Source: Bacteroidota bacterium (GTDB lineage: Bacteria; Bacteroidota; Rhodothermia; Rhodothermales; UBA10348). Taken from it: 64,000 nt of DNA. The notes beneath the pieces were generated by a model. The model was not told the DNA's origin, did no database searches, and was given only the letters and a program-made list of their open reading frames with translations. Position numbers and translations under genes: made by a program. Of this stretch, positions 1 through 64,000 are shown in pieces (the stretch's first letter is position 1; each line of letters begins with the position of its first letter). The stretch is from NCBI GenBank assembly GCA_022567305.1, contig JADFHF010000013.1:1-64000 (forward strand). Direction: 5' to 3'.

Positions 1-2
1 AC

Positions 3-464
3 ACGTTTTACCGTCATATGACCGGAGCAATTAAGAAATATGAAGGGTATGTGACTCAGTTCGTGGGAGACGAAATATTCGTGACCTTCGGGGCTCCAGT
101 CGCTTGCGAAACGAGTGAAAAAAATGCCGTTTTATGCGCAAAGGAAATGATCGAAAGGCTCCGGAATATCAATGATGAATTACATTCGGAATTGGGCGTA
201 AAGATCGAGGTCGGCATTGGTATCAATGCCGGGCAGGTGATCGCAGGAAACCTAGGCTCGAACGAAAAAATTGCATATTCTATTACTGGTGACACAGTCA
301 ACACCGCAAAACGGATTGAATCCCTCACGAAAGAGGCTCCCAACAGCATTTATGTCAGCGAGACGGTTTTTCAAAAAGTTAAGGGGATCGTCGATACAAG
401 CCCGCTTGGCCCGATTGAAGTGAAGGGGAAAAAGGAGAAAATGTTGGTCTATCGAGTGGGATGA
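3..464 (+). CDS. Class III adenylate/guanylate cyclase, C-terminal part (5' truncated by window)
   Basis: This is the end of a class III nucleotide cyclase catalytic domain, which makes cyclic nucleotides from NTPs. The frame is open through the left edge (it reads TFYRHM before the first ATG at 18), so the gene starts outside the window and the ATG is internal. Visible family features are the metal-binding FVGDEIFVTFGAP segment, the VGIGINAGQVIAGNLGS stretch and the GDTVNTAKRIES stretch that carries the transition-state Asn and Arg. The protein ends soon after the domain (VKGKKEKMLVYRVG), as is usual. The substrate (ATP, GTP or a pyrimidine) cannot be decided from this fragment, and upstream sensor domains are not visible. 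Two PPOX-like genes follow in the same direction. Confidence 0.88.
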   Translation, partial: TFYRHMTGAIKKYEGYVTQFVGDEIFVTFGAPVACETSEKNAVLCAKEMIERLRNINDELHSELGVKIEVGIGINAGQVIAGNLGSNEKIAYSITGDTVNTAKRIESLTKEAPNSIYVSETVFQKVKGIVDTSPLGPIEVKGKKEKMLVYRVG

Positions 465-490
465 ACACCTTCAGTAAATAGGCTTTGGGA

Positions 491-967
491 ATGAACATAC
501 CCGAAAAGTTAGTGACTTTCGTGACTGGAACAGATGTTGCCGTCTGGGCTGCGAGTAGCGGCAATCAACGGTTGCCGGACCTTGCCCGACCTACGGGCGT
601 GGCAAAAGGTGATTCAGACGATGAGCTGATCATTTACATCCCACAGAAACGCGTAGAAAAGATGCTCGTGAATATCGGGGAAAATGATCAGCTGGCACTG
701 TTCTGCTCCGAGCTCACAAGATTTGAATCTTATCAATTCAAAGGGCGCTGCACGGCGCATTGGACCGCTAAAGATGAAGAGGTCGAATCTCAGAAGCGTT
801 TAATGGGGGCTTTTTCAGAGTTTCTCGCGCAAATCTATGGCTTCGCCGCAGACATGGTCTATAAGGCCTATTTTTCAGTGCCGATCGTTGCGTTAGGCCT
901 TCGTGTCGAGCAGATCTTTGAGCAAACCCCCAAGAAAGGCACAGGAACTCCAATCCAGAAAGGCTGA
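491..967 (+). CDS. PPOX-like FMN-binding split-barrel protein
   Basis: About 158 residues resembling the pyridoxamine-5'-phosphate-oxidase-type flavin-binding split barrel. Seen: an early hydrophobic strand (VTFVTGTDVAVWAASSGNQ), a central LIIYIPQKRVEKMLVNIGENDQLALF segment typical of the FMN-cradling strands, and a C-terminal dimerisation-like helix region. The ORF track opens at a TTG (485); the in-frame ATG at 491 is preferred. It lies 26 bp after the cyclase gene and 10 bp before a second split-barrel gene, so the three may be co-transcribed. The actual substrate is unknown; heme, F420 or FMN binding are alternatives within this fold. Confidence 0.6.
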   Translation: MNIPEKLVTFVTGTDVAVWAASSGNQRLPDLARPTGVAKGDSDDELIIYIPQKRVEKMLVNIGENDQLALFCSELTRFESYQFKGRCTAHWTAKDEEVESQKRLMGAFSEFLAQIYGFAADMVYKAYFSVPIVALGLRVEQIFEQTPKKGTGTPIQKG

Positions 968-977
968 ATCAGGCATT

Positions 978-1394
978 ATGACAGCGAACAAGATCACCCA
1001 AGACATGCTGCCGGCGATGCAGGGCGTTATTCCTCCTGCATTGACAACCAGTTCGGCTGATGGAACACCGAACGTAACTGCCATTTCTCAGGTCTTTTAC
1101 GTCGATGATAGTCACATCGCTATTTCACGGCAGTTCTTCAATAAGACTGTCCGAAATCTCTCTGAGAATCCGAAGCTTACCGCCGTCATCACCTGCCCAG
1201 AAACCTTTTCAATGTGGAAGATCGGCCTCCGCTTCATCGAGTCGCAAACCGAGGGTCCCTTGTACGAACAGATGGCACTGCAACTGGAGGCCATCGCGAC
1301 CATGTCGGGAATGACGGATGTCTTCAGTTTGAAGTCTGCAGATATATGTGGTGTGGAAAGTATTGAAATGATCTACGACGGGCAGGGGGTCTGA
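978..1394 (+). CDS. Pyridoxamine 5'-phosphate oxidase family protein
   Basis: A 138-residue split-barrel protein. The N-terminal pattern, with ALTTSSADGTPNVTAISQVFYVDDSHIAIS followed by FFNKTVRNLSENPKLTAVI, is the characteristic start of PPOX-family flavoproteins (a strand with PNV, then a strand ending in a helix that reads N-L-x-x-N-P). The ORF track extends to 903, but that extension overlaps the preceding gene; the ATG at 978 sits just after its stop and gives a normal family start. It probably binds FMN or a related cofactor; the reaction cannot be told. Placed directly behind another PPOX-like gene and a nucleotide cyclase. Confidence 0.68.
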   Translation: MTANKITQDMLPAMQGVIPPALTTSSADGTPNVTAISQVFYVDDSHIAISRQFFNKTVRNLSENPKLTAVITCPETFSMWKIGLRFIESQTEGPLYEQMALQLEAIATMSGMTDVFSLKSADICGVESIEMIYDGQGV

Positions 1395-1422
1395 TTATAC
1401 TTCGAATGCAGGTCGTCTCACC

Positions 1423-1473
1423 GGCGTTTATTGTATCGACCGCCAATGGTTCTGGAGGCGAATACAATACGCC
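1423..1473. repeat. Long imperfect inverted repeat
   Basis: The arms GGCG-tt-TATTGTAT and ATACAATA-CGCC face each other across about 25 bp, and the spacer itself has a smaller CGCC/GGCG pair. The left part coincides with the stop of the toprim remnant and lies 28 bp after the PPOX stop. It could act as a terminator-like hairpin for the PPOX operon or be a leftover of the decayed element; there is no T-tract. Confidence 0.35.
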
Positions 1474-1691
1474 CAACTACTGAAATGCACCTTACTGGAG
1501 AGTCGGGCCACCCCTCTCCACGCCACCTGAAGGCCGTAAGCACGCCGGGGGGCGTCGTTGTCTGGTAGAATGACCCGGTTTGCCCCCTGTGCGGCCTCCC
1601 GGTAACTTTCTCGCCCTTTCCCGACACCGCCAGCGTTGCAGGTCGCCGCGAGCCCGAACTGTTCAAGGCCTTGAACGTCCGCTGAAATCAC
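1428..1691 (-). pseudogene. Toprim/primase-type domain remnant (decayed mobile-element gene)
   Basis: The leftward frame reads GLEQFGLAATCNAGGVGK, then RESYREAAQGANRVILPDND, then QVAWRGVARL. This matches the toprim core of phage and plasmid primase-like proteins, which typically have a G-L-x-A-T-x-N-x-GGxGKW stretch, then Y-x-EAL-x-GA-x-VVILPDNDxPG and QVA. The domain starts without the usual upstream E-G-E-K acidic motif and is followed after ARL by unrelated sequence and a stop, so neither a helicase/primase N-terminus nor the C-terminus is present. The piece sits 82 bp from the 3' end of tRNA-Ser, the classic side for integration. I infer a decayed fragment of an integrated element, not a working gene. 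Confidence 0.65.
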
Positions 1692-1773
1692 CCTCCTCGC
1701 CGATTCTATACGGAAATTCCGATTCAGAAAGTTGTAGGTGATTTCTTACATACAACTTATAGTTATGTAAAGG

Positions 1774-1859
1774 CGGAGGGGGTGGGATTCGAACCCACGG
1801 TACCTAGAAGGTACAACGGTTTTCGAGACCGCCCCGTTCGACCACTCCGGCACCCCTCC
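1774..1859 (-). tRNA. tRNA-Ser (anticodon CGA)
   Basis: The reverse complement folds as a class II tRNA. The acceptor stem is GGAGGGG/CCCCTCC with discriminator G. The anticodon loop CTCGAAA has anticodon CGA, reading UCG serine codons. The variable arm GTACC-ttcta-GGTAC is long, and the T arm is GTGGG-TTCGAAT-CCCAC. Length is 86 nt. The next genomic bases are CCT, so the 3' CCA is not encoded and must be added. A primase-type remnant lies just beyond its 3' end. Confidence 0.96.
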
Positions 1860-1981
1860 AGAAGCAAAGCTAGGAGCGTGAGGTTGCCTGTACAATCTCG
1901 TTTGGTGAAATCCACAATGAGAACGCGGCCCGGCATCCTTTATCGTGACACCAAAAAATGGACACTCGCCTACCAAAACCG

Positions 1982-4825
1982 CTATCCGAGCATCTCCCCA
2001 ACTACGCTTGCAACCGATTGGAGTACTTCTCCCAGTTTCGCAGGCTGGCGGCCTCCAGCTGTCGCCAAATCTGGCCGACCTCCTCCCCCGCCGCCCAATT
2101 CCTTGGCGAGTACTCCTACGATTTCTCCAGCACTGAGCACCTTCTTTTCAACCAGATCGGTCGATACACAGCAGGCCAGGTAGACTTTTCCTGCCTTCGC
2201 GTCTGCGGTTCCGAGCACACCCACCGAGTTCGAGGACATTTTGTCCTTCAGCTTCTCGGCTAAAGACCTGAGAGTATTCATGTCCAGTCCGTCCAACTCT
2301 CCAACAACAAGGGTTGTGTCCTGGATTTTCTCACCGCCTTCGACGAGTCGATCCAAGTCCGCATACATGGCGTGTATTCTAAGAGCTGACAGTTCTTTCT
2401 CGAGCTTCTTGTTGGCGCTCAGTAAATCGGATACCTCTTCATCGGTCGGCCTCTGTAGCGATTTAAACTGCCCCCGAACGCGACCCAGCTCATCCATCTC
2501 CCTGTGCAGATATGCTATCGCCTCGCTGCCGGCGACTCCCTCAATGCGGCGAATTCCGGCGGCCACTGACCCTTCTGAAACAAACTTGAACAGCCCAATC
2601 TCGCCCGTAGCGTCGACATGGATTCCCCCGCACAACTCCACAGAAAAATTAGGATCGAACGTGATCACCCGGACCGTGTCCCCGTACTTTTCGCCAAACA
2701 GCGCCCTGGCTCCGCGCGCCATGGCATCGTCAATGGGGACATCAAGCTCTTCGCCTTTCGCTACGTTGCTCTGAATTACCTCATTTACGCGATTCTCGAT
2801 TTGACGAAGCTCGTCAGGTGACACCCTCTCGAAGTGGCTGAAATCAAACCGCAAATGATCCGGTGCAACGAGTGATCCTTTTTGAGCCACATGCGGTCCG
2901 AGTACTTCGCGTAGTGCAGCATGAACCAGATGGGTAACCGAATGATGCTTCACGATTCGGCTTCGCCTGTCTGCATTTACCGATGCCTCGAATTCCAGGT
3001 TGAAATCCTCAGGGAGCGCATCGACAACGTGTACGATTTTGTCGCCCGTTCGCCTGGTATCAAGAATCTCCCCCGAATAGTTCTCACTCGTTAGACGCCC
3101 AACGTCACCAACCTGGCCGCCGCTCTCGGCGAAAAAGGGCGTCCGGTCGAGTACGATTTCATGGCGGACCTCTCCCTTCTCAGTCTCCGTAGATCGAACG
3201 GCAGCAATACGAACGCCCCTCTCCGAAACCGACGAATAGCCCGTAAACTCAGAATCCATTGTATCTGAAATCGATTGCCACTCGTTCGAATCCTCTGTGG
3301 TCATCGAGAAGGATGCTGACGCCCGGGCACGAGATTTCTGTTCATCCATGAGGACTTTGTACCGATCCATGTCCACCGTAATAAACTCTTCCCTGGCCAT
3401 CAGCTGCGTCAAGTCCACCGGAAATCCGTACGTATCGTGAAGCAGAAATCCGATCTCCCCGGATACCGTGCCCCTCTCGGCAGCGCTGGTAAACGTCTCA
3501 ATAATCAAATCGCGATCGGTCAGATCTACGTATGCCTTTTTGAGGAGATCAAGGGTTGCCTTGTCTTTCCTCAAATCTTCGAGCGCCGACTTCTTCTTCT
3601 TACTACTCGAAAGTCGTTCGATATAAGGCACTATCCGCTCGAAATATTGTAGCCCGGTACCCAGGGTTTCAAGAAAACTATCCTCTTCGGCGCGAACAAT
3701 TCTGTCAACATAGTCCGGATTCTTGTCCAATTCAGGAAATTGACCTGACATGGATGCCCGTACAACGTCGACCACGCTGGAGAGGAATGGTTCTTTCAGA
3801 TCGAGTGTCTGATAGCCGAAGCGAACGGCGCGTCTTAAAATCCTTCTAATGACATATCCCCGTCCTACATTTCCCGGCAAAACCCCATCGGCGATTGCGA
3901 AAGCAACCGTCCTGGCATGATCCGCAATCACACGCATGGCGACGCGTCGCTTTTCAGCCTCCTCCTCAGAACCCCCTGGCGAGTCATAGGACTTGAGGTC
4001 AGAATGCGGAGAGAGTTCAGCTACCCGGTCCAGTAGCGGTAAAAATAAATCCGTATCGTAGTTACTTGTCTTCTCCTGGAGGATCGCCACGACACGTTCG
4101 AACCCCATTCCCGTATCCACGTGTTTGGCGGAAAGTGGCTCAAGACTCCCGTTTTCGAGGGCATTGTACTGAATAAAGACGAGATTCCAGATCTCCATGA
4201 CGCGCGGATCGTCGGCATTTACGAGTGTTTCGCCCGGTACCTCCGCTCGCTCCTCGTCCGACCTCAGATCAATATGTACTTCGGAGCACGGACCGCACGG
4301 GCCGGTATCTCCCATCATCCAAAAATTGTCTTTCGAATCGAAGAATAAAACATGTTCGGGGTTGATGGTCGTCTCCGATTTCCAGTACTGCGCAGCCTCA
4401 TCGTCAGCATCGAGTTCGAGTTTCTTGTCGCCCAAGTGAACGGTGGCGTACAACCGGTCTGGATCGATACCCCACACCTCGGTAAGCAACTCCCATGCCC
4501 AGGCCACGGCTTCCTTCTTAAAGTAGTCGCCGAAACTCCAGTTACCGAGCATCTCAAAGAAGGTGTGGTGGTAGGTGTCATACCCAACTTCATCCAGGTC
4601 GTTATGCTTGCCGGAGACCCGAAGGCACTTTTGAGTGTCGACGGCCCGATTATAGTCCCGACTACCGGTGTCCAGGAAGACGTCTTTGAACTGATTCATT
4701 CCGGCGTTCGTGAACAGCAGCGTCGGATCGTTTCCGGGCACGAGTGAATCACTTGGCACGAGGGTATGGTCCTTCTCCGTGAAGAAGGAAAAGAACTCGT
4801 CTCGAATCTGATTCGCTGATTTCAC
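1982..4825 (-). CDS. alaS: Alanine--tRNA ligase
   Basis: Charges tRNA-Ala in the cytosol and hydrolyses mischarged Ser/Gly-tRNA-Ala. The class II catalytic core is at residues 1-250 (TNAGMNQFKDVFL, then HHTFFEMLGNWSFGDYFKKE, then TGMGFERV). The editing domain has zinc motifs HSVTHLVH near 628 and CGGIH near 732, and the C-Ala domain ends the protein (GGGGGGRPDLATAGG). Start codon is GTG at 4825 (MKSANQIRDEFFSFF). At 947 residues it is longer than the usual roughly 870-880. The extra length is mainly a Lys-rich, charged stretch at about residues 395-452, between the tRNA-recognition helices and the conserved HDTYGFPVDLT motif. A TAnnTTTG-like promoter box lies about 63 bp upstream. Confidence 0.97.
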   Translation of the reverse strand: MKSANQIRDEFFSFFTEKDHTLVPSDSLVPGNDPTLLFTNAGMNQFKDVFLDTGSRDYNRAVDTQKCLRVSGKHNDLDEVGYDTYHHTFFEMLGNWSFGDYFKKEAVAWAWELLTEVWGIDPDRLYATVHLGDKKLELDADDEAAQYWKSETTINPEHVLFFDSKDNFWMMGDTGPCGPCSEVHIDLRSDEERAEVPGETLVNADDPRVMEIWNLVFIQYNALENGSLEPLSAKHVDTGMGFERVVAILQEKTSNYDTDLFLPLLDRVAELSPHSDLKSYDSPGGSEEEAEKRRVAMRVIADHARTVAFAIADGVLPGNVGRGYVIRRILRRAVRFGYQTLDLKEPFLSSVVDVVRASMSGQFPELDKNPDYVDRIVRAEEDSFLETLGTGLQYFERIVPYIERLSSSKKKKSALEDLRKDKATLDLLKKAYVDLTDRDLIIETFTSAAERGTVSGEIGFLLHDTYGFPVDLTQLMAREEFITVDMDRYKVLMDEQKSRARASASFSMTTEDSNEWQSISDTMDSEFTGYSSVSERGVRIAAVRSTETEKGEVRHEIVLDRTPFFAESGGQVGDVGRLTSENYSGEILDTRRTGDKIVHVVDALPEDFNLEFEASVNADRRSRIVKHHSVTHLVHAALREVLGPHVAQKGSLVAPDHLRFDFSHFERVSPDELRQIENRVNEVIQSNVAKGEELDVPIDDAMARGARALFGEKYGDTVRVITFDPNFSVELCGGIHVDATGEIGLFKFVSEGSVAAGIRRIEGVAGSEAIAYLHREMDELGRVRGQFKSLQRPTDEEVSDLLSANKKLEKELSALRIHAMYADLDRLVEGGEKIQDTTLVVGELDGLDMNTLRSLAEKLKDKMSSNSVGVLGTADAKAGKVYLACCVSTDLVEKKVLSAGEIVGVLAKELGGGGGGRPDLATAGGRQPAKLGEVLQSVASVVGEMLG

Positions 4826-5165
4826 GGTGCCGAAGAAAACGCTTCAATAAAAAAATGGCCACTTCCGCACGGGCGAAAGCAGACGGTCAAATATACAAAG
4901 GACAAGCAAATGCTTTCTCGTTCAGCGGTGAGCAGATCGCCCGCGCCATAACCTGACAGCATGAGTTTTTGTGAACCGGTCAAAATCGTGCAAACCATTC
5001 TGATCGTTTATGGGTCGAACTGATGGTAACGGAACAGAAATAGTGACAGGACACTGTAACCTCTTCATAAATCGTTCCGTACGTCATTCGGTAAGCGCAC
5101 ATCATCGTATTGGTTTTTGAAGATGTTCGAAACTAACCCCTACTGGATCCAAAACTGATTTTCTC
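4826..5165. other. Divergent intergenic region between alaS and the DUF4097-like gene
   Basis: 340 bp without a convincing ORF on either strand. The alaS side contains an A-rich leader and a TATATTTG box. The right half (about 4920-5160) is expected to hold the promoter for the rightward DUF4097-like gene, but I see no clear consensus, riboswitch or hairpin there. Confidence 0.5.
4888..4895 (-). promoter_or_regulatory. Candidate -7 box (TATATTTG) for alaS
   Basis: On the minus strand the sequence TATATTTG matches the Bacteroidota-type -7 consensus TAnnTTTG and lies about 63 bp before the alaS GTG. I do not see a -33 TTTG at the expected 19-21 bp spacing, so support is partial. Confidence 0.35.
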
Positions 5166-6248
5166 ATGCGTACAAAAATTATTGCGGCACTCCTGGCTGT
5201 CCTCACGGCTCTCGGCGGGCTGAACCTATTTAAAAGCATCAAGGATAGACTGACTCAACCTACACCGGCACAGACGTCTGAAGTCGTTGTCTATTCTGAC
5301 GCAACGGAAGAAGGCACGTCCAAAATTCGCGTTCGTGTAAAGGCTAAAAGTTCAGTAAGAACGGCGTCAAAGGTTCGGGTCAGGACAGCGAGCGCTTCAG
5401 AAGTGATGATCGAAGAACGATTCAGCGTTCGAACCGGTCAAACGCTCGCGATTGACGTGACTCATGCCGACGTCGAAATCGAAACAGGAAATGTGACGGA
5501 GGCTCACATACGCGTGACTCTTGACAGTAACAACATGGAAAGGGCGAGAGAGCGTTTTGAACTCATGAATTTCCAGGTTTTTCAGGTTGGTGATGAAGTG
5601 CGAATCGAATCTGAGTCACCTAAAAATAACTGGAGCTGGAATTGGAAGGGGAAATTTGCGATCAACATTCTGGTCTCGATTCCGGAAGAGTTCAACACCG
5701 AGATCAAAACAACACATGGTGATGTCGAGCTGGATGACATCAGCGGCTTCGTTTTCCTGAATACCACTCACGGTGACATTTCTGTAGAATCGATCCGCGG
5801 TCCTGAGATTTTGCTCAAGAGCACACACGGTGACATCGAAGCGGTTGCCCTTTTGAGCGACGAAATTGTCGTCAAGACAAGCCATGCAGACATCGAGATT
5901 GAAGAAGTTGACAGTAAACACTTCTCGGCGACCACGACTCACAGTGATGTCACGATCGAGCGACTCGCTGGAGACTCCGAGATCACTACGTCACACGGGG
6001 ATATCGAAATTACAGTTCTAAAAAATTTCAGCTCAGATTTGAAAACGAGTCACGGAGATGTCACGGTTTACGCCCCAAAGGACTTTTCGGCTGAACTTGA
6101 CCTTGAAGCGAGTCAGGTCAGGGTGAGCTCAAGCTTCACTCTTATTGGAAGCGTCAAGAAAGATCGTGTGAAAGGCATGATCAATGGAGGCGGGCCAAGA
6201 ATAAGAGCGCGTACCACGCATGGCTCAATCGAGTTGAAGAATAGATAA
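5166..6248 (+). CDS. DUF4097-like beta-strand repeat protein, exported or membrane-anchored
   Basis: A 360-residue protein with a hydrophobic N-terminus (IIAALLAVLTALGGL), which is a signal peptide or anchor, then a basic low-complexity linker. From about residue 95 there is a ladder of repeats built on T/S-H-G/A/S-D-I/V (THGDVELDD, THGDISVES, THGDIEAVA, SHADIEIEE, THSDVTIER, SHGDIEITV, SHGDVTVYA, THGSIELKN). This is the pattern of the DUF4097 putative-adhesin family, which folds as a right-handed beta-helix-like stack. Function is not established: surface structure, envelope sensor partner and adhesin are all possible. It stands alone and ends at a strong hairpin shared with the convergent gene. 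Confidence 0.75.
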   Translation: MRTKIIAALLAVLTALGGLNLFKSIKDRLTQPTPAQTSEVVVYSDATEEGTSKIRVRVKAKSSVRTASKVRVRTASASEVMIEERFSVRTGQTLAIDVTHADVEIETGNVTEAHIRVTLDSNNMERARERFELMNFQVFQVGDEVRIESESPKNNWSWNWKGKFAINILVSIPEEFNTEIKTTHGDVELDDISGFVFLNTTHGDISVESIRGPEILLKSTHGDIEAVALLSDEIVVKTSHADIEIEEVDSKHFSATTTHSDVTIERLAGDSEITTSHGDIEITVLKNFSSDLKTSHGDVTVYAPKDFSAELDLEASQVRVSSSFTLIGSVKKDRVKGMINGGGPRIRARTTHGSIELKNR

Positions 6249-6360
6249 TCTCGAGTGAGGCGCCGGATTCACAACTGGATTCGAGATTTCGGCACCGAGA
6301 ATCCTGGTACACGTCCACAGAGAGCTAGAAAATTGCTCACCAGAGGGTTCACAAGAGCTG

Positions 6361-6388
6361 AGGGCGGATTCCATTTGGAATCCGCCCT
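6361..6388. terminator. Bidirectional hairpin terminator
   Basis: A perfect 12-bp stem AGGGCGGATTCC / GGAATCCGCCCT with a 4-nt ATTT loop lies between two convergent genes. The right arm touches the stop codon of the leftward YyaL-like gene, so the hairpin can serve both transcripts. T-runs on either side are short. Confidence 0.6.
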
Positions 6389-8418
6389 TATTCGTTGAGG
6401 GCCATTTCTAGCTTATCAGCATCCGTCAAAGGAGCTTTACACACGCGATCAGTGCAGATGTAAACGGTTTCGTTCCCGTTGATGGCTTTGTACTCCGATA
6501 AATGCGGTAGACGGGCTTCGATCTCATCCGTGGTGTTGGTAGATTTTGGGAGAATCACCGCGTTTGGAAGAAAGGTCTGATTCACTAGTCGTGTCAAGTC
6601 GCCGGCGTTCCCGACCACTACAATTTCGCGCCGGTCACCGAGCCCCAGATCTGCTGCAATCATCGTGGAAGAAAATCCCAGAGCGTATCGGCCAGACGAA
6701 CCCAAGCTGATTCCAACCTGAGTTCGACCTAATTCTTCGAACTGCTCATCGGCGAGAATAGGTGCCAGTCTGAGTAGGATCTGGGCGGCGACAGATGCTC
6801 CTGCTGGAGTCGCGCCATCATGATACTGCTTCTGCCGAACGGGAAGTTTATGGACATCCGGGTTGCTGATGAAAAATCCGACTGCATCATCGTCCCAGAA
6901 TTCGGAAATCATCGAACGGACCAGTTCTTCGCATTTAGACAACCAGGCTACTTTTCCAGTCGCCTCAAACAGGTCCAACAGCCCCCAACTCAAGTAAGCA
7001 TAGTCATCCAGGAATCCCGCTTCAGATACGATTCCCTCGAAAGAGGTATGCGCCAATCGTCCTTCATGCTCATGAGAATTCAGCACAGCATGTGCGGCTC
7101 GTTCTGCCGCTACAATCCATTCGCGGTTAGAAAAAACCCTCCCGGCCTTGGCCAGAGCAGCAATCATCAGACCATTCCAATCGGTCAAGAGTTTTTCATC
7201 TCGCTGGGGCCGAACACGGCTAGATCTGACTTCGAGCAGCTTTTGAACGATTGACGACCACAACGCGCCATCCTCGCCGTCGGAATAAGCATTACCGCCG
7301 ACAAAGAGATTCAATCCAGTGGGCTCACCCGACGCCTCGTCGTGAATATTCCCCTCTCTTTCCACGCTCCATTCTCGCTTTGCATATTCGAGCTCCGCGG
7401 TCGTTAGCAGCGCTTCGAGTTCGCCCCAAGACCATAAATAAAACTTGCCTTCCGACCCTTCGCTATCCGCATCTTCCGACGCATAAAAAGCGCCGTCCGG
7501 AGCCGATAGATCCCGTATTACGTACGCGATGATATCTTCCGTGGTGTTTTGATGGTACCGGTCATGTTTAACCTGATAGGCTTCGCAACAGGCAATAACC
7601 AACAAGGCTTGGTCGACCAACATTTTCTCAAAATGAGGAAGTTTCCATTCCCTGTCGGTCGAATATCGATGTATCCCCAAACCAATCTGGTCGAAGATGC
7701 CCCCTTTCCGCATGGCGCGAATGGTTGTATCCACCATTACGTACGCAGCGTCATCGCCTGTGCGTTTGCCGTACCGGAGGAGAAAACTCAGTTGATGGGC
7801 GGTCGGGAATTTCGGCGCGGCTCCAAATCCACCCCGCTCCTCGTCGAATCGAGAAACAAGAGCAGAAAACGCCTCGGTCAATCGTCCAGCCGTATCAGAA
7901 GTCGATTCTGAAATGACCGATTCCCGGCTAAGCGTCTCGACCAAATCGTTTCCATACTGAGCCACCTTTTCCGGATCGGTTTTCCAGACCTCGCTGATTC
8001 GTTCAACCAGCTCGAGCAACCCCATCCTCCCGTGACGGCTGGTCTTTGGCAAGTACGTTGCACAGTAAAAAGGATGTCGATCTGGCGTAGCAATGATCGT
8101 CAACGGCCAGCCTCCCGCCTGTCCCATCGCCGTGCAGGCGCTCATGTAAAAATGATCGACCGTGGGGTGTTCTTCGCGGTCCACCTTGATATTGACGAAC
8201 GCCAGGTTGAGGGCCTCTCCAACTTCCGGGTCCTCAAACGATTCGTGGGCCATCACGTGGCACCAATGACACGCGGCATAGCCAATCGAGATCAGCACGG
8301 GTACTCCCCTGGACGCCGCGTCATTGAATGCGTCGTCTCCCCACGGATACCAGTCGACGGGATTATCAGCATGTTGCCGTAAGTACGGGCTCGATGAACC
8401 CTGAAGTCGATTGGCCAT
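6388..8418 (-). CDS. Thioredoxin-domain YyaL/SPATA20 family protein (DUF255)
   Basis: The N-terminal thioredoxin-like domain of this family is clear: [21 protein letters not shown], then the redox motif CHWC in [20 protein letters not shown], then [17 protein letters not shown]. It is followed by an (alpha/alpha)6-barrel resembling N-acylglucosamine 2-epimerase and cellobiose epimerase ([47 protein letters not shown]). About 676 residues is normal. The track opens at a TTG; the ATG at 8418 is the natural start. The gene begins 13 bp after the M14 peptidase stop in the same direction, suggesting an operon. Biochemical role is unknown for the bacterial family. Confidence 0.88.
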
Positions 8419-8431
8419 TGGATTCAATCCA

Positions 8432-11071
8432 TTAAAAGGCCCGGCTGAAAAATACAGCGTTCAGGAATAATCGTTGACTCCCATACCAATACGCTCGAAA
8501 GCTCAACCTATCCATGAATGCGATAACGCGACCTTCTCCCGCGCGCGCCGCGACGGCTCCGGCGCTGCCGGAGAGCTGCTCGAGTTTGTCGTCAGAAATG
8601 TATCCGCTCAGAAGCGGGCTATCTGAATATATTCCAAGGCCCTGTCCGGGTGATTCTGGAACTTCATAGAATTGACTTCCGATATGAAAAACCGGAAGGG
8701 AATCGCGTAGACCGAATCCAACAGGGTGTGTCGTGTCAACCGACAACGCGAAAATGGATCCACCAATCCGGTGGGCTCCCCTTGCTTCATCCAGTTGATT
8801 ATATGGAAGACCTTGAATCAGCGAATCCGTGTCAAACGATTTTGATTCAATGTCGAGCAGCTCATGGTTCTGAGCCCAGCTAATCGCACCGGACATGGCT
8901 ATGAGCGTGCCTCCGTCTCGTGTCCACGTCGCAAGCGCCTCTGAATTGGGTTCCGTAAGTGAGCCCCCGGGATGCGCAATTACGTCATACTTGGACAGAT
9001 CGATATCACTCAGCAGCCGAATGTCTAAAAGAGAAACGGGAATTCGAAATCGTTCTGACAACAGGTGCCAAAGTTCTCCAGCATTCCCGGAACTGGCACC
9101 TTGACCAGTCAACAATCCTATGGTTGGGAGTACGAGCGATGAAGTACTTGAGCCCCCCAGATCCGGCCCGTCGGGTGTGAGACCCGAAGAGACCGAATAA
9201 AACGTCGTATGATCTTGTTCTGCAGCCTCCACGACAAGCTCGTGGACGAGCGCTGGATCATACGTCTTCGAAGGCGTGTCACGCCCAATGAGCGGAATAA
9301 CAATCGTACCGCTATCAAACCAGGTCTTGCTTCCGTCTAAAAGTACCGAGAAGCGATCCAGCATGACGCGAACGGGCACATCTGCTTTCAGGAAGCGATA
9401 CAATGATCGTGGTGCATAGTATCTATTCCACGGCATCAGGTAGACGTAAGAAGATCTCCCTCCTATGACTTCGCCGCCGTCCAGCTCAACAGCGCCCAGC
9501 AGATCGCCTGTGATGGCATCAGCGCTTCGCCGATACTCACCATAATCAACATCGTGAGCAAGCGGTAGTGTCCATGTGGATACATCGTAAAAGAGCGAAT
9601 CCTGGTAGGTCAGCGTCCGTTCCATGACAGATTTGATGAGTCGCATTTGCCGTTGCGCGAGCGGAATCACGTATGCGCCGCCGGCCTTGAACGTTCGTCC
9701 GTCCATGGACACGTCTTTCGCGAGGGCATAAAGCTGAATGCGGTGTCGTTGCAGGAGTTGGGCTAATTTCTGAGCACGTGTGCGGCCTCGATCCAGCGAT
9801 ACTACATATGCCTTAACCGAATGAATCTCAGCCAACTCAAAGCTTTCTTTATAGAAGTCGCGTTGATTGGTCAAGAGGCGAACCCGAAGAGCAACCCCTG
9901 CGGCGAGCGTAGAAAGAGAAGCCGCGAACTGATTTCGGACAGTGAATGCGTAGTGCAGTACTCCGTCGGCGGCGTCTCGCTCCAGCGCCCTGGAGGAGGC
10001 CTGCTCAAAAAGAATTCCTACGCTGCCGTTGATGTCCGGAAACGAAGATCCTTTTCCATAGAAAAAGTCGTCGAATGACTCGCGCGTGTAGTACTGAGAG
10101 CCGATCCGATCGAGGCCCTCGGCGTGAAACTGAGCGATCGCATCGGTCAGCTCGAACGTCCGTTCCGGTGTATTCGGATTGTTTCTGGACGGAATTCCCG
10201 GTTGGAAAAAGAACGTTGACCCGGTCCCCATTTCATGATGATCCGTAAGAACATGTGGGCGCCACGAATGGAAAATCCTGAGTCGTCCCAGTGATTCGGG
10301 ATGCTGGCCCACGATCCAGTCTCGATTGAGATCAAACCAGTAATGATTGGTCCGGCCACCTGGCCAGGGCTCGTTGTGCTCGCGGTCCTGCGTATCGCTG
10401 ACAGCTACCCCACCCCGGTTTCGATTCGCCCAATTCGTAAACCGGTCGCGCCCATCCGGATTGAACATGGGATCGAGGATGACGACAACGTTTTCCAGGG
10501 CATCTTCCACAGCCGGGCCTTGGGCGGCCGCCAGATGATAAAGGTACAAAACCGCCGCCTCGGTCCCGCTTGCTTCGTTACCGTGCACGCTATATCCTTG
10601 ATATAAGATGACCGGCATGTTCTCGATTTCAGCATCGGTTACGTTTTCAGAATCATCAGACAGCCGAAGATTCTCTTTTCTGATCTCCTCCAGCCGGGCA
10701 TGATTTTGCGGTGACGTGACGATCGCGTGGATCAAATTTCGGCCTTCGTACGACTGAGCATGCACGTTAAGTGTGACGCGATCACTTACCGTGGCGACTG
10801 CATTGAAATAGGCCTCAACCTGATACGGCACGGTGTGCCGGGTTCCGATCTGATGGCCGATAATTTCTTCCGGAGTCGGAATCGATGGATCATACGAACT
10901 GACTCCCGGAAGCGGCATCTCGAGTGGGAGTGGAAGCGTCTGGCCAACCGCGGGTCTGATGATGAGAACGGCTATGGAGAGCATTAGAGCCCGCCACACA
11001 AACGAAAGGGATTCCCCGGAATGGACTGTCATCGAATTGCTTGAATTAGTTCGGATCAAGACGACTCTCAC
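8432..11071 (-). CDS. M14 family zinc carboxypeptidase, exported
   Basis: An 879-residue secreted metallopeptidase. A signal peptide ([17 protein letters not shown]) precedes the M14 catalytic domain: zinc ligands in [13 protein letters not shown] (HxxE) and a later His in [11 protein letters not shown], and the catalytic Glu probably in [12 protein letters not shown]. The long C-terminal half (about residues 400-879) contains a glutamine-amidotransferase-like segment ([18 protein letters not shown]), as seen in the large Bacteroidota M14 proteins. Translation starts at a GTG that overlaps the asparaginase stop (TAGTG), so the two are translationally coupled. An in-frame ATG 13 codons later is an alternative start. 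Likely removes C-terminal residues from peptides in the periplasm or outside the cell. Confidence 0.88.
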
Positions 11072-12153
11072 TAGGCTCTTTTGTACAAGTAAGCCAGGGG
11101 TTCCAGCCTACCTCCGTCGGCATCCGCCACGGAGAATGTGCCCTCTCCACCCCAGATTTCAGCACCACCCACCACGCCGTCGGCGTTCAGCGAATAGAAT
11201 TTCACATTGAAATTTGGTCGACCCTGGTCATCCTGAAGTCGCGCGAGTTTCGTATGATCAGCGATTCGTTGGCAGGCGAAGAGACACGCATCCTGCGGGG
11301 AATCTCCCATGCGCATCCGTTCAACGATCAGGAAGCTGCACAGATTTTCAAGATTCGCCTCACCTCGCCCCGTTGATCCCGCAGCGCCAATCTCATTGTC
11401 CACATAACACCCGGCGCCGATGATGGGAGAATCGCCCACGCGGCCCGGAATTTTATACGAAAGTCCAGACGTCGTGGTCACGCCCGAGATATTACCCGAA
11501 AGGTCGATCGCGGAGCAGTGGATCGTTCCCATGTGTCGCTCCTCCGGGGAAAAGTTCTGACCAACGTTTTTGTCACTCGGATCATGAGGCGGCAGGTAGT
11601 CATCTCTGTCGGAGAGGTTTTCTTTCCATTTTACCCAGCGCTCTCGTGCATGGTCTGTTAGCAGGTCCTCAACTTCGAAACCATGCATGGTGGCAAACTT
11701 CTGCGCCCCTTTGCCGACAAGAAGCACATGATCGCTTCGCTGCAGAACGAGCCGGGCCACTTTCGACGGGTACATGATCCCTTCAATCGCCCCTACTCCA
11801 CCTGCTCGGCTGGTCGGACCGTGCATAATGCATGAGTCTAATTGCACCACTCCTTCTTCATTGGGAAGTCCCCCGTACCCTACACTTGAATCATTGGGAT
11901 CCTCCTCTACAAGGTTTACTCCAGCTACGACGGCATCAATGGCATCCGCACCGCTCTGAATCACTTCCATAGCCTTGAGAACCGTTCGCCGTCCATTCGC
12001 GCTTGAAATCGCCACGGGACCGGCAACCCGATTTTTAGCCGGTGGATAAATCTCTCCAAGGGCTTTTGCAGAAGGCAATACTGAGGCACCGATGCCAGCC
12101 AGAGCCCCTGCTTTTAAGAAATCACGCCGGGAAGTTAAATTTGAAGTCGCCAT
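11071..12153 (-). CDS. Tat-exported isoaspartyl peptidase/N4-(GlcNAc)-L-asparaginase family
   Basis: An Ntn-hydrolase of the asparaginase-2/glycosylasparaginase family that self-cleaves before a Thr. The likely nucleophile region is HMGTIHCSAIDLSGNISG, followed by TTTSGLSYKIPGRVGDSPIIGAGCYVD, the family signature. It begins with a twin-arginine signal, TSRRDFLKAGALAGIGASVLP. The track ORF opens at 12186, but the ATG at 12153 has a GGAG ribosome-binding site and places the Tat motif near the N-terminus. Substrate could be glycoasparagine or isoaspartyl peptides. It is first in a leftward block with the M14 peptidase and YyaL-like protein, which fits export for extracellular peptide and glycopeptide use. 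Confidence 0.9.
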   Translation of the reverse strand: MATSNLTSRRDFLKAGALAGIGASVLPSAKALGEIYPPAKNRVAGPVAISSANGRRTVLKAMEVIQSGADAIDAVVAGVNLVEEDPNDSSVGYGGLPNEEGVVQLDSCIMHGPTSRAGGVGAIEGIMYPSKVARLVLQRSDHVLLVGKGAQKFATMHGFEVEDLLTDHARERWVKWKENLSDRDDYLPPHDPSDKNVGQNFSPEERHMGTIHCSAIDLSGNISGVTTTSGLSYKIPGRVGDSPIIGAGCYVDNEIGAAGSTGRGEANLENLCSFLIVERMRMGDSPQDACLFACQRIADHTKLARLQDDQGRPNFNVKFYSLNADGVVGGAEIWGGEGTFSVADADGGRLEPLAYLYKRA

Positions 12154-12251
12154 GGAATTTTTCTCCGTGTTGGACTCGTAGTACATTTGTGAAATGAGCG
12201 CACCCGGTGGGAAACTGCTCGCTCGTCTAAAGTAAACTGTAACGTAAGAAA

Positions 12252-12908
12252 GTGGACTCTGCGGATCAAAGACTGAAACCGGATATCGGTCGTCTTCATG
12301 TGATTACTGATTTCCACTTCCAGCAGCGATTTTCTCACGCTGAATTGGCGAGATATGCTATTGACGGCGGGGCCGACACGATACAGTTCCGACAAAAAGG
12401 AGGAGCCATCGGGAATCGGTTGGTGGCCGCCAGGGAGACCGCCTCGGAGTGCCAGGCCTCAGACGTACCGTTAATCATAGACGACGACATTACACTGCTC
12501 CTGGCTACGGAGGCGGCCGGAGTTCACCTGGGTTCGACAGATTTACCGGTGGCGGTTGCTCGCTCAATCTTAGGGAATCGTTATCTGATTGGTGGTACAG
12601 CTACAACGGTCGAACAAGCACTGAAAGCCGAGTCTGATGGGGCTGATTATATCGGATTCGGTCCGGTATATCGGACGCATTCGAAATCAAATCCGGCATC
12701 TGTCAAAGGGATCGCAGGGCTGAAGGTCGTATGTAACGACGTCTCCATTCCGGTGATTGCGATCGCGGGTATAACCGTTGATCGAATTGAAGAGGTGTTG
12801 GGTTCGGGCGCACATGGAGTCGCGGTGATGGCTGCAGTCACGATGGCAGAAAACCCGCGCGAAGCCACACTAAGACTTAGAGAAGAGATCGAGCATTGCA
12901 CAATGTAG
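12252..12908 (+). CDS. thiE: Thiamine-phosphate synthase
   Basis: Joins HMP-pyrophosphate and thiazole phosphate to give thiamine monophosphate. The (beta/alpha)8 family signatures are present: LHVITD at the N-terminus, DGGADTIQFRQKGG (pyrophosphate/substrate strand), IIDDDITLLLATEAAGVHLGSTDL, YIGFGPVYRTHSK and IAIAGI near the end. Length of 218 residues is normal. Start is a GTG at 12252 preceded by AAGAAA. It stands without other thiamine genes and I see no TPP riboswitch upstream. Its stop codon lies inside the first unit of a 14-bp tandem repeat. Confidence 0.93.
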   Translation: MDSADQRLKPDIGRLHVITDFHFQQRFSHAELARYAIDGGADTIQFRQKGGAIGNRLVAARETASECQASDVPLIIDDDITLLLATEAAGVHLGSTDLPVAVARSILGNRYLIGGTATTVEQALKAESDGADYIGFGPVYRTHSKSNPASVKGIAGLKVVCNDVSIPVIAIAGITVDRIEEVLGSGAHGVAVMAAVTMAENPREATLRLREEIEHCTM

Positions 12909-12990
12909 ATTCAGCAGTGTAAGTTCAGCAACGTAGTTTGAGCCGTGTCGGTTCAGCAATGTAGTTTCAGCAATCTAGGATCAGCAATCT
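12901..12990. repeat. 14-bp tandem repeat, six units plus a partial
   Basis: Units read CAATGTAGATTCAG, CAGTGTAAGTTCAG, CAACGTAGTTTGAG, CCGTGTCGGTTCAG, CAATGTAGTTTCAG, CAATCTAGGATCAG, then CAATCT. The period is exactly 14 bp, and the copies have diverged by point changes only. The array begins in the last codons of thiE and supplies its stop codon. Confidence 0.88.
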
Positions 12991-13049
12991 CTCCATAGTT
13001 TAGAGAGTGCTGTTATATCTTCGACAATAGCGATTTGGAAGAAACTACC

Positions 13050-14186
13050 ATGCCCATGTCCACCATTGACTTCAGTATCATTTCGAAGCGCCAGGAACAG
13101 TTGCGCGAGCTCCTCAGGGAAGCGCAACTGGAAGCGATCGCCATCAATCCCGGTCCGAGTTTGGTCTATTTGACCGGCTTTCACTTTCATTTGAGTGAAC
13201 GACCCGTAATCTTTCTACTGCCCGTTAAGGGCACTCCTTCTCTCGTTCTACCGGAACTCGAATCGCAAAAGGTGGCATCAGCTTCTTTCGAAATACTGTC
13301 TTTTACATATGGCGAGCCACTGGAAACGTGGGGACCCGCTTTTGAAGCTGGTGCATCGGCTGTGGCCCTTGACGGCCTCTCGGTTGGCGTTGAGCCCGGG
13401 AATTTGCGCGTGTTGGAGCTTCGTCTCCTTGAAGGCGCAGCACCCAACGCCTCCTTTGTATCGGGTGCGGACGTGATCGCGTCCCTCCGCATGCAGAAAG
13501 ATGAAAATGAGCTCAATCTGATGCGTGAAGCGACCAAAATTGCAGAAGGAGCCCTACAGGATACGCTGGCGCACGTCAAGGAAAATGTGTCTGAAAGAGA
13601 AATCTCAGGTACGCTAATCAGATATATGCTGGAACGCGGATCCGAAGGCGAGCTTCCATTTCAGCCTATCATCGCGTTCGGCGCGAATTCGGCCAATCCA
13701 CATGCGGTCCCGTCGGATTATGCCCTTCAACGAGGAGATCTCGTTCTCTTTGACTGGGGAGCCAACTATAGAGGTTATTTTTCCGATCTCACGAGAATGT
13801 TTGCACTCGGTGAACCTGAACCCGAATTGCGAAAAATCGTCGAGATCGTTCAGCAAAGTAATGCAGCCGGTCGACAACGGGTGGCTCCGGGACGTACCGT
13901 CGGAGACATTGATTCCGCCTCGCGGGGCATAATCGAAGAGGCTGGATATGGAGAGTTCTTTACCCATCGAACCGGGCACGGCCTTGGACTGGAAGTTCAC
14001 GAGGCTCCGTATGTGCGTGGTGACAGTGACCAGATTCTCGAGCCGGGGATGACATTCACGATTGAACCCGGCATTTATCTGAATGGACGTGGAGGCGCCC
14101 GTATCGAGGACGATATGGTTGTTACGCAAACGGGTGGCGAAAGCATCAGCACGATTTCAAGAGATCTCGGAATACTTGGCATATGA
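13050..14186 (+). CDS. Xaa-Pro aminopeptidase-like M24 peptidase
   Basis: A 378-residue M24 metallopeptidase. An N-terminal creatinase-like domain (LVYLTGFHFHLSERPVIFLLP) is followed by the pita-bread catalytic domain with metal ligands in LFDWGANYRGYFSDLTR (two Asp), HRTGHGLGLEVHE (His), FTIEPGIYL (Glu) and RIEDDMVV (Glu). It should cleave X-Pro dipeptides or N-terminal residues before proline in the cytosol. The track opens at a TTG; the ATG at 13050 has GGAAG upstream and is preferred. It overlaps the histidine-kinase start by 4 bp (ATGA), so the two are coupled. Confidence 0.92.
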   Translation: MPMSTIDFSIISKRQEQLRELLREAQLEAIAINPGPSLVYLTGFHFHLSERPVIFLLPVKGTPSLVLPELESQKVASASFEILSFTYGEPLETWGPAFEAGASAVALDGLSVGVEPGNLRVLELRLLEGAAPNASFVSGADVIASLRMQKDENELNLMREATKIAEGALQDTLAHVKENVSEREISGTLIRYMLERGSEGELPFQPIIAFGANSANPHAVPSDYALQRGDLVLFDWGANYRGYFSDLTRMFALGEPEPELRKIVEIVQQSNAAGRQRVAPGRTVGDIDSASRGIIEEAGYGEFFTHRTGHGLGLEVHEAPYVRGDSDQILEPGMTFTIEPGIYLNGRGGARIEDDMVVTQTGGESISTISRDLGILGI

Positions 14187-15613
14187 CCGCTCCTAATCGA
14201 ATTGTGATTTTTGCGGCGGGCGATTCTGATGCCGAATGGCTCTCCAATCAGGTATCAGGGCGGGAAGAGAGCGGCTTCGCCGTTGAATTGGTCGTCTCAT
14301 ACAGCGGCCAACTGGACGATAAACATTTGAGCCGAGCCGATGCCATCGTCGTTGATTCGTCTCTGGGAAGCGAAACAACACAACATCTCTTGTACGAGTT
14401 GATGATGCGGCAATCTTCGCTTCCGATCATTCTCTGTATTGATGCAGATCAGGAAGGTGAGTTTCCGGACGCCGTTCGTCAGGGAGCGCAGGACTTTATT
14501 ATCAAGGGTTCTGATTCCGCGGAAATCATTCAACGAGTGTTTCTTCACGCCCTGGATCGCGCACAAATCCTGCGCGCTACACAAGAGGCCGAGGAACGCG
14601 TCCGTGCCATCATCGAGAATATCTCGGACGGAATTCTCATCGTGGATGAAGCCGATACCATACTGTTCGCAAACCCGGCGTGCGAACTCATCTTGAATAG
14701 GCAGTTGATCGAACTGCTGGGGGCCCCACTGGAACTCGAGATTCCTAAAGCCGCGGATGCGACCGTTGAAATTCAACACACTCCCGATTCCTCCATTGTA
14801 GCCTCTCTCAGGTGGGTCCCGATTCGTTGGGAGGGTCGCGATGTTAGACTGTATACCATTCGCGATGTCTCTGTCGAATTCGAAATCAGAGAGCAGTTGC
14901 AGAAGACGAAAGATGAAGCCGAGCGGTTGGCGGCTCTAAAAACGTCGTTCCTCGCCAATATGAGTCACGAGTTGCGCATGCCGCTCGCAAGCATGATTGG
15001 CTTTGCGCAATTGATCGAAGAGGGGATCGATCACGAGGAGTACAAGGAATTCGCCGGGATGATTGTTGAAGGTGGCAACAAACTCCTGGAGACGATTAAC
15101 TCCATCCTTGAACTCACCCGTCTTGACGCCCAAACGGTCGAGATGCGTAAACAACTGATATCGCTGGAAAACAGCGCAAACGAAGTCGTGAATAGTCTTC
15201 GACCGTTGCTCGATGAAAAGACGATAACGGTCCAGATAACCGTAGAAGGTATCGATACGATCACGGCCGACCCGCTCATCATTCGGAGAATATTTAACAA
15301 TCTCATCGGGAACGCTATCAAATTTACCAAAAACGGCAGCATCACGATTTCGTTTGTGGGCACCGATGATGCTGTCCGATGCGAAATATCGGATTCCGGG
15401 ATTGGAATTGATCCGGAGTTTCTACCCCATGTATTTGACGAGTTCGCTCAGGAGAGTACTGGAAGGGGTCGAACGCACGGTGGAACGGGGCTCGGACTGA
15501 CCATCACCCAACGACTGGTCTCCGCGCTCTCTGGTTCTATTGAAGTGTCGAGCAAGAAGGGTCGGGGCTCCACGTTTACGTTGGTCTTCCCCAGGCTTGC
15601 CAGCCAGGAATAG
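14183..15613 (+). CDS. Receiver-PAS-histidine kinase, soluble
   Basis: 476 residues without membrane segments. About 1-125 is a CheY-like receiver, with a possible phospho-acceptor in ADAIVVDSSLG and the conserved Lys in DFIIKGSDS. About 135-240 is a PAS domain (IIENISDGILIVDEADTILFAN). A short coiled coil leads to HisKA with the phospho-His in NMSHELRMPL near 262. The HATPase domain follows (N box NNLIGNAIKF, G1 EISDSGIGID, G2 GGTGLGLTI). A cytoplasmic kinase with an N-terminal receiver can be driven by another kinase or act in a phosphorelay. No response regulator with an output domain is adjacent. The ATGA overlap with the M24 gene suggests translational coupling. Confidence 0.93.
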   Translation: MTAPNRIVIFAAGDSDAEWLSNQVSGREESGFAVELVVSYSGQLDDKHLSRADAIVVDSSLGSETTQHLLYELMMRQSSLPIILCIDADQEGEFPDAVRQGAQDFIIKGSDSAEIIQRVFLHALDRAQILRATQEAEERVRAIIENISDGILIVDEADTILFANPACELILNRQLIELLGAPLELEIPKAADATVEIQHTPDSSIVASLRWVPIRWEGRDVRLYTIRDVSVEFEIREQLQKTKDEAERLAALKTSFLANMSHELRMPLASMIGFAQLIEEGIDHEEYKEFAGMIVEGGNKLLETINSILELTRLDAQTVEMRKQLISLENSANEVVNSLRPLLDEKTITVQITVEGIDTITADPLIIRRIFNNLIGNAIKFTKNGSITISFVGTDDAVRCEISDSGIGIDPEFLPHVFDEFAQESTGRGRTHGGTGLGLTITQRLVSALSGSIEVSSKKGRGSTFTLVFPRLASQE

Positions 15614-15643
15614 GTCCCAACCGACTCGTACACCGAGACCATT

Positions 15644-16831
15644 ATGGATACGGCACTCATCACAGAACCAACGACATTATTCGCGTTTCTGGCGGCCATC
15701 CTTGGTGGCGTCTTCTGGTTGAGTACGGTGGCAAAGTTCAAGCGTTTTTTCGAATTGATGCCTCCAGTCATATGGGCCTACTTTCTACCGATGTTCACGA
15801 CCACGTTTGGCGTGACACCAGACAGCTCTGTCCTCTACGATTGGATGTCCCGGTACTTGCTTCCTTTCTCTCTTTTTCTGCTGATGATCACCGTCGATCT
15901 CCCCGCGATTCTGAAGCTCGGACCGGTAGCGCTCATCATGATGCTAACCGGTACCGTTGGCATCGTCATCGGTGGTCCCATCGCACTTCTCGTGTTTGGT
16001 GGTATGCTGCCGGAAGATGCCTGGAAGGGATTCGCTGCGCTTTCTGGGAGCTGGATTGGGGGCACTGCGAATATGATTGCCATGAAAGAGAGTGTGGGGA
16101 CCCCCGATGCGATGTTGGGTCCCATCATCGTGGTGGACACGGTCGTCGGATACGGTTGGATGGGAATACTCATTTTCTTGAGCGCTGTACAGAAAAAATT
16201 TGATCACTGGGTTAACGCCGATACGACGGTGATCGAAGAAACCAACAAGCGACTCGTCGAAATGGACACGACGAGAATACCGTCGTCAATTGCGGACCTG
16301 GCCGGAATCGTCGGGGTGGCTTTTGCTGCAACGGTAATCGCTATTAATATCGCCGGTTCGTTACCAAAATTGGGCGATCCGACGATTATCAGCGCTACGA
16401 CATGGGCCGTCCTCATGGTCGTAACCATAGGACTGATCCTTTCCTTTACGCCCATGCGTCACATGGAAAGAGCGGGAGCTTCGCGAATTGGTTTTCTCGC
16501 CCTATATCTTCTGTTGACATCCATTGGTGCGAAAGCAAACCTGCTTGCAGTGCTGGAAGCACCGGTCTTTCTCGCGGCCGGAGCGCTGTGGATCGCGATT
16601 CACGTGGGCTTACTCATCATTGTTGCAAAATGGGTTCGCGCCCCTCTGTTCTTTGTGGCGACCGGCAGCATGGCTAACATCGGTGGGGCCGCGAGCGCGC
16701 CGATCGTCGCGAGCGTCTATCTCCCTGCGATGGCACCGGTGGGCCTGCTCATGGCTGTAACCGGTTACATCCTCGGGATTTACGCAGCGATCGGCTGTGC
16801 CTGGCTATTAGGATTCGTGGCAGGTATGTGA
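15644..16831 (+). CDS. DUF819 family membrane protein (YjcL-like)
   Basis: A 395-residue polytopic inner-membrane protein with about ten or more hydrophobic segments. Seen signatures include the early FFELMPPVIWAYFLPM stretch and the GGTANMIAMKESVG and ATGSMANIGGAASAPIVA motifs in two pseudo-symmetric halves, as in DUF819 proteins. The family resembles secondary transporters, with glycine-rich and polar breaks inside helices, but its substrate is not known. It starts 30 bp after the histidine kinase in the same direction and may be the last gene of the M24-kinase operon. Confidence 0.85.
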   Translation: MDTALITEPTTLFAFLAAILGGVFWLSTVAKFKRFFELMPPVIWAYFLPMFTTTFGVTPDSSVLYDWMSRYLLPFSLFLLMITVDLPAILKLGPVALIMMLTGTVGIVIGGPIALLVFGGMLPEDAWKGFAALSGSWIGGTANMIAMKESVGTPDAMLGPIIVVDTVVGYGWMGILIFLSAVQKKFDHWVNADTTVIEETNKRLVEMDTTRIPSSIADLAGIVGVAFAATVIAINIAGSLPKLGDPTIISATTWAVLMVVTIGLILSFTPMRHMERAGASRIGFLALYLLLTSIGAKANLLAVLEAPVFLAAGALWIAIHVGLLIIVAKWVRAPLFFVATGSMANIGGAASAPIVASVYLPAMAPVGLLMAVTGYILGIYAAIGCAWLLGFVAGM

Positions 16832-16845
16832 TGAATGGTGCGAAG

Positions 16846-18633
16846 TCACTTGACTAACGTACTTAGCTGCTCGGCCTCATCGACCAGCCCGGCGATCATT
16901 TGAACACCGGCACTCCAGAAGTTCTTGTCCCTCAGATCTATGTCCATTCTGGAGAGAAGTACGTGAGGCCAATCGGATCCTCCTGCACTAAGAAGTTCCA
17001 AATATTGGTCAGCGAAACTCTCCCCGATTTCTTGATAACGCTGATAGAGGGCCAATACAAGAAGCTCACCGAATGCATAAGCGTAAACGTAGCCGGGAGT
17101 ATGAAGAAAGTGCGGGATGTAGCTCCACCAGATTTTGTAATTATCGGTAAGCTCGACGCTCTCGCCGAACATAGCCTGTTGGGTCTCCAGCCAGACCTCA
17201 GAGAATCTATCGACAGACAACTCTCCCGTTTCTCTTCTCTCCGCGTGGATTCGATCTTCGAAGCGATACATTGATATCTGCCGAAATACGGTCGCAAACG
17301 TGTCGTCAATTTTTCCCATCACCATGGCCAAACGATTCCGAGGATCTTCCTCTTTCTTGATAAGACTTTGAAACGTCAGCATCTCACCGAAGACGGACGC
17401 CGTTTCCGCGGTCGTAAGCGGCGTATCGGCGTGAAAGATTCCCTGATCGCGGGAGAGATATTGATGAACCCCGTGCCCCAACTCATGAGCCAGCGTCTGG
17501 ACGTCCCGGACACGGCCCGTATAATTCATCAAGATGTATGGATGAGTACTGGGAACTGCCCCATGGCTAAACGCGCCACCGCGTTTGTTAGGGGCCAAAG
17601 CGGCATCAATCCAGTTCTCCGAGAAAAAGAGCTTTACGATCTCCCCCATTTTTGGATGAAACTCGGCGTAGGCTTCGGTGACGATTTCTGTCGATTTCGC
17701 CCAGGTGACTCTCGTATCTGACTCACCCATGGGAGCATACCGATCGTAATCGTAGAGGTCATCGTATCCAAGCATTCGCTTCTTGATGCCGTAATACTTT
17801 TCTACAATACCATAACCACTCGTCACCGCCTCTACGAGAGATGCCACGGTCTCGTCGTCGACCTCATTCGATAGATTCCTAGAGGAAATCCAGGTCGGGT
17901 ATGCTCTCAGACGATCATCCGTGGCTTTGTCCGCCAGAATCGTGTTGAAGATGAATGCCAGAGGCCTAGCCCGCTCGGTCAGTCCAGCAGTAAATGCTTC
18001 GGCGGCTTTCTTTCTCTCCGCTCGGTCCGCGCCATGGAGTTTGGACAAAATCTCTTGTTGTGTGAGAAGATCTCCCTCATAGTCGTATCGGGCATCCGAG
18101 AGTGATTCATCGAAGAATCGATTCCAGGCGGCGCGTCCGGTCACGGCTTTTTCGATCAGAATTTTTTCCTCGGGCTCGGAGAGCAAATGCTTTCGCTGAG
18201 CCCGCTGAACCTCTAAAAAATGTCTAAAGTAGTTTAATTCGGCAGCTTCTAGCAGGTGGTTAGCCGCTGCCTCTTCCAGGGCCACCCACTCGAGCTCGAA
18301 AAAGATCAGGTTCGAGGAAATCTGCGTGTATCGCTCTCGCACCTCCTGAAGAAGAGCTCCTCGCTCAGGATCCGCCGTATCCGTCGACCAGTCCAAAAAC
18401 GCATATGTAGTCGATCGACCGGCCTTATCCTGAATCTCACCGAGCCGATTCATGGCTATGGCCAGATCCAGCGCCTCGAGTCCGGCGACTTTTGTTCGAT
18501 ACGATTTGGCGAAGTCCTCCGCGAGCTGTGCACACGACGTTAGATCCGTTCTCAAATCGTCCACGTCTCTATACAAATCGTCCAAATCCCAGTGAATATC
18601 TTCGGCGCCCGAGACAAATGGTGTCTTCTCCAT
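16846..18633 (-). CDS. M3 family oligoendopeptidase (PepF-like)
   Basis: A 595-residue cytosolic zinc metallopeptidase for oligopeptides. The gluzincin motif HELGHGVH (HExxH) is followed about 25 residues later by ETASVFGEMLTF with the third zinc ligand, the M3 arrangement. The N-terminal helical part (WDLDDLYRD) is typical of PepF/M3B proteins. Length matches the roughly 600 residues of the family. It is convergent with the DUF819 gene with 14 bp between stops. No other peptide-uptake gene is directly linked. Confidence 0.94.
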   Translation of the reverse strand: MEKTPFVSGAEDIHWDLDDLYRDVDDLRTDLTSCAQLAEDFAKSYRTKVAGLEALDLAIAMNRLGEIQDKAGRSTTYAFLDWSTDTADPERGALLQEVRERYTQISSNLIFFELEWVALEEAAANHLLEAAELNYFRHFLEVQRAQRKHLLSEPEEKILIEKAVTGRAAWNRFFDESLSDARYDYEGDLLTQQEILSKLHGADRAERKKAAEAFTAGLTERARPLAFIFNTILADKATDDRLRAYPTWISSRNLSNEVDDETVASLVEAVTSGYGIVEKYYGIKKRMLGYDDLYDYDRYAPMGESDTRVTWAKSTEIVTEAYAEFHPKMGEIVKLFFSENWIDAALAPNKRGGAFSHGAVPSTHPYILMNYTGRVRDVQTLAHELGHGVHQYLSRDQGIFHADTPLTTAETASVFGEMLTFQSLIKKEEDPRNRLAMVMGKIDDTFATVFRQISMYRFEDRIHAERRETGELSVDRFSEVWLETQQAMFGESVELTDNYKIWWSYIPHFLHTPGYVYAYAFGELLVLALYQRYQEIGESFADQYLELLSAGGSDWPHVLLSRMDIDLRDKNFWSAGVQMIAGLVDEAEQLSTLVK

Positions 18634-18757
18634 GAATGCAGTAACGATCGTTGATTGATAGTGAACTAAACCATGCGCCAGTCCGTTTGTAGGTTGAGAA
18701 ACGCGGACGCGCGAGTTGAATCCGCAATCCTACGAACATCTCCGAAATTGGCTTCGC

Positions 18758-19327
18758 GTGAACGCAATCAAATTTTATTTCGTCTTCCTATTCCTCCTCC
18801 CGGCGCTTTTGGCGGGCTGTGGAGCGTCCGAGCGGGAAACCCCGGCCGAATTCACCGAATTTGAATCGATTGCACAAGCCGGGAAAAGAGTCGAACTGAA
18901 TCTACCACTTCCCGAGTTCGCCGAAGCCACCTTGTCGGGTGGGACTTTCACGTCGGAGTCCTTCGAAGGACGATTAACCCTTGTAAATTTCTGGGCCACG
19001 TGGTGCGGACCCTGCATTATCGAAATTCCGGAACTTGTCGCGTTACACGATGAGTGGTCCGATCAGCCCTTCGAAATCGTAGGTGTTTCGATGGACCCGG
19101 AGGGATTCGAGATCGTGGAGGCATTCGCAACGGAGTTTCAGATCTCGTACCCCATCATCCTGGATGAAGGCGATTTGGCCGACGCTTTTGGAGGGGTTTA
19201 TGCTCTCCCCACCACTTTCCTGGTAGATGAAAGCGGTACGATCGTATATCGGTTCATCGGTCTGTTCCCGTTTGAGGAAATGCGTGAACACATGAACGAG
19301 CTTCTCGAAAGAGCAGAAGCCAGCTGA
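18758..19327 (+). CDS. TlpA-like thiol:disulfide oxidoreductase lipoprotein
   Basis: A thioredoxin-fold protein anchored as a lipoprotein. The signal peptide ends in LLPALLAGC, a lipobox with Cys. The thioredoxin-like domain has TLVNFWATWCGPCIIEIPEL with the WCGPC active site, then IVGVSMDPEG and the cis-Pro segment GVYALPTTFLVDESG. Such proteins reduce apocytochromes or other periplasmic disulfides. The track opens at TTG 18716 with a long n-region; the GTG at 18758 gives a compact signal peptide (MNAIKFYFVFLF) and is preferred, though neither has a strong ribosome-binding site. It sits between two leftward peptidase genes. Confidence 0.87.
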   Translation: MNAIKFYFVFLFLLPALLAGCGASERETPAEFTEFESIAQAGKRVELNLPLPEFAEATLSGGTFTSESFEGRLTLVNFWATWCGPCIIEIPELVALHDEWSDQPFEIVGVSMDPEGFEIVEAFATEFQISYPIILDEGDLADAFGGVYALPTTFLVDESGTIVYRFIGLFPFEEMREHMNELLERAEAS

Positions 19328-19339
19328 TCGTCGTCGGCT

Positions 19340-20629
19340 CTACCGCGGTACAAAATATCCAACCGTCCTACTGTCAGGCTCAAAAATGCTCTTGGCAGCC
19401 TGCAAGAGATCATCGGTTGTGACAGCGGCAATGGCTTCGGGAATGCTTAGATACAGTTTCCAATCCCCTGAGGCGATGGCTTCGTTCAAGCTCGACGCTA
19501 TCGAGAACGGACCGTCCCGATCGAAGGAAGTATCTGCTCGAACGATTGCCTTCGCCCGATTCAATTCCGTTTCTTCGATCGGCGAAGAGGTCAATCGGTC
19601 AAGCTCTTCAACCAATTTTTCTTCCACATCGGCGTGGGTGATCCCCGGTGCCAGCATTGCATAGACATAGAACAATCCGGGATCTCTAAGAAGCGAGTGC
19701 ACAGCCGAGACGCCAATCGCTCGCCCGCTGTCGACCAGACCGGTATAAAGTCTCCCGGCCTTACCGTCTCCCAGCACAACGGACAAGACAGACAGTGCGG
19801 CGCTTAGAACGTCAGACGCCGGCGGAGCTTTGAATGCTACCATCACTGCACCGGGCTCGCCTGCCATCCGAACGGTCACATGTCGAGTCCCGACTTGACG
19901 AGGTTCAACCGTATGAATTTTCGGAGCCGGGTTCGGCGCAGACGGTATGTCTCCGAAATATTCAGATACCAGGCGCATCGTGCGTTCATCGTCGAACGAA
20001 CCGATGACAGAAACGGTGGCATTATCAGGCCAGTAAAACGTGTCATAGAAGTTTCGCAACTGATTCGGCGACAGGTTTTCGACATCTGAACGCCATCCGA
20101 TCGTTGGATGTCGGTACGGATGAGCAAGGAAGGCCGTACTCCACACGGTTTGGTAGAGCTTTCGCATCGGTTCGTTTTCGCCCCGATCCAATTCATTGAG
20201 AATGACCGTTCTTTCACGGTCGACGTCCTCGGGGTCCAGCTTGGCTCCGCGCATCCGATCAGCTTCGATTTCTATGGCCTGTTCCAATTTGTCGTCCGGG
20301 AGAAGCTCATAATAATTCGTTCGATCCAACCACGTCGTTGCATTTACGCGGGCGCCCACACGTTGGAGCGTATTGAATATTGAATTTCCGGACTCCCGGT
20401 TGAAGCGTTCAGTCCCTTTGAACATGAGATGTTCGAGAAAATGGGTAGCCCCGGTCTCTCCCGTCGATTCATTCCTGGATCCGACGCGATAGGTAATCAT
20501 GAACGTGACGACCGGGGCAAGCGTCATAGGGACCAGCAACACATCCAGGCCGTTGGCATCTAGTCGATATTGCGAGATGCCTTGTCGGGACTCGATCCGT
20601 GTAAATCCGTCGTATCGCCTTTCTTCCAT
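19340..20629 (-). CDS. M16 family zinc peptidase (insulinase-like)
   Basis: 429 residues carrying the inverted zinc motif HFLEHLMFKGT (HxxEH) with the downstream Glu in AIEIEADRMRGAKLDPEDV. This is the catalytic-subunit type of M16 peptidase. The second half (about 190-429) is the non-catalytic homologous domain (GSFDDERTMRLVSEYFG). There is no clear signal peptide, so it may act in the cytosol. Its ATG overlaps the polA stop (TAATG), an unusual translational coupling. A partner inactive M16 subunit is not present nearby, so it may act as a homodimer. Confidence 0.92.
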   Translation of the reverse strand: MEERRYDGFTRIESRQGISQYRLDANGLDVLLVPMTLAPVVTFMITYRVGSRNESTGETGATHFLEHLMFKGTERFNRESGNSIFNTLQRVGARVNATTWLDRTNYYELLPDDKLEQAIEIEADRMRGAKLDPEDVDRERTVILNELDRGENEPMRKLYQTVWSTAFLAHPYRHPTIGWRSDVENLSPNQLRNFYDTFYWPDNATVSVIGSFDDERTMRLVSEYFGDIPSAPNPAPKIHTVEPRQVGTRHVTVRMAGEPGAVMVAFKAPPASDVLSAALSVLSVVLGDGKAGRLYTGLVDSGRAIGVSAVHSLLRDPGLFYVYAMLAPGITHADVEEKLVEELDRLTSSPIEETELNRAKAIVRADTSFDRDGPFSIASSLNEAIASGDWKLYLSIPEAIAAVTTDDLLQAAKSIFEPDSRTVGYFVPR

Positions 20630-23433
20630 TAGTGGGCTTCCAGCCAGTTCGGGCCCGTTTCAATTTCAACTTCAATGGGCACGTCGAGAGGCAGTGCCTC
20701 GACCATTTCCGTTCGCACAAGCTCCCGCAGGACATCGATTTCATCCATTGGCACTTCAAAGACCAACTCGTCATGAACCTGCAAGAGCATTTTCGATTTC
20801 AGCTGTTGATCACGGATCGCGTGATGAATTCGGATCATCGCCAACTTGATCATATCCGCCTGCGTCCCCTGGATGGGCATATTTACAGCCACTCGTTCTG
20901 CGGATGAACGAACATTTCGGTTTCGGGCATTAATGTCTGGCACATAGCGGCGGCGCCCCAGGATTGTTTCTACGTATCCCCTCTCCTGAGCTTTCGCCAC
21001 CTGAAGCGACAGAAACCTCGTCACGTTCGAATAGGATTTCTGATATCCACTGATCAGGTCCCGAGCTTCCTCCACCCGGCACCGAAGACGTTGAGCCAGA
21101 CCAAACGGTGAGATCCCATAGGGTATTCCAAAATTTACTTCCTTGCCTCGCGATCGCTGTTCCCGTGTGACGTCCTCGATCGGAACGCCAAAAACTAGCG
21201 CAGCCGTCGTCGAATGAATATCTGCTCCTTCAGAAAATGCTCTCTTCAGAGCCGAATCGTTACTCAAAGCGGCGAGAATTCTAAGCTCAATTTGCGCATA
21301 GTCTGCGGACATCAGAACAGAGCCTTCGTCCGCCACGAAGGCCTTTCGAATTTCTCGTCCTCGTGCGGACCGAATAGGAATATTCTGAAGGTTTGGATTC
21401 GTGCTGGACAATCTGCCGGTTGCGGCGGTGGTCTGGCCGTAAGACGTATGAACTCGACCTGTCTCCGGGTGAATCAGTTCCCCCAAACTATCGACATACG
21501 TACTCTTGAGTTTTGCCAGCTCCCTCCAGTCGAGAATCAATCCGGGTAGTTCGTGCTCCGTAGCCAACTCCTTCAGAACGCTTTCCCTCGTGGACGGCTT
21601 TCCCTTTCCCGTTTTGGATACGACCGGCATCCCCAGCTTCTCAAATAAGATTTTTCCGAGCTGCTGGGTCGACGCGATATTGAATGATTCTCCTGCGGCT
21701 TCGTAAATCTTACCTTCGAAGGACTCGATCTCTATCGACATTTGACTCGACAGATCCGAGAGCACCCTTTGATCCACGCGGATGCCTGTCATTTCCATGT
21801 CTGCCAACACGCGAATCAATGGAAATTCGATCTCCTCAGCGATTCTCGTGACGCCACCAGCCTCAAGTTCCTTAGACAGAATATTAGACAGTTGGAGCGT
21901 AATGTCCGCGTCTTCGCATGCGTATGGAGAAACCTCCTGAATCGGGACGTCTCGCATGGAACGCTGCTGTTTTCCTTTACCGATCAGACTGGAAATGGGA
22001 ATGGGCTCGTAGTTCAGATACCGGCGGGCGAGCGCATCCATTCCATGCGAATCCTCTGGCGAAACCAGATAGTGGGATATCATGGTATCGAAGAAGGAAC
22101 CACCTACCGTAAGTCCATGTCTTGCAAGCACAATATAATCGTACTTAATGTTTTGTCCGATCTTTTCGGACGTATTGGATAGGATCGGTTCCAGAGCGCG
22201 GAGCACCGCATCCATGCTCGTTCCGTCGGGCATTGGTGTCGGGATATACCATGCTTCAGACTCATGGACCGAAAGGGACACGCCCACAAGTGATGCCATC
22301 ATGGGGTCGGTGGAAGTGGTCTCCGTATCGAAAGACAGACGCTCGGCGTCACTCAATTTTGCAACCAGATCCGCAAGCTCGGATTCATTGCTAATGAGTT
22401 TGTAGGTCGAATCGTCCTCAGAATAGCGGGCGTACCCGTCTTCAGGCTCGACCGCTTGGGCCTCCTCGACCGGTTCGTGAGGCGAAAACAGGTCCTTTTC
22501 GGCCTCTCCTGGCTGTTCGCCCGATGCACCTGTGCCGTTCTGCTCGAACAATCGAAGAATCCTCTGGAAGAGTGAGCTGAATTCGTATTCCTGAAACAGA
22601 ATTTTTATCCGCGGGAGGTCTGGAGCGTGGCGTTGAAAGTCCGACCATGTCAGGTCCAGTGGGACGTCGGTAAGAATCGTGACTAATTCTTTGCTGAGAA
22701 CGGCATCGTCTGCATGATTCAAGAGTCCCTCTCTTGCCTTTTTCCCCTTAACCTCTTCAGCATGCTCAAGCGCCTTTTCAACAGACCCGTATTCAAGAAG
22801 GAGCTTGATCGCCGTCTTTTCGCCGATCCCGGGCACGCCAGGGACGTTGTCAGCAGCATCACCCATCAGCGCCAGGACATCAATAAATTGAATCGGCTTC
22901 AGGCCATACTTCTCTTCAAATGACGACTCCGTAATGGGATCAAAGGATTCCCCGCGGTAGGCCGGGCGAAACTGGCGGATGCGTTCGCTCAGAAGCTGAA
23001 AAAAATCTTTGTCCGGCGACACAATGACCACGTTCGCCCCGTCGGCTTCTGCTTGCCGGGCGAGCGTTCCAATAACATCGTCGGCCTCGACTCCCTCGAC
23101 CTCAGACACCGGAATGTCGAGTGCTTTCACGACTTCCTTAATTCGAGGCAGATTCGAAATCAGGTCTTCCGGGGGCGGGTCCCTATGGGCTTTATATTCA
23201 GGGTAAAGATCGTCCCTGAACGTCCCTCCTTCTCCGGGTGCGTCAAACACAACAACCATATGTTCGATGTTATGATCTTCGATCAGCTTCAGAAGCGCAG
23301 ACACAAATCCATACGTTGCGGATGTATTCTGTCCCTTCGAGTTGATCAGTGGCCGACTGATAAAAATGAAATGGGCTCGATACGCCAAGGCCATGGCATC
23401 GAGCAGGTAAAGAGTGCGCGGAGAATCGGACAT
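20629..23433 (-). CDS. polA: DNA polymerase I
   Basis: 934 residues with all three activities. The N-terminal 5'-3' exonuclease/flap domain spans about 1-300 (LLDAMALAYRAHF, ALMGDAADNVPGVPGIGEKTA). After a linker with EPVEEAQAVEPEDG comes a 3'-5' proofreading domain whose acidic motif is intact (LSFDTETTSTDPMM). The family A polymerase domain has motif A DYAQIELRILA, the O-helix RSRGKEVNFGIPYG and motif C VHDELVFEVP. It does gap filling, Okazaki-fragment processing and repair. The gene leads a two-gene operon with the M16 peptidase. Confidence 0.98.
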   Translation of the reverse strand: MSDSPRTLYLLDAMALAYRAHFIFISRPLINSKGQNTSATYGFVSALLKLIEDHNIEHMVVVFDAPGEGGTFRDDLYPEYKAHRDPPPEDLISNLPRIKEVVKALDIPVSEVEGVEADDVIGTLARQAEADGANVVIVSPDKDFFQLLSERIRQFRPAYRGESFDPITESSFEEKYGLKPIQFIDVLALMGDAADNVPGVPGIGEKTAIKLLLEYGSVEKALEHAEEVKGKKAREGLLNHADDAVLSKELVTILTDVPLDLTWSDFQRHAPDLPRIKILFQEYEFSSLFQRILRLFEQNGTGASGEQPGEAEKDLFSPHEPVEEAQAVEPEDGYARYSEDDSTYKLISNESELADLVAKLSDAERLSFDTETTSTDPMMASLVGVSLSVHESEAWYIPTPMPDGTSMDAVLRALEPILSNTSEKIGQNIKYDYIVLARHGLTVGGSFFDTMISHYLVSPEDSHGMDALARRYLNYEPIPISSLIGKGKQQRSMRDVPIQEVSPYACEDADITLQLSNILSKELEAGGVTRIAEEIEFPLIRVLADMEMTGIRVDQRVLSDLSSQMSIEIESFEGKIYEAAGESFNIASTQQLGKILFEKLGMPVVSKTGKGKPSTRESVLKELATEHELPGLILDWRELAKLKSTYVDSLGELIHPETGRVHTSYGQTTAATGRLSSTNPNLQNIPIRSARGREIRKAFVADEGSVLMSADYAQIELRILAALSNDSALKRAFSEGADIHSTTAALVFGVPIEDVTREQRSRGKEVNFGIPYGISPFGLAQRLRCRVEEARDLISGYQKSYSNVTRFLSLQVAKAQERGYVETILGRRRYVPDINARNRNVRSSAERVAVNMPIQGTQADMIKLAMIRIHHAIRDQQLKSKMLLQVHDELVFEVPMDEIDVLRELVRTEMVEALPLDVPIEVEIETGPNWLEAH

Positions 23434-23563
23434 AACACGAATTGAAATGGGACAATCAAGCTATGAAAAGACCCGGTGACAATACAGCGAGGAACCAATT
23501 CCCCGCTTGTCCTTACATCGAACCGATCTCCGAAAGAGCGCCTGAAAATTCATCGATGAAAAG

Positions 23564-24655
<1,092 letters not shown>

Positions 24656-24684
24656 AAGGTTTACTGACAGATAAGGGATCGAAG

Positions 24685-25434
24685 ATGAAGGGTGTCGTAC
24701 TTGCGGGTGGTACAGGAAGCAGGCTCTTTCCTTTAACGAAAGTGACGAATAAGCACCTACTACCAGTCGGGAGATATCCGATGATTTATCATCCCATCAT
24801 GCGGCTGAAACGGGTCGGTTGTACCGAAATTGCCATTGTCACCAGCCCCGAGCATATGGGTGATGTGGTCAATCTGCTTGGGAGCGGGTTTCGATTCGGA
24901 GTAGATTTCACCTACCGGGTTCAGGACCAATCAGGAGGAATCGCCCAGGCCATGGGCCTCTGTGAGAATTTTACAGGTAGCGATTCCTTTATTGTAATGC
25001 TCGGTGACAATATTCTTGCCGATGATTTTCCGATCGATGTCACAGAATTCATGTCTGGTTCCACGACCATAGCAGGAAAAGCACACGTCTTGCTCAAGCA
25101 GGTCCCCGACCCGGAGAGATACGGCGTACCCAGACTACTGGATGATACGATCGTTGAGGTCATCGAGAAGCCAACCCATCCACCAAGCAATTATTCGGTA
25201 ATCGGAGTATATCTATTCGACCCGAAGGTCTACGATATCATTCGCACTCTCGAGCCATCCGATCGCGGCGAGCTCGAGATCAGCGATGTGATCAGTCATT
25301 ATGCGCAGACGAAAACGCTATCTCATGGTGTAGTACGTGGATGGTGGGGAGATGCTGGAACGCTGGAAGGGTATCAGGAGGCCAATAGCCTGGCGAAAGA
25401 CCTTGTTTACGAAGAAATCCCGGTTAGCGAGTAG
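24685..25434 (+). CDS. rfbA: Glucose-1-phosphate thymidylyltransferase (short form)
   Basis: Makes dTDP-glucose, or another activated sugar, from a sugar-1-phosphate. The nucleotide-binding signature VVLAGGTGSRLFPLT is followed by NKHLLPVGRYPMIYHPI. Later conserved parts are VMLGDNI, VIEKPTHPPSNYSVIGVYLFD and WWGDAGTLEGYQEAN. At 249 residues it is the short single-domain form. The assignment to thymidylyltransferase rests on similarity and the rfbB neighbour. It ends one base before the start of the RmlC-like gene. Confidence 0.92.
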   Translation: MKGVVLAGGTGSRLFPLTKVTNKHLLPVGRYPMIYHPIMRLKRVGCTEIAIVTSPEHMGDVVNLLGSGFRFGVDFTYRVQDQSGGIAQAMGLCENFTGSDSFIVMLGDNILADDFPIDVTEFMSGSTTIAGKAHVLLKQVPDPERYGVPRLLDDTIVEVIEKPTHPPSNYSVIGVYLFDPKVYDIIRTLEPSDRGELEISDVISHYAQTKTLSHGVVRGWWGDAGTLEGYQEANSLAKDLVYEEIPVSE

Positions 25435-25435
25435 C

Positions 25436-25909
25436 GTGGATTGGAAAGACGGTGATATCGACGGCTGTGAATTCACACCACTCTCATTCCATAATGACGG
25501 GCGTGGCTGGCTTGCGGAAATTTTTCGAATAGATGAGCTGAACGAGTCTCATCATCCGGTCATGGCCTACATCTCCGAAACCAATCCCGGACAGGCAAGA
25601 GGACCTCACGAACACACGAATCAATCCGACCTCTTTGCATTTTTCTCAGGCACCATACGTCTTTACATGTGGGACGCCAGATCCGAATCGGTGACATACG
25701 GCGTCCGTTCGGTGCGACTGGTCGGTGAGGCCGATCCCTGCACGGTCATGATCCCTCCGGGTGTCGTCCACGCGTACCGGAATGATGGCACCACGCCCGC
25801 TCTTATTTTGAACTGCCCGAATCGTCTTTACGCCGGACCCGGAAAAACCGAGCAGGTTGATGAGATTCGGCACGAGGATTCCGACTCATCTATTTTTAAG
25901 CTCGAATAG
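25436..25909 (+). CDS. RmlC-like dTDP-4-keto-6-deoxysugar epimerase (cupin)
   Basis: A 157-residue cupin: RGPHEHTNQSDLFAFFSGTIRLYMWD and VMIPPGVVHAYRN are the two beta-jelly-roll motifs. The RmlC family uses such a fold to epimerise dTDP-4-keto-6-deoxyglucose. The protein is shorter than classical RmlC (about 180), so a ketoisomerase of the FdtA type is possible. The track start (25337) overlaps rfbA; the GTG at 25436, just after the rfbA stop, is preferred. It follows rfbB and rfbA in the same direction, so the operon should deliver a modified dTDP-deoxysugar for surface polysaccharide. No rmlD is nearby. Confidence 0.78.
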   Translation: MDWKDGDIDGCEFTPLSFHNDGRGWLAEIFRIDELNESHHPVMAYISETNPGQARGPHEHTNQSDLFAFFSGTIRLYMWDARSESVTYGVRSVRLVGEADPCTVMIPPGVVHAYRNDGTTPALILNCPNRLYAGPGKTEQVDEIRHEDSDSSIFKLE

Positions 25910-25945
25910 ACTCGCCCAAGACCCTATCGCTCCGTCCACATCGCC

Positions 25946-26632
25946 ATGAAACTCGTTCTTTTTGACATAGATGGAACGATTCTCACATCGCGGGGAGTCG
26001 GCAGAAAGGCCATTGCATCCGCGCTGCACCATGTGTCTGGAATTTCAGTCACCTCAGACGAAGTCTCATTCGCAGGACGTACCGACCCTCAAATCATGCG
26101 GGACCTGCTTCGCGTTGGAGGTCTTTCAGAGAATGAAATCGAAAACGTGTTTTGCGAGTGCATGGACAGTTACGTGGCTATTCTGATGCGGACCCTGATC
26201 CCTGAAATGATCACCATTCTCCCTGGAATTCAGGGACTCATACGAACTCTACATGGTCGTTCTGATATAGCCCTTGGTTTACTGACGGGGAACCTGAAGG
26301 ACACGGCCTTTTTGAAATTGCACGCGGCCGGATTGGGTTCTTACTTCTCGTTCGGCGCATACGGGAGCGACCGGGAGGATAGAAATGAGCTGCCTCACGT
26401 CGCCGCTGACAGAGCTGCCTTGGCATTCGGATCTCCCCTAGCCGTTGAAAAAACAGTCATCGTTGGAGATACACCCAACGACATCGAGTGCGCCGCCCAG
26501 TACGGAGCACGTAGCGTGGCCGTCTGTACCGGCGTATTCTCCAGATCCGAATTGGCGCAATGCGATGCTGATCTTCTGGTCGATGACTTCATGGACCCGG
26601 AACCCATGTTCGAACTGCTCGATCGCCTTTAA
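25946..26632 (+). CDS. HAD-superfamily phosphatase (phosphoglycolate phosphatase-like)
   Basis: 228 residues with the HAD motifs: I LFDIDGTILTSRGVG (nucleophile and acid Asp), II GLLTGNLKDTA, III and IV near EKTVIVGDTPNDIECA. A helical cap lies between (about residues 20-85). Such proteins hydrolyse small phosphates such as 2-phosphoglycolate; the exact substrate is not fixed by sequence. It follows the dTDP-sugar genes with a 36-bp gap and overlaps the convergent fructosamine kinase by 4 bp. Confidence 0.86.
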   Translation: MKLVLFDIDGTILTSRGVGRKAIASALHHVSGISVTSDEVSFAGRTDPQIMRDLLRVGGLSENEIENVFCECMDSYVAILMRTLIPEMITILPGIQGLIRTLHGRSDIALGLLTGNLKDTAFLKLHAAGLGSYFSFGAYGSDREDRNELPHVAADRAALAFGSPLAVEKTVIVGDTPNDIECAAQYGARSVAVCTGVFSRSELAQCDADLLVDDFMDPEPMFELLDRL

Positions 26633-27501
26633 CGCCCGTAGGTCTGCAGGATCGTTCCAACGGCGGACGCATATGACGATCCAAACAGGTTCAGGTGATT
26701 CAGTAGATGGTACAGATTGTAGACATCCCGCCTCTGACTGAACCCGTTATCCAGCGGCCAGCTTTCCGCGTAGGCGTCGTAGAATGGTTGCCCGAATGCT
26801 CCAAAGAGTGAACTCATCGCGACATCCACCTCGCGATGACCGTAGTAGACCGCCGGATCGATCAGCACTGGTTTCCCTTTCGAATCGGTCAGCACATTTC
26901 CGGCCCATAGATCGCCGTGAACCAGAGAGGCTCCTGGATTTTCGGGTAGTATCTGTTCGAGTCGGTCTAACAACCGAGTGAAATCCGAATCCCAGTCTAG
27001 TTTCCATACCCCGTTCCGGCGCGCCATCTCGACCTGAGGTCGCAGCCGACAATCTCGGAAAAACTCTCCCCAGCTCGATTTCCGATCGTTGGGCTGCGAA
27101 GAAGCGCCGATAAAATTGTCCGAGGGCAATCCGTAAAACTCTTCCTGAGCCCGGTGAATTTCGGCCAGTCCGCGGCCAAGCGCCGACCACGATTCGGGGG
27201 TATGTGGACTCGTTTCAATCCACTCCAGAACGAGAATGCCTGCGCCCGACTCTAGGCGGGTTTCGGTCACGACTTCCGGAATCCGAATGGAAGACGTGGC
27301 CGAGGCCAGAAGTTGTAACCCGCTCCGTTCCGACTCGAATGTCCGGGCCACTTTGAAGTCACCCCACTTCGCAAAACAGAATCCAGATTCAGTTCGCAGT
27401 TTTGCCGAAGTGCCAATGCAGCCGCCGGACACGGGATAGTCTTCCAGTACTTTTTCACCGAGATCCTCTTCCAGCCCCCGGCAAAGTTCGAGCGGTAGCA
27501 T
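26629..27501 (-). CDS. Fructosamine kinase family protein
   Basis: 290 residues of the fructosamine-3-kinase/APH-like fold. Seen: an N-terminal ATP-binding region (SGGCIGTSAKLRTESGFCFAKWG), the catalytic loop VHGDLWAGNVL with Asp and Asn, and LIDPAVYYGHREVDVAMSSLFG with the metal-binding Asp. The enzyme phosphorylates Amadori products or ribulosamines on proteins, starting their repair. It lies 4 bp from an LMW phosphatase gene in the same direction; the pairing of kinase and low-molecular-weight phosphatase fits known associations in protein deglycation. Confidence 0.93.
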   Translation of the reverse strand: MLPLELCRGLEEDLGEKVLEDYPVSGGCIGTSAKLRTESGFCFAKWGDFKVARTFESERSGLQLLASATSSIRIPEVVTETRLESGAGILVLEWIETSPHTPESWSALGRGLAEIHRAQEEFYGLPSDNFIGASSQPNDRKSSWGEFFRDCRLRPQVEMARRNGVWKLDWDSDFTRLLDRLEQILPENPGASLVHGDLWAGNVLTDSKGKPVLIDPAVYYGHREVDVAMSSLFGAFGQPFYDAYAESWPLDNGFSQRRDVYNLYHLLNHLNLFGSSYASAVGTILQTYGR

Positions 27502-27504
27502 TGT

Positions 27505-28017
27505 TTAGCTGGACGAATTCAGATTGTACTCCGACTCCAACGTGCGAAGGATTTCCGTAGCCGTTCTTTCAACGATTTGAAAAACACGATCAAACCCGCC
27601 ATCGCCGCCGTAATACGGATCAGGTACTTGGTAATCGTCGGGCTCGGGATCCAGTTCTCTAAAAAGACGCACCTTGTTTCCGTATTCGTTGTTTTGATCG
27701 AAATAGAGTATATCGTGGAGATTGTCCCGGTCCATCGCAAAGATGTGCTCGAATTCCTCGAGATCACTCTGAACGAACTGTCGTGCGTGTTGGTCTGCGA
27801 GCGATATTCCATATTTAAGGGCAACGGCCTGCATCCGAGAGTCGGGCGCCTGGCCCACATGCCAGGATCCGGTTCCGGCCGACACTATTTCAAACTGCTC
27901 TGAATGACCCGCTTTTGCAACCAGCGAACGAAATACACCTTCCGCAAGCGGACTTCGACAAATGTTGCCCATACAGACAAACAGAATCCGTACGGGTCGA
28001 GAAGACGATCCTTCCAT
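27505..28017 (-). CDS. Low-molecular-weight protein-tyrosine phosphatase
   Basis: 170 residues with the P-loop VCMGNICRSPLAEG (CxxxxxR) near the N-terminus and the general-acid segment VPDPYYGGDGGFD near the C-terminus. It removes phosphate from phosphotyrosine or, in the deglycation setting, from small phosphoesters. The track opens at a TTG (28029); the ATG at 28017, preceded by GGAG, is preferred. It follows the NSS transporter and precedes the fructosamine kinase. Confidence 0.93.
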   Translation of the reverse strand: MEGSSSRPVRILFVCMGNICRSPLAEGVFRSLVAKAGHSEQFEIVSAGTGSWHVGQAPDSRMQAVALKYGISLADQHARQFVQSDLEEFEHIFAMDRDNLHDILYFDQNNEYGNKVRLFRELDPEPDDYQVPDPYYGGDGGFDRVFQIVERTATEILRTLESEYNLNSSS

Positions 28018-28034
28018 AACACTCTCCAAATCGC

Positions 28035-29528
28035 TCAGCTCAACTGTGGAAACATGCGATGATTGAGCTTTTTATTTAGAGCAATGAAGACAATAGCAAC
28101 AATCGACCACTGAACTAAAGCCGTCATCACACTCAGCGGTTCTAGAGGATTAAACCATGAATCGGGTGCGTATTCAGTCGCCGAAACCCACATGAACCAG
28201 ACGAGCAGGACCGCAGCTTCGATGGGGACCACATATTTGATAATCACCTCCCAGGTTTTGCCCGAATTCCAATCCCCTTCGATAGCATCCACGTCTTCCT
28301 TCCGGAAAGCGGCCGCACCGTACCGAATAATTGAATACGCTACAAATGCACCCGATATCATCAGCGCAACACCCCATACAAAGTCTTGATTTTCGAAAAT
28401 CGTCAGATTGATCGCCGAGGGAACACCCAGAGAAAATCCCAGAATACCGATGGAAATAACCGCCGTTTTTCTAGAAAGGCCGACATCAACCAGTGTCCGT
28501 GAAGCGAGCTCGATCATGGCGATGAGTGAACTGAATGCGGCGAACGAAAGACCCAGGAAGAACAAAATTGCCAGGGTCCCGCCAAATTGCATCTTGGCAA
28601 ACAGTTGCGGCATCCAGATGAAAGTCAGGCCCGTGGCTGCCGGACCGCTTGTCCGCATCACCTCCAATATTTCCGACTTGCTCATTTCAGCGCCGAGAGT
28701 CGCGAATACGGTCCCAAAAATCATGAGCGCTGCCAAAAGTGAAACGGTATTATTCCCGAAGCCTGTGATGAAGGAATTCTTTACCACACCGTAATTTGAC
28801 TTCATGTAGGCACCATACGTCAGAATAAGACCAAATCCGGCACCGGTATCCCAGGCATTCTGTGTGAGTGCTTCAATCCAGACTTTGGGGGATTTCAGCG
28901 TGGCCCAATCCGGTGTAAACAGGAATGAAATCCCTTCAGATGCTCCGTCCAGGGTGATTGCACGTCCTACGGAGATCAGCACAATCACAAACAAGGTGGG
29001 GATCAGAAACTTATTAACCTTTTCGATGGACCTCACACCTCGTAGAACAACGATCGCGCCCAGACCCATCGCCACGGCATGAAAGAGGACCGGACCTCCC
29101 CCGCCCTGAAAACCATCCCAAATCGCTTGGGACGATTCCGTAGACAACGGCAGCGGGTTGGAAATCATCTGGGTGAAATAATAAATGCACCAACCGGCTA
29201 CCACGGAGTAGTAAAACATGATCGCCGTCGAGACAAAAGCGATGAATGCACCCATCCAGGCAAATTTTTTGCCCGCGATTTTAGATATCGTTCCAACGAC
29301 CCCCATCCTGCCTTTCCGACCAAGGGCGAACTCCGCGATAATCAACGGAATCGACCATACAAGCAGGAAGACGACCCAGGCGAAAAGAAAAGCACCAGCA
29401 CCGGCTTCACCGCTATTTTGAGCAGCAATTCTTGGAAATCGCCAGATGTTTCCGGTCCCAACAGCGATACCGAGTACGCTGACGATGAGGCCGAAGCGAC
29501 TTGAAAAATGTTGGTCTGACGTTGACAT
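28035..29528 (-). CDS. Sodium-dependent transporter, NSS/SNF family
   Basis: 497 residues with about twelve transmembrane segments. The first helix motif VLGIAVGTGNIWRFPRI, with the unwound Gly-rich substrate site, is the signature of neurotransmitter:sodium symporters (LeuT-like). They import amino acids or related solutes with Na+. Substrate cannot be fixed from sequence. A sodium-coupled amino-acid carrier fits the peptidase-rich gene content. It is transcribed with the LMW phosphatase and fructosamine kinase. Confidence 0.93.
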   Translation of the reverse strand: MSTSDQHFSSRFGLIVSVLGIAVGTGNIWRFPRIAAQNSGEAGAGAFLFAWVVFLLVWSIPLIIAEFALGRKGRMGVVGTISKIAGKKFAWMGAFIAFVSTAIMFYYSVVAGWCIYYFTQMISNPLPLSTESSQAIWDGFQGGGGPVLFHAVAMGLGAIVVLRGVRSIEKVNKFLIPTLFVIVLISVGRAITLDGASEGISFLFTPDWATLKSPKVWIEALTQNAWDTGAGFGLILTYGAYMKSNYGVVKNSFITGFGNNTVSLLAALMIFGTVFATLGAEMSKSEILEVMRTSGPAATGLTFIWMPQLFAKMQFGGTLAILFFLGLSFAAFSSLIAMIELASRTLVDVGLSRKTAVISIGILGFSLGVPSAINLTIFENQDFVWGVALMISGAFVAYSIIRYGAAAFRKEDVDAIEGDWNSGKTWEVIIKYVVPIEAAVLLVWFMWVSATEYAPDSWFNPLEPLSVMTALVQWSIVAIVFIALNKKLNHRMFPQLS

Positions 29529-29558
29529 AGCAGCTAGAGCGGATGAGTGATATTCGGG

Positions 29559-32018
29559 TTAATCGGTTGCAGGCGGAAGGAGTCGCATCTCGTGTAGGAT
29601 GGATCGATCGGCGAAGTCGTCCGGCGAATCAGGAAGGAAAAGTGTGTACGATTCGAAATCCAGATACGTCGCTATAAAGTTGTCGTATCGCTGCGAGAAC
29701 GGATTGCCGCTTTGGCCCCCGGGATAGACGCCAAATGAGGTCGGCGGCTCGGTGGAAAAATCGACTACGACCCGCCAGGAGGCACTCGATGTGGACGACA
29801 TGCTACCCGCCGGCGAGAGAGTCTGGCGGTACCCTGGATACGGATAAGGACCTCTCCAAATCGGTTTCAGGAATGTCGACCGTGTAATGTGACGAATCGT
29901 CAATTGATGATTAGCGCCCCACAGCAGCGACGCTCGATCCGATTTCAGTGCTTCCCCGTACGTACGTGCGACCCATTCCAGAGCTTGCGCCATCAGATCA
30001 GCGGCATTCTCGCGGTCCGGCGTGTCGACGATATCCAGCCAAATGGACTCCGGATCCTCTTTCAAGAGCCTGAAGAGACGCGTATTTGAGGGCATGCGGA
30101 TGGTCTGAAATTCTGTTTCATCCCAGGCGAGCTGCTCAAGATGGGTCAGGTATTCGTGGAATAGAATAGGTTCAATCTGGTCAATCGAAGTTTCGCCATT
30201 CCACGACAGCAGCAAATCCTTGATTTCTAGAGCGACGGCAGACAACTCTGATTCAGGTGCCAGTAGCGGCAAAAAGAGATCGGCTTGAACGGCGTGCACA
30301 TCGGATTGATATGCTCTTAGATCCTGAACCGAATGAAGATCAGATGACTCAAGTAATCCATTGATTCGAAGAGACCGATAGGCGTCCCTCCAATCACGTC
30401 CCAGGTAATACGGATAACCCTTAGCGATCGGTTGTTGATTTGTGGAGGTGAGGTAGCCTTGTGCCGGATTCCTTGAATGTGGGAGTTCGTCGAAGGGGAT
30501 TCGACCATTCCATGCATGATCGAACGTGGAACCGTCCAACGACTCAGCGCCTGTATCGCCCGATCGTACAGGCATAAACCCGGTCGAACGGATGGCTATC
30601 GTACCGCTCCGATCCACGTACAGAATATTCTGCATAGGGGAATCCCAGAGCCGGGTGGCTACCTCAAACTCATCATAATTGCGAGCGCGGCCCATTTTCC
30701 AGATGGCCAGCAGTGTGCGCGAGGTGTCATGGGCCGCCCAGCGGATGGCCGTTGCTGACTCTTCCCCAAGCATCACCGGTCCAAATCGAGAAATTAAAAC
30801 CGAGTCCGGTTCGGGCGCCTCTCCGGCGACCTCGATCTCATCATAAATATTCAGGAATGGTTCGAATTCCCCATCGATGAAGTAACCGGATCGATCCGCT
30901 GAGAGCTCAAGATTATAATAGTCGATCTGATCCGAACCGGTATTGGTAAAAGCCCAGGCTGTCTGCGTTGTGATACCCTCAATAATTACAGGGGCCCCCG
31001 GAATCGTGACACCGTACACATTCATCTCCGGGGTAATCAGATGCGCTTCGTACCAAATCGAAGGAACCGACAGGTTCAAATGCATATCTCCGGCCAGGAT
31101 GGGATACCCTGTCGTGGATCGAGTGCCGTCGACCGCCCAGTTGTTCGATCCTTTTCCGGGTCGAAGACCTTCGGTCAGATCGTCCAGGGGCGAACCGAAG
31201 AGATCATCTGCGTGATGTTCAGTTGAGGTGATTCTGAATTTGTCCGAAGAATGACTCGTATTGGTTGCGCCCTCTTCTGAAATCGTTCCCTCCTCAGGTA
31301 TAATGGGCACCACGTACTTGGAATACCTGGGAAATAGGCGTTCGTAGTCCGCATCTGAGAAAGCATCCTTGAGGCGCTTGTACCTTTCATCCTTTGACGT
31401 AAAGGTCAAATCGTAACTCATGTAGAGCAGTACGGAAATGGCGTCTTCGGTTGTGAGTTGCCTGGGGCGATATCCCAATATTCTGAATTCGAACGGGTCG
31501 TCCGATGGATCCAGTGAATCGATATACGCATTGGCGCCAGCTTGATACCAGGAGATTAGATCGAACTGCTCACCTCCTTTTTCCGTGAGCCAGGCGGCGT
31601 GCTGCTCCGTAGTCCAGCGCATTCCAATTCTTCGAAAAAACTGATCCGTCTGAAGAGCGCTCCGCCCCAAAACTTCCGACAAATTTCCCCTGGCAGCCCG
31701 TGACAAAAAATCGATCTGAAAAAGACGATCCTGGGCCACGGTATACCCGAATGCGATCACCGCATCTCGATCGTTGGACGCGAAGATGTGGGGCACTCCG
31801 CGTTCATCCCTGACGACGTGAACCTCATCCGTCAATGTGGGGAGCTCAAGCACCCCTGAGCCTAGGTCGTCTGCGTTTCTAGCTGTTCGATATAAGCCAT
31901 CGGCGGGATCAAGCAACGGGCCGAGCGCAAAGCGGTCCGATATCGGGACGTTTAGTGCAACCAGGAATGCAGATAGTCCGAGAAACGAGGCTATAAGACG
32001 AACAATTTTTCCCGTCAT
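29559..32018 (-). CDS. Penicillin acylase family hydrolase (S45), exported
   Basis: An 819-residue Ntn hydrolase processed into alpha and beta chains. An N-terminal hydrophobic segment (IVRLIASFLGLSAFLVALNVP) directs export. The alpha chain is at about 50-280 (VVRDERGVPHIFASNDRDAVIAFGY), and the autoprocessing site is at GKGSNNWAV, where the Ser becomes the nucleophile. The beta chain follows (GYPILAGDMHLNLSVPSIWYEAHL). The family cleaves amide bonds of penicillins, acyl-homoserine lactones or other acylated amines, so quorum-quenching or amide scavenging are possible. It overlaps the ParA gene by 4 bp (ATGA). Confidence 0.94.
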   Translation of the reverse strand: MTGKIVRLIASFLGLSAFLVALNVPISDRFALGPLLDPADGLYRTARNADDLGSGVLELPTLTDEVHVVRDERGVPHIFASNDRDAVIAFGYTVAQDRLFQIDFLSRAARGNLSEVLGRSALQTDQFFRRIGMRWTTEQHAAWLTEKGGEQFDLISWYQAGANAYIDSLDPSDDPFEFRILGYRPRQLTTEDAISVLLYMSYDLTFTSKDERYKRLKDAFSDADYERLFPRYSKYVVPIIPEEGTISEEGATNTSHSSDKFRITSTEHHADDLFGSPLDDLTEGLRPGKGSNNWAVDGTRSTTGYPILAGDMHLNLSVPSIWYEAHLITPEMNVYGVTIPGAPVIIEGITTQTAWAFTNTGSDQIDYYNLELSADRSGYFIDGEFEPFLNIYDEIEVAGEAPEPDSVLISRFGPVMLGEESATAIRWAAHDTSRTLLAIWKMGRARNYDEFEVATRLWDSPMQNILYVDRSGTIAIRSTGFMPVRSGDTGAESLDGSTFDHAWNGRIPFDELPHSRNPAQGYLTSTNQQPIAKGYPYYLGRDWRDAYRSLRINGLLESSDLHSVQDLRAYQSDVHAVQADLFLPLLAPESELSAVALEIKDLLLSWNGETSIDQIEPILFHEYLTHLEQLAWDETEFQTIRMPSNTRLFRLLKEDPESIWLDIVDTPDRENAADLMAQALEWVARTYGEALKSDRASLLWGANHQLTIRHITRSTFLKPIWRGPYPYPGYRQTLSPAGSMSSTSSASWRVVVDFSTEPPTSFGVYPGGQSGNPFSQRYDNFIATYLDFESYTLFLPDSPDDFADRSILHEMRLLPPATD

Positions 32019-32851
32019 AGAAATGAGAATTGTTCGCCCGACGAATGAGCTTTGATCTCTTCCTTGGATTCCGGTCCGAGATCGCCGCCGTCTATCGGAT
32101 CGAATAGTTGTCCGAGTTCGTCGGCAGCGCTCGCATAGTCGATCGAACCACGTGCTTGCGGATCAGATTCGAAAACCGTTTGTCCGTTCTGCCGCGTGAG
32201 CGACAATGCCGTACACGTACGGATCACCGTCCGCATCACGCGTTCCCCGTACCGCTCTCGAAGGTACTTTCGATACCCGAGATGATTCCTTTTTCGACCG
32301 TCCACCATGGTCAGAAGAAATTTTGGAGTTGCCAAATCGGGATTCAGTCTTTTTCGCACGACCTGCGCCGTCTGATAGGTCTGTTCCCCACCCAATACCG
32401 GCTGGTATTCTGGAAGAACCGGAATCACTACAAAATTACTGGCAACGAGTGCGTTGAGGCTGAATACAGTAACGGCAGCAGCGATGTCAAAAATGATTAA
32501 ATCGTAGTGCTTATCCATGCAATCCACGAATTCTCTTAGCCAGAGAACATCAGTGGGCTTGGTCAGGCGACGAATCGCTGATGAAAGAGCGGCAGAAGAC
32601 GGAACCAGGTCGAATGTTCTCAACGGAGTAATGGGTACCTTCTCCGACTCAATGTCCTCTTCGAACAAGACGAGCGATGACAGTTTTGCAGCGGCCTCGG
32701 TCTCGCCCATCATTCTGGTCAAAAAGGCTTGCGGGTCCAGGTCCACAACAAGAACATCTCGCCCGGTCATTCCGAACGCGGCGGCCAGATTCATGACCGT
32801 TGTGGTCTTCCCGGTACCGCCCTTGTGGTTACAAATAGTCAGCGTGATCAT
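32015..32851 (-). CDS. ParA/MinD-type P-loop ATPase
   Basis: 278 residues with the deviant Walker A motif CNHKGGTGKTTTVMNLA, then VLVVDLDPQAFLTRMMG and the Walker B region YDLIIFDIAAAV. This is a ParA-type ATPase of the kind that positions chromosomes, plasmids or protein cargo. No parB, centromere-like repeat or chemotaxis/carboxysome cargo gene is adjacent, so it is an orphan. The C-terminal tail is acidic. It is coupled (ATGA) to the downstream penicillin acylase gene, which has no obvious functional link. Confidence 0.92.
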   Translation of the reverse strand: MITLTICNHKGGTGKTTTVMNLAAAFGMTGRDVLVVDLDPQAFLTRMMGETEAAAKLSSLVLFEEDIESEKVPITPLRTFDLVPSSAALSSAIRRLTKPTDVLWLREFVDCMDKHYDLIIFDIAAAVTVFSLNALVASNFVVIPVLPEYQPVLGGEQTYQTAQVVRKRLNPDLATPKFLLTMVDGRKRNHLGYRKYLRERYGERVMRTVIRTCTALSLTRQNGQTVFESDPQARGSIDYASAADELGQLFDPIDGGDLGPESKEEIKAHSSGEQFSFL

Positions 32852-32907
32852 GCGAGAGGCCGATTGAGCCGACTTCAGGTTGGGTTAAAGTAGCTTTCAC
32901 GAACTCG

Positions 32908-34488
32908 GTGAGTCAACTACAGATATATACTTTACGTCCAGGCGGCCGTTCATGGCTAACCACCCGTAGTCTACGGTGGTGGACGCTCGCGTCGGGACTT
33001 GCTCTCGGATTCAGTTTCCCTCCGTATGGGATGACCGTCCTGGCCTGGATTAGCCTTGTACCCCTCTTTCTTTCCGCTCGTTTTCTTCCGCCCAGGTCGG
33101 CCTTTGTAAACGCGTGGTTTTTTTATCTCGGCACTTTTGCTGTGGCGTTCCATTGGCCACTCCTTCATGTCCGTGCCGATACGGCACTCGTATCGGCCAC
33201 CGCATGGCTGGCTTTCACGATGGTACTTGCCGTTCCCGTTGGGTTTTCTTCATGGGTTTCTAAGAGATATTCAGGCGTCTCCTCCATCTGGTTGGCCGGA
33301 CTCATGATCCTTCTCGTTGAGTTTGTCCTCAGATCGGGGCCCATACCCATGCCGTGGACCGCCCTCGGATACTCTCAAGCATCTTCCGGCGCTGTGGTCA
33401 GAGCCTCCTCCTGGATGGGCTCCACCGGATTGTCAACGGCCCTCGTCATAGCCAATGCCTGCCTGGCCCAAGGACTTCTCCTGGAAAAGAGGAATCGAAT
33501 CCGTCTCGTGATCGCGAGTTTTACCGTTCCGGCGCTGGTACTTGCCCTGGGCCTTGCGAAGCATTCAAATGAATCGGCCGAGCAGAAGAACATCGCTGTC
33601 ATCCAGCCCGGCTATTCGCCAGATGAGTGGTCCGATACTCATAATGAAAGCCGGGTTCAAAAGATGATCGCTCTATCTGATTCCACGATCCAGTCGTCAT
33701 CTATACAAATCGATCTTGTCGTCTGGCCGGAAACGACGCTGCCAATAATAAATTCCCGATCGGAGGGCCATCCGCTGATGAAGAAACTTACCTCCTGGAC
33801 GGAATCTCATTCGGTATCTCTTCTCACAGGCGCCATTACGACCACCGGCGAATCGGCCGGCTTCGGCCCACCGTATTACAACAGTGCAATATTGTTTGCG
33901 CCGGGAGCCGCTCCTTCCACGCGTTCGAAAAACATTTTGGTACCGTTTGCCGAATCTGTTCCTCTTGCAAATCTCTTTTCCTTCTTGGAACGATTCGCCG
34001 TTCCGGCCGGGGGAGTTGCCGGATATCTTCCCGGAGAAAAGCCTTCCGTTATAGCCAGTGGCGGCATCCATATTGGCATAATTATCTGCTTTGAGATTGC
34101 TTTTCCTCAATATGCGTCTGAACTGAAAAACAATGACAGCAATCTTTTCATCGTCCTTACGCAAAGCGGCTGGTGGCGCGGTTCCGCCGGTTACAGGCAA
34201 CAGATCATGTATGCGCGTTTTCGGGCTGTTGAGCAGGGACGTACACTGGTTCAGGCGAGTGTCGATGGGATATCGGGAATAATCACGCCTGACGCGATCG
34301 TACACGACCTTACATCGATCCGAACACAAGCAACTCTCGTTCATCGTGTATCCCTTTACTCCGCGTCTACTTTCTATGGAAAGTTTGGGGATCTGTGGAA
34401 TTGGATCGTTTTGGGGATCTGGCTATCAATTACGCTGTTCTACGGCGTCCGCCAAAAGCATATCGCATCCAACCTCTTTGCTCCGTGA
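32908..34488 (+). CDS. lnt: Apolipoprotein N-acyltransferase
   Basis: Adds the third acyl chain to outer-membrane-bound lipoproteins at the inner membrane. 526 residues: an N-terminal membrane domain of about six helices (WWTLASGLALGFSFPPYGM) and a periplasmic nitrilase domain with catalytic Glu in LVVWPETTLP, the Lys region before NILVPFAESVP and the Cys in IGIIICFEIAFP. A final TM segment lies at the end (LGIWLSITLFYG). Start is a GTG at 32908. The window's many lipoproteins would be its substrates. It overlaps maf by 4 bp (GTGA). Confidence 0.92.
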   Translation: MSQLQIYTLRPGGRSWLTTRSLRWWTLASGLALGFSFPPYGMTVLAWISLVPLFLSARFLPPRSAFVNAWFFYLGTFAVAFHWPLLHVRADTALVSATAWLAFTMVLAVPVGFSSWVSKRYSGVSSIWLAGLMILLVEFVLRSGPIPMPWTALGYSQASSGAVVRASSWMGSTGLSTALVIANACLAQGLLLEKRNRIRLVIASFTVPALVLALGLAKHSNESAEQKNIAVIQPGYSPDEWSDTHNESRVQKMIALSDSTIQSSSIQIDLVVWPETTLPIINSRSEGHPLMKKLTSWTESHSVSLLTGAITTTGESAGFGPPYYNSAILFAPGAAPSTRSKNILVPFAESVPLANLFSFLERFAVPAGGVAGYLPGEKPSVIASGGIHIGIIICFEIAFPQYASELKNNDSNLFIVLTQSGWWRGSAGYRQQIMYARFRAVEQGRTLVQASVDGISGIITPDAIVHDLTSIRTQATLVHRVSLYSASTFYGKFGDLWNWIVLGIWLSITLFYGVRQKHIASNLFAP

Positions 34489-35075
34489 AACTGAAATCCC
34501 CATTGATCCTTGCATCTGGTTCGCCGCGAAGGAAACACCTTCTCGAATCCCTGCATATTCCATTCGAGGTTCAGGCGGCAGATATCGAAGAGACCCGTCT
34601 TCCCGGGGAAGATCCTGCAGAAATGGTGACCCGCCTGGCCCGAGAAAAAGCGCAAGCCGTGTCCAAGATGCATATCAATTCACTCGTTTTGGCTGCTGAT
34701 ACAACGGTGGTTCTGGATGGAGAATTGCTCGGTAAGCCAAGAGACAAAGCCGATTCGATCCAAATGCTGACGCGCCTGAGTGGGCGGTCCCACACGGTTA
34801 TTACGGGAATCGCTCTCTTGCACGAACAGACAGGGCGATTATCAACTGCATTCGAATCTACGCTCGTTACGTTCGACAGCATGAGCGATACAGAGATTGT
34901 TGACTATGTTGATACGGGTTCGCCTCTCGATAAAGCGGGTTCGTACGGAATCCAAGATGATCGTGGTGCACTCTTCGTTTCGCGGATAGAGGGTGATTTT
35001 TTTAACGTGATGGGACTTCCACTCAATAGACTTTATCGACTTTTGAAAACTGATTTTGGCGATTTAATCGAATAG
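34485..35075 (+). CDS. maf: Maf-family nucleoside triphosphate pyrophosphatase
   Basis: 196 residues that hydrolyse non-canonical or modified NTPs (dTTP/UTP or m7GTP type). Family signatures are LILASGSPRRKHLLESL at the N-terminus, LAREKAQAV, VLAADTTVVLDGELLGKP and SGRSHTVITGIAL, then DKAGSYGIQ near the end. The track start at 34395 overlaps lnt; the GTG at 34485 gives the family start and overlaps the lnt stop by GTGA. Subtype (YhdE or YceF) cannot be chosen firmly. Confidence 0.93.
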   Translation: MKLKSPLILASGSPRRKHLLESLHIPFEVQAADIEETRLPGEDPAEMVTRLAREKAQAVSKMHINSLVLAADTTVVLDGELLGKPRDKADSIQMLTRLSGRSHTVITGIALLHEQTGRLSTAFESTLVTFDSMSDTEIVDYVDTGSPLDKAGSYGIQDDRGALFVSRIEGDFFNVMGLPLNRLYRLLKTDFGDLIE

Positions 35076-35127
35076 AAGAACTAAGTTGAGAACTGGTACT
35101 TAGACGAATCGAAACGACACGATACCC

Positions 35128-35871
35128 GTGGCTAAATCTTTCAGTGACATACGCGCCCTTCTCATCCAGGCTCGGAACACGCCGGATATGGAGGCCCAGG
35201 AGCAAGATTGCTTCGTCGAGCGGACGCGTTTGGATTCGTCTCAGTTGTTCAGTCTGAATATTGCTCAGTCGGATCTGGCTGAACTCGATCTGGACCAGTA
35301 TGACGTACTATTTATTGGAGGTGCCGGTGAGTATTCGGCGACGGGCGAATATCCTTGGATGAGCCACCTCCTCGAGCTTGTTCAGACGGCATACGAAAAT
35401 AAGTTGCCAACCTTCGGATCCTGTTGGGGACATCAGGTTATTGCGCGCGCGCTTGGTGGCACGGTCATTCACGATCCGGCGCTATCAGAGATGGGGTGTC
35501 TTCTAGTTATACTAACGGAAGCCGGCAAGATCGATCGACTGTTCACGGATTTCCCGGCGTCATTCCGTGCAAATATGGGACATCACGACCGGGTTACTGA
35601 ACTACCGGATGGTGCGGTCCAGTTAGCCGTGAGTGAGACCCAACCCAATGAGGCGTTTCGAATGCAGGATGCTCCCATGTATGGAACTCAATTCCATAGC
35701 GAGCTTGATGCTCATCGGGAACGAGAGAGACTCATTCGATACAGGCCCCTCTATAAAGCTGCAATGCCAAGCGAGGAAGTGTATCAAAACGTAATAGCCT
35801 CCTTGGCCGAGACGACTGAGGTCGACCATTTGATGCACGATTTCCTATTGAAGTTCGTGGTGTCTGAGTAA
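35128..35871 (+). CDS. Class I glutamine amidotransferase-like protein
   Basis: 247 residues with the catalytic triad of a class I amidotransferase: nucleophile Cys in FGSCWGHQVIARALGG and His in TQFHSELD, with Glu nearby. It resembles stand-alone GMP-synthase-like GATase proteins without a synthetase partner. The protein starts with a GTG at 35128. It could remove gamma-glutamyl groups or act with an unknown amidotransferase; no partner gene is adjacent. It is in the same direction as lnt-maf, 53 bp behind. Confidence 0.88.
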   Translation: MAKSFSDIRALLIQARNTPDMEAQEQDCFVERTRLDSSQLFSLNIAQSDLAELDLDQYDVLFIGGAGEYSATGEYPWMSHLLELVQTAYENKLPTFGSCWGHQVIARALGGTVIHDPALSEMGCLLVILTEAGKIDRLFTDFPASFRANMGHHDRVTELPDGAVQLAVSETQPNEAFRMQDAPMYGTQFHSELDAHRERERLIRYRPLYKAAMPSEEVYQNVIASLAETTEVDHLMHDFLLKFVVSE

Positions 35872-35879
35872 GCGACGGC

Positions 35880-36026
35880 TCAGAGGGCCTGTACTCTCAG
35901 TTCGGCACGTTGCACGAGGGCGGAGATTCCCTCGAGGCGGATTTCATCGGTACCCAGAATCAACGTCGAGATCCACTGGAACGGCTCGCCGTGAGAAAGG
36001 GGCTTGGTTACTAGCGTCTCCGTCAT
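35880..36026 (-). CDS. Small ORF (48 aa) downstream of the DASS transporter
   Basis: Not in the ORF track because it is short. It reads MTETLVTKPLSHGEPFQWIS, then TLILGTDEIRLEGISALVQR, then AELRVQAL. Its ATG is 10 bp after the transporter stop, and it ends 8 bp from the convergent amidotransferase stop. There is no strong ribosome-binding site. I do not recognise a family; the composition is ordinary for a soluble peptide. It fills an otherwise empty gap exactly, which supports translation, but chance is possible at this length. Confidence 0.4.
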   Translation of the reverse strand: MTETLVTKPLSHGEPFQWISTLILGTDEIRLEGISALVQRAELRVQAL

Positions 36027-36036
36027 GGCGTGAAGC

Positions 36037-37506
36037 TCAGAATCGGGTCAACAAATTCGCCGGGAGAACGAGAGAAAAGAGGGTGATGATCAGGATGAAA
36101 ACAAGATTTAAGTAGACTCCGGCACGAGCCATCTCCGGTAGCGTGATGAATCCGCTCCCATACACGACCGCATTCGGTGGTGTAGCGACGGGAAGCATGA
36201 AAGCGCAACTCGCTGCAATCGTCGCCGGAATCACGAACACCAGAGGCTCGCCGGTCAGCGCGAAAGCAACAGAGCCAACAATCGGCAAAAAGGCTGCGGC
36301 CGTGGCCGTATTACTGGTAAGTTCCGTAAGAAAAATGACGGTAGTCGTAACCAGGAGGACGAGGATAGGAGTAGGCAAAACAGCAAGCTGAGAGAGGCCC
36401 TCTCCTATCCATGCGGCCAATCCACTGCTGTCAATCGCCCCTGCCAGGCTAAGACCGCCGCCAAACAGAATAAGCACTCCCCATGGAATCCTTTGTGCCT
36501 GGGACCACGCCAGAAGTCGATCACCCCTGAGCGACTCGGCTGGAAGTACAAATAGGATCACCGCACCGGCCATCGCGATACCAGGATCAGAAAGCCCAGG
36601 AACGATTCCCGTTAGCAAGGGCCTCGTCACCCAAAGGAGGGCCACACCAAAAAAAATAATAGAAACGCGAAACTCACGCTTCGAAAACGGTCCCAATTCC
36701 GTGTATTTCTCTCTAAACATGCGGCGTCCGCCGGGAATCGAATCGAATTCAGGGCGATAAACCCCATACACCAGAATCAGATAGACTACGGGAAGGCCGA
36801 CGAGGACCAGTGGAATGCCCACCCAAAGCCACTCTACGAATCCGATTGCAATTCCGTACGTGTCTTCCAGAAATCCGGCCATTAAGGCATTGGGTGGCGT
36901 TCCGATCAATGTGCCCACACCGCCCACACTCGCAGCGTATGCAATAGAAAGCATAAGCAATGTTCCAAATCGGTGGATCGATTTTTCTCCGATTTGTACC
37001 GAAGACGATGCAAGATGGACGACGGAAATGCCAATAGGAAGCATCATCAATGTGGTCGCCGTATTGGACACCCACATACTTATAAAAGCTGTTGCAATCA
37101 TGAATCCAGCGACAATCATCTTCGGGGAGTTCCCGGTTTTTCCGAGGATCATGAGCGCAAGCCTCTTGTGGAGGCCCGAAAGTTGAACGGCTTCAGCGAT
37201 CAAGAAACCACCCAAGAACAGGTATATAAGGGGGTTCGCATACGGAGCAGCGGCCGATCGAATGTCAGCGATCCCCAGAAATGGGAATAAGACGAGAGGG
37301 ATCAGAGAGGTGGCCGGAATGGGCACTGCTTCCGTCATCCACCAGACAGCCATTAATAGCGCGACACCGGTAACCCTCCAGGCTTCTACACTCAAGCTCT
37401 CGGGCGGACCGAGGACCACGGTCAACACCAAACAAGCTGGACCGGCGAAAAGACCGGCTAGCCGAACCCGGTCGGCTCTAAAAATGGCTTGTGTCTTCGG
37501 TTCCAA
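36037..37506 (-). CDS. SLC13/DASS family sodium:carboxylate or sulfate symporter
   Basis: 489 residues with about eleven TM segments. The two SNT motifs that bind Na+ and substrate are intact: SNTATTLMMLPIG in the first half and TSNTATAAAFLP in the second, as in INDY/VcINDY proteins. WWMTEAVPIPATSLIPL near the N-terminus is also typical. It should import dicarboxylates, citrate or sulfate with sodium. A 48-codon ORF follows at once. Confidence 0.93.
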   Translation of the reverse strand: MEPKTQAIFRADRVRLAGLFAGPACLVLTVVLGPPESLSVEAWRVTGVALLMAVWWMTEAVPIPATSLIPLVLFPFLGIADIRSAAAPYANPLIYLFLGGFLIAEAVQLSGLHKRLALMILGKTGNSPKMIVAGFMIATAFISMWVSNTATTLMMLPIGISVVHLASSSVQIGEKSIHRFGTLLMLSIAYAASVGGVGTLIGTPPNALMAGFLEDTYGIAIGFVEWLWVGIPLVLVGLPVVYLILVYGVYRPEFDSIPGGRRMFREKYTELGPFSKREFRVSIIFFGVALLWVTRPLLTGIVPGLSDPGIAMAGAVILFVLPAESLRGDRLLAWSQAQRIPWGVLILFGGGLSLAGAIDSSGLAAWIGEGLSQLAVLPTPILVLLVTTTVIFLTELTSNTATAAAFLPIVGSVAFALTGEPLVFVIPATIAASCAFMLPVATPPNAVVYGSGFITLPEMARAGVYLNLVFILIITLFSLVLPANLLTRF

Positions 37507-37700
37507 GCTTCGCTCTTACATTCGTTTACAGTGACAACGGGAGTAACAATCTCGACTGTAATCGAACTAACATGGTCGCATGTAACGTACCAATGAGACA
37601 GTTTCGTTGCTACGATTTCACATACCGGGACTCACGCAACTCAACAGACGCTTTATCGTTTATAGAACACGGCTAATCATCGCTACCTGCATTTATAAAT

Positions 37701-40139
37701 ATGGCACAAGTCCTACCCGAAACTACTGACTTGAACGGATTCGACGATTTATTTCCATTTCGTCGTTTTGCGTCTCTGGAAAAACTGATCCAATTCTGGC
37801 GCGACCGCGCTGCTTCTAATTCGAAAGCAAACGCTGCGATCGCCAAGGAAGTGTTGGCTCATTTGGACGATGCCCCGGAGTTAACCGGCGCCGAAGTTTC
37901 ACTCGAAGATCTGAGACGACATCCAGAACTTCTGGAGTTAATGATGACGGCCGTTTTCCCGCCGGCCCGCCAGGACAACATAATCGCATCGGCCTTCGTG
38001 CCGTTTGCCCTCCACTCGTTTTACTCGACACGTCCCTTCGATGAGCTGAAGATCCTAGAGAAATTTCTGCATCATATGAACATACAGGGGTCGAAAGTAG
38101 GTATAGAAGAGATCATGCGACTAAAGGCCATGAGCGCGTATCGCCAGATTGCTTCAGCCATCTACGATTTAACGGTTGAGCAACCCCTCGACTTAGTGAT
38201 TGATCTCGCCGACGAAGAAACGGGCCTGAACGAGTACTATAAAATCATCATCGATCCCGAGTTCGTATCGATCATTACACCGAGTTCGATTCCGGAGCTA
38301 TCGGAGACAAATCGTCGTCGTCTTTTGGCTGATCCACTGAATCTCGAATTGTGGATGGACATTTTGCCTCCGGAGTATTTCGAGTTTCACGGATTTGTCG
38401 TGATGACCGCCGTAGACGTTACTCAACAAGAAGTCCTTTCGAGACTCAAAAACGATCTTCTTCTGAAGGACTCATTGTCAGGTGAGGAGAACCTGAATCG
38501 GTTGCAGTCTCATATCCGGGATCTTCTCTCGCGGCCAAATCTGCACCTGGGCATCATTGCTTTGGACCGTTGTCGGTGTGGAAGCGTGGGAGGGGCCAGA
38601 GCGCTGGGACGAAGTCTGCTTCTTCAGTCAGACTTGCCGGAATGCGAGAATTGGCATGAATCCTATTATGCCGAAATCATTCAATCCGGGGGACAGATTC
38701 ACGTTGAAGACCTGGAAAAAGGGACGAAAGACACGGCGTTTGAACAGCGTCTTCGGAAGTTGGGATTCCGCAATATTTATCTCTCCGCGTTGATAAAAAA
38801 GGACGAGGTAGTAGGCGTTCTGGAGCTCGCGTCCACGAACTGCTGCGACATTGGCCCCATGCAGTCCCTCCAGTTGAAGGAAATTACATCTCTTTTGTCT
38901 ACGGCCGTCAACAGGAGTCTGGAAGAGCAGGAAGACCGGGTCCAGGCTATCATTAAAAAGCAGTATACGGCCATCCACCCGGTGGTCGAGTGGAAGTTTA
39001 GAGAAGCGGCGCTCTCACGTCTTCTCTCAGAGAACTCAGCTGAGCAGGGAGAAGTCGAGGGCATTGTTTTTAAAAATGTCCACCCTCTTTACGGGATGAG
39101 TGACATACGTGGATCGTCGGAATTACGCAGTACGGCCATCAAAGATGACCTCACAGAACAGCTGGGACTGGCACTCGCAGTGATCGTCGAGGCCAGCGTA
39201 TCAAAACCTCGGCCGTCTCTCGATGAACTGGGCTACCGGCTTAGCAAGCATATTGAAGACCTGGTCGCCGGTACGAGAGCTGGCGATGAACATGCGCTCA
39301 TTCTACTTCTTCAGACCGAAGTCGAGCCATTGTTCGATCGGCTGCAAGCGTATTCACCGGCCGTCGCGGACAAAGTCGACGTGTACCGAAATGCGCTGGA
39401 CGAAAAGCTTGGTGTGATTTATAAGAAGCGAAAAGCCTTTGAAGACAGTGTTAGCGCCGTCAACGATACGATCTCGCGCTTCTTGGATGAGCGCGAGGAA
39501 GAGGCTCAAGCCATGGTGCCTCACTACTTCGAGAAGTTCAAAACAGACGGCGTCGAGTATAACATATATGCAGGCGCTGCCCTACTGGAAAGTGGTGAGT
39601 TCGACGAGCTGGACTTGAAAAACCTCAAGCTCTGGCAGCTCACATCGATGGCTGGAGTGGTTTGGGAAATGAACAAACTCAGACCGCAGTTGGAAATACC
39701 GCTTGAAACGGCTCATCTCGTGCTCGTCCAATCGGTACCGTTGTCGATCCGATTCCGGATCGATGAGAAGAAATTCGACGTAGATGGCGCCTATAATATT
39801 CGATACGAAATCGTCAAGAAGCGGATTGATAAAGTACGGATCGACGGCACCGATGAACGACTGACCCAACCTGGAATGATCGCAATCGTCTATTCCCAGG
39901 AACAGGAAGGCGAAGAGTACACTCGATACCTGGACTATCTACAGGCGGCAGGGTACATCGAGCCCGGAGTCGAATACCTTCAGCTTGAACAGCTTCAGGG
40001 TGTTTACGGCCTGAAGGCACTTCGGGTCAAGGTCGCCGAAAACAAACCGGTGGCAAATCTGGACCTGAAAGAAAGTGACGACATGGAACTCGTTGTGGAA
40101 TCCAGTTCTTCCCAATCGGAAGAGATCAAATCTTCTTAG
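37701..40139 (+). CDS. Large GAF-domain protein of unknown function
   Basis: 812 residues, apparently soluble. The middle (about 265-415) looks like a GAF domain: LGIIALDRCRCGSVGGARALG, IYLSALIKKDEVVGVLELAS and a typical terminal helix. The N-terminal 250 residues and the C-terminal 400 (with helical KRKAFEDSVSAVNDTISRFL and a mixed domain near SVPLSIRFRIDEKKFDVDGAY) match nothing I can name. It has no kinase, GGDEF or HTH output that I can see. Proteins of this kind occur in Bacteroidota, to my knowledge sometimes beside GAF-linked cyclases. It overlaps the convergent sixA by 14 bp. It could be a signal integrator or a scaffold. Confidence 0.72.
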   Translation: MAQVLPETTDLNGFDDLFPFRRFASLEKLIQFWRDRAASNSKANAAIAKEVLAHLDDAPELTGAEVSLEDLRRHPELLELMMTAVFPPARQDNIIASAFVPFALHSFYSTRPFDELKILEKFLHHMNIQGSKVGIEEIMRLKAMSAYRQIASAIYDLTVEQPLDLVIDLADEETGLNEYYKIIIDPEFVSIITPSSIPELSETNRRRLLADPLNLELWMDILPPEYFEFHGFVVMTAVDVTQQEVLSRLKNDLLLKDSLSGEENLNRLQSHIRDLLSRPNLHLGIIALDRCRCGSVGGARALGRSLLLQSDLPECENWHESYYAEIIQSGGQIHVEDLEKGTKDTAFEQRLRKLGFRNIYLSALIKKDEVVGVLELASTNCCDIGPMQSLQLKEITSLLSTAVNRSLEEQEDRVQAIIKKQYTAIHPVVEWKFREAALSRLLSENSAEQGEVEGIVFKNVHPLYGMSDIRGSSELRSTAIKDDLTEQLGLALAVIVEASVSKPRPSLDELGYRLSKHIEDLVAGTRAGDEHALILLLQTEVEPLFDRLQAYSPAVADKVDVYRNALDEKLGVIYKKRKAFEDSVSAVNDTISRFLDEREEEAQAMVPHYFEKFKTDGVEYNIYAGAALLESGEFDELDLKNLKLWQLTSMAGVVWEMNKLRPQLEIPLETAHLVLVQSVPLSIRFRIDEKKFDVDGAYNIRYEIVKKRIDKVRIDGTDERLTQPGMIAIVYSQEQEGEEYTRYLDYLQAAGYIEPGVEYLQLEQLQGVYGLKALRVKVAENKPVANLDLKESDDMELVVESSSSQSEEIKSS

Positions 40140-40647
40140 ATATCTTGATTCCTGTCTTTAGGTGACGCGGAATAATGTGCCAAATGAGCGTGCCTACGCC
40201 CGATCGGCAGCTTTTCCAATGATTGAGATTCAGGTCGATTCGAACGATGCCCGCGGTCGGAAAATTAATGAATGCCCCTCCAATTAATTGACCCGCCAGA
40301 AGTGAGATCGTCGGTTCGTGTCCGACTACCATGACGTGTTCCACGTCATCCGGGAGAGCCGCCAAACTCCGGAGCATTTGGTCGTAGCCTGCATGGTAGA
40401 TTGTATTGTCGTATTTGACATCTACATCCGTCCATTCTCCTGCATCCATAGCCAATTCCAGAGTTTCTTGCGTCCTCAAGGCCGTTGAGCAGAGCACGAG
40501 TTCGGGCACCTCGTTCGTTCTCGCCAGGAATCTACCGACTTTAATCGAAGCTTTCTGTCCGCGTTTCGCGAGAGGCCTCTGATGATCGCCCACGTAGTCA
40601 GCGTCCCAATCAGACTTTCCATGCCTCAGCAGGATGAGAGTTTTCAT
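40126..40647 (-). CDS. sixA: Phosphohistidine phosphatase SixA-like
   Basis: 173 residues of the histidine-phosphatase superfamily. The RHG motif is at the N-terminus (LILLRHGKSDWD), the second His is in VMVVGHEPTISLLAGQL, and CSTALRTQETLELAM lies between, as in SixA. It removes phosphate from phosphohistidine proteins such as HPt domains or PTS components. Its ATG overlaps the stop of the Pycsar-type membrane gene by ATGA, so the two are translated together. Confidence 0.92.
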   Translation of the reverse strand: MKTLILLRHGKSDWDADYVGDHQRPLAKRGQKASIKVGRFLARTNEVPELVLCSTALRTQETLELAMDAGEWTDVDVKYDNTIYHAGYDQMLRSLAALPDDVEHVMVVGHEPTISLLAGQLIGGAFINFPTAGIVRIDLNLNHWKSCRSGVGTLIWHIIPRHLKTGIKISKKI

Positions 40648-41408
40648 ACTCCCATGACCGTACTTGCGAGAATACTAGCGCTCTCGGATCGCATAACCGA
40701 CGATAATCCTTCAGAACCGAAAGTAAGAACGATCCAGGCATACGTTGATATGAACGCCAGAATTCCAATGATGAGTCCGACCATGAACACAGTATAGGCA
40801 ATTCGAAGCAACGCAAATTTTCGTGTCAGGACCTGACCGAGTCCATATATATCCCTGATCATATTCTGATACAACGCGGTCTGGTTCGAAAGTAGATCGG
40901 ACATTCCAATGACAAAATCATCTTCCGTCATGTTCGTGAAGTGCCCGAAAAAGAGAATATTGGCTTTGTTTTTGCCTACATCGTCGAGTGACACGATTTG
41001 GCTGCTTACCCTTGGCCTGGCCGCACGAATCGCGTAGACGATCGAGATCAGTGAGCCCAGAAGCATAATGCTCGTCGGTACCAGCAGCCACGGATTGGTG
41101 TCGATTTTCGGAGAAATCGCTGCGATTATGATAGAAATGATGATCCCATTGATGCTGATCATGATGTTTGCCTTGGCATCTGCCAACGAACTTAGATCCA
41201 TATGGACTCGATAGGAAGTCCTGAACATGGTTTCGATTCCGCGGGACGTGCCAAGGCCGCCGTCCTTCTTCTTTTTTTTCTTCCGAGCCGCCGGTTCCTG
41301 GTCCGGCTCACCGTCCGGCTTTGGCCCAGCAGCCGATGGCTGAAGCTCTTCTCCCGAACCAGCATCAGGTTCCGGACTTTCCCGACTCATATTCTCGTTA
41401 GGCTCCAT
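40644..41408 (-). CDS. Pycsar-effector-type transmembrane protein (DUF5706 family), without HD domain
   Basis: 254 residues. Residues 1-55 are low-complexity and acidic, then lysine-rich (AARKKKKKKDGG). From about 60 on the protein matches the DUF5706/Pycsar TM domain: MFRTSYRVHMDLSSLADAKA, ISINGIIISIIIAAISPKID (TM1), LLVPTSIMLLGSLISIVYAI (TM2), KANILFFGHFTNMTEDDF, DIYGLGQVLTRKFALLRIAY and a last TM (VFMVGLIIGILAFI). Many Bacteroidota homologues carry an N-terminal HD phosphohydrolase domain; here it is missing and a charged tail replaces it. Pycsar effectors of this class act with a pyrimidine cyclase, but none is adjacent. The gene is coupled to sixA by ATGA. I infer a membrane signalling protein; a defence role is unproven. 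Confidence 0.82.
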   Translation of the reverse strand: MEPNENMSRESPEPDAGSGEELQPSAAGPKPDGEPDQEPAARKKKKKKDGGLGTSRGIETMFRTSYRVHMDLSSLADAKANIMISINGIIISIIIAAISPKIDTNPWLLVPTSIMLLGSLISIVYAIRAARPRVSSQIVSLDDVGKNKANILFFGHFTNMTEDDFVIGMSDLLSNQTALYQNMIRDIYGLGQVLTRKFALLRIAYTVFMVGLIIGILAFISTYAWIVLTFGSEGLSSVMRSESASILASTVMGV

Positions 41409-41576
41409 AAAAGCGGATTTCTCAGAACTGATGGTGTATCATTTAGGGACGTAAATGTACGAATCCACTAGATTCTCCTCCTACATCATTAAAGTCAGGG
41501 AACAACGACTCAGGTGTCTAATTGCAAATTTTATCACAACACCCTCACGCTTCTAGAGACACAAGCCGGTAAGTGA

Positions 41577-42467
41577 ATGTTGATTTCGGGCTTCCACCTT
41601 CTTCATTCCCTGATACGAATCATTGTCGCGATTATTTTCTTCGCTGAGGTGTCCGATGATCGTACGCTCGTCGATGAGATTCCTTATCGCCTGGATTCAC
41701 CCGATTTAGTACACATACTCCCCCACAATCTGGATGAAATTTCCGGACTCACACCCATCGATTCCGTTCACGTGGCCGCCGTACAGGACGAGAAAGGTAC
41801 GCTATTCATCCTCAATGTGAAGACTGGAAAAATCGTAGACTCTGTGCGATTCGCCGGACGCGGAGACTACGAGGGAGTCGAGGCCATTGGGAATCAGATA
41901 TTTGTTCTCCGAAGTGATGGCGACTTGTTCACGTTCAGTTCCGATCGTGCGACGTGGAGCGATCGCACTCCGTCAAAGCATATCCGTACGCGGTTATCCA
42001 GACGGTACGACGCTGAGGGGCTCGCGTACGATGCCACATCAGGGACCGTGCTTATTGTTTGTAAGGAATACCCCGGGAAGGGGTTTCGGCGCTCGAGAGC
42101 CGTCTACACTTTCGATCTTCGTTCAAAAAAGGTCAGTGACGATCCGGCCTTTGTTTTATCGAGTGATAGCCTGGCCATCGCCCTAGGTGAACCTCGAAAA
42201 ATGCATTCGCGATTCAAGCCGTCTGCGATAGCTGTTCATCCTTCTAGCGGAAACCTGTTTCTATTATCTTCGCGCAACCGACTGCTGCTAGTTTCCGATT
42301 GGTCCGGCCATATTTTGGCCGTAAAAAAACTCGACAAGGACATCATCAGACAACCCGAAGGCATCGCATTTATGCCGGACGGAGCCCTGATTATCGCCTC
42401 GGAAGCGGCCGGCGGCCGGGCTGTTCTCGTTAAGTATTCCGAACGAATCCGAGAGGAGAGACCGTAG
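41577..42467 (+). CDS. SdiA-regulated-like beta-propeller protein
   Basis: 296 residues with an N-terminal hydrophobic segment (LHSLIRIIVAIIFFAEV), which is a signal peptide or anchor. The remainder is a six-bladed propeller of the SdiA-regulated/esterase-like kind: LDEISGLTPIDSVHVAAVQD, RGDYEGVEAIGNQIFVL, YDAEGLAYDATSGTVLIVCKE, FKPSAIAVHPSSGNLFLLSS and QPEGIAFMPDGALIIASE. These proteins sit in the envelope; binding partner is unknown. It ends 4 bp before the phosphoesterase-barrel gene and should be co-transcribed with it. Confidence 0.8.
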   Translation: MLISGFHLLHSLIRIIVAIIFFAEVSDDRTLVDEIPYRLDSPDLVHILPHNLDEISGLTPIDSVHVAAVQDEKGTLFILNVKTGKIVDSVRFAGRGDYEGVEAIGNQIFVLRSDGDLFTFSSDRATWSDRTPSKHIRTRLSRRYDAEGLAYDATSGTVLIVCKEYPGKGFRRSRAVYTFDLRSKKVSDDPAFVLSSDSLAIALGEPRKMHSRFKPSAIAVHPSSGNLFLLSSRNRLLLVSDWSGHILAVKKLDKDIIRQPEGIAFMPDGALIIASEAAGGRAVLVKYSERIREERP

Positions 42468-42471
42468 ATTT

Positions 42472-45400
42472 ATGAGTTCGATGATCACTTCGGGAAACTG
42501 TCCGCGAACAATAATTCCACTCATTCTGCTTGTCTTGGCCGGATGCACGGCAGCATCTGTTTATATCTCGCCCATGGACCGGTCCAATCTTGCCGCTGCA
42601 CCTCCTTCAATCGATGAGCTTAAGCACGAGGTGTATCTCATTGGTGATGCCGGGGGATCCACTTCCCCTTCGTCCGAACCGACGTTGAAATTGCTGAAAC
42701 GATTGACCGAACAAGCCGACTCAAACGGGACGGTCGTTTTTCTTGGTGACAACGTCTACTGCTGCGGTCTCCCGGATTCCTCATCTTCGAGTCGGGCATA
42801 CGCCGAGATGCGACTGAGAGCCCAGATAGATGCGATTCAAAACTATAAGGGCCGAGTCATTTTCGTGCCCGGGAATCATGACTGGGGCGGGGATTCAATC
42901 CAGAGAGTGGACCTCGTAAATCGACAAGAGGCTTTCGTCGAATCTGCACTTGGTGACGAACAATCGTTTTTACCGAACAATGGTTTACCTGGACCCATTG
43001 AAGTAAAACTGGAAGATGGATTACGCCTCATCGTGCTCGACACTCAGTGGTGGATGACGGATGCGATGAAGCCCTTTGGAGAATCTGGGTCAGCCGACAT
43101 TGAAGAAGAGGCCGATCTTTTTTTAGAGCTACAGGATCTCGTAACCAAACGTCGAAAGGATGACCTCCTCATCGTTGGCCACCATCCGATTCGATCGAAT
43201 GGCAGACACGGTGGACATTTTTCAATAAAAGACCATTTATTCCCCCTGACCGCCGTAAACAAGAATTGGTACCTACCCCTGCCCATTATCGGATCTCTCT
43301 ACCCGATTCTTCGGCGGGCCACGGGTGGACCGCAAGATTTTTCGAATCCCAAGTATCGATCGCTGATCAGCGCCTTGGACGCAATATTTCGAACCCATGA
43401 AGCTCGATTGGTTTATGCGTCCGGTCACGAGCACAATCTAGAGTACTTCTCAGAAGGGCAAATCCACCACGTCGTAAGTGGAGCAGGCTCGAGAACGGAT
43501 TACGTGGCCTCCGGAAGGGATGCCCGGTTCACCTATGGCGGAAAAGGCTTTATACGGATCAGATATTACGAGAATGGCGAGATGTGGCTCGAGGCCTGGG
43601 GAAGCCACGAAAACAACCCGGAAGGACGTCTTCTTTACCACGCTCAGATGGAAGGTCCCGCTCCCGAGGTCATTACCGAACCCATCATCGTTGAAGACGA
43701 GCAGCAACTGTTGATCCCACCGGATTCAACCGTCCGGCGGGCCGCGAATCCTTCGCTAGCGGCTGGCGGTCTCTACAAATTCTTTTTCGGCTCTGAAAAC
43801 AGGAAAGCCTGGACGACTGAAGTCAACTTTCCAGTGTTTGACATAGGCACAGAGTCTGGAGGTCTGACGCCGATAAAAAGAGGCGGCGGACTTCAGACCA
43901 CATCCCTTCGATTGCGTGATTCGCAGGGAAGGCAGTTCGTTCTTCGATCCGTAACAAAAGATCCAACGAAAAGCTTGCCGCCGGAACTGAAAGAGACCCT
44001 CGTGGCAAATATTGTGGTTGACCAGTATGCCATCTTGCACCCGTTCGCGACCATTGTTGTACCCAAACTTGCCGATGGTGCGGGTGTCTACCATACCAAT
44101 CCGAAGATCGTCCTGGTCCCCAAAGACGATCGTTTTGGCCCTTTCAGGGACGTGGTTGCCAACCAGATCATGCTGTTTGAGGAACGACCGGATGACGACA
44201 TGTCTCACGCGCCGACATTTGGAAGATCCAAAAAAGTCATCGGCATCGTGTCTATGACGAAAGAAATTACGAGCGACAATGACAACCGCGTCGATGTGCG
44301 CTTCTACGCCCGAGCTCGCCTTTTCGACATGTACATCTCCGATTGGGATCGACATTCAGATCAGTGGCGCTGGGCTGAATTTCCGGCGGAGGACGGCAAA
44401 GGAAAACGCTATCGCGCCATCCCGCGAGATCGAGATTGGGCGATGAGTCTCATGAATGGAATTTTTCCGAGCATTGCTAAATCCCGATATGTGCTAGGCA
44501 AGAATCAAGATTTTCGAGAGAGCTATGGGTATGTCAGAGGCTTGACCCGGAACGGGCGACCTCAGGATAGAAGGTTTTTGACATCTCTCACCAGGAGCGA
44601 CTGGCTGGAAATCGCACGAGACATTCAATCGGGTTTAACCAACGAAGTCATCGATTCGGCCGTAAACGATTTTCCTGAACCGATCCAGGAATTATATGCA
44701 GACGAATTTCGTCACCTCCTCCGGGTTCGGCGAAAAAAATTGCCGGACGCGGCTGAAGAATACTATGAACTACTTAGCCGATTTCCTGATGTGGTAGGAT
44801 CCAACAAACACGAGCGTTTCGAAATCAAAAGACTCAGCGGCGATCGGACTGAAATCGTCATGTATAAAACATCCAAAGAGGGAGAAATTCGAAAAGAACT
44901 CTTCAGGAGAACGTTTTTGGGCTCTGAAACCGACGAAGTCAGGCTGTACGGACTCGGTGGAAACGACGCTTTCGTTGTAACGGGAAACGCCGATCACGGC
45001 GTACGTATTCGAGCCATTGGAGGAGTGGGCTCGGATCGATTCGTTGACCACTCCGGCCCATCCGCTCGACGAAAGAGCTTTCTGGTTTACGATGTTCCGT
45101 TCGAAACGGAGATCCACATCGGCCCGACCATGTCGATACGATTATCTAATGATCCACTGGTTAACCGCTATGATCCCCACGAGTACGGATACCCCGATTT
45201 CATGCCGTCCGTGTTCTTCGGTCTGAATCAGGATGACGGACTCTTCATCGGTGGAGGTGGTACCATCACACGATACAGTTTCAGGCGCCATCCGTTTGAT
45301 AATGAACACTCATTTCGAGCCAATCTCGCAGCAAGAACTGGGGCGTTTAATGTTGCCTATGAGGGGCGCTTTACCGATCGCTTGAATGGCTGGGATATCG

Positions 45401-46230
45401 GTGTTGAAGCATCCGTTCGCACACCCAATAATATCCGCAACTTCTATGGACTCGGAAATGAAAGCCCCAACACAAACGAAGATGCCGAGTTTTATCAGGC
45501 TCGATTTTCTGAGGCTGTGGCTGGCGTGAGACTGATTAAGCCGGTGGGTGAGTTTCTGGAGTTTTATATCGGCCCAAAGTTGGAGCGCACAGACATAAAG
45601 AGTGATTCTACTCGATTCGTTGGCCAACCGCAGGCCGGTATCTCGCTAGGATCATTCGGGAACCAGACATTTATCGGACTTGAATCTGGATTCGACGTTG
45701 ACGCCCGCGACTCTGGAGTATATCCTAGACAAGGTTTTTTCTGGGAGAACAGATTTCATTTTAGACACGGCTGGCACGAATTATCGACCGATTTCATCGA
45801 GCTCTCTTCGAATTTCACTCTATATGTAACACCCGTCTCACAGCCCCGAAATACCTTCGCTGCCAGAGTCGGAATTCGTCACAATATCGGAGATTTTCCT
45901 TTTTACAGATCAAGTACACTCGGTGGGAAACATAATCTGAGAGGCTGGCGCAGCACTCGCTTTGCAGGCCGAACTGCATTTTATCAGAGCTTCGAGATTC
46001 GAACACAACTTTTTAGATACTCGACGCTCTTAGCCGTGGGCTCAGCCGGCGCCCTTGCGTTCGTCGACAACGGTCGTGTGTGGACGGATGCAGAGCGCTC
46101 CTCGACGTGGCATCAAGGCTATGGAGTTGGCTTCTGGGCTAATCTGTTTGACCTTTCGGTGTTTACCGCGACGCTTAATTTTTCAAAAGAGGAGACCACG
46201 GTCTACATCGGACTCGGACTGTTCTACTGA
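42472..46230 (+). CDS. Metallophosphoesterase fused to BamA/TamA-type outer-membrane barrel, lipoprotein
   Basis: 1252 residues. A lipoprotein signal (IIPLILLVLAGC) precedes a metallophosphoesterase domain at about 45-400 with motifs YLIGDAGGST, VVFLGDNVYCCG, VPGNHDWGG, IVGHHPI and ASGHEHNLE. A middle region at about 430-900 of unknown fold follows (ISDWDRHSDQWRWAEFPAED, RAIPRDRDWAMSLM). The C-terminal roughly 350 residues form a barrel with the surface-antigen signature STLGGKHNLRGWRSTRFAGR and end in an aromatic residue (GLGLFY), typical for Bam-dependent insertion. I infer a phosphatase held at the outer membrane. It pairs with the upstream propeller and overlaps folB by 7 bp. Confidence 0.86.
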   Translation: MSSMITSGNCPRTIIPLILLVLAGCTAASVYISPMDRSNLAAAPPSIDELKHEVYLIGDAGGSTSPSSEPTLKLLKRLTEQADSNGTVVFLGDNVYCCGLPDSSSSSRAYAEMRLRAQIDAIQNYKGRVIFVPGNHDWGGDSIQRVDLVNRQEAFVESALGDEQSFLPNNGLPGPIEVKLEDGLRLIVLDTQWWMTDAMKPFGESGSADIEEEADLFLELQDLVTKRRKDDLLIVGHHPIRSNGRHGGHFSIKDHLFPLTAVNKNWYLPLPIIGSLYPILRRATGGPQDFSNPKYRSLISALDAIFRTHEARLVYASGHEHNLEYFSEGQIHHVVSGAGSRTDYVASGRDARFTYGGKGFIRIRYYENGEMWLEAWGSHENNPEGRLLYHAQMEGPAPEVITEPIIVEDEQQLLIPPDSTVRRAANPSLAAGGLYKFFFGSENRKAWTTEVNFPVFDIGTESGGLTPIKRGGGLQTTSLRLRDSQGRQFVLRSVTKDPTKSLPPELKETLVANIVVDQYAILHPFATIVVPKLADGAGVYHTNPKIVLVPKDDRFGPFRDVVANQIMLFEERPDDDMSHAPTFGRSKKVIGIVSMTKEITSDNDNRVDVRFYARARLFDMYISDWDRHSDQWRWAEFPAEDGKGKRYRAIPRDRDWAMSLMNGIFPSIAKSRYVLGKNQDFRESYGYVRGLTRNGRPQDRRFLTSLTRSDWLEIARDIQSGLTNEVIDSAVNDFPEPIQELYADEFRHLLRVRRKKLPDAAEEYYELLSRFPDVVGSNKHERFEIKRLSGDRTEIVMYKTSKEGEIRKELFRRTFLGSETDEVRLYGLGGNDAFVVTGNADHGVRIRAIGGVGSDRFVDHSGPSARRKSFLVYDVPFETEIHIGPTMSIRLSNDPLVNRYDPHEYGYPDFMPSVFFGLNQDDGLFIGGGGTITRYSFRRHPFDNEHSFRANLAARTGAFNVAYEGRFTDRLNGWDIGVEASVRTPNNIRNFYGLGNESPNTNEDAEFYQARFSEAVAGVRLIKPVGEFLEFYIGPKLERTDIKSDSTRFVGQPQAGISLGSFGNQTFIGLESGFDVDARDSGVYPRQGFFWENRFHFRHGWHELSTDFIELSSNFTLYVTPVSQPRNTFAARVGIRHNIGDFPFYRSSTLGGKHNLRGWRSTRFAGRTAFYQSFEIRTQLFRYSTLLAVGSAGALAFVDNGRVWTDAERSSTWHQGYGVGFWANLFDLSVFTATLNFSKEETTVYIGLGLFY

Positions 46231-46607
46231 TTGTTAGCGCGCACTCTAGTCGTTCGATACGTTGCCTCCGCATAATCGCAGGGCCCTCCAACAGGAGGAT
46301 TTGCTTTCCGTACACTCACTTCAATCCCGGAAATGATGGGGGTCGTCTTTAGAATATCCTGTGCAATCAGATATGCGAGTCTTTCGATCAGATAGAAACT
46401 GTTGGTGGTGACAATTTCCCGAATCAGCCTGTAAATATGTTCGTAATCGACCGTCCGGCCGAGGTCGTCGTCGGCCGCTGCTGCCTCGAAATCCAATTCC
46501 ATCGCAACATCCACTTCGTACCGACCACCGATTCGATGTTCTTCTTTGAGTACACCATGATGGGCGTAAAAGACAGCGTTCTGAATTCTGATCGTTCCGA
46601 AAGGCAT
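46224..46607 (-). CDS. folB: Dihydroneopterin aldolase
   Basis: 127 residues of the folate pathway enzyme that splits dihydroneopterin to 6-hydroxymethyl-dihydropterin. Signatures are IRIQNAVFYAHHGVLKEEH at the start, DYEHIYRLIREIV with the substrate-contact region, YLIERLAYLIAQ and SVRKANPPVGGPCDYAEA. Length fits the family. The 3' end overlaps the large barrel gene by 7 bp on the opposite strand. No other folate gene is adjacent. Confidence 0.93.
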   Translation of the reverse strand: MPFGTIRIQNAVFYAHHGVLKEEHRIGGRYEVDVAMELDFEAAAADDDLGRTVDYEHIYRLIREIVTTNSFYLIERLAYLIAQDILKTTPIISGIEVSVRKANPPVGGPCDYAEATYRTTRVRANNQ

Positions 46608-46690
46608 ACTGATGCTTCTACTGATTCTTGGTGAAAGAAAAGTACGAATGCCGACGTCGAATAAAGATCAACGACTCCAGGTATCTCGTG

Positions 46691-47668
46691 CTAAAAGCCG
46701 GCACGATCAAGAAGGTCTTTTAGATCAGACGAGAGATCCGATGTCGCCTTCAGCTGACTGATGAAAAGCGTTCCGTACAATCCGAGAATGGTATCGCTTC
46801 GTTTGCGATGCTCATCCAGCATTCGAACCACATCGGCATTTTTTAGCTCCTCTGAGACGTACATTTTTCTAGGACCATTAGGGCCGGGCCGCGATTCGGC
46901 CGGGAAACTTCGTTCGGGCTCGAACAATCGATTCCCAAAATGACATCCGACACAGCGAGTCGGCACGGTCAGGTCCGTCGGATCACGCCGAATTCGAGTC
47001 GTCTGCTCTCCGGACTCGTCGTAGGCGTAGAAATCCCAATACCCATCATTTCGCTTCGTCAATGCGCTTACTTCGAGGACTCTATCCCCTTCCACATGTT
47101 CTGAAATAAAGGTCGTTCCGGCATTATACATAATCCGATTGCCCGACTCACGGTATGATGAAAGAGCGGAGATCAGTGCGTCTTTTGGAACGTGAATTCG
47201 CCTAATACTGGAAGACATCACGCCATTTACTTCAAAACTGAACCATTCTCCACTTACCCTCCAATCCCCTTTTAAAGTCCGCAGATCAGCGATCGAACGC
47301 GGGATGGGCCTGTAGTCGTAATAGTGGGCTTGGATGATGGGTTCCAATTCTGCCCAATCGATCGCACCATCCTCAGCGGCAGACACCAAGGAAGACCCTA
47401 ATTCTGGAAGCCTTGCTGAAATTCTTTCCAGTATCAAGTAGAACCTGCCGCTTCGCTCTTCTACGAATCCTGCTTCGAATGGATCTTGTCCTTCGTCGGA
47501 AACCATGCCGCCGATGTAGAATGAAAGCAAGCGCCGGTCATCTGCCCCCTCCAATACGATTCGAACTCCGGAGTCGTCCTCGTTCGGAGGGCTATCTCCG
47601 GTACGCCCGCACGCCATCCCATTCAACAGCCCGACCGTCAAACCGGCGATCAGAAAAAATCTATTCAT
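46691..47668 (-). CDS. Lipoprotein with a single CxxCH motif, unknown function
   Basis: 325 residues starting with a lipoprotein signal (RFFLIAGLTVGLLNGMAC). The body reads as a mixed domain (AFLY-type strands SFYIGGMVSDEGQDP, WDFYAYDESGEQTTRIRRD) and then TRCVGCHFGNRLFEPE, a CxxCH that could bind covalent heme c. The track ORF runs to 48091 over the start of the opposite gene; the ATG at 47668 gives a clean signal peptide and is chosen. Homologues I recall are only annotated as hypothetical, and a link to respiration or surface redox chemistry is a guess. It is divergent to the HhH gene, 87 bp apart. Confidence 0.68.
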   Translation of the reverse strand: MNRFFLIAGLTVGLLNGMACGRTGDSPPNEDDSGVRIVLEGADDRRLLSFYIGGMVSDEGQDPFEAGFVEERSGRFYLILERISARLPELGSSLVSAAEDGAIDWAELEPIIQAHYYDYRPIPRSIADLRTLKGDWRVSGEWFSFEVNGVMSSSIRRIHVPKDALISALSSYRESGNRIMYNAGTTFISEHVEGDRVLEVSALTKRNDGYWDFYAYDESGEQTTRIRRDPTDLTVPTRCVGCHFGNRLFEPERSFPAESRPGPNGPRKMYVSEELKNADVVRMLDEHRKRSDTILGLYGTLFISQLKATSDLSSDLKDLLDRAGF

Positions 47669-47755
47669 GTTGGCTATCGAGATCCTCCGAAGGAAGCTGT
47701 ACATTGGACTCCCGTCTTCGCGATAAAACGCCCATGTGAATGGGTCGGTTCTAAG

Positions 47756-48997
47756 TTGAGTCCCGTACTTCTCATAGACGCTATCCCCGATTCTATAGAG
47801 ATCATCGTTCTGACGATCGTCTGGTTTGCCGGTGGTATCACGGGTGGGATTTTCCTTTATCGCATTCGTAACAAGAAAGAGCTTGGATTGTTCGAAGCCC
47901 GAAAAACGGCGCTCGGGAATAGGGAGAAGGAATTGGCCCGTATTCGAGCGACGATAAAAGCGGAGCAACGAACCGATAATTCGGGCATACTCGAAGCCAC
48001 CGTCACCGTGCTCCGCGAAGAACTGGACCAACAATCTCTCGAGATCAGTATTGCGAAGGAAGAGCATGGTCTCGAACTCCGAATTCTTCAAGATGAGATC
48101 GAGTCATTGACGCACGGGCCCGGCGAAACGGCTGGATTCGCCTACGAAATCGAGGACGTCACATTCAATACGGAGTCATCGTCCGAGACGGAGCCACCAG
48201 AAACAGCATCGTCCGAGACGGAACCAACAGAAACAGCATCGTCCGAGACGGAGCCACCAGAAAAAGTATCGTTCGAGACGGGGCCACCAGAAACAGTATC
48301 GTCCGAGACGGAACCATCAGAAACAGGATCGTCCGAGACGGAACCACCAGAAACAGCATCGTCCGAGACGGAGCCACCAGAAACAGGATTGTCCGAGACG
48401 GAACCATCAGAAACAGTATCGTCCGAGACGGAGCCACCAGAAACAGTATCGTCCGAGACAGGGCCACCAGAATCAGTATCGTCCGAGACGGAGCCGGCGG
48501 AAAACCAGGAATCAGTCACCGACTGGCCTACAAACGATTTTTCTTATCTGTTTAGTGACGCCACAGCGGAGTCTAACCGAAACGAAGAAGAACCAAGCGA
48601 GAAGGAAAGCTTTCCAGCAAAAAACAAAGCATCTCTTGACCTGACTCCTAGCGAAAAACAGATGGAGACCGGGGATATCACGATCCCAGAATTTCCACCA
48701 TTCAAGTCTCTTGTCGAGTTATTTCCTCTCTTAAAACTGGACGAGCCCGATTCAGAGACGATTGAGGAGGATAAGTCTGGCTCCAAGACCCGTGCTGCTG
48801 GTCTACAGATGCTTCTTGGACTAGCGGATCATGAATTCAGTCAGCTCCGCGAACTGGGATTCAATTCGTACGAAAGTATTGCCGAGCTATCATCTTCCGA
48901 TATCTCGCATCTTTCAGAAAAATTCAACCTGCCCGCATCGCGTGTCGAACAGATCTGGATCTCTGGGGCTCAACTTCGTCTGTTCGAGGGCGGTTGA
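47756..48997 (+). CDS. Membrane-anchored protein with ten-residue repeats and C-terminal HhH domain
   Basis: 413 residues. A TM helix is at about 10-32 (DSIEIIVLTIVWFAGGITGGI), then a coiled coil (EKELARIRATIKAEQ) and a Ser/Glu/Thr/Pro-rich region made of eleven copies of SSETEPPETA-like units. A polar linker leads to a C-terminal helix-hairpin-helix domain (LQMLLGLADHEFSQLRELGF, YESIAELSSSDISHLSEKFN). This layout recalls predicted TM-HhH nuclease-like proteins (COG3743 type). The start codon is a TTG at 47756, inferred. Function is unknown; DNA or membrane tethering are possibilities. Confidence 0.72.
   Translation: MSPVLLIDAIPDSIEIIVLTIVWFAGGITGGIFLYRIRNKKELGLFEARKTALGNREKELARIRATIKAEQRTDNSGILEATVTVLREELDQQSLEISIAKEEHGLELRILQDEIESLTHGPGETAGFAYEIEDVTFNTESSSETEPPETASSETEPTETASSETEPPEKVSFETGPPETVSSETEPSETGSSETEPPETASSETEPPETGLSETEPSETVSSETEPPETVSSETGPPESVSSETEPAENQESVTDWPTNDFSYLFSDATAESNRNEEEPSEKESFPAKNKASLDLTPSEKQMETGDITIPEFPPFKSLVELFPLLKLDEPDSETIEEDKSGSKTRAAGLQMLLGLADHEFSQLRELGFNSYESIAELSSSDISHLSEKFNLPASRVEQIWISGAQLRLFEGG
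48179..48508 (+). repeat. 30-bp tandem repeat, eleven units, coding
   Basis: Units are variants of TCGTCCGAGACGGAGCCACCAGAAACAGCA, always in frame, encoding SSETEPPETA-like decapeptides. Copies differ by few bases (for example GGG for GAG, TCA for CCA). No spacers, so it is not a CRISPR. The near-identity suggests recent expansion and length polymorphism between strains. Confidence 0.92.
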
Positions 48998-48999
48998 TC

Positions 49000-49929
49000 C
49001 TACGAGTTAACGATCTCAAGGGTCGGAATCGTCGTTAGATCGCGGAATGCTTCAATTCGTTTCCGAATGTCCGCGTTTTCGATTTCGAACAAGCGATCGG
49101 GCCCGAACGCTTCGACGGTAAACGATGCCACGGCGCTACCGAATACGACGGCCTGTTTCAGAGCATCTAGAGAAATGTCCTTTTGAGCCGACAGATGACC
49201 TGCGAATCCGCCCATAAAGGCGTCGCCCGCCCCGGTAGGATCCTGGATATCCTCCAGGGGATATGCGGGGACGGAAAAGACATTGTCTTCGGTGAACAAT
49301 AAAGCACCATGTTCGCCTTTCTTGATAACGAGGATTTTCGGGCCCATCTGCTGAATGAGCTTCGAAGAACGAATCAGGTTGGGCTCGTCGGCCAACTGGC
49401 GGCATTCTGAGTCGTTTACAATCAGACAATCAATCCGTCCCAGCGTTTCTCGAAGTTTTTCGGGAGTTTCGTCAATCCAGTAGTTCATGGTATCACATAC
49501 GACAAACGTAGGATCAATCATCTGATCCAGGACGCTGCACTGAACGTGCGGATCGAGATTACCAAGGCAGACGATATTGGATTTTCGGAGTTGATCCGGA
49601 ATCTGCGGCCGAAACGTCTTCAGCGCATTCAGATGCGTAGCGATCGTGTTTCGCTGATTCAGGTCGTGCTCGTATTTCCCTTCCCACGCAAACGTTTTCG
49701 ACGATTCGTCAATTTCGAGACCCGTCAGATCGATTTCCGCGTCTCTCAGCTGGTCCACAAATTCGTCTGGAAAATCGTAGCCAACAACGGCAACCAGACG
49801 AACGTCCGTCGAGAAAAAGCGGGCAGCCATGGTGATGTACATAGCGCTGCCACCCAGAATGTTTTCGGCCTTTCCAAAAGGGGTCTCGATGGAGTCAAGC
49901 GCAACCGTTCCAACCGCCAGCACACTCAT
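49000..49929 (-). CDS. PfkB-family carbohydrate/nucleoside kinase
   Basis: 309 residues of the ribokinase fold: N-terminal VLAVGTVALDSIETPFG, a substrate loop ILGGSAMYITMAARF, and the PfkB signature DPTGAGDAFMGGFAGHL with the catalytic Asp and anion hole. It phosphorylates a sugar, nucleoside or similar alcohol; substrate cannot be stated. The track opens at 50049, but the ATG at 49929 directly precedes the first strand and is preferred. It stands alone, convergent with the HhH gene. Confidence 0.92.
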   Translation of the reverse strand: MSVLAVGTVALDSIETPFGKAENILGGSAMYITMAARFFSTDVRLVAVVGYDFPDEFVDQLRDAEIDLTGLEIDESSKTFAWEGKYEHDLNQRNTIATHLNALKTFRPQIPDQLRKSNIVCLGNLDPHVQCSVLDQMIDPTFVVCDTMNYWIDETPEKLRETLGRIDCLIVNDSECRQLADEPNLIRSSKLIQQMGPKILVIKKGEHGALLFTEDNVFSVPAYPLEDIQDPTGAGDAFMGGFAGHLSAQKDISLDALKQAVVFGSAVASFTVEAFGPDRLFEIENADIRKRIEAFRDLTTIPTLEIVNS

Positions 49930-50206
49930 GTCATTTTGCTCTGATGTAAAGAATCTCAAAACCCGCTGAAGATACAAAGCTGATTGTGAAAACCGGTAAG
50001 CACGTGATTCAATATCCGTTCTGGAATTACCGCGACGATTCACAATCATCGGCGTCTGTCTTTGTCATCCCATTGTGATAAACGACATTTTTTATCTGTC
50101 GGAATTACTCAACTCCCCGGAAACGTCGCGACCGTCGAGCCGTATGTAAGCTACATTTCGTACAGCCAGTTTCTTTTTCGACACGCTGCTCTAGATCAGT
50201 ATCTGA

Positions 50207-53200
50207 ATGAGTTTCCTCAACCCGAGGGGTAGAGACGAGTTCTTCGTTCTTTCTCGGTTTCATGCTGCCTCACTGACAATTTTTCTCCTCTCGATAACGG
50301 TCCTCGTACAAACCGGCCTTGCTCAACCGGAGGATCGTCGATCGGATCGAACGTTCGCAACCACGTTAGATCATTTTCAGTCAGGGCTTTTCAGTGTTGC
50401 TGCCGACGAGTTTGCAGAGTTTCGAAGGAGTCACCCCGATCACGGAAGAATCAGCGATGCTCTTTACTACGAGGCTGAATCGCGCCTGGCGCTCGGCCAA
50501 AAGGATGAAGCGGTTCGGTTGCTGACTGAATTTGAAGCATCCTTCCCTTATCACCCCTTTTCATTCCAAGCCCGATTAACCCTTGGCCAGCACTTCTTCG
50601 AAGAAGGCGATCATGAGAATGCGATTCGGACACTCGCTCTTGTTCTGGACAAGAGCCCTACGGATGAGCAAGCGGCAAAAGCCTTGTATTGGATGGGCGA
50701 AGCCTCCATCCGTGCCGGACGAGATGACGAAGGCTTGAATTACTTTCGGCGTGCAGCCGACGAGTATCAGCGTACGAATACCGCTCCAAGGGCAGCCTAT
50801 GCGCTGGCGTTTAACGAAGTCCGAATCGGGCGATATGAGGACGCGTCTCGATCTTTTGAAGAACTGGCGGCCAGATTTCCGTCTTCGCCGCTTTCGCAAA
50901 ACATCGGTCTCGCCCTTGCCGAAGTTTACTATGAAATCAACGATTTTACGCGTGCCGTTGACGAAATTGAAAGACGGCTACCCAATCTATCAGGTACGGC
51001 TGAAGATAGAGCCATCTTCCTTTTGGCCGAATCCTACAATCAGCTCCGTCAGAGTCCCCGTGCTATTCTGAACTACCGGCGCATTACCAATGGTGATACT
51101 CAGAATCCATACTACCGCAGAGCTCTGTACGGATTAGCCTGGAATTATCATCACGAAGGAACGTACGAATGGGCTGCCGACAATTTTGGTCTGGTCTACG
51201 CTGCTGATCAGCGAGCCGATGGTTTATCCGCACAGGCCATGTACTACGAAGCGGTCAACCGAAAGCTTGAGCGAAACACCGATGAGGCAGCCTTAATTTT
51301 CAGAAACTTCGCCACAAACCGGCCTGATCACGATTTGGCTGACAAGGGTTGGTTTGAACTGGGCATCCTCTACTACGAGTTGAATCTCTGGCGTGAGGCA
51401 AACCAGGCTTTTGAAGAAATTATCGATCGGTACACGGATTCCGATCTGATGGGCGAGGCCCTTCTGCACCGAGGGAATACGTTTATTGCTCTGGGTGATT
51501 TTGACGCGGCGCTCGAAATGTTCAATCGCGCGATTGACCTCCAGGCAGCACCGCTGGCTCTGAAGGAAGAAATTATCTTTCAAAAGGCATGGCTTCTATA
51601 CAGAAATCGTAAGTACCGCGAAGCCGCACCAGGATTCTTAGACTTGTTCGAGCAGAATACCGATGCGGCGAAAGCCGGAGAATCTCTTTTTTGGGCGGCT
51701 GAGAGTTATTTCCAACTCAACAATTACTCCCGCGCCGATCGTCTTTTTCGACAATATCTGAGAGAATTTCCGTCGGGAAGACACATGGATGCAGCCCACT
51801 ACGCACTGGGTTGGACGTATTTCAAGCAGGAGGACTATCAACGGGCCATTCCTGAATTCGAACGTTTTCTATCTGCCTATCGAGACGAAACAGGATCGGT
51901 ACCCTATCGATCGGACGCACAATTACGCCTGGCAGATTCTTATTTCGCACTCAAGCAGTACCCCGACGCCGTACGGGTTTACGGTCGCTTAGCCGGAGAT
52001 GGAGACGATTATGCCCTCTATCAGATTGGGCACGCGTACTCAAACGCTGGCGACACCTTTGAAGCCATATCTACGCTCCGCCGACTCCTTGAAGAGTATC
52101 CAGTGAGTGAATGGCGGGAAGAAGCCCAGTATTCGCTTGGATACCTCTATTTTCTGAGTCAGGATTATGAACAGGCTATCGCGGCGTATAAACAGCTGAT
52201 TCAAACGTATCCCCGCGACCCGCTTGCGGCTAAGGCTCAATACGGGATCGGCGATGCCTTTTTCAACGAAGGCAGTCTTGGCGCCTCCGTTGACGCTTAC
52301 AATGAGGTGCTTCAGAATTATCCAAATAGCCCATTCACCTCCGATGCCGCTGCTGGAATCCAGTTCGCATTGATGGCTAGTGGCGACGAAGACCAGGCCG
52401 ATGTCATTATTGATAGGTTCGCCGCCAACAATCCGAATTCACCCGTCATAGACCAACTCTTGTTTCGCCAGGCGGAGGTCAAGTATCAAAGCGGCAGGAT
52501 CGACGAAGCGCTTGCAGAATTCCATCGATTTATCGAAGAGGCCATTCGGGAAGACCTGATGCCTGACGCCTATTACTACCTCGGAATTATTTATTCCGAT
52601 CGCAATGAGAAGACGACTGCAATGACGAGTTTTCGCCAGGTCGTCGAACGACATAGTGAAAGCGATCGATTTGTCGAATCTTCAAAACTTCTCGGGAATC
52701 TTCTACTGGAATCCGGTGATGTAACCGAAGCTGAAATCGTATTTCGTCGATTGGAAAGTTTGCATAGCGACGACGCGGGCGTTGTGGCCGCTGCCCGATA
52801 TGGACGAAGCCAGGCTTTAAGTCGGCTCGGACGGTCGGATGAAGCAGAGACATTACTCCGGGATGCTATTGCCGCGGCCCCGGACTCAGATGAATCAACG
52901 CCTGCTCACCTGGGCCTCGCCCGGATAATCCATTCCAGAGGTGAAGTCTCCGAAGCAGAAACCATATTCGAACGGGTTGTGAGTCGAAGCAGAGACCAAA
53001 CCGGCGCCGAAGCGCTCTATTTGTTGGGATCATCGCAACTAGAACGAAGCGCGCCGGAACTTGCAGTAGAAACGCTTGGCCGTATGCCGGTGCTCTACGC
53101 CGGATATGCCGACTGGGTGGCACGGGGTTATCTGAAACAGGCCAAATCGCTTGAGGCACTTAACAATCGCGGCGAAGCCCGACGGATCTACGAGATGGTG

Positions 53201-53287
53201 ATCACGCTCTATCCCAATTCTGAATTCAGTTCCATGGCTGAACAAGAGAAGGACAGGCTGAACAAGAGAAGAACTGACAGACTGTAA
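50207..53287 (+). CDS. Large periplasmic TPR protein
   Basis: 1026 residues with a signal peptide (AASLTIFLLSITVLVQTGLAQ) and at least twenty tetratricopeptide-like helical repeats from about residue 50 to the end (DALYYEAESRLALGQKDEAV, AQYSLGYLYFLSQDYEQAIA, AQYGIGDAFFNEGSLGASVD). Repeats of the BamD/YbgF type dominate. Such proteins act as scaffolds in envelope machines. It heads a co-directional cluster with a barrel, HU-like, SPOR and ExbB/ExbD genes; the next gene starts 2 bp after its stop. Confidence 0.87.
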   Translation: MSFLNPRGRDEFFVLSRFHAASLTIFLLSITVLVQTGLAQPEDRRSDRTFATTLDHFQSGLFSVAADEFAEFRRSHPDHGRISDALYYEAESRLALGQKDEAVRLLTEFEASFPYHPFSFQARLTLGQHFFEEGDHENAIRTLALVLDKSPTDEQAAKALYWMGEASIRAGRDDEGLNYFRRAADEYQRTNTAPRAAYALAFNEVRIGRYEDASRSFEELAARFPSSPLSQNIGLALAEVYYEINDFTRAVDEIERRLPNLSGTAEDRAIFLLAESYNQLRQSPRAILNYRRITNGDTQNPYYRRALYGLAWNYHHEGTYEWAADNFGLVYAADQRADGLSAQAMYYEAVNRKLERNTDEAALIFRNFATNRPDHDLADKGWFELGILYYELNLWREANQAFEEIIDRYTDSDLMGEALLHRGNTFIALGDFDAALEMFNRAIDLQAAPLALKEEIIFQKAWLLYRNRKYREAAPGFLDLFEQNTDAAKAGESLFWAAESYFQLNNYSRADRLFRQYLREFPSGRHMDAAHYALGWTYFKQEDYQRAIPEFERFLSAYRDETGSVPYRSDAQLRLADSYFALKQYPDAVRVYGRLAGDGDDYALYQIGHAYSNAGDTFEAISTLRRLLEEYPVSEWREEAQYSLGYLYFLSQDYEQAIAAYKQLIQTYPRDPLAAKAQYGIGDAFFNEGSLGASVDAYNEVLQNYPNSPFTSDAAAGIQFALMASGDEDQADVIIDRFAANNPNSPVIDQLLFRQAEVKYQSGRIDEALAEFHRFIEEAIREDLMPDAYYYLGIIYSDRNEKTTAMTSFRQVVERHSESDRFVESSKLLGNLLLESGDVTEAEIVFRRLESLHSDDAGVVAAARYGRSQALSRLGRSDEAETLLRDAIAAAPDSDESTPAHLGLARIIHSRGEVSEAETIFERVVSRSRDQTGAEALYLLGSSQLERSAPELAVETLGRMPVLYAGYADWVARGYLKQAKSLEALNNRGEARRIYEMVITLYPNSEFSSMAEQEKDRLNKRRTDRL

Positions 53288-53289
53288 GG

Positions 53290-55026
53290 ATGATGAGAAC
53301 CATCTTGGGATTCGTGACATTATGGCTGATACCTGGCATTTCTGTTGGCCAAGAAAATCCGTCCCTGCCGGACTTAGCTCCTCATGTAGTCGAGATCACG
53401 GGCGATCTCTCGATTTCTTTCCCTTCCTTGAGACGACAACCCCTCGTCGGCTTTAATCCTCCACCGAGAGTTCCAGAAATTCCCTCGTCCCGGCATCCGT
53501 TTTTAGAATTATATAAGCAAGCGACAGATGACCTTCCTCCTAGCCCGCTTAGCCCACCGCAGCCACCTGATGTTTCCACTCTTGCGAATCGAACGCCCAA
53601 TGATGGATTGTTCGAGGCCGGGGTTGGACGGTATCTAGAACGATATCTGCGAGCCCATTTGAGTGTCCCAGTGGCTGAACAGACCGGCCTTGTGTTCTCA
53701 GCACGGTATCACGGATCAGACGGATACGAACCGTTTTCAAGCAATCCGTCGATTTCATCAGGCTCGGATTCGGAGCATTTGTCGGCGGGTATCAACCACC
53801 GTGCCGGAAGCATACTGGTGGGGGGAAAACTCGGCCTCCATAGATCGGCCTTCTCGTTGTTCGGCTCTGAGCACAGTTCCGGATCAGCCCTTGCGCTCAA
53901 TCCGGACCGCACGGTCTCGGGTTGGAATCTCTCTGCGTATTTAGGCACCCGGCCTGGATCTCCCGTAGCAGCACGGCTAAGCCTCGGCACCGGTCGTACG
54001 GACGTGGAGACGGACCTCTTTGACGCGGCTCAGCAGTCGATCCGACCGTTTTTACAACGTGAAGGTCAGTTTTCTCTAGACGGCTCCCTTCGGGCCCCGA
54101 TTAACGATAGCCATGCATTTTTCACCGGGCATCTATTGATTCAAAAGCTTGAACCCGATGGCTCCGAAGAAATCAAAATATCATCGGGTCAGGTAGCCGG
54201 AAGATTTCGCCTGTTTCCTGGAGACGGCCTCACACTGGACGCCGGACTTAGTATTCTCGGGTTTGATGCAGAGGGTCAATCTCGGTCTGGAGAAGATCGA
54301 TCACTCGTTTTTTTGTCCCCCGATATTCGATTGACGTATTCGCTTCGACCGGGTACCGACCTTGTATTTTCTAATGAACCCGAACTCTCGCGAAGCACCA
54401 TTCGCGATGTCTACTTCTTGGCGCCGTACATAGAGGACAATCCCGCTATCCAACCCGTTCTAACACCGGTCCACCTGAGCGGTAAGATCAATTTGTATAA
54501 TGAATTTATTCACGCCACCGCCAGTATCGGCCTAAAGGCCGTTGAAAATTTTCGCGTCATTGAGTCACCTCCTGGCCCGTTCAAAGGATTCGATCGGGGA
54601 TACCTGTCTGTCGACTATGAATCTGCCACTGTCACCTATCTGGACGGGTCTATCACGGCGACGCTTTCACCCGGCGTACAAGCGAATGCAGAGATCGCGT
54701 TTCGGCGGGGTCGATTGGACAGATCCGATTCCATCATCCCGTACTTCTCCCCTGTCACATTCGGAGGCTCAGTTGCGCTCGGAATGTTCGATGGGCGTCT
54801 TTCTTTGAAACTGTTGGCCAGAGGTGAATCCGCGAGGTATCGTGATCGGAATAAGTCAGAAAAGGTGGGCTCACTTCTTCTCTTCGACACGGAAGGCACG
54901 TGGTACCTGACCGATCAGGCAGGAATCACGTTTGGTATCCGAAACTTGGGTGGAAACACGGAATTTTGGGACAACTACGAAATAGAGTCTACCGTCGTCT
55001 ATACTGGAGCCAGATGGCGATGGTAG
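53290..55026 (+). CDS. Outer-membrane beta-barrel protein (TonB-receptor-like)
   Basis: 578 residues with a signal peptide (ILGFVTLWLIPGISVGQ), a Pro-rich segment (PPSPLSPPQPPD), and then a long series of alternating amphipathic strands (FSLFGSEHSSGSALALNPD, VHLSGKINLYNEFIHATASI) ending with WRW, a terminal aromatic typical of barrels. There is no clear plug domain, so it is either a plugless TonB-receptor relative or another barrel. It follows the TPR gene by 2 bp, so the two gene products probably work together. Confidence 0.76.
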   Translation: MMRTILGFVTLWLIPGISVGQENPSLPDLAPHVVEITGDLSISFPSLRRQPLVGFNPPPRVPEIPSSRHPFLELYKQATDDLPPSPLSPPQPPDVSTLANRTPNDGLFEAGVGRYLERYLRAHLSVPVAEQTGLVFSARYHGSDGYEPFSSNPSISSGSDSEHLSAGINHRAGSILVGGKLGLHRSAFSLFGSEHSSGSALALNPDRTVSGWNLSAYLGTRPGSPVAARLSLGTGRTDVETDLFDAAQQSIRPFLQREGQFSLDGSLRAPINDSHAFFTGHLLIQKLEPDGSEEIKISSGQVAGRFRLFPGDGLTLDAGLSILGFDAEGQSRSGEDRSLVFLSPDIRLTYSLRPGTDLVFSNEPELSRSTIRDVYFLAPYIEDNPAIQPVLTPVHLSGKINLYNEFIHATASIGLKAVENFRVIESPPGPFKGFDRGYLSVDYESATVTYLDGSITATLSPGVQANAEIAFRRGRLDRSDSIIPYFSPVTFGGSVALGMFDGRLSLKLLARGESARYRDRNKSEKVGSLLLFDTEGTWYLTDQAGITFGIRNLGGNTEFWDNYEIESTVVYTGARWRW

Positions 55027-55106
55027 CGCAACCATCCAACGAGTAGGCAGAACATTCCGCATTTATTTCGCAGTTTTATTTATTTGATGAATAGACACGT
55101 CGTTTA

Positions 55107-55367
55107 ATGGTACGAGCCGGTATGACAGATCCCTTCGAAAAGCTGTTTTGGGAGATCCTGAGAGACGGCCTTGCCAACGGTGAAGCCATGGCTGTTCGGG
55201 GCCTGGGAATTTTTTCGATTATTCACAGCGCTGGACAAATAGAAGGGACGGGTCCGCAATCAAGAGCAACCGATTCAAACCATTCGGAAGCACACGACGG
55301 GATCATTCGTGTCTCGCCGCCTAGCGATTCGATCGTCTTCGAGGGCGAAATCAGTAGTTCGAATTGA
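55107..55367 (+). CDS. Short HU-like domain protein
   Basis: 86 residues: DPFEKLFWEILRDGLANGEAMAVRGLGIFSII resembles the N-terminal half of HU/IHF-type domains, which read L-x-x-G-x-x-V-x-I-x-G-x-G-x-F. The tail is polar, without a full DNA-binding arm. It may start at the ATG at 55107 or at the in-frame ATG at 55122. In Bacteroidota such truncated HU domains occur beside or fused to SPOR proteins. It is followed 22 bp later by a larger gene with a second HU-like domain. DNA-binding is doubtful. Confidence 0.58.
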   Translation: MVRAGMTDPFEKLFWEILRDGLANGEAMAVRGLGIFSIIHSAGQIEGTGPQSRATDSNHSEAHDGIIRVSPPSDSIVFEGEISSSN

Positions 55368-55389
55368 GCACTCAGATCAAAGCGTCGAA

Positions 55390-56502
55390 ATGTCGGATTT
55401 CCTAATATCAAATCTCACTTCAAAGCTATCTCTCGATGAGAAGGAAGTTGAGAGGCAGATCGAAAGATTAGTGGCTAGGCTGATCGACGACATCAAAAGA
55501 GACGGTGGATCAGACATCCCTGAGTTCGGACAATTCCGGTTTGAAGACGATGGGCTGAAGTTTACATCCGCTACCACGCTTTCGGAATTCGTAAATTTTA
55601 GATATCGCTCGCTCCAAACGTTCTCGTTTCCAGCAAAGGACGTGGCAGACGCTAAGCCCTCTTCCCCGGTAGAGTCATCTGCGGAGTCTCCACAAGAGGA
55701 TTCGGTGGGCGATGACGATTCATATCTTCTGGAAGCTCTTCTTCCGAAGGAATCGCTCCCGGCGTCCGCTTCGGCGATTCCTGTACCCGCGCCTAAGACA
55801 GACAGACCGCCTTTGAAGCCTCGGCCATCCACTGGAGCAGAGCGTTCTGAACGAGGAAAGTCAAAGCGTACTTCAGAAAGCGCTATAGAACGTGACACAA
55901 AAGACGAACCAAGGAGCCGTATCCTCAGACGCGCACTCTGGTTCGTGCCCGTTCTCGTTCTCGCAGCGATCATGGTCCTTGTGATCAAGCCGGGGGAAGG
56001 TGAATTAGATTTATCCGAGCAGGCTAACGCTCCGAACGAATTGCCTCTCACAGAAGTAGGCGATCTTGATGCAGGCGAGCCGGACGATGACAGGACGGGC
56101 GCGGCGGTAACCGACCGGGAGTCCCCGTCGGAAGACGAGTCCACATCCATTCCGAAAGCGGGGGCGGCAAGCGACAGAGTCGACCGTCCAGCTCCAATCA
56201 AACAGGATCCGGCCGGAGGTCAACCCGCAACTTCAAGTCAATTTGTTTCCGATTTTGCCCGCTCCGCGCCCGGTTACACGCTGATCGTGGGATCCGTTTT
56301 CACCCGTGCAAGTGCCGAGATTGAGATGCGTCGGTTTTCAAATCTTTCATTACCTCTGGCCATTTTGGATTACGGCGACGGTGGAGTGACTCGATATCGA
56401 TTGGCTGTCGGTAAGTTCGATACAATCGAGGCAGCACAACTTGCGATGCAGAGTGCATCAGGACAACTTCCGAATGGAACGTGGGTCCGAAGAATACGAT
56501 AA
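55390..56502 (+). CDS. HU-like/TM/SPOR-domain envelope protein
   Basis: 370 residues: an N-terminal HU-CCDC81-like region (about 1-75; LARLIDDIKRDG, IPEFGQFRFED), a long Ser/Pro/Glu-rich cytoplasmic linker, one TM helix (ALWFVPVLVLAAIMVLVI), an acidic periplasmic linker and a C-terminal SPOR domain (YTLIVGSVFTRASAEIEMRR, RYRLAVGKFDTIEAAQLAMQ). SPOR domains bind glycan strands stripped of stem peptides at division sites. The track start lies further upstream inside the preceding gene; the ATG at 55390 is preferred. It precedes ExbB/ExbD genes. Confidence 0.78.
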   Translation: MSDFLISNLTSKLSLDEKEVERQIERLVARLIDDIKRDGGSDIPEFGQFRFEDDGLKFTSATTLSEFVNFRYRSLQTFSFPAKDVADAKPSSPVESSAESPQEDSVGDDDSYLLEALLPKESLPASASAIPVPAPKTDRPPLKPRPSTGAERSERGKSKRTSESAIERDTKDEPRSRILRRALWFVPVLVLAAIMVLVIKPGEGELDLSEQANAPNELPLTEVGDLDAGEPDDDRTGAAVTDRESPSEDESTSIPKAGAASDRVDRPAPIKQDPAGGQPATSSQFVSDFARSAPGYTLIVGSVFTRASAEIEMRRFSNLSLPLAILDYGDGGVTRYRLAVGKFDTIEAAQLAMQSASGQLPNGTWVRRIR

Positions 56503-56535
56503 CATTTTTTTGATCATCAACTAATCACGCACATC

Positions 56536-57255
56536 ATGGCATACCTGCTGGTACAGCAAGTCGCAGAAGCCGTTCAAGACTCTTCAACCGTTTCGGAGGT
56601 GGAATCGGTTAGTCAACTCGACATCTTGTTTCAGGGTGGTTGGATCATCATACCAATTTTTCTGCTTTCTATTCTTGCCGTCTACCTGCTCATTGACCGC
56701 CTGCGCACCATTCAGAGAGCCTCTGCCGATCGAAACGAGATTATGGCGAAGATCCGGGACTTTGTTTCCGCTGGGAATATTGACGGGGCCGGGGCCTATT
56801 GCGATGTCCAGCAAAAACCCATCACGAGAATTCTAAAGCACGGACTGGAGCGGCTTGGAAGACCTATTTCAGAAATTCAGGACGCGGTAAATTCCGCAGG
56901 TAAACATGAGGCGTTCCTGCTTGAAACAAGAACGGACCTATTGGCCACGATCGCCGGAATTGCGCCCATGCTCGGTTTTCTCGGCACGGTAACGGGGATG
57001 ATCAAAGCCTTCCAAACCATCCAAAACCTTCAAGGAAGTGTGAACCCCAGTGTTTTGGCAGGCGGCATCTGGGAAGCCCTGGTTTCGACGGCTGCTGGAC
57101 TCACGGTCGGCATTATCGCATTCTTCTTCTACAATTTCATCCTTAACAGGATCAGGCGACTCGTCAACGACATGGAGCAGTCAGCGACGGAGTTTATTGA
57201 TATGCTTCAGACCCCGGCTCCAGCGCCCCGCTCTTCGCACGAAGAATCCTTTTAA
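56536..57255 (+). CDS. MotA/TolQ/ExbB proton-channel family protein
   Basis: 239 residues with three TM segments: [20 protein letters not shown] (about 35-54), [19 protein letters not shown] and the final [18 protein letters not shown]. The conserved [10 protein letters not shown] and [10 protein letters not shown] motifs identify the family. It forms the stator with ExbD and uses proton motive force. The C-terminus is cytoplasmic and soluble. It lies in the cluster after the SPOR gene and 15 bp before exbD-like. Confidence 0.93.
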
Positions 57256-57270
57256 CCCGAGGACGTCACA

Positions 57271-57678
57271 ATGTCTATAGATTTTTCAACCGACAAAAAG
57301 CCTCTAACGGAATTTAGCCTGGCGAGCCTGGCCGACATCGTGTTTCTCCTGCTCATATTCTTTCTGCTGACGTCGAGCTTTATTCCCCAGTTTGGCATCC
57401 AGGTCAATCTACCGAAAACAAGCACGTCCGCGCCGACGGACGCCCAGTATGTAACGGTGATCATTACAAGCGAGGGACACTATTACGTCGATCAAAATCA
57501 GATCTCCAAAGAACAGCTCTTACCGGTCATTCAGAGTTCACTGAATGGGAGAACAAGCCTCGTGCTGAGAGCCGATGAGGATGCTACGGTCGGTCAGTTT
57601 GCAACGGTTGCTAGCGTGGCACGAGCACTGAATCTGAGGATATTGATGGCAACCGAGCGAGAAAGCTTCGGTTTCTGA
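57271..57678 (+). CDS. ExbD/TolR biopolymer-transport family protein
   Basis: 135 residues with a single TM helix (LASLADIVFLLLIFFLLTSSF) that holds the conserved Asp of ExbD (the proton-carrying residue), then a periplasmic domain (QVNLPKTSTSAPTD to RESFGF). It partners with the ExbB-like protein. No TonB, TolB or Pal gene follows; the next gene is convergent. It closes the TPR-barrel-HU-SPOR-ExbBD cluster. Confidence 0.93.
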   Translation: MSIDFSTDKKPLTEFSLASLADIVFLLLIFFLLTSSFIPQFGIQVNLPKTSTSAPTDAQYVTVIITSEGHYYVDQNQISKEQLLPVIQSSLNGRTSLVLRADEDATVGQFATVASVARALNLRILMATERESFGF

Positions 57679-57713
57679 CTGGAAAAGTCACTCGCGAATT
57701 CACGGCGCTGCGA

Positions 57714-59195
57714 TCACAGGCGCGCAGGCGCTTTGCCTGCTTCTACAGCGTTCAGAATAAACTGCCGAATATCCTCGTTTGATGTCGCGAGATCCTCTTG
57801 ACGTAGATACATCATGTGACCGCTTCGATAGCCTTTGAAGATCATTCGATCCTGCAGTCTTCCCGCCGGATCCATATTCCACATCGTGTATTTTGCATTG
57901 AAGTAGTCCGTTCCACCGTCAAAATAGCCGGACTGGACCATCAAGTGTAAATACGGATTCTGCGACATGGCCTGACGGAGATTTTCACCCGTGTTATCTC
58001 CATCCCGGTTCCACGGAGAAACTGGTCCGAATAGGTTGTACTTGAGATCTGTTTTGAAGCCAAGGACATCGCGCAGGTAGTGGTTGATGGCAGGAGCAAA
58101 CGCATGATTCCAGGCTGCCATGGAAGGATCGAAATCATAGCGTTCCCCCGCGTCTTCGCCGTCACGCCCCCTGTACCGCGAGTCCAGACGGCCAATCGTG
58201 AGCCCCTGGTCCCGAAGAAGTTCCTTCCAGAAAAATGAAGTCGGAATATCCAGATTGTGATCCAGAACGGCATCCACGGAAAGACCGGAGTAATAGGCCA
58301 TGCGCGCGGCCACCTCCTCTCTTCTGCCTTCCTCGATTGAGCCGCCCCGAACCAGAGCAGGAATCACTTCCTCGATCGTATAATTTTCGACCTCAGGCAA
58401 AAGATCATCCAGGTCCCGTTTTTGCAGCTCGGCAGGCAATGCATCGTGGTACCAGGCCGCAGCTGCGAAATACGGTAGGCGCAATCCAGCGCGGACCGGT
58501 CCGTCGCGGTCTATGCCCAGCCTGGTCGGCGACACGAGAATGACACCGTTGAGGTACATCCACTGGCGACTCTGGAGCGCCCCAGCCAAGCCTGAAACAC
58601 GAGTGGTCCCATAGCTCTCGCCAATCAGGAATTTGGGGGATGTCCAGCGTTCATGTCGAGAAACGAAATTTTCCAACCAATCAGAGAGATAAGCGATGTC
58701 TTCGTTCACTCCAAAAAATTGCTCCCGGTCGGCTTCGCCAATCATCCTCGAGAACCCCGTATTGACAGGATTGATGTAAACGATGTCGGCCACGTCCAGA
58801 ATGGAGTAGGGATTGTCGTGGATACCATACGGCTGGACCGGATAGCCTTCGTCGTCGATGTTGAGATTTTTTGGACTGGTATAACCCAGATGCATCCATA
58901 CAGAAGCAGATCCGGGGCCGCCGTTAAATGAGAACAAGAGGGGTCTCACCGTTGAGTCCGGAATGTGCGTTCGCTCGTAATACGTATACAGCAGAGCTGC
59001 AACCGGCTCCCCTTCTTCTCCCCAAACCGGCTGGGTCCCGACCGTCACATCGTAGGGCACTCGCTGACCTTTAATCGTGACTTCGTCGGAGGATGTGATG
59101 GTCGTATCTGGCGGGAGGGATCGCTCCTGCGCGTAGGTTGAAGTGAAAACGCAAACGCACAAGAGGCCGAGCGCCAAAATCGTCAAGAATTTCAT
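57714..59195 (-). CDS. S10 family serine carboxypeptidase-like protein, exported
   Basis: About 493 residues with a signal peptide (KFLTILALGLLCVCVFTSTYAQ). The serine carboxypeptidase fold is visible in LLFSFNGGPGSASVWMHLGY (oxyanion Gly-rich loop), LIGESYGTTRVSGLAGALQ with the nucleophile Ser, the acid in SGYFDGGTDYFNAKYT and the His in GYRSGHMMYLRQ. It trims C-terminal residues from peptides outside the cytosol. The track ORF starts at 59228; the ATG at 59195 has AAAGGA upstream and a direct signal peptide, so it is preferred. It is divergent to an S9 peptidase. Confidence 0.92.
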   Translation of the reverse strand: MKFLTILALGLLCVCVFTSTYAQERSLPPDTTITSSDEVTIKGQRVPYDVTVGTQPVWGEEGEPVAALLYTYYERTHIPDSTVRPLLFSFNGGPGSASVWMHLGYTSPKNLNIDDEGYPVQPYGIHDNPYSILDVADIVYINPVNTGFSRMIGEADREQFFGVNEDIAYLSDWLENFVSRHERWTSPKFLIGESYGTTRVSGLAGALQSRQWMYLNGVILVSPTRLGIDRDGPVRAGLRLPYFAAAAWYHDALPAELQKRDLDDLLPEVENYTIEEVIPALVRGGSIEEGRREEVAARMAYYSGLSVDAVLDHNLDIPTSFFWKELLRDQGLTIGRLDSRYRGRDGEDAGERYDFDPSMAAWNHAFAPAINHYLRDVLGFKTDLKYNLFGPVSPWNRDGDNTGENLRQAMSQNPYLHLMVQSGYFDGGTDYFNAKYTMWNMDPAGRLQDRMIFKGYRSGHMMYLRQEDLATSNEDIRQFILNAVEAGKAPARL

Positions 59196-59390
59196 GACTG
59201 GTCCTTTGTATATCTGTTCATGTGGCAATGACGGAAACTAAATGCATACATGGCGTGTGGCAAACAGCGATCGTTCGAACTTTGATTGAATGACAAACGC
59301 ACCTGCGGCACGATTGGAACCAGAATCACCTGACCAGTAATATTACCCGACTTGAACCGTTTTCCGTACCCGCAGAATGAGAGGAACAGA

Positions 59391-61739
59391 ATGCGAACTC
59401 TCGTGGCAGTAGTAGCCCTTCTTATTTTTGTAACGCCGACCTTCGCACAGGAGCCGGTAACACTTGCAGACTACGAGCGTGCCGAGGGTTTTCTGAGTAA
59501 CTACACTCGGCCTCTTGTTTTCAATTCCTCCGTCAGTCCGAACTGGCTGGACGACGGCCGGATGTGGTATCGGAGTACCACTGCGGAAGGCTCAGAGTTT
59601 GTGCTGGTTGATCCTTCGACCGGGACCCGAGCCAGGGCGTTCGATCATGATCGTCTTGCTGAAGCCCTTTCATCGGATGAAACACCATATGGGGCGCTCG
59701 AGCTTCCATTTACCTCATTTGAATTCTCGTCCGGTGGCCGCTCGATAACATTCGAGATTCCCGGCCGAAGCTATTCCTGTAGCCTTCAAAATTACGAATG
59801 CTCTTGGGAAGAGAATGAGACGACTTCTGCTCCTCCTGAGGCACCGTTTGGCCGCTTCCGACGGAATCGGGACCGGGTTCTCTCACCTGACGGCAAGCTC
59901 GCGGCTTTCATCCGCGACTACAATCTCTGGGTCCGAGACGTTGAATCAAAAGAGGAGACACAGCTCACATTCGATGGCGAAGAAGAATTTGGCTATGCGA
60001 CCAACAACGCAGGATGGACCAAGGGCCCCGGACCTGTTGTCCTCTGGTCGCCGGACTCCAAGAAGATTGCTACGTTCCAACACGACGGGCGTGGAGTTGG
60101 CGAGATGTACATGGTCTCCACTAAGTCCGGCCACCCGGAGTTATCACAGTGGAAGTACCCGCTGCCGGGAGATAGCCTGATCTTTCGTATCAGCCGAGTT
60201 GTGATTCATCTCGACGGTGCCCGTATGGTGCGACTGAACATGCCGCCTGATCAGCATCGAAGTACTACGACGGATCACATCTCCGGTCGCGGCGGTGAGT
60301 TTCTGGACGTCAGGTGGAGCCAAAATTCGGACCAACTTGCGTTCGTATCCAGCTCGCGAGATCACAAGAAAGCGAAACTCCGTTTGGCGGATCCCGAAAC
60401 CGGCGACGTGCGAGATGTAATGGAAGAGGTGCAGGACACCTACTTCGAGTCAGGTGACGGATTCTCGAATTGGCATTATTTGTCTGCAACCGACGAGATC
60501 ATCTGGTTTTCCGAACGGGACAATTGGGGACACTTGTACTTGTATGACGTGAATACGGGACTAATCAAGAACAGAATTACCGAAGGCGAATGGGCCGTGC
60601 AGCAGGTGCGCCATGTCGATCGGGAAAATCGGAAAATATTTTTCACTGCCGGCGGCAGAGAAACCGGAGATCCCTACTATATACACTACTATAGTGTCAA
60701 CCTGGACGGTTCGGAGCTTAAGCTGCTGACACCCGAGGACGCGAACCACGTCGTCAACTTCTCTCCGAACTACACCTATTTCGTTGACAGTTATTCGACA
60801 CCAGTCGATCCGCCGATATCGGTGCTCCGAGATATCGATGGAAATCTTGTGCTGACCCTTGAGAAGGCTGACATCTCCCAATTGATTGCTACGGGATGGC
60901 AGCCTCCCGTTCAGGTCATAACGAAAGCTCGGGACGGCGTGACGAACATTTACGGGTTGATGTACAAACCAACCCACTTCGATCCAAACAAGAAGTACCC
61001 GGTCCTTAACCCCCTTTACCCTGGTCCGCAATCAGGCAGTGTGGGAAGCCGCAGTTTCTCTCCGTCACGGAGCGACAAGCAGGCGGTCGCGGAACTCGGT
61101 TTCATTGTCATAGAGGTCGATGCCATGGGCACGCCGGGTCGGTCCAAGTCCTTCCACGACGCGTATTATGGAAATATGGGAGATAACGGACTACCCGATC
61201 AGGTCGAGGCCATCAAACAACTCGGTGCTCAGAATTCCTGGATGGATTTGGATCGGGTGGGTATTTATGGAGGCTCCGGTGGAGGATTTGCTTCAACCGG
61301 CGGTATCCTACGTTATCCTGATTTCTACAAAGTGGCCGTGTCGGGTTCGGGCAACCACGATAACGCCACTTACGAGGATGATTGGGGCGAGAAATGGCAG
61401 GGCATGCTTCTCCGGAATGAAGACGGAACGACCACGTACGATAATCAGGCGAATCATCTTATCGCAGAAAATCTGAAAGGAAAACTCCTGCTCGGCCACG
61501 GTTCGCTGGACAGTAATGTCCCCGTGAACAACACGCTTCTGCTTGTCAAAGCGCTCATGGATGCCAACAAGGATTTTGATCTGCTCATCTTCCCCAACAG
61601 CGGACACGGACTGGGCCAGTACTGGATGCGCCGCAGGTGGGACTACTTCGTTCAGCATCTGATCGGCGTCGACCCGCCCAAAGAGTTTGAATTCGGAAAA
61701 CGAAGAGAAAGTGTCCCGATTGTGCAACCGGTGGGTTGA
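59391..61739 (+). CDS. S9 family dipeptidyl-peptidase IV-like, exported
   Basis: About 782 residues. Signal peptide (TLVAVVALLIFVTPTFAQ), then an eight-bladed propeller (about 50-520; FVLVDPSTGTRARAFD, LWVRDVESKEETQLTFDG) and an alpha/beta hydrolase with Ser in IYGGSGGGFAS, Asp in LLLGHGSLDSNVPVNN and His in FPNSGHGLGQYW. It releases dipeptides such as X-Pro from peptides. The track start (59352) is earlier; the ATG at 59391 has GAGGA 6 bp before and a clean signal. It faces away from the S10 gene, sharing the 195-bp control region. Confidence 0.94.
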   Translation: MRTLVAVVALLIFVTPTFAQEPVTLADYERAEGFLSNYTRPLVFNSSVSPNWLDDGRMWYRSTTAEGSEFVLVDPSTGTRARAFDHDRLAEALSSDETPYGALELPFTSFEFSSGGRSITFEIPGRSYSCSLQNYECSWEENETTSAPPEAPFGRFRRNRDRVLSPDGKLAAFIRDYNLWVRDVESKEETQLTFDGEEEFGYATNNAGWTKGPGPVVLWSPDSKKIATFQHDGRGVGEMYMVSTKSGHPELSQWKYPLPGDSLIFRISRVVIHLDGARMVRLNMPPDQHRSTTTDHISGRGGEFLDVRWSQNSDQLAFVSSSRDHKKAKLRLADPETGDVRDVMEEVQDTYFESGDGFSNWHYLSATDEIIWFSERDNWGHLYLYDVNTGLIKNRITEGEWAVQQVRHVDRENRKIFFTAGGRETGDPYYIHYYSVNLDGSELKLLTPEDANHVVNFSPNYTYFVDSYSTPVDPPISVLRDIDGNLVLTLEKADISQLIATGWQPPVQVITKARDGVTNIYGLMYKPTHFDPNKKYPVLNPLYPGPQSGSVGSRSFSPSRSDKQAVAELGFIVIEVDAMGTPGRSKSFHDAYYGNMGDNGLPDQVEAIKQLGAQNSWMDLDRVGIYGGSGGGFASTGGILRYPDFYKVAVSGSGNHDNATYEDDWGEKWQGMLLRNEDGTTTYDNQANHLIAENLKGKLLLGHGSLDSNVPVNNTLLLVKALMDANKDFDLLIFPNSGHGLGQYWMRRRWDYFVQHLIGVDPPKEFEFGKRRESVPIVQPVG

Positions 61740-61876
61740 TCACTCCGAAACCCGCGGACTGGCTGAATTACTGGATCAATCGAAACGATCTTGCCTGAAT
61801 TTTCGGGTAAAGCTTTCGGATTCTTATCGGTGTCCCGCCTGACGAGTTCCGATGCGACTCATCCCGTGGTGGGCGC

Positions 61877-62235
61877 TGTGTAAGCATCTGTGACTCCCGA
61901 GCGCAGACCGACTGCCCGGTATTGAAGCGCCTCCGACACCCAACGATCCGATTCACAACTCCGAACACAACCAAGCAGAACCTGAAGTACAACCTCTCCC
62001 TGCAGTCATTCGATTTCTGGGAACCATTCCATTCAACGTGGGAGAATCATTTGGTGAGAGGATGAGAACTTACCGGTATGTACGAGGACTCTTTATGGAT
62101 AAGCTTGCTATTGAACTGGGTATTTATCCGCGTACACTTTCCAGGATCGAATTAGGAATAAGTCCGATACCCAGCGTGAAAAGACGGCTTGAAAAGCATT
62201 TTCACGTGATAATCTCTGAAGCTGATAGGCTTTAG
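61877..62235 (+). pseudogene. XRE-family HTH regulator remnant with frameshift
   Basis: The track shows only a 65-residue ORF (62038-62235; SFGERMRTYRYVRGLFMDKL, AIELGIYPRTLSRIELG), an XRE HTH. The same frame continues upstream without a start to a TGA at 61891 and reads DPIHNSEHNQAEPEVQPLPA, then VIRFLGTIPFNVG. In intact relatives this linker follows an earlier HTH half with R-R-L-D-L-G-L-x-Q-x-x-x-A. A second frame from 61877 reads CDSRAQTDCPVLKR, a plausible earlier piece. I infer a broken mobile-type XRE gene with at least one frameshift; the 3' HTH might still be translated from a GTG at 62038. Confidence 0.58.
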
Positions 62236-62332
62236 TCTAGATCAGTTCTCAAGGAAGGAATTACTGAAGCGATAGAGAATATCGAATACGAAACTGTTGA
62301 AGCCAGAGCGTAGGCTTAACCACTCCTCCGTT

Positions 62333-62542
62333 TTATCCGGGTAAGACCCATTTGACTACGTTAAGGTGTGTCGCCGCTTTTATTAAGATATGCCGCGTTG
62401 TAATACCGCTCGAACACAAGCTTCTTACGCTGAAGTCAGCGTGCTCCGGAAGCAAAATCAGATCACCGTAGTTGCGCGAATTCGCGACCTGCTTCATTTC
62501 TTTGAACGTCAGGTCCCGACATATAAAGTGATCTTTCCGCAT
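62333..62542 (-). CDS. Hypothetical 69-aa ORF coupled to propeller lipoprotein
   Basis: The ATG at 62542 lies 2 bp after the propeller stop (TAGGCATG), and a strong GGAGGAG sits upstream, although that also encodes the EE of the propeller's last residues (LEEK). The protein (MRKDHFICRDLTFKEMKQVA) has no match that I recognise and no signal. It may be real by coupling or a chance ORF. The rest of the stretch to the XRE remnant (62236-62332) shows nothing. Confidence 0.33.
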   Translation of the reverse strand: MRKDHFICRDLTFKEMKQVANSRNYGDLILLPEHADFSVRSLCSSGITTRHILIKAATHLNVVKWVLPG

Positions 62543-62544
62543 GC

Positions 62545-63717
62545 CTACTTCTCCTCCAGTAGCAGGATCTGAGAAATAGAAATCCCGGCCAAGAAAGAAT
62601 CACTGACTTCAAAATTCCGGTCGTAAATCTCTACGGTACCAGAGGTCGTAAAGTCTGGAAACGGACCCGCGCTACTGATCGGAAATCGTCCCACATAAAG
62701 CCGTTCGTCCTGGTCATCGTATGCAATTCCGGAAATACCTGTTAATCCCGACGCGGAATCAAGTTGTACTTCGCGCGTAATTCTCTGGGTTATCGTGTCA
62801 ACTCTGAAAATCGTATTTGTGGTTCCGTCAACGAGATAAAGTTCTCCGGTTGAATCGATGTAGGTACCTATGCCTGTGCCGTTGGTCGATCCCAACTGTA
62901 CATCCAGATCGATTCGTCCCTTAAAGACATCGAGTGACGCGCCGAAGAACAGGACGGAACCATTGGTTTGCTCAATGATTTCTGAAAAATCATCGTTGTA
63001 TACGGTTTTTCCCGTACAAGCCACAATGATGTCATTCCCATCTCCACCGAATAAATCGCGTGGGGCATCACACGCGACAGAGCGGGTGTCGACGTCGTTG
63101 GTCCCCATATCGATGATGGATATTGTATTTCCCGCGCCTGAATTGGCGACATATAGCATCGTCCCCGAAATGATCATCCCTTCTGGATTAGAACCGACTT
63201 CTATGGTTCTAATCACGCTTCCCGATTCCAGCGAGATCACCGCCACGTGTCCGCTCGATCCGAAGACAAAATTTGTGACGTAGGCTGATTCTGATGCGAA
63301 AACAATAGAACGTGGTGCGACAACGTTGTTGATTTGCGCAGTAATACCGAACGACTCAGTATCCAGCACATCGATTCTTCCAACCGAAAATGTATTTAGG
63401 AGCGCGTACAATTTACCTTCGTGCCCTGCAATACCCTGAAGAAAGCCACTCATCGCGGGTAACTGGTCCACGATTCTGGAAGATGGATCGAAGCTCGTGA
63501 TACTCCCGTTCTGATCGCTGAAGTTACCCCCGTTGGCTACGATAACCCTGCTTACCAGCGGCGGATTCTCATCGTCCGACCTTAGCAAATCGCATGAGGA
63601 AAGTGTCAGTGCGGTTGCGAGCAGCACAAGAAGTTGTGAGACACCCCACCAGAATCGGTGTATCCGCGCCTGGTATAAAGCCTTGACCGCGTGTGATTTA
63701 TATCGGTGGACATTCAT
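62545..63717 (-). CDS. Surface beta-propeller lipoprotein (YVTN-like)
   Basis: 390 residues. A signal peptide ending in LATALTLSSC makes it a lipoprotein; the n-region is long, with VHRYKSHAVKALYQARIHRF before it, so a later start is possible. The body is a repeated propeller of strands such as ITSFDPSSRIVDQLPAMSGF, GSNPEGMIISGTMLYVANSG, IDSTGELYLVDGTTNTIFRV and GISGIAYDDQDERLYVGRFP. It overlaps the TonB-receptor stop by ATGA, so a binding-protein/receptor pair is likely. What it binds is not known; peptide, metal or cofactor are all possible. Confidence 0.82.
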   Translation of the reverse strand: MNVHRYKSHAVKALYQARIHRFWWGVSQLLVLLATALTLSSCDLLRSDDENPPLVSRVIVANGGNFSDQNGSITSFDPSSRIVDQLPAMSGFLQGIAGHEGKLYALLNTFSVGRIDVLDTESFGITAQINNVVAPRSIVFASESAYVTNFVFGSSGHVAVISLESGSVIRTIEVGSNPEGMIISGTMLYVANSGAGNTISIIDMGTNDVDTRSVACDAPRDLFGGDGNDIIVACTGKTVYNDDFSEIIEQTNGSVLFFGASLDVFKGRIDLDVQLGSTNGTGIGTYIDSTGELYLVDGTTNTIFRVDTITQRITREVQLDSASGLTGISGIAYDDQDERLYVGRFPISSAGPFPDFTTSGTVEIYDRNFEVSDSFLAGISISQILLLEEK

Positions 63718-64000
63718 GATTCATCGAGATCGATTGGGTTAAGCGTGTATTGAAGTGAGAAAGCCAGGTGCCTGGGAGGCGTCGGGTAAAACCGAATATG
63801 CTCTATTCGCTCGTTTGCGACGTTTTCGACCGCCATTTGGAGTGCCAGTCTGCCACCGACCACATTCAGGCTGTGCCTTGCGCGCAGAGCCAGTGACCAA
63901 TACCCGGGCAAAGGAAACCGCTCATCGGACGACGTAAATCGCTTTGAAACCCACTCGCCGACGGATTCGATGACTATCGAGCGCACCGCGAAGGATAATC
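63714..64000 (-). CDS. TonB-dependent outer-membrane receptor, C-terminal part (5' outside window)
   Basis: The frame stays open to the right edge; the ORF-track start at 63986 is an internal GTG. The visible 94 residues read like the last barrel strands of a TonB receptor: WSLALRARHSLNVVGGRLAL, QMAVENVANERIEHIRFYPT, PPRHLAFSLQYTLN. V-E-N-V-x-N-E followed by a P-x-P-P-R-x-x-x-x-S-x-x-Y motif is the usual C-terminal signature. The stop overlaps the lipoprotein start by ATGA. Ligand is not visible. Confidence 0.85.
   Translation of the reverse strand, partial: LSFAVRSIVIESVGEWVSKRFTSSDERFPLPGYWSLALRARHSLNVVGGRLALQMAVENVANERIEHIRFYPTPPRHLAFSLQYTLNPIDLDES

Follow-up and report, generated by a model that had tools for sequence, protein, structure and literature searches.

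Six co-directional genes in a 64,000 nt stretch of Bacteroidota DNA (the window) belong to a seven-part module that is conserved from Rhodothermota to Bacteroidia, with a gene set that is common to most Bacteroidota. We favor, with modest confidence, the reading that this module encodes a PMF-driven trans-envelope machine of Ton/Tol type, ancestral to most of the phylum. Its most likely job is that of Tol-Pal, a cell-division system missing from most of these bacteria. An initial annotation of the window had suggested a Tol-like machine that links septal peptidoglycan and the outer membrane. The predicted topology, the domain content and the comparative pattern support this portion of the claim, short of proof, whereas the suggested link to DNA is not supported and the supposed absence of a TonB does not hold genome-wide.

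The six genes occupy positions 50207 to 57678 of the forward strand, as had been reported, in the order TPR, BAR, HU1, HU-TM-SPOR, ExbB and ExbD, and are separated by gaps of 2, 80, 22, 33 and 15 bp. Pfam matches in the window copies back the TPR, SPOR, MotA_ExbB and ExbD assignments. The two final genes encode an ExbB/TolQ-class stator subunit that falls in a Bacteroidota-specific clade (56536..57255, +; PF01618, 2.7e-32) and an ExbD/TolR-class subunit with a transmembrane aspartate (57271..57678, +; SLADIVFLL; PF02472, 2.8e-21). In a tree of ExbB sequences, this stator clade (92/86) takes in 29 of 30 linked ExbBs and stands apart from E. coli TolQ, E. coli ExbB and a second Bacteroidota stator that is organized as ExbB-ExbD-ExbD. 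Unlike this second class, which has two ExbD genes, the window stator has one. The tree agrees with the earlier description of the machine as distinct. Furthermore, the window ExbB scores below the NCBIfam equivalog cut-offs for TolQ and ExbB (TolQ, 88 bits versus a cut-off of 221), and the window ExbD scores below all those for ExbD/TolR (TolR, 42 bits versus a cut-off of 127). A positive control (L258) passes both the TolQ and TolR cut-offs with 248 and 134 bits respectively.

The seventh part is a TonB_C-type transducer. Its gene lies directly after ExbD in 33 of 33 Balneolaceae loci, compared with 0 of 22 in Rhodothermales, and is the last of the operon both there and in deeper Bacteroidota lineages. 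In Rhodothermales the transducer is unlinked, and it is present in 40 of 41 genomes, most of which have one strong match. The copy in the genome of the window (C32:75524-76279) aligns over its whole length (E 1e-55), such that the earlier statement that there is no TonB is correct within the window but not genome-wide. These proteins have one transmembrane segment, a proline-rich linker and a TonB_C/TolA-type C-domain. TonB_C is matched by 18 of 18 linked transducers, and the own-genome copy scores 22.5 bits, just below the cut-off of 24.6. This copy also carries the SxxxH motor box, a feature described for TolA/TonB (PMC12204202); the histidine of this box is absent from several Balneolaceae transducers. 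In addition, the same genome has other TonBs and the second stator (ExbB-ExbD-ExbD, on C107). The C107 locus was considered as a possible location of the missing TonB and was ruled out, as the stator there neighbors genes for a C-terminal protease and for a dehydrogenase.

BAR (53290..55026, +; 578 aa) is a plugless outer-membrane β-barrel of the TonB-dependent-receptor type with a hyper-conserved periplasmic N-terminus that is predicted to be disordered. The window copy has no Pfam match, and no Pfam plug domain is found in any of 33 BAR members. In the AF2 model, residues 105-578 form the barrel (pLDDT mostly about 90), while residues 13-102 are predicted to be disordered, with pLDDT values of 31-44 in the conserved N-terminal segment. 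The outer-membrane barrel named in the initial annotation is thus predicted, and the best matches in a PDB structure search are the TonB-dependent receptors FrpB/BtuB/OprC (E 1e-17). The most conserved part of BAR is the segment at codons 25-60 (53362..53469, +; LPDLAP..VEITGDL.I.FPSLRRQPLVGFNPPPR), where mean pairwise identity is 77% versus 27% in the barrel. This segment resembles a TonB box (VEITG, ELPDFVITG), although the motif pattern was written after the sequences had been seen and its count is descriptive only.

The closeness of the BAR fold to TonB-dependent transporters, the TonB_C domain of the transducers and the TonB-box-like N-terminus would also fit a Ton system devoted to uptake or export, wherein the stator and the TonB-like transducer energize BAR as a specialized transporter and the HU/SPOR proteins only position it. 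We consider this explanation unlikely. A plugless barrel provides no gated substrate path, and the transducer has a single strong match in most Rhodothermales genomes while other TonBs and a second stator are available in the genome. Moreover, the link to SPOR is retained over many families, unlike the composition of variable uptake systems.

Immediately upstream of BAR, the TPR gene (50207..53287, +) encodes a periplasmic protein of 1026 aa with a signal peptide and at least 12 TPR units composed of CpoB/YbgF-like repeats (Pfam TPR_6, 2e-86). Its best NCBIfam match is tol_pal_ybgF, a match that is inflated by the repeats and is not taken as orthology. The repeats also resemble those of BamD/YfiO, and TPR and BAR are paired without a linked stator in some lineages (L161, L173, L191, L193 and L195). 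These observations could be accommodated if TPR and BAR were an outer-membrane assembly device, or one for lipid or protein export, that is powered by the stator and coupled by SPOR to septal growth. However, the resemblance is generic and no bam, lpt or lol genes are linked in the neighborhoods examined, which leaves this explanation with a low probability.

The loci used for counts of gene order were chosen by the barrel motif alone. Among these, TPR adjoins BAR on its upstream side in 29 of 29 testable Rhodothermales loci but in 0 of 36 Balneolaceae loci, and a single unlinked TPR orthologue is present in 12 of 12 genomes of the class. The order BAR-HU/SPOR-ExbB-ExbD is found in 21-22 of 22 loci from Rhodothermales and in all 33 from Balneolaceae, and the complete seven-part order is present in L185, L249, L162, L256, L257 and L266. 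Conservation of the block is far above chance, with the same order in several classes, and the first refuting condition named in the initial annotation, an order that is not conserved, does not apply. The module also exhibits reciprocal unlinking, in that a part absent from the locus sits elsewhere in the genome. An exception is family f30 (L157, L159 and L160), which keeps TPR-BAR-SPOR and in which ExbB-ExbD-ExbD is the sole stator of the two genomes checked; no clear module member was found in family f19. The separability of TonB in Rhodothermales, of TPR in Balneolaceae and of the TPR-BAR pair in lineages where it has no linked stator is what would be expected if an FtsN-like HU/SPOR division protein lay beside unrelated envelope genes by ordinary clustering, with no joint machine. 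This is very improbable given that unlinked members are kept elsewhere, that the order recurs and that the stator clade is specific to the module neighborhood.

The two remaining genes encode HU1 (55107..55367, +), a small HU/IHF-fold protein of 86 aa that resembles HU-CCDC81_bac_1, and HU2-TM-SPOR (55390..56502, +), which has a cytoplasmic HU-CCDC81_bac_2-like domain, one transmembrane segment and a periplasmic SPOR domain (Pfam 1.5e-4 in the window copy). The mechanical ORF of the latter begins with GTG at 55309, although the ATG at 55390 is the likelier start. The two HU-like domains claimed previously are weak in the window copies alone, which fall below the HU-CCDC81 Pfam cut-offs, but are clear across relatives. 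Specifically, PF00216 is matched by 22 and HU-CCDC81_bac_1 by 13 of 25 HU1 relatives, and SPOR is matched by 17 and HU-CCDC81_bac_2 by 12 of 21 HU2-SPOR relatives. Because HU-CCDC81_bac_1 (PF18174) has no match at threshold in the own genome, HU1 was identified via its relatives and its fold, for which PDB matches are nearly all HU/IHF. HU1 is fused to the following HU-TM-SPOR gene in L026, L027 and L030, with tandem HU domains in one protein in L026 and L027. As a short gene of its own, it occurs in 15 of the 22 Rhodothermales loci that could be tested and in all 33 Balneolaceae loci, which rules out a frameshift or assembly break as the origin of the split.

A relation to chromosome partitioning has reportedly been raised for HU-CCDC81 proteins with SPOR. 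A chromosome-envelope tether, in which the two HU domains bind DNA, SPOR links the nucleoid to the septum and the stator pulls, would suit the HU/IHF fold of HU1 and the HU-CCDC81 matches but is most doubtful, as is the DNA link raised earlier, since the DNA-binding arm motif (R.GRNP.TG or NP.T) occurs in 0 of 79 HU1 and 0 of 126 HU2 sequences, the HU2 arm is only ~8 residues long and the SPOR protein is without an HU domain in L157, L159, L164 and L168. The HU domains probably mediate protein interactions in the cytoplasm and do not bind DNA.

Bacteroidetes are reported to have no identifiable tol-pal loci, and how they manage the outer membrane without recognizable ones is a stated open question (PMC12204202). 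The earlier observation that TolB and Pal are missing is true of the window, and TolB and a typical Pal appear to be absent from the entire genome. Only weak TolB_N matches (≤32 bits, within reading frames that span 650-1140 aa) were found among 41 genomes, with none in 33 of the 41; the control Bacteroides ihuae, which has TolB_N rings, is an exception to the swap with Tol-Pal. The own genome encodes two proteins with an OmpA domain (338 and 381 aa); one is a PKD-OmpA protein that is lipoprotein-like, the other a barrel-OmpA protein, and both are unlinked. In the Chlorobi-like family f25, 10 sampled genomes carry TolQ-class and ExbB-ExbD-ExbD stators and are without the present stator, and L258 of this family has a full tolQRAB-pal by NCBIfam cut-offs. 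This swap with Tol-Pal is statistically weak because f25 is a single family and represents one or few evolutionary events.

In the machine that we propose, ExbB and ExbD would form the inner-membrane stator, as indicated by their family and residues. The dedicated transducer, encoded in trans in Rhodothermales, would couple to this stator, cross the periplasm and grip the plugless BAR at its N-terminus, which is conserved and unstructured. HU-TM-SPOR, which has an FtsN-like topology, may direct the complex to denuded septal glycan by means of its SPOR domain, and the giant TPR protein could serve as a periplasmic adaptor comparable to CpoB. The outer membrane would be held to the septal wall and would constrict with it. 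More tentatively, the module might be a phylum-wide replacement for Tol-Pal, not previously described, wherein stator and transducer pull the BAR N-terminus at division sites chosen by HU-SPOR and outer-membrane constriction in most Bacteroidota operates via the barrel rather than via TolB/Pal.

Bacteroidota are a phylum that is dominant in gut, marine and soil habitats, and at stake is how their outer membrane is held and constricted. The module is powered, is predicted to reach from the inner to the outer membrane and contains a domain that binds the septal wall, and its seven named genes make the question of outer-membrane constriction directly testable. If the proposal is true, a TonB receptor-type barrel has been turned into a structural part.

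PorE has been proposed as a substitute for Tol-Pal in Bacteroidetes (Williams-Jones et al., 2025, PMC12204202) and is thus another candidate for this role. It is a single lipoprotein that fuses CpoB, TolB, CPE and Pal and has no motor of its own. Neither OmpA-domain protein of the own genome is PorE-like in length. Operons encoding TPR-TolQ-TolR-TolR-vWA transducer systems (PMC12204202) likewise place a TPR gene next to those for a stator and encode a transducer with the motor box, but this transducer carries vWA rather than TonB_C, and a barrel or SPOR protein is not described there. Bacterial HU-CCDC81 proteins with SPOR (PF18174/PF18175) share the tandem HU domains, transmembrane segment and SPOR domain, which here are split over two genes, both in the window and in most relatives. 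A link between such proteins and a stator/transducer operon is absent from the open-licence papers searched on HU-CCDC81 with SPOR, or on SPOR with TolQ/ExbB, in Bacteroidota, and an earlier description elsewhere is possible.

Ton systems (ExbB-ExbD-TonB with a TonB-dependent transporter) have in common with the module a stator, a TonB_C transducer with the SxxxH motor box and a barrel of the 22-strand type whose N-terminal segment is conserved. In contrast, the barrel of the module is plugless, SPOR/HU and TPR proteins are linked to it, and the same genome also encodes other TonBs and a separate stator of the ExbB-ExbD-ExbD class. Compared with Tol-Pal (TolQRA-TolB-Pal-CpoB), the module is without TolB or an adjoining Pal, has an integral barrel rather than a lipoprotein as its outer-membrane partner, includes a built-in SPOR protein with HU domains, and uses a stator from a separate clade that scores under the TolQ/TolR cut-offs. 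Like Tol-Pal, however, the module has a PMF stator of the same superfamily, a one-TM transducer with a proline-rich linker and a TonB_C/TolA-type C-domain, and a periplasmic TPR partner. A role at the septal wall and outer membrane is probably shared as well, and the module and the Tol-Pal of family f25 are present as alternatives.

Six genes occupy positions 50207-57678 on the forward strand, as the initial annotation described, and encode in order a periplasmic TPR protein (TPR), a plugless outer-membrane barrel (BAR), a small HU-fold protein (HU1), a protein with an HU domain, one transmembrane segment and a periplasmic SPOR domain (HU/SPOR), ExbB and ExbD. The successive intergenic gaps are 2, 80, 22, 33 and 15 bp; the HU/SPOR frame begins at GTG 55309, within HU1, and ATG 55390 is the likelier true start. 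Upstream lies a divergent gene for a PfkB-family carbohydrate kinase (49000-50049, reverse strand), a neighbour kept in most Rhodothermales loci, and downstream a convergent S10-type peptidase gene (57714-59228, reverse strand). The more distant surroundings include a membrane protein gene (47756-48997, forward strand) with a tandem repeat at 48178-48495 (30-bp unit, 10.6 copies, 89% match) that encodes SSETEPPET units and also creates long frames on the opposite strand. A conserved neighbour at 46691-48091 (reverse strand), without a Pfam match and about 330-390 aa long in relatives, carries a CVGCH motif close to its C-terminus in the window. The gene at 42472-46230 (forward strand) encodes a 1252-aa fusion of a calcineurin-like phosphoesterase domain and an Omp85-type barrel.

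This order proved to be conserved in loci picked by the barrel motif alone, whose flanking genes were then scored. In the named genome collection, relatives of the 3.76 Mb genome containing the window comprise Rhodothermales, 'Bacteroidetes' MAGs and Roseithermus. Among 39 Rhodothermales-like loci, TPR precedes BAR in 29/29 testable cases, and BAR is followed by HU/SPOR in 21/22 and by ExbB and ExbD in 22/22; the sole HU/SPOR miss is in Roseithermus (L067), where the SPOR protein is broken across two frames. Among 41 Balneolaceae-like loci, HU1, HU/SPOR, ExbB and ExbD follow BAR in all 33 testable cases. The same block, including TPR, is also found in further families of the phylum, and conservation of gene order far exceeds chance.

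A gene of about 275 codons lies 1-15 bp after ExbD in every testable Balneolaceae locus, and its counterpart is 3' of ExbD in L162, L163, L164, L166, L172, L185, L192, L249, L256 and L257. The linked product, termed here the transducer, has a single N-terminal transmembrane segment, a linker rich in proline and glutamate, and a domain matching TonB_C (18/18). It follows ExbD in none of 22 Rhodothermales loci. A profile search, however, recovered it, mostly as a single copy, in 40 of 41 genomes, including our own (contig C32:75524-76279, E 1e-55), so the noted absence of TonB, true of the window, does not extend to the whole genome. The transmembrane sequence of this copy, GSLVLHLVLL, contains the SxxxH motor box, a feature of TolA and TonB (PMC12204202). 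Conversely, TPR adjoins BAR in none of 36 Balneolaceae loci, yet one full-length orthologue is present in 12/12 tested genomes of that class; unlinked in Balneolaceae, it adjoins BAR in a family f16 genome (G109, L185). That two lineages each unlinked a different member but retained it argues for a single module of seven parts: TPR, BAR, HU1, HU/SPOR, ExbB, ExbD and the transducer.

An AlphaFold2 model of BAR built from 33 relatives predicts a barrel of about 22 strands at residues 105-578 (pLDDT mostly about 90), preceded by a segment at residues 13-102 with pLDDT of 31-44. Its PDB matches are the TonB-dependent receptors FrpB, BtuB and OprC (E 1e-17 to 1e-18, TM about 0.63); no plug domain was found in BAR. 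The predicted-disordered segment is by far the most conserved portion of the protein, with a mean pairwise identity of 77% at residues 25-60 versus 27% in the barrel. Its conserved sequence, LPDLAP.EVEITGDL.I.FPSLRRQPL.GFNPPPR (ELPDFVITG in other classes), appears to resemble a TonB box in position and look.

The two HU-like domains are recognizable in relatives, where HU1 matches Bac_DNA_binding (22/25) and HU-CCDC81_bac_1 (13/25); the HU1 fold retrieves HU/IHF structures. Relatives of HU/SPOR match HU-CCDC81_bac_2 in their HU domain, HU2 (12/21), and also SPOR (17/21). A single protein holds both HU domains in L026, L027 and L030, so the pair in the window is a known architecture divided between two genes. 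The R.GRNP.TG arm tip is absent from all 79 HU1 and all 126 HU2 sequences, and the HU2 arm has about 8 residues. Classical DNA binding therefore seems unlikely, and the suggested link to DNA loses its footing.

Our genome has two stators, the module ExbB-ExbD and an ExbB-ExbD-ExbD set (contig C107:72209-74021, L156) of a nearly phylum-wide class, which is flanked by unrelated C-terminal protease and dehydrogenase genes, with no adjoining TonB. In a tree of 57 sequences, 29 of 30 module-linked ExbBs form one group (support 92/86, slightly below the strict mark) that spans Rhodothermales, Balneolota, f16, deeper families and Bacteroidia ExbB-ExbD-TonB clusters, and lies apart from E. coli TolQ and ExbB as well as the ExbB-ExbD-ExbD stators. 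The remaining one, from an ExbB-ExbD-TonB cluster (L255; G071, family f24), falls outside this group, its long branch placed close to the two E. coli proteins. For the window ExbB, the TolQ score is 88 bits (cut-off 221) and the ExbB score 53 bits (cut-off 206).

Canonical tolQ-tolR-tolA-tolB-pal occurs at L258 in family f25, where TolQ, TolR, TolB and Pal pass NCBIfam cut-offs. A TolQ-class stator is present in nine further sampled f25 genomes, eight of which also yielded ExbB-ExbD-ExbD; the module stator class was found in none of the nine (L292 is an unclear additional sequence). All TolB_N matches in frames of about 430-500 aa in a 70-genome sample belong to f25, and most examined genomes outside this family have the module stator plus ExbB-ExbD-ExbD. 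Because f25 is one clade, this pattern represents one replacement event or a few. The exceptions carry weight: TolB_N is matched in the control species Bacteroides ihuae, f19 has no clear member of the module stator class, and f30 (L157, L159, L160) has TPR-BAR-SPOR with neither HU domains nor a linked stator. In two f30 genomes checked, ExbB-ExbD-ExbD is the only stator, so either it serves TPR-BAR-SPOR or the module there is unpowered. The literature disagrees on Tol-Pal in Bacteroidetes: a 2025 study reported no tol-pal loci and suggested PorE, without mention of SPOR (PMC12204202), in contrast to an HMM-based count that rated Bacteroidetes as nearly complete (PMC8871954). The strongly conserved module, with its predicted function, bears on this question.

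The stator family and residues, the transducer domain and motor box, the barrel type, the SPOR and HU domains and the conserved linkage of the genes are evident in sequence. From these we propose that proton flow through ExbB/ExbD would drive movement of the transducer, which would grip the N-terminus of BAR and draw this integral outer-membrane protein toward the wall at a SPOR-marked site, with TPR acting as a probable adaptor. The initial reading of a Tol-like machine joining septal peptidoglycan and outer membrane is partly supported, and the module appears to be a novel variant within the Ton/Tol class. We place it neither with ordinary Ton systems, given its plugless barrel, nor with Tol-Pal, given the failed TolQ/TolR and TolB tests. 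Tol-Pal shares the working outline proposed here, but in the module BAR would replace TolB-Pal.
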